Below, in pieces: positions 1 to 11,899 of a DNA stretch of 11,899 bases. The notes beneath the pieces were generated by a model, which saw only the letters and a list, made by a program, of their open reading frames with translations, was not told where the DNA came from and searched no databases. Position 1 is the first letter of the stretch, and the number at the start of each line of letters is the position of its first letter. This DNA comes from Actinomycetota bacterium (GTDB lineage Bacteria > Actinomycetota > Thermoleophilia > Solirubrobacterales > Solirubrobacteraceae), in NCBI GenBank assembly GCA_005883905.1, contig VAYD01000096.1, positions 1-11,899 of the forward strand. Reading direction: 5' to 3'. Position numbers and translations under genes: made by a program.

Positions 1-179
1 GTGCGCACCGCGTCGGCCACGATCACGTCGGGGTCGTCGACGCCCACGCCGCGGTTGTCGACGACCGTGACGGTGTCACCCTCGCGCAGCGTCAACGCGC
101 GCGCGCGTGTAACGACGTCCGCGACCCGCACGGCCGTTCCGGCGACCGGGATGACGACGTCGACGGCCGGGCGGGTCAC
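1..179 (-). CDS. Glycosyltransferase family 2-like protein, 5' fragment
   Basis: The reverse strand reads from a GTG at 179-177 to the window edge without a stop, giving about 59 residues. The start is VTRPAVDVVIPVAGTA, the first beta strand typical of GT-A fold family 2 glycosyltransferases (hydrophobic strand ending in a V-I-P-V type turn). It is followed by a helix and then TVTVVDNRGVGV, which matches the second strand of that fold, where the family has its V-V-D-N-x-S/G nucleotide-sugar pocket. The start codon overlaps the TGA that ends the upstream membrane-protein frame (GTGA overlap), so translation is probably coupled to it. The gene continues beyond the window, so the catalytic DxD and the acceptor specificity cannot be seen. 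The family call rests on the N-terminal motif alone. Confidence 0.6.
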   Translation of the reverse strand, partial: MTRPAVDVVIPVAGTAVRVADVVTRARALTLREGDTVTVVDNRGVGVDDPDVIVADAVR

Positions 180-276
180 GCCCCGGCGAAGGCGCGGTCG
201 TCCATGCGCGAGATGGTGAGCGCGACGCCGATGCCGCCGGCGAACAGCACGGCCGACGACACGATGAAGTACCAGT
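176..276 (-). pseudogene. Frameshifted 3' end of the adjacent membrane-protein gene
   Basis: In the frame offset from the main membrane-protein ORF, the DNA reads NWYFIVSSAVLFAGGIGVAL and then TISRMDDRAFAGA before a TGA at 178-176. This is one hydrophobic helix with a short basic and polar tail. It begins with NWY, the same residues on which the upstream frame stops. Removing one copy of the 11-bp repeat at 268-289 joins the two frames into one 224-residue protein that ends in a GTGA overlap with the glycosyltransferase gene. I read this as the displaced last transmembrane segment of the gene at 277-861. An assembly or sequencing artefact could produce the same picture. Confidence 0.7.
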
Positions 277-289
277 TCAGTACCAGTTC
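268..289. repeat. 11-bp perfect tandem duplication (frameshifting)
   Basis: Two adjacent identical copies of AGTACCAGTTC occupy 268-278 and 279-289. On the coding (minus) strand the unit is GAACTGGTACT, encoding the N-W-Y region. As 11 is not a multiple of three, the second copy shifts the frame and brings a TGA into frame at 279-277. Slipped-strand replication would produce this, as would a wrong read overlap in an assembly. Confidence 0.9.
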
Positions 290-861
290 TCAGCGACCGC
301 CCCTTCGATCCCCACGAGCAGCCCGCCGAACCCCAGCAGACCGGCCGCCCACAGCGGCGAGGTGCGCGCGGCGCCGATGGCAAGCGCGACGACGCCGGCG
401 ATCCACAGCCCGATGAGGCCGTAGTAGGGGATCAGCCAGTGCGAGTACTGCACCGTGTGCAGCGCGTACTGGACGCTGCCGGGCTCGACTCGGTTCTCGG
501 TCGAGATCGCGCCGAGCGTGCCCCACGTGAAGCCGTCGATCGCGAAGCCCGCGCCGAGCCCGATGGCGCCGACGACCGCCAGGGCCCCGCCGATCAGCCC
601 GAGCGTCGGGCGGCTGCGGCGCACATGGAACGCGAGCCCCATCAGCGCGCCGGTCATGATGCACGCGCTCAGCAGGCCGATGCCGTGGGCGAACTGCCAG
701 CGCTGGTAGTGCTCGCCGATCTGCGAGAGCTGCCGCGCCTCGTTGCCGCGCCCGAGCTCCTTGGGATGCAGGATGTTGTCGAGCAGGAACAGTGCCGGCC
801 CGAGGACCAGCGCCAGCACGGTCATCCGCCGGTACAGGCCGAGGTTCGGCAGGTCGGCCAT
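277..861 (-). CDS. Small multi-pass membrane protein, C-terminally truncated by frameshift
   Basis: The frame from the ATG at 861 gives 194 residues: a short polar N-terminus (MADLPNLGLYRRM), then hydrophobic segments at about residues 13-28, 59-78, 90-110, 145-165 and 168-187. It ends in GAVAENWY and a stop. The profile resembles DUF4386-like or other uncharacterised actinobacterial integral membrane proteins, and no catalytic motif is visible. The open frame extends upstream to 1209, but that part lies inside the P450 gene and is compositionally a shadow, so I chose 861, 23 bp after the P450 stop. There is no strong ribosome binding site; coupling to the P450 is likely. The stop at 277 is caused by an 11-bp tandem duplication. 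Without it the protein would have 224 residues and one more helix. Function is unknown. Confidence 0.7.
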   Translation of the reverse strand: MADLPNLGLYRRMTVLALVLGPALFLLDNILHPKELGRGNEARQLSQIGEHYQRWQFAHGIGLLSACIMTGALMGLAFHVRRSRPTLGLIGGALAVVGAIGLGAGFAIDGFTWGTLGAISTENRVEPGSVQYALHTVQYSHWLIPYYGLIGLWIAGVVALAIGAARTSPLWAAGLLGFGGLLVGIEGAVAENWY

Positions 862-884
862 CGTGGCGGGACTGTACCCCCGGC

Positions 885-2285
885 TCAGGCGGCAACACGG
901 GCGCCCGGCGAGGCCGGGACGCGCGCGCGCAGGATGACCGGCAGCCCGTGCTTGGGGCCGATCGTCGGCATCTGGCGCACCTCGAGCTCGTAGCCGGGCG
1001 CCAGCTCCGGGTTGAAGCGCTCGAGGATCGCCGTCGCGATCGTGCGGATCTCCTGCTGGCCGAAGCGCATCCCGATGCACGTGCGCGAGCCGCCGCCGAA
1101 CGGCACGTAGGCGCCCTTCGGGATCTGCTCGCGGCTGCCGGGGGCGAAACGCTGCGGGTCGAACCGCTCGGGCTCGGGCCAGACGTCGGGCAGCCGGTGG
1201 CTCGCCCACGAGCAGTAGTTGACCGGGATGCCGGCCGGCACCTGCACGCCGGCGAACTCGAACGGCTCGAGAGCGCGGCGCGGCCCGATCCAGGCCGGCG
1301 GGTAGAGCCGCAGCGTCTCGTCCATCGCCAGCTCCAGCTCGGCCGTCGAGCCTGCCGCCAGGTCCTCGACCACGCGGGCGCGGGCCTCGCCGTCGCGTGC
1401 GAGCTCGTGGAACAGGAACGCGACCGTCGACGTGGTGGTGTCGTGGCCCGCGAACAGCAGCGTCATGACCTCGTCGCGGATGTGGCCCTTCGACAGGCCC
1501 TCACCCTCCTCGTCGGTCGCGTCGAGCAGCAGGCTGAGAATGTCCTCGCCGCGCTCGCCGGTCGCGCGGCGGCGATCGATCTCGGCGAAGATCAGCGCGT
1601 CGATGCGCCGGCGCGCGCTCATCAGCCGCCGCCACGGCGTGCCCGGCCCGCGCAGCACCTGCAGCGTGTAGTCGCGCGACCAGAACCCGAGCGCCTCCTC
1701 GAAATCGTGCGCGGCGCTGACGTCGGCGCGGTTGTCGGGGTCGAGCCCGAACAGCGCGCGCATCGCGATCCGCAGCGCCAGCACCCGCGTCCACGCGTAG
1801 AGGTCGACCCGTTCGCCCTCGCGCCAGCCGGCGATCCCGCGTGCGACCTCCTCGTCCATGACCGCCTGCGTTTTGGCGATCTGGTCGCGGTGGAACGCCG
1901 GCAGCATGATCATGCGCGAGCGCCGGTGGAAGTCGCCGTCGATCGTGAGCAGCCCATCGCCGAGCAGCGGGATCATGTCGCCCAGGTGGCCGTCGCGCCA
2001 CGAGAAGTTCGCGGCGTTGGAGACCGTCATGTAGTGGTTGGCCTCCGGGCCGAGCATGAACACGACGTTGCCGTGCAGGATGCGGATCGTGAAGACGGGC
2101 CCGAAGCGCTCGTAGCCCTCGAGCAGCAGCGGCAGCGGTTTGCGCGAGAACGCGGTCGTGCGACGCAGCGAGAAGCGCGTCCAGCCCTTCGGGAACGCCA
2201 CCGTGGCGCGCCGCTCGGCGGCGACGTCGTGAGCGATCCGCACGAGCGGATTGGACGCGACCGGGGGTGGGGGGCGGAGCGGCAT
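885..2285 (-). CDS. Cytochrome P450
   Basis: This 466-residue protein is a haem-thiolate monooxygenase. The I-helix oxygen-activation motif AGHDTT is at residues 279-284, the K-helix ExxR is ETLR at 323-326, and the haem loop FGGGSRTCIG has the axial Cys at 403. The PERF motif sits at about 372-375. It has no N-terminal membrane anchor (the N-terminus is proline-rich), so it should be soluble. It would need separate ferredoxin/reductase partners, and none are in the window. The length and the long N-terminal part resemble the CYP102/CYP110/CYP4-like bacterial groups that act on fatty acids or lipophilic compounds, but substrate cannot be deduced. A promoter-like pair lies just upstream (2310-2338), and the gene reads into a membrane protein and a glycosyltransferase, perhaps a small modification operon. 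No clear Shine-Dalgarno precedes the ATG at 2285. Confidence 0.95.
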   Translation of the reverse strand: MPLRPPPPVASNPLVRIAHDVAAERRATVAFPKGWTRFSLRRTTAFSRKPLPLLLEGYERFGPVFTIRILHGNVVFMLGPEANHYMTVSNAANFSWRDGHLGDMIPLLGDGLLTIDGDFHRRSRMIMLPAFHRDQIAKTQAVMDEEVARGIAGWREGERVDLYAWTRVLALRIAMRALFGLDPDNRADVSAAHDFEEALGFWSRDYTLQVLRGPGTPWRRLMSARRRIDALIFAEIDRRRATGERGEDILSLLLDATDEEGEGLSKGHIRDEVMTLLFAGHDTTTSTVAFLFHELARDGEARARVVEDLAAGSTAELELAMDETLRLYPPAWIGPRRALEPFEFAGVQVPAGIPVNYCSWASHRLPDVWPEPERFDPQRFAPGSREQIPKGAYVPFGGGSRTCIGMRFGQQEIRTIATAILERFNPELAPGYELEVRQMPTIGPKHGLPVILRARVPASPGARVAA

Positions 2286-2309
2286 CGCGACGAAGGTGAC
2301 GCTGGCGTC

Positions 2310-2338
2310 ATCTTTTCAGCGCGGCGCTCACCCGTCAA
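2310..2338 (-). promoter_or_regulatory. Candidate sigma-70-type promoter for the P450 operon
   Basis: On the minus strand TTGACG (2338-2333) matches the -35 consensus at five of six bases. After exactly 17 bp comes AAAGAT (2315-2310), which keeps the A at position 2 and the T at position 6 expected of an actinobacterial -10. Transcription would start near 2303, about 18 bases before the ATG. The -35 directly abuts the T-tract of the terminator of the preceding gene, a compact end-to-start arrangement. Assigned by eye; the -10 is weak. Confidence 0.4.
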
Positions 2339-2339
2339 C

Positions 2340-2376
2340 AAAAGAAGGGCCTCCCGCAGTGGAGTGCGGGAGGCCC
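2340..2376 (-). terminator. Intrinsic terminator of the RTX gene
   Basis: There is a perfect 12-bp stem, GGGCCTCCCGCA at 2347-2358 with TGCGGGAGGCCC at 2365-2376, and a 6-nt loop. On the minus strand the stem is followed at once by TTCTTTTG (2346-2339). It lies 30 bp after the RTX stop codon and before the P450 promoter. It is the clearest rho-independent terminator in the window. Confidence 0.93.
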
Positions 2377-2405
2377 CGTGCTGGACCAGGGGTCTGGGGA
2401 CCGAT

Positions 2406-3380
2406 TCAGGAGTCCCTGGGCTCCTTCGGGTCGCGCCCGCCGCTCGGCTCGCCGGGGTTGCGGCCCGGGGCCTTGCGCACGACCTTCTCGCAGGACCCAT
2501 TCGGGTTGCCGTCGGTCGCGTCGGTGATCACGTCGACCGTGTCGAGCAGCGCGACGTCGTAGCCGTCGCCGCACGTGATGTGGTCGACCTCGCCGTCGCG
2601 CGTGTGGAACCGGTCGTTGCCGGGGCCGCCGTCGAGCGTGTCGCCGGTCGTGTCGACCGCGCCGTTGGGGCCGGGGTGGACGTCCTTGGGCGAGAGTGCC
2701 CACAGGTCGTCGTCGCCCTCGCCGCCGCTGGTCGTGTCGACGCCCTCGTTGGCGAAGATGCGGTCGTTGCCGGGGCCGCCGCTCTGGTTGTCGTCACCGG
2801 CGCCGCCGAACATCAGGTCGCGTCCGCCGTTGCCGACCGAGGTGTCGTTGCCGCTGCCGCCGTGGATGATGTCGCGGCCGTCGCCGCCCTGCAGGTTGTC
2901 GTCGCCCGCGCCGCCGAAGATGCGGTCGCGGCTGACGAGGTCGCCCGCGTTGGGCACGTCGCCCTGGATCGTGTCGTTCCCGAGCCCGCCGACGAGCAGG
3001 TCGCCGCCCTGGTGGCCGAGGATCGTGTCGTCGCCGCGCCCGCCCCAGATGCGGTCGTTGCCCATCTGGCCGTCGAGCGTGTCGTTGTCCTGATTGCCGT
3101 GGATGCGGTCGTTGCCGTCGCCGCCGTAGATCGTGTCGGCGCCGGCGTTGCCGAAGCCGCGATCGTCGCCCTGGCCGAGGTCGATCTGGTCGTCCCCGCC
3201 GCGGCCGATGACGCGGTCGTTGCCTCCCTTGGCGTCCATCGTGTCCGCGAAGCGCGTGCCGCGCAGGACCTCGCTTGCGTCCGTGCCGATGAACGTGCCG
3301 GCCATCGCGACCGCTGCTGTCACCAGCAGCATCGCCATCGCCGCCAGCGCAACGAGGGCGCGGGTCTTACGTGCCTTCAT
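2406..3380 (-). CDS. Secreted RTX-repeat (haemolysin-type calcium-binding) protein
   Basis: This is a 324-residue protein. Residues 1-27 form a Sec-type signal peptide: basic MKARKTR, a hydrophobic core and an AMAG cleavage region. From about residue 36 to 220 there are roughly a dozen or more nonapeptide repeats of the GGxGxDxUx class (for example GGNDRVIG, GGDGNDRIHG, GGAGDDNLQG). In this family they fold as a parallel beta roll that binds calcium outside the cell. The last 100 residues lack repeats, contain two cysteines (HITCGDGYD and NGSCEKV, perhaps a disulfide), and end in a charged Pro/Gly-rich tail. No protease, lipase or adhesin domain is visible, so it may be purely structural or cell-surface. 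The signal peptide, and the absence of neighbouring ABC/HlyD genes, argue for Sec export rather than type I secretion. It is monocistronic between its own RBS and a strong terminator. Confidence 0.93.
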   Translation of the reverse strand: MKARKTRALVALAAMAMLLVTAAVAMAGTFIGTDASEVLRGTRFADTMDAKGGNDRVIGRGGDDQIDLGQGDDRGFGNAGADTIYGGDGNDRIHGNQDNDTLDGQMGNDRIWGGRGDDTILGHQGGDLLVGGLGNDTIQGDVPNAGDLVSRDRIFGGAGDDNLQGGDGRDIIHGGSGNDTSVGNGGRDLMFGGAGDDNQSGGPGNDRIFANEGVDTTSGGEGDDDLWALSPKDVHPGPNGAVDTTGDTLDGGPGNDRFHTRDGEVDHITCGDGYDVALLDTVDVITDATDGNPNGSCEKVVRKAPGRNPGEPSGGRDPKEPRDS

Positions 3381-3386
3381 GCCTTG

Positions 3387-3393
3387 CCTCCCC
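3387..3393 (-). promoter_or_regulatory. Strong Shine-Dalgarno site of the RTX gene
   Basis: GGGGAGG on the minus strand lies six bases before the ATG at 3380. It is the best ribosome binding site in the window and fixes the start that gives a clean signal peptide. Confidence 0.85.
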
Positions 3394-3470
3394 TTCTAAC
3401 AGGGCGTCCGGAGTGGTTCGTCCATCCGCTCGAACAGCCGTCGCACCCGGGAGTTGCGCTGCCCTTTCGC

Positions 3471-3476
3471 TATCCT
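3471..3476 (+). promoter_or_regulatory. Possible -10 element of the tRNA-Asp promoter
   Basis: TATCCT lies 17 bp upstream of the mature tRNA 5' end, so transcription would start about 10 bases before it. No convincing -35 sits 16-18 bp further upstream; TTGCGC at 3454-3459 is too close (11 bp). Weak, listed because it is the only T/A-rich hexamer in the region. Confidence 0.3.
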
Positions 3477-3493
3477 CGGCGCTCGCCCTCCCG

Positions 3494-3567
<74 letters not shown>

Positions 3568-3584
3568 TCCTTCGCCATGCCTTC

Positions 3585-3602
3585 CACCCGCCGCGGGTGA
3601 GG
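3585..3602 (+). terminator. Palindrome downstream of tRNA-Asp, probable terminator
   Basis: CACCCGC (3585-3591) and GCGGGTG (3593-3599) form a perfect 7-bp inverted repeat around one C, beginning 17 bp after the tRNA. There is no T-tract, which is common for GC-rich actinobacterial terminators. Exactly the same 18 bases, CACCCGCCGCGGGTGAGG, recur at 9921-9938, so this may be a dispersed genomic palindrome that also serves as a terminator. Confidence 0.5.
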
Positions 3603-3636
3603 CCCGCCTACCCCGCCGCGCTCGAAAGTCGGGTGC

Positions 3637-4326
3637 GTGGACACCGCCGCCGCATCGACGATCCGTGTCGTCCTGGCCGATGACAGCTATCTCGTGCGCG
3701 AGGCGCTCGTGCACGTGCTCGAGGCTGCGGACGGCATCGAAGTCGTGGCCAGCTGCCGCGACCGCGACACGCTGCTGGCGGCGATCGAGGCCGAGCATCC
3801 GGACGTGGTCGTGACCGACATCCGGATGCCGCCGGCGGAGGCCGACGAGGGGCTCCAGGTCGCCGACATGCTGCGCCGCACGCAGCCCGGTACCGGCGTG
3901 GTCGTGCTGAGCCAGTTCTCCGAGCCGCAGTACGGGCTCGCCCTGCTCGACCAGGGATCCGACGGGCGCGCCTACCTGCTCAAGGAGCACGTCCAGTTCC
4001 GCGGCCAGCTCGTCTCCGCGATCGAGTCGGTCGCGCGCGGCGGCTCGATGATCGACGCCAAGGTCGTCGAAGGGCTCATCAACGCCCGCAGTCAGGCGCA
4101 GAGCGGCCCGCTGGCCGAGCTGACCCCGCGCGAGCTGGAGATCCTCTCGTTCGTCGCGCGCGGGCACAGCAACCAGGCGATCGCGGACGAGCTCTTCCTC
4201 ACCAAGCGCGCGGTCGAGAAGCACATCAACGCGATCTTCCTCAAGCTCGACCTGACCGAGGCCGCGGACGTCAGCCGGCGGGTCAAGGCGGCGCTGATCT
4301 ACCTCGCCGAGAGCCACACCGGCTGA
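3637..4326 (+). CDS. NarL/FixJ-family response regulator (REC + LuxR HTH)
   Basis: This 229-residue protein has a receiver domain (about 9-130) followed by a LuxR-type DNA-binding domain (about 160-224). The receiver has the acidic pair D15-D16, phospho-acceptor D61 in VVVTDIRMPP, S92 at the conserved Thr/Ser position and K116 in YLLKE. The output domain carries LTPRELEIL, the recognition region NQAIADELFLTKRAVEKHI and the dimer helix typical of GerE-like HTHs. It should act as a phosphorylation-dependent transcription regulator. The start is GTG at 3637 with only a weak purine stretch (CGAAAG) upstream. The histidine kinase at 4723-5676 points toward it and belongs to the matching HisKA_3 class, so it is the likely partner. 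The receiver-only gene follows 78 bp downstream. Its target genes are not evident. Confidence 0.94.
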   Translation: MDTAAASTIRVVLADDSYLVREALVHVLEAADGIEVVASCRDRDTLLAAIEAEHPDVVVTDIRMPPAEADEGLQVADMLRRTQPGTGVVVLSQFSEPQYGLALLDQGSDGRAYLLKEHVQFRGQLVSAIESVARGGSMIDAKVVEGLINARSQAQSGPLAELTPRELEILSFVARGHSNQAIADELFLTKRAVEKHINAIFLKLDLTEAADVSRRVKAALIYLAESHTG

Positions 4327-4332
4327 CGAACA

Positions 4333-4356
4333 CTCGTGCGCGCATCCGCGCGCGAG
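4333..4356 (+). terminator. Weak hairpin after the response regulator
   Basis: CTCG-TG-CGCGC and GCGCGCGAG can pair around ATCC with a two-base bulge, 7 bp after the response regulator stop. There is no T-tract. It may attenuate transcription between the two receiver genes; the support is only the inverted repeat. Confidence 0.3.
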
Positions 4357-4387
4357 GGTGGGCGTGCCCTTGCCGAGCGAAGGCGAT

Positions 4388-4402
4388 CCCGACAATGTCG
4401 GG
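4388..4402. promoter_or_regulatory. Operator-like palindrome at the receiver-only gene start
   Basis: CCCGACA-A-TGTCGGG is a perfect inverted repeat with 7-bp arms and a single central base. It ends two bases before the ATG at 4405 and occupies the place where a Shine-Dalgarno would be. With a one-base centre it cannot form a good RNA hairpin, so a dimeric protein binding site is the more natural reading. Inference from symmetry and position only. Confidence 0.45.
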
Positions 4403-4404
4403 CG

Positions 4405-4791
4405 ATGCCGTCGCCGATCACGGTGTTGGCAGTTGACGACCGGGCCGTCTTCCTGCGCGCGACCCGCGAGCTGATCGCGGCCGCGCCCGGCTTCCGTCAG
4501 GTCGGAGAGGCGGCGTCCGGTTCGGAGGCCCTCGAGCTCGCCGCGGATCTGCACCCGGACCTCGTGCTCCTCGACATGCGGATGCCGGGAATGGATGGCA
4601 TCGAAACTGCGCGCCGCCTGCTTGCATCGGATCCGCAGACGCTGGTCGTCCTCGTCTCGCTCGACGAGATCCCGCCGGCGCCGTTCGCCTCCCTGCGCAA
4701 GCAGGACCTGTCCACGCGCGCGCTACGACAGGTCTGGGACGCGCACGGTCGGCAGACGCCCGCGCACAACGGTGCCGGCGCCGAGCGATGA
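4405..4791 (+). CDS. Receiver-only (CheY-like) response regulator
   Basis: The protein has 128 residues from the ATG at 4405. The acidic pair is D11-D12 (VLAVDDRAV), the phospho-acceptor D57 is in LVLLDMRMPGMDG, and S85 and K99 occupy the conserved switch positions. After the receiver there is only a tail of about 25 residues (STRALRQVWDAHGRQ...), with no DNA-binding or enzymatic domain. It is probably a phosphate sink, phosphorelay intermediate or protein-protein switch. An in-frame GTG at 4336 would add 23 residues of low-complexity Arg/Ala and is rejected. The last 69 bp overlap the 3' end of the convergent histidine kinase gene. There is no Shine-Dalgarno; a 15-bp palindrome directly precedes the start codon, suggesting unusual control. 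Confidence 0.85.
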   Translation: MPSPITVLAVDDRAVFLRATRELIAAAPGFRQVGEAASGSEALELAADLHPDLVLLDMRMPGMDGIETARRLLASDPQTLVVLVSLDEIPPAPFASLRKQDLSTRALRQVWDAHGRQTPAHNGAGAER

Positions 4792-5676
4792 CCGCACCGC
4801 GAGGTGACCGCCGACCGCCGCCAGCCGATCGCGCATGTTCGTGATGCCCGCGCCCGCGCGGATCACCCCGCCGGGCGCGCCGGCGCCGTCGTCGTGGACG
4901 CTGAACAGCAGCTCACCGGCGACGCTCCCGTCGAGGCGGACGAGCGTGTGCCGTGTGTCGGCGGCGTGTTTGAGCACGTTCTGAAGCGCCTCGAGGACGC
5001 AGAAGTACACGGCGCTCTCGATCTCGGGCGGGTAGCGCTCGACGTCGCGCGCCTCGAGCTTGACGGGGATCGTCGACCGCGCCGTCGCCGCCTGGAGCGC
5101 GTCGCGCAGTCCGCGCTCGCCGAGCAGCGGCGGGTACACGCCGTGGGCCAGCGTCCTGAGCTCGTCGAGCGCGTCCTGGACCTCCTGTTCGAGCTCGCGC
5201 AGCCGCAGGGCGCCGCGCTGGGGATCGCGCAGCACGAGCTCCTCGGCCAGCTCGAGCTCGATCCGCAGCGCGACCAGGCGCTGCTGCGCGCCGTCATGCA
5301 GGTCGCGCTCGATGCGGCGGCGCTCGCGCTCGGCGCTGGTGGCGATCCGCGCGCGCGACCGGCGGACCTCGGCCAGCGAAGCCGCCGCCTCGGCCGCCAG
5401 CCGCTGGTTGTCGAGCACGACGCGCGCCATCGCCACGCCGGCCTGGACGAGCTCGGGCCGCGCGTCGAGCGCTGCGTCGTAGACGATCGCCGCGACGGTC
5501 CTGCCGCTGTCGTGCACCCTGCTGACCGAGCGCCCGTTGCCGGCCGGAGGCAGTGCCAGCGGCCGGCCGTGCGCGTCGACCCAGGCGCCGTCGAGCGGGA
5601 AGGCCACCTCCAGTGACGGATCGTCGAAGGCCTCGGCGAGCGCCCAGCGCAGGGTCGCGGCGTGCCCCGGAACCAT
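4723..5676 (-). CDS. NarL-type sensor histidine kinase (HisKA_3 + HATPase_c), no membrane sensor
   Basis: This is a 317-residue kinase. Residues 1-90 form a small domain with no transmembrane segment, possibly a degenerate GAF/PAS-like region. A coiled coil at about 88-120 leads into the HisKA_3 dimer domain with phospho-acceptor H127 in RDLHDGAQQRLVAL. The ATPase domain has the N box around N233 (EALQNVLKHA), the D box HDDGAG at 261-266 and the G box GAGITNMRDR at 275-284. It should autophosphorylate and pass phosphate to the convergent response regulators. An in-frame TAA upstream and an AAGG eight bases before the ATG support the start at 5676, 27 bp after the SHOCT gene. Relatives I recall often carry a longer membrane N-terminus, so this one is short. 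Its first 33 codons lie inside the 195-bp duplication. The 3' end overlaps the receiver-only gene by 69 bp. Confidence 0.93.
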   Translation of the reverse strand: MVPGHAATLRWALAEAFDDPSLEVAFPLDGAWVDAHGRPLALPPAGNGRSVSRVHDSGRTVAAIVYDAALDARPELVQAGVAMARVVLDNQRLAAEAAASLAEVRRSRARIATSAERERRRIERDLHDGAQQRLVALRIELELAEELVLRDPQRGALRLRELEQEVQDALDELRTLAHGVYPPLLGERGLRDALQAATARSTIPVKLEARDVERYPPEIESAVYFCVLEALQNVLKHAADTRHTLVRLDGSVAGELLFSVHDDGAGAPGGVIRAGAGITNMRDRLAAVGGHLAVRSSLGAGTVVRGRLPTVRVPDLS

Positions 5677-5771
5677 GGGGCGACCTTAGCCGCCCCATGA
5701 GCTCTACGCGAGCGCCTGCGCCTTGATGCGGTCGAACTCGCCCTGGTCGATCGTGCCCTTGTCGAGCAGAT
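5577..5771. repeat. 195-bp direct repeat, copy 1 (native-looking context)
   Basis: It spans the last 22 codons of the SHOCT protein gene, the 27-bp intergenic gap and the first 33 codons of the histidine kinase. It matches 6030-6224 at 194 of 195 bases; the single difference is C5693 versus T6146. Here both genes continue naturally beyond the repeat, so this looks like the original copy. Confidence 0.95.
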
Positions 5772-6129
5772 CCTTGGCCTTGGCGATCTGGTCGGCCGGG
5801 CCCTCGTTCGCCGCGACCTGGCGGACGTAGGTGTCGAACTGCTGCTGGTTGGCCTGCACCTGCGCCATCCGGCGCTCGCCCATGCCCTTGCCTTGTGACA
5901 CGAGGTAGATGAAGACGCCGAGGAACGGCATCACCACCACGAAGATCATCCACAGCGCCTTGCCCCATCCGCCGATGTCGTGGCGGCTGAAGAGGTCGGA
6001 GATGATGGTGATGAGGACCCAGAACCACGCGACCCAGGCGCCGTCGAGCGGGAAGGCCACCTCCAGTGACGGATCGTCGAAGGCCTCGGCGAGCGCCCAG
6101 CGCAGGGTCGCGGCGTGCCCCGGAACCAT
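5704..6129 (-). CDS. PLDc_N-SHOCT small membrane protein with kinase-derived N-terminus (chimera)
   Basis: The protein has 141 residues. Residues 1-33 are identical to the start of the histidine kinase. From residue 34 the sequence is a PLDc_N-type membrane module: a hydrophobic segment AWFWVLITIISDLF, then DIGGWGKALW and a second helix MIFVVVMPFLGVFIYLV. A Gln-rich helix of about 35 residues follows, and a C-terminal SHOCT domain (AKDLLDKGTIDQGEFDRIKAQAL). SHOCT is a short oligomerisation or targeting motif found at the ends of bacterial membrane and phage proteins. The native start and the first part of helix 1 seem lost: no in-frame ATG or GTG lies between the junction and the second helix, so translation must use the kinase start copied in the 195-bp repeat. 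The membrane core is intact, so it might still function. The chimera could also be an assembly error. Confidence 0.75.
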   Translation of the reverse strand: MVPGHAATLRWALAEAFDDPSLEVAFPLDGAWVAWFWVLITIISDLFSRHDIGGWGKALWMIFVVVMPFLGVFIYLVSQGKGMGERRMAQVQANQQQFDTYVRQVAANEGPADQIAKAKDLLDKGTIDQGEFDRIKAQALA

Positions 6130-6224
6130 GGGGCGACCTTAGCCGTCCCATGAGCTCTACGCGAGCGCCTGCGCCTTGATGCGGTCGAACTCGCCCTGGT
6201 CGATCGTGCCCTTGTCGAGCAGAT
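6030..6224. repeat. 195-bp direct repeat, copy 2 (at two chimeric junctions)
   Basis: This is the second copy of 5577-5771, offset by 453 bp. On the minus strand it enters the exporter gene at codon H556 (its SHOCT tail supplies the exporter's stop) and leaves in the PLDc_N-SHOCT gene (its kinase start supplies that gene's ATG). Both joins keep the reading frame. No inverted repeats, target-site duplications or transposase flank it. Confidence 0.95.
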
Positions 6225-7890
6225 GGGCGAAGATCGCGACCGCCCCGATCGCGCGCTTGAGCCCGTGCAGCTGCGCCTTGCCGTAGTCGCCGGCGATCGC
6301 CTCCGCCTGGTCCTGCGGGACCCCGGCGTCGGTCAGGGCGGCCTGCGCCTGGTCGACCGAGACGATCGGGATGCCCTTCGAGGCGAGCTGCTCGACCTGC
6401 TGGCGCGTTTCGGCCGGGACGGCCGGGTTCTGTTCGAGGCGCGTGATGAGGTTGCTGCTCAGCGAGGCGATGAGCACGGCGCCGATCAGCGCCGTGCCAA
6501 GCGAGGCCCCGAGGTTCTGGGCCGTCCCCTGCAACCCACCGGTCTCGTTGGTCTTGGAGGGGTCGACCGAGGACATGATCACGTTGCCCAGCTGCGACAG
6601 CATCAGGCCGGCGCCGATGCCGAAGACCGCGAGCGCGATCGCGAAGTCGGCCTCGTTGAGCTCGACGTTGATCGTGCCGACCAGCAGGATGCTCGCTGCG
6701 GCGAGCGCGAGCAGGCCCACCTGGACGACGCGCTTGGGCGCGAACCGCGCCGCGAGCCTCGGGCCCGCCATCGCGGCGATGAACATCGTCACGGACATCG
6801 GGAACAGTCGCTTCCCGGTGTCGAAGGCGTTGAGGCCGAGCACGACCTGCAGGTAGACGGGCAGCACGAAGAAGATCCCGAGAAGGATCAACTGCTGCAT
6901 CAGCAGCGTCGACATCCCGGCCTTGAGCTGTTCGATGCGCAGCAGCGCGCGGTCGAGGAGCACGTCGAGGCCACTGCGCTCGCGTCGCTCCTCCCAGGCG
7001 GCGAAGGCGGCAAGGAAGCCCAGTCCGGCCAGGATCACGAACGGGACGACCGAGAAGCCGAACGGCGTGATCTCCGTCCCGTTGATCGTCAGCGCGCCGC
7101 GTGGCTCGATCAGCCCCCACGAGCTGCTCTTGAGGACCCCGAACACGACGAGGCCCAGGCCGGTGGCGGACAGCGCGACGCCCATGAAGTCCAGCTTCGG
7201 GCGCGGGTCGGCGGCCGGGAACGGCTTGAGATGGCGTCGCATGAGCAGGATCACGGCGACGATCACGACCTCGCCGGCGAACACGTAGCGCCAGCTCAGC
7301 TCGGTCGTGACCCAGCCGCCGATCAGCGGCCCCGCCGCGATCGCGGCGCCTGCGATGCCGCCCACGATGCCGAACGCTGCCGCCCGCTGCTTGCCGGCAT
7401 AGGTCCCCGCGATGAGCGACACGATCGCCGGCATGACCATCGCTGCACCGAGGCCCTCCACGAACGACCATCCGAACAGCAGCACGCCCAGGCTCGGGCT
7501 GATCGCGGTCGTGAGCGAGCCCAGGCCGTAGACCGCGAGCCCGATCGCGAAGATGCGGTCGCGGCCGTAGATGTCGCCGAGCTTCGCGCCGGCGAGCATC
7601 AGCGCCGCCATCACCAGCGTGTAGGCCGTGATCGCGAGCTGGACGCCCTGGATCGTCGTGTGGAGGTCCTTGACGATCTGCGAGATCGACACGTTCATGA
7701 CGCTGCTGTCGAGCACCATCACGAACTGCGCGGCGGCGAGGATGACGATCGGCAGGCCGAGGCGCGTCGCGGGGCGCTCCTCCTGCGCGGGGGCTGCTAC
7801 CGCGGCGTCGATGACGGTGTCCTCAGGGCCGGCGCTGCGCCTGGGCGCGCAGCTCGGCGTCCGCGGCGACCGACTTCTCGATCTCGTCAT
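6157..7890 (-). CDS. DHA2-family (EmrB/QacA-type) MFS drug exporter with a SHOCT-derived C-terminus
   Basis: This is a 577-residue, proton-driven multidrug exporter of the 14-helix type. Helix 1 carries MVLDSSVMNVSI (the motif D1 region of DHA2 proteins). Motif A is present as GAKLGDIYGRDRIF near residues 98-111, and motif C (a Gly-rich helix, GIVGGIAGAAIAAGPLIGGW) near 160-180. A large loop with polar sequence lies before the last helix, as usual for the family. The last helix begins LKRAIGAVAIFA but is cut off and replaced by LLDKGTIDQGEFDRIKAQAL, the SHOCT tail copied with the 195-bp repeat. Helix 14 is therefore probably incomplete. The start is uncertain: ATG 7890 lies 68 bp inside the upstream PLDc_N gene with no Shine-Dalgarno, but there is no other ATG, GTG or TTG before helix 1. 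Substrate unknown. Confidence 0.9.
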   Translation of the reverse strand: MTRSRSRSPRTPSCAPRRSAGPEDTVIDAAVAAPAQEERPATRLGLPIVILAAAQFVMVLDSSVMNVSISQIVKDLHTTIQGVQLAITAYTLVMAALMLAGAKLGDIYGRDRIFAIGLAVYGLGSLTTAISPSLGVLLFGWSFVEGLGAAMVMPAIVSLIAGTYAGKQRAAAFGIVGGIAGAAIAAGPLIGGWVTTELSWRYVFAGEVVIVAVILLMRRHLKPFPAADPRPKLDFMGVALSATGLGLVVFGVLKSSSWGLIEPRGALTINGTEITPFGFSVVPFVILAGLGFLAAFAAWEERRERSGLDVLLDRALLRIEQLKAGMSTLLMQQLILLGIFFVLPVYLQVVLGLNAFDTGKRLFPMSVTMFIAAMAGPRLAARFAPKRVVQVGLLALAAASILLVGTINVELNEADFAIALAVFGIGAGLMLSQLGNVIMSSVDPSKTNETGGLQGTAQNLGASLGTALIGAVLIASLSSNLITRLEQNPAVPAETRQQVEQLASKGIPIVSVDQAQAALTDAGVPQDQAEAIAGDYGKAQLHGLKRAIGAVAIFAHLLDKGTIDQGEFDRIKAQALA

Positions 7891-8065
7891 CGGACGGCTT
7901 GCGCATCGCCCAGTACACGATCGAGCCGACGAGTGGCAGGATCACGACGATCAGGATCCACCCTGCGGTGAGCTTCGCGCCGAGGTGCCGGCGGACGATG
8001 TCCACGATCGTGAGCACCCACACGATGGCGACCACGAAGGCGATGAGGGTCCAGAGGAGGCCCAT
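7823..8065 (-). CDS. PLDc_N-domain small membrane protein
   Basis: This 80-residue protein has two hydrophobic helices, about residues 2-23 (LLWTLIAFVVAIVWVLTIVDIV) and 33-54 (AGWILIVVILPLVGSIVYWAM). They are separated by the short basic RRHLGAK turn typical of the phospholipase D nuclease N-terminal (PLDc_N) family. The charged tail (DDEIEKSVAADAELRAQAQ) is a short amphipathic helix. No phospholipase domain follows, so this is one of the many stand-alone PLDc_N proteins of unknown role. GAGGA about 10 bases upstream supports the ATG at 8065. The 3' end overlaps the exporter start by 68 bp, suggesting a minus-strand operon: PLDc_N, exporter, PLDc_N-SHOCT, kinase. It is divergent from the DUF6325-like gene. 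Confidence 0.85.
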   Translation of the reverse strand: MGLLWTLIAFVVAIVWVLTIVDIVRRHLGAKLTAGWILIVVILPLVGSIVYWAMRKPSDDEIEKSVAADAELRAQAQRRP

Positions 8066-8194
8066 GCCGCCATCGTCCTCGATCGCCGCGGTGCGGACAA
8101 TCGTGCACGCACCACCACCCGTTGACCGGCGAGCGCCATTGAGAGCGCCCCGCGGACCGGTGGATCCTCACTGTCAAGCGACAAAGGACGACTC
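8066..8194. other. Divergent intergenic region
   Basis: These 129 bp must hold promoters for the minus-strand PLDc_N/exporter operon and the plus-strand DUF6325/SHOCT operon. On the minus strand TTGACA is present at 8171-8176 (reverse of TGTCAA), and TTGACC is present on the plus strand at 8122-8127. Neither has a convincing -10 at 16-19 bp, so I do not call a promoter. Confidence 0.5.
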
Positions 8195-8635
8195 ATGACC
8201 GATTCGCAGCTCGAAGAGCTCGGCCCGATCGACTACATGGTCATCGAATGGCCGGGCCGCCAGCCGACCGGAGAGGCGGCTCCGCTGATCCTGGATCTCC
8301 ACGATCGCGGGATCATCCGGATCCTGGACGTCGCCTTCATGGTGAAGGACGAGGACGGCAACTCGGCGGGCGTCTCGCTCGAGGACTTCGGCGCCGCCGA
8401 GTTCGGCGACTTCGAGGGCGCGTCGTCCGGCCTGCTCGGCGACGAGGACCTCGAGGAGGCCGCCGCCGCGCTGGAGCCCGGCACGTCCGCCGCAGTGCTC
8501 CTGTGGGAGAACCGCTGGGCGGCGCCGGTCGCAACCGCGCTGCGGCGCTCCGGCGGGCAGCTCGTCGCCAGCGGCCGCATCCCCGTCCAGGCCATCCTCG
8601 CCTCGCTCGAGGCGAGCGAAGCGACCACTACGTAG
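8195..8635 (+). CDS. DUF6325-like protein
   Basis: This 146-residue acidic soluble protein starts at ATG 8195, with AAAGGA seven bases upstream. The beginning, LGPIDYMVIEWPG followed by HDRGIIRILDVAFMVKDEDG, and the later VLLWENRWAAPVATALRRSGGQL are hallmarks of the DUF6325/DUF1269-like family, which pairs two ferredoxin-like alpha/beta halves. A glycine- and acid-rich linker (about residues 70-90) lies between the halves. No catalytic residues or membrane segments are visible. In actinobacteria this family is, as I recall, very often followed by a SHOCT-domain gene, as here with a 13-bp gap, so the two products probably work together, perhaps in a membrane-associated or stress-related role. 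Biochemical function is unknown. Confidence 0.85.
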   Translation: MTDSQLEELGPIDYMVIEWPGRQPTGEAAPLILDLHDRGIIRILDVAFMVKDEDGNSAGVSLEDFGAAEFGDFEGASSGLLGDEDLEEAAAALEPGTSAAVLLWENRWAAPVATALRRSGGQLVASGRIPVQAILASLEASEATTT

Positions 8636-8648
8636 AGGAAGGAACACC

Positions 8649-8915
8649 ATGCCCGGATTGCTTCGCGGCGTCGCCCGCACCGCGGTGATCGCCGGAACCG
8701 CCACGTCTGTCAGCAACCGCGTCTCGCGCCGCCAGGCCGAGCGCTGGTCGCAGCAGGAGACCTCCCAGGAGCCGGTCTACCAAGAGCCGCCCCCGCCCCC
8801 CGCTCCGGCCGCCCCGGACCCGATCGAGCAGCTCACGAAGCTCGGCGAGCTGCACGCCCAGGGGATCCTCACGGACGAGGAGTTCGCGGTGCAGAAGGCC
8901 AAGCTGCTGGCGTAG
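8649..8915 (+). CDS. SHOCT-domain protein
   Basis: The protein has 88 residues, with AGGAAGGA just before the ATG at 8649. It has a short moderately hydrophobic, basic N-terminal segment (LLRGVARTAVIAGTATSVSNRVSRRQAERW), a Gln/Glu stretch, a proline-rich linker (PPPPPAPAAP, about residues 49-58) and a C-terminal SHOCT domain (PIEQLTKLGELHAQGILTDE followed by EFAVQKAKLL). The layout is typical of the partner encoded next to DUF6325 proteins. The SHOCT sequence differs clearly from the KGTIDQGEFDRIKAQALA version at 5704 and 6157, so it is not part of that duplication. Role unknown; an adaptor or oligomerisation role is an inference from the domain. Confidence 0.88.
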   Translation: MPGLLRGVARTAVIAGTATSVSNRVSRRQAERWSQQETSQEPVYQEPPPPPAPAAPDPIEQLTKLGELHAQGILTDEEFAVQKAKLLA

Positions 8916-8941
8916 CCGCGGAGTGGCGGGGGCGCTCAGTT

Positions 8942-8956
8942 CGGCGCGTTGCGCCG
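8942..8956 (+). terminator. Short hairpin after the SHOCT gene
   Basis: CGGCGC and GCGCCG form a 6-bp stem with a GTT loop, 26 bp after the stop at 8915. There is no T-tract. It may terminate the DUF6325/SHOCT operon together with the larger hairpin at 9004-9052. Confidence 0.35.
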
Positions 8957-9003
8957 CGCTCAGCGTGCTTCGGTCGGCGAGGGGAACGGTGAGCCCTGCG
9001 CTC

Positions 9004-9052
9004 GATGTGGGCCCTTTCGCTCTCGCATACCGAGAGTTAGAGGGCCCACGTC
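9004..9052. terminator. Large hairpin between convergent genes, probable bidirectional terminator
   Basis: GTGGGCCCT (9007-9015) pairs with AGGGCCCAC (9041-9049), and CTCTCG (9020-9025) with CGAGAG (9031-9036), around a CATAC loop. The four-base stretches between the two stems (TTCG and TTAG) can form one A-T and two G-T pairs. GAT/GTC extend the base of the stem with G-C, A-T and T-G pairs. It is a nearly continuous stem of more than 20 bp at the junction of the plus-strand SHOCT operon (stop 8915) and the minus-strand amidotransferase (stop 9088). There is no U-tract in either direction. Confidence 0.75.
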
Positions 9053-9087
9053 CACGCCACCTCGCCGAACAGAGTCGGTGCGCGGGG

Positions 9088-9891
9088 CTACGCCGGCACG
9101 GCCGCCGGCCGGAAGGGCTGCTGCTCGAGGACGCCGCCGCGGCGCACGGTCACGGCGGTGGATTCGGGGATCTCGTGCCACACGCCGGGCAGATCCGAGA
9201 ACGGCTCGGAGACGATCACGCGGTCGTCCTCGGTGAGGCGCGCGAAGCGCGGGTTGTCGGGGTAGAGCTGGCGAATCGCGTCGACCTCTGCTGAGGCCAC
9301 GGCCCAGAGGCTCGTGCCGTCGGACATCCCGAACGTGGCCTGCACCGCGCCCTGGATGCCGTGCTCCTCGGCGACGCCTTCGATCAGCCCCACGGTCCGC
9401 TCGAGCGCCGCGATCGGGTCGTCCTCCAAGCCGTTCATCAGCGCAAGGTGGAAGACGACCTCGGTGTCGGTCGAGCCGTGGACGTCCGCGAACAGCTCGG
9501 GATCCATGCGGCACATCAGGTCGCGGCGGATCTTCGCGAACTCCGCGATGTACCCGTTGTGCACGAACAGCCAGTTGCCATGCCGGAACGGGTGGCAGTT
9601 CGTCTGCTGAACAGGCGAGCCGATCGCCGCCCGCACGTGGGCGAGGAACAGCGGCGCCTCTACGTGCGCGGCAAGCTCCACGAGGTTCGCGTCCGCCCAC
9701 GCCGGCGACACGCTGTGGTACACGGCGGGCCCCTCGCCGCCGCCGTACCAGCCCATGCCGAAGCCGTCGCCGTTGGTCGGCTCGGCCCCCATCCGCGCGT
9801 GCAGCGACTGATCGACGATCCCGTGCGGGGAGTCGAACAGCAGCTCCTTGATCAACACCGGTTGTCCGAGCCACGCCATCCAGCGACACAT
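9088..9891 (-). CDS. Class II glutamine amidotransferase, YafJ type
   Basis: This 267-residue protein begins MCRWMAWLG. In Ntn-type (class II) amidotransferases the Met is removed and Cys2 becomes the N-terminal nucleophile that releases ammonia from glutamine. This fixes the start at 9891, although the frame stays open to 9960. Other family signatures follow in order: TNGDGFGMGWYG (39-50), FLAHVRA (82-88), TNCHPFRHG (97-105), FVHNGYI (109-115) and STDTE (140-144). There is only the glutaminase domain and no synthase domain, as in YafJ and EgtC (gamma-glutamyl hydrolase of ergothioneine synthesis). No egtB/egtD genes are nearby, so I prefer the general YafJ-like label. It is cytoplasmic. The gene is separated from the phosphoesterase upstream by two palindromes. 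Confidence 0.92.
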   Translation of the reverse strand: MCRWMAWLGQPVLIKELLFDSPHGIVDQSLHARMGAEPTNGDGFGMGWYGGGEGPAVYHSVSPAWADANLVELAAHVEAPLFLAHVRAAIGSPVQQTNCHPFRHGNWLFVHNGYIAEFAKIRRDLMCRMDPELFADVHGSTDTEVVFHLALMNGLEDDPIAALERTVGLIEGVAEEHGIQGAVQATFGMSDGTSLWAVASAEVDAIRQLYPDNPRFARLTEDDRVIVSEPFSDLPGVWHEIPESTAVTVRRGGVLEQQPFRPAAVPA

Positions 9892-9906
9892 GGCTGGCAG
9901 AGCGCG

Positions 9907-9920
9907 AGGCGAGCTCGCCT
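9907..9920. repeat. 14-bp perfect palindrome
   Basis: AGGCGAGCTCGCCT is fully self-complementary. It overlaps the next palindrome by three bases and sits 15 bp upstream of the amidotransferase ATG. It could be an operator half of a composite site or part of a termination structure for the phosphoesterase gene. Confidence 0.6.
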
Positions 9921-9938
9921 CACCCGCCGCGGGTGAGG
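9918..9938. terminator. 10-bp-arm palindrome after the phosphoesterase gene
   Basis: CCTCACCCGC (9918-9927) and GCGGGTGAGG (9929-9938) are perfect inverted arms around one C, starting 31 bp after the phosphoesterase stop on the minus strand. Eighteen bases (9921-9938) are identical to the palindrome behind tRNA-Asp at 3585-3602. It is a probable terminator or dispersed palindromic element, with no T-tract. Confidence 0.5.
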
Positions 9939-9969
9939 TCGGCTCGCCGGTTCGCGTCAACGATCTGCC

Positions 9970-10995
9970 CTAGAACCCGGCAGCGATCGGCGTTGCGTCG
10001 CAGACGGAGCCGTCGAGCGGGAGCACCACGTTCTCGCCGCTGAACACCGCGGGGGTGGCCGGGTTGACGTGCAGCCGCAGGTAGGAGTGCGGGCAGTTCG
10101 TGCTGCCCTGCACGACGACGCGCGTCAGATTCGGCGCGTCGACGGGGATGTCGTACTTGCTGTAGAGCGGGTCGCCGGGCGTGAACGGGTGGTCCACGCG
10201 GAAGAGGTGCGAGTCGCCCTCGAACAGCACGACGGGCTTGTGGAACTCGTGCGCGCGGAGCGCCAGACGGTCGACGATCTCGTCATAGCCGGCGGTCGCC
10301 TCGTCGGAGAACATGTCGGCCTGCATCCCGACGACGACGCCGGCCGTGCGGTCGGCACGCGCCTCGTAGAAGATCTGGTCGATCCAGCGCAGGTCGGCGG
10401 CCGTGCGCGAGCGCACCTCGGCGAGCTGCTCGGGCGTCGGCTCGGTGTTGCCGGTCCACGGCAGCAGCGAGTTGTTCGAGCCCGGCACGTTGATCACGCC
10501 GAACTCCGCGCCGCCCTGGGACCACAGGACGTTCTCGAGCGTCGTCCCGCCCTGCGCCTCGACCGGCACCCGCCGGCCAAGGGTCTGTCCGCGCACGTCG
10601 AAGAAGTCGGCGCGGATCTTCGCGAGCCGCTCGAGCGGGTTGTAGCCGCCGTTGTTGGCCCGGTGGCAATCGGTCCACTCGTTGTCGCCGGGCGTGTAGA
10701 CGAGCGGGTCGGCGAACTGGTCGAAGCGCGAGCGGATCGACGCGAAGTACGCATCGGTGCACTGCGTCGAGCCGCTCTTGATGTCGCCGAGGTGCACGAC
10801 GCGAGAGACGGCCGGGTCGTTGTTGATCGCCTGGACGTCGTTGGGGAAGTTGGTGATCTGGGCTGCGCTGTATGGGGTATCGCCGATGATCGCGATGACG
10901 GCCCGCCCGCCCGCGGACGGGTCAGGCTTGGCCGCGGCGCCCGGCGGCACCGCGAGGGCCGCCACCGCGGCCAGCAGCAAGAGGGTCTTGGTCAT
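9970..10995 (-). CDS. Secreted metallophosphoesterase-like protein
   Basis: This 341-residue protein has a Sec signal peptide (MTKTLLLLAAVAALAVPPGAAA, about residues 1-22). The mature part shows the calcineurin-like metal-site blocks in order: IGDTPY (37-42), VVHLGDIKSG (67-74), YTPGDNEW (100-107, the GDN/H block), and near residue 260 FEGDSHLFRVDHP, which supplies a late His. Spacing and blocks fit a dinuclear metallophosphoesterase. The usual GNH is GDN here, and HGH is replaced by GDSH, so activity is plausible but not certain. Four cysteines (79, 110, about 306 and about 333) could form disulfides outside the cell. The ATG at 10995 lacks a clear Shine-Dalgarno. It lies 52 bp after the Ig-like protein gene and may be cotranscribed with it. 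The substrate is unknown. Confidence 0.82.
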   Translation of the reverse strand: MTKTLLLLAAVAALAVPPGAAAKPDPSAGGRAVIAIIGDTPYSAAQITNFPNDVQAINNDPAVSRVVHLGDIKSGSTQCTDAYFASIRSRFDQFADPLVYTPGDNEWTDCHRANNGGYNPLERLAKIRADFFDVRGQTLGRRVPVEAQGGTTLENVLWSQGGAEFGVINVPGSNNSLLPWTGNTEPTPEQLAEVRSRTAADLRWIDQIFYEARADRTAGVVVGMQADMFSDEATAGYDEIVDRLALRAHEFHKPVVLFEGDSHLFRVDHPFTPGDPLYSKYDIPVDAPNLTRVVVQGSTNCPHSYLRLHVNPATPAVFSGENVVLPLDGSVCDATPIAAGF

Positions 10996-11047
10996 GGCGG
11001 GCGACGCTATGCGCGGCCCGCGGTTCGAAAGTTGCGCGGCCGTGAAC

Positions 11048-11899
11048 TCAGCGGCGCTTCATCTTGATCGCCGCCTGCTGGCTGACGGGCGTCCCTGACG
11101 GAGGTGCGAACGTCAGCGCCAGCGTCGCCTTGATCCGCTTGCTGCGGCGCAGAAGCGCGCGTCCCTTCTTGGTCGCGTGCAGCGTCATGCGTTTGGTCCC
11201 CGCCGCGGCGAATGTCACCTGGCCGGTTGCGAGCACTGTCGCGCTGGCGGCGCGGCTCGTCGCCCGCTGGCCGCTCAGCTTGGCGGTCAGCGTGCCGGCT
11301 TCGAGCGCCTGATAGTCCGCGTGCGGCGCCGGCTTGTGCAGCAGGACCTTCGGCGATCTGTTGCGCAGAAGCGTCCCGAACCGCGCCAGCGTCTGCCGGA
11401 GGGTCGCGGCGATCTGCTGGGCGGTCGGACCGGTCGGTGGCGGTGGCGGTGGCGGTGGTGGTGGCGGCGGCGGCGCAGCCGTCCACGTGACCCTGAGCGA
11501 GCGCTGCGTCTCGGTGTCGGAGTCGTAGGTGTTGTTGCCGTTCTCGTCGATGAAGGCGGTCACCGTGTCGGTACCCGCGTTGGCGCCCGCGAGGTTCCAC
11601 TGCGTGGCGCCGTCGGGGCCGGTCACGGCCGTGCCCGACGAGGGGTTGGCTCCCGTCACCGCGTAGCGAACCGGCGAGCCCGCGACCGGTACTCCCTGCG
11701 CGAGCGACGTCGCCGTCATCGTCTCGGTCTGTCCCGTCTGCAGCGAGCCGGCGCTCGCCGACAGCGTCAGGCCGGCGTAGTAGCCGAACACCCATCGCAC
11801 CTTGACGGTCGCCGTGTCGCCGGCGGGCAGCCCGGTCACCGCGTACTGGTCGAAGGCGACGCCGATCCAATCGTCCACCAGGTCGGGGTTGACCGTGTT
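11048..11899 (-). CDS. Secreted Ig-like (Big_1-type) repeat protein, C-terminal part
   Basis: The frame is open to the window edge (NTVNPDLVDDWIGV...), so the N-terminus is missing and 283 residues are visible. A possible GTG at 11878 is internal. Order: the end of one beta-sandwich region (AVTGLPAGDTATVKVRWVFGYY); an Ig-like domain of the invasin/Big_1 type (LTLSASAGSLQTGQTETMTA ... GATQWNLAGANAGTDTVTAF with the acidic IDENGNNTYDSDTE); a run of 13 prolines; and a basic C-terminal domain of about 120 residues rich in beta strands and Lys/Arg, ending in KMKRR. No LPXTG or transmembrane anchor is seen at the C-terminus. Most likely an extracellular or cell-wall protein, the basic tail perhaps binding anionic wall polymer. 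Function is otherwise unknown. Confidence 0.8.
   Translation of the reverse strand, partial: NTVNPDLVDDWIGVAFDQYAVTGLPAGDTATVKVRWVFGYYAGLTLSASAGSLQTGQTETMTATSLAQGVPVAGSPVRYAVTGANPSSGTAVTGPDGATQWNLAGANAGTDTVTAFIDENGNNTYDSDTETQRSLRVTWTAAPPPPPPPPPPPPPTGPTAQQIAATLRQTLARFGTLLRNRSPKVLLHKPAPHADYQALEAGTLTAKLSGQRATSRAASATVLATGQVTFAAAGTKRMTLHATKKGRALLRRSKRIKATLALTFAPPSGTPVSQQAAIKMKRR
11436..11474 (-). repeat. GGN trinucleotide run encoding 13 prolines
   Basis: Thirteen consecutive codons (GGT/GGC on the plus strand, ACC/GCC-type CCN on the coding strand) encode an uninterrupted polyproline linker between the Ig-like domain and the basic C-terminal domain. Such runs are prone to length change by slippage. 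Translation would be expected to need elongation factor P. Confidence 0.9.

Follow-up and report, generated by a model that had tools for sequence, protein, structure and literature searches.

The window, that is, the whole stretch of DNA analyzed here (11,899 nucleotides), contains a 195-bp segment in two copies, the second of which lies displaced between an exporter gene and a small membrane-protein gene and turns both of them into in-frame chimeras. This duplication is probably a scaffolding or strain-mixture error. The ordinary gene is present in a near-identical strain, which makes an assembly mistake the most likely source of the fusion. The window constitutes an entire contig (C120) of a draft genome, G000, which comprises 3,305,056 bp in 556 contigs and is 64.75% complete. 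By inference, the draft was built from metagenomic short reads, the join arose in software and did not take place in the cell, and the fragment put in the wrong place was the one carrying the second copy. The coordinates of the relevant features are listed in Table 1.

Table 1. Elements of the duplicated region and associated features of the window
Feature	Position	Strand	Basis or remark
Intact histidine kinase (HisKA_3 + HATPase_c) from which the displaced N-terminus derives	4723..5676	-	
Copy 1, native place: SHOCT tail and stop, spacer, 33 kinase codons	5577..5771	-	Sequence comparison
Unique PLDc_N-SHOCT body separating both copies	5772..6029	-	Within a 111-residue stretch 100% identical to P0001
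Copy 2, displaced: between exporter and membrane-protein body	6030..6224	-	One difference from copy 1
Chimeric ORF, 141 aa (33 kinase residues + PLDc_N-SHOCT)	5704..6129	-	PF13396, PF09851
Chimeric MFS exporter ORF	6157..7890	-	PF07690; exporter sequence down to 6225, then copied tail
J1: exporter ...TTCGCCC joined to ATCTGCTC... of SHOCT tail	6224..6225	-	0-1 bp shared
J2: GCCTGGGTCG (Ala-Trp-Val plus one base)	6030..6039	-	Present in kinase
Exporter 3' block adjoining J1, divergent from sister exporter P0122	6226..6465	-	Sequence comparison
Second small duplication: 11-bp tandem, AGTACCAGTTC x2	268..289	.	Minus-strand gene interrupted by a stop and a frame shift

Structure of the duplicated segment

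Along the minus strand, the genes are arranged in the order of a small PLDc_N protein (7823-8065), the MFS exporter, the PLDc_N-SHOCT membrane protein, and the histidine kinase. The two copies form a direct repeat with a start-to-start distance of 453 bp and are identical at 194 of 195 positions, which rules out a chance repeat. Each unit is composed of the final 21 codons of the PLDc_N-SHOCT gene with their stop, a spacer, and the 33 codons with which the kinase gene begins; two further bases at one edge and a single one at the opposite edge complete it. The sole mismatch (5693 C in copy 1, 6146 T in copy 2) falls within the spacer, which is bounded by the SHOCT stop (5704-5706) and the kinase ATG (5674-5676). 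The earlier note had described two 195-bp copies that differ at a single non-coding base and are composed of a SHOCT tail and a kinase start, and this description is borne out in each respect. It had also proposed that copy 2 supplies a stop and a SHOCT tail to the exporter, and a start codon with 33 residues to the membrane protein; this holds as well, with the exporter receiving a partial SHOCT tail.

A scan for direct repeats was carried out in 61 contigs of the draft, the window among them (398 kb in all, of which about 20 kb lies in nine masked contigs). Apart from the 195-bp unit, no direct repeat of at least 100 bp with an identity of at least 92% was present in any single contig, and the next longest measured 37 bp. 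The possibility that duplications abound throughout the draft was rejected on this count, as a direct repeat of at least 100 bp occurs in only one of the 61 contigs. A structured RNA was also considered and dismissed: no Rfam match at the gathering threshold was found in 4700-8200, and the unit is made of plain gene ends.

The two junctions differ in the sequence shared between their sides, with microhomology of 0-1 bp at J1 and 5-10 bp at J2. The ordinary membrane protein encodes FAWVAW at the J2 site, so that 5-10 bp would be shared with GCCTGGGTCG, an overlap judged from the protein and not from the ordinary-gene DNA of this strain. Among six matched relative loci, all ten bases are present in L003, while GCC TGG GTG G is found in L006 and L008, GCG TGG GTG in L005, and TTC TGG ATC in L039 and L124. 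J2 could be either a microhomology jump in the cell or an overlap join made by software.

Chimeric genes and their reading frames

The exporter chimera comprises 577 aa from the first ATG, or 552 aa from the GTG at 7815, and contains an MFS_1 domain (PF07690, 160 bits); some of the exporter matches are named EmrB/QacA-type multidrug exporters by their sources. It ends with ...RAIGAVAIFA followed by HLLDKGTIDQGEFDRIKAQALA, in which H is the junction codon. Its last helix, which we take to be helix 14, is incomplete, being cut after IFA and carrying HLLDKG in place of LLSLWF, and the best 19-residue hydropathy of this helix falls from 1.59 in P0122 to 1.02. The SHOCT tail that it acquires scores 17.5 bits, short of the 27 bits that Pfam requires. 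The membrane-protein chimera starts with MVPGHAATLRWALAEAFDDPSLEVAFPLDGAWV from copy 2, its own first helix and start being replaced by the 33 kinase residues, and the best 19-residue hydropathy of helix 1 declines from 2.52 in P0001 to 1.66. Both of its domains remain recognizable (PLDc_N, PF13396, 29.6 bits with a cut-off of 23.3; SHOCT, PF09851, 27.7 bits with a cut-off of 27). Judged by hydropathy, a membrane helix is predicted to be weakened in both chimeras. A VPGHA-type kinase start is present in seven of the eight kinases compared (P0241-P0247; not P0249).

Both joins preserve the reading frame, which has a chance of one in nine. This figure, given in the earlier note, is correct for frame alone, but an open frame means little in this sequence. 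Another, non-coding minus-strand frame is stop-free for 843 codons through both junctions; at 71% GC open frames are cheap, and frame retention is therefore weak evidence.

These results bear directly on the suggestion of the earlier note that the duplication could represent selected domain shuffling. In the form considered here, the patch would have been kept since it restored the exporter stop and the membrane-protein start (with the kinase spacer), and the SHOCT tail would provide a feature common to the exporter and the membrane protein. The preservation of both frames agrees with it, and the spacer and ATG of the kinase itself, brought in by copy 2, could make the second ORF translatable. 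However, part of a helix is lost in both chimeras, the SHOCT piece of the exporter does not reach the Pfam threshold, and the frames would stay open cheaply at this GC content. In addition, the excerpts of the founding SHOCT paper (PMC3581485) state that initial experiments gave no support for a role in oligomerisation, so that, on those excerpts, no clear benefit is in sight. Selected shuffling is also left unsupported by the ordinary gene of the near-identical sister strain and by the motif searches described below, in which neither fusion was found in either listed set of 120 proteins, exporters or membrane proteins, and it appears very unlikely.

Ordinary arrangement in relatives

Among the listed matches, the public membrane protein nearest to that of the window is P0001, which shows 100% identity across the 111 residues that the two share and has the ordinary start VIVAADYPLLNIFWTILIVFA. 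An ordinary start with the protein's own helix is found in P0001 and in the other 12 membrane-protein relatives compared. The closest kinase match, P0241, is identical to the window kinase at 316 of 317 residues and differs at residue 269. The P0001 cluster has six members on seven contigs, the longest of 2881 bp, and the longest contig for P0241 is also 2881 bp; in this comparison, made through cluster representatives, the shared length very probably places the two genes side by side in one near-identical strain. Although the source field of P0241 is '-', as it is for the window's own proteins, we take it to be a sister sequence because its longest contig measures 2881 bp and not 11,899.

Public homologs of the two chimeras were also searched by motif. 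A SHOCT-like tail was detected in none of the 120 exporters listed out of 7797 matches; 118 of these contain LW[FL]TR and P0136 contains MWFTR, whereas P0170 is cut short. Close exporters continue past the J1 site as IFA-LLSLWFTR or similar. The kinase start was found in none of the 120 membrane proteins listed out of 374 matches, and no public protein spanning either join appeared in the listed portions of the two sets (120 of 374 and 120 of 7797). The window's own chimeras are not among the listed matches either, which makes the absence of fusions weaker evidence than it appears; the database may lack this genome.

A comparison with related genomes, which the earlier note had suggested in search of an exporter with a complete end followed by a PLDc_N-SHOCT gene with its own start, yielded such an arrangement in L039 (Solirubrobacter phytolaccae). 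The membrane protein there begins with its own helix, unlike that of the window, and the interval matching the patch is about 254 bp by hand count. In L030, the exporter is followed, as in the window, by the kinase and both response regulators, but no PLDc_N-SHOCT gene lies between exporter and kinase. In contrast to the window, the exporter in these two loci retains an LLSLW or LLALW end. From these comparisons of proteins and loci taken together, the form seen in the window appears to be derived and, as far as seen, private to this contig.

Comparison with the sister exporter P0122 further revealed that residues 33-424 are identical, that residue 425 differs, and that differences become numerous from 451 onward (552-aa numbering), which indicates strain variation just beside J1. 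The 3' part of the exporter (6226-6543) is a mosaic relative to P0122. A similar pattern was observed for P0247, a relative of the kinase, in which about 148 near-identical residues are followed by divergent sequence. Such mosaic patterns may result from strain recombination or from chimeric metagenome assemblies.

State of the draft assembly

Runs of N were surveyed in 60 of the other 555 contigs of the draft, of which nine were fully masked and 51 were readable (366,159 bp). The readable contigs contain 34 N runs, or about one per 11 kb; their lengths range from 1 to 100 bases, and 12 do not exceed 10 bases. In two relatives of like fragmentation, no N run was found in the readable contigs (17 of the 20 sampled in G064 and 18 of 20 in G065). 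We interpret the runs in this draft as scaffold gaps whose size was estimated, although a part of them could instead stand for bases that were ambiguous or withheld. The spread of their sizes suggests that there may be further joins at which the estimate was zero or less and no N was left. The window itself contains no N anywhere, and hence no gap separates the two copies.

At one of the 34 runs, a join in this draft has demonstrably produced a false duplication. At 1610-1743 of locus L187 (contig C520), an identical 35-bp sequence flanks a run of 64 N on either side, which represents overlapping contig ends left unmerged. The sequence shared by the flanks is at most 11 bp at the other 33 runs and at most 12 bp at 193 random positions.

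A second small duplication occurs in the window itself (Table 1). Within 268-289, a stop closes one minus-strand frame at ...AENWY, and its likely C-terminus, ...NWYFIVSSAVLFAGGIGVALTISRMDDRAFAGA, continues in another frame; this tandem is possibly a second join error. Adjacent exact tandem duplications with units of at least 9 bp numbered 27 in the 51 readable sampled contigs, in addition to that of the window. Among those counted, the only units that are not a multiple of three are a 10-bp unit in L134 and the 11-bp unit of the window, which makes the latter unusual but not alone. In addition, a near-exact 46-bp direct repeat was found in the control contig L221 of G065, a draft without N runs in the sample. 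Neither a second allele nor an ordinary copy of the region was found elsewhere in the draft, which is about 65% complete.

Origin of the duplication

An assembly error was one of the two readings offered by the earlier note, and it is the one that we favor as the probable explanation, with the short N runs, the duplication at 268-289, and the divergent block relative to P0122 as additional support. The ordinary locus would comprise exporter, PLDc_N-SHOCT membrane protein, and histidine kinase. The assembly probably broke between the last helix of the exporter and the first helix of the membrane protein, because the strains diverge there. A short fragment with the SHOCT tail and the kinase start, derived from an allele with one SNP, may then have been laid into the gap, joined bluntly at the exporter side and through the short shared GCCTGGGTCG at the other. 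Several observations argue against such an origin. The lack of any other direct repeat of at least 100 bp in the 61 contigs indicates that errors of this kind are not common in the draft, and one false duplication in 34 N runs is a low rate. The window has no N, and a repeat of 46 bp is present in the N-free control as well. Both frames are kept, and no second allele of the region was found elsewhere in the draft. Moreover, the 0-1 bp shared at J1 and the maximum of 10 bp at J2 are too short for an ordinary k-mer misjoin. An arm of a SNP bubble was considered as the source of the fragment and is unsupported: copy 2 extends 78 bases beyond the SNP in one direction and 116 in the opposite one, an asymmetric placement. 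As far as the excerpts of a study of vertebrate genomes describe them (PMC9516828), false (heterotype) duplications resemble the present case in having near-identical, slightly different copies close by on one scaffold, in drafts where allelic variants may lie in series. Those excerpts name, as marks of such duplications, a read depth reduced to half and gaps that separate the copies; the window differs in that its copies have no gap between them, and the hosts there are vertebrates.

The real readings, that is, those invoking a recent rearrangement in the cell, are together improbable, yet they deserve consideration. A strain-specific, two-jump templated insertion may tentatively be envisaged, which in one step took the place of the intergenic junction and gave rise to two chimeric membrane proteins, both translatable; its products, equally tentative, would be a SHOCT-tailed exporter and a SHOCT membrane protein started by kinase signals and 33 residues. 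In its neutral or harmful form, which is the more specific claim and is unlikely, a template switch would have taken place in this strain only. The strand would have left the last helix of the exporter during replication or repair and jumped forward to the SHOCT tail, 195 bp would have been copied into the kinase, and a return jump via the shared GCCTGGGTCG would have led into the membrane-protein gene, with the result that the exporter tail, the spacer, and the membrane-protein start were replaced by the copied patch. Both junctions are clean in sequence, the 5-10 bp at J2 are as expected of microhomology-directed switching, the copies differ by one diverged base, and no other such repeat is present in the 61 contigs. 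On the other hand, J1 is essentially without shared sequence, two junctions are required, the sister strain is ordinary, the draft has signs of gapped joins, and a second odd duplication is located on the same contig. Rearrangements by microhomology or template switching form a mechanism class exemplified in yeast (PMC11790251) and Escherichia coli (PMC3161906); in the portions of these reports drawn on here, they share with the window a templated patch from nearby and a short shared stretch at one junction, whereas the other junction of the window shares 0-1 bp and a cellular origin of its patch is hypothetical. A chimeric molecule arising by PCR or whole-genome amplification, which would have been sequenced at low depth and have entered the contig, is extremely unlikely. 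The fragmented and incomplete draft suggests low depth, and the short shared sequence at J2 agrees with such an origin, but two switches in one molecule would be needed together with the single-base difference.

If the duplication is the assembly error that we favor, it illustrates how a gapped draft can present in-frame chimeric genes that mimic domain shuffling, and that GC-rich genomes hide such errors by keeping frames open. If it is real, it would provide a compact natural case in which template switching yields two fusion proteins at once, and in which the retention of frame is testable for selection.

Other features of the window

Outside the duplicated region, a short ORF of 88 aa on the plus strand (8649-8915) has a SHOCT domain at its end (PF09851, 39.9 bits) and adjoins a DUF6325 gene on the same strand (8195-8635). 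The window also includes an RTX-type calcium-binding nonapeptide repeat protein at 2406-3380 (PF00353, seven stretches) and a tRNA-Asp (GTC) at 3494-3567.
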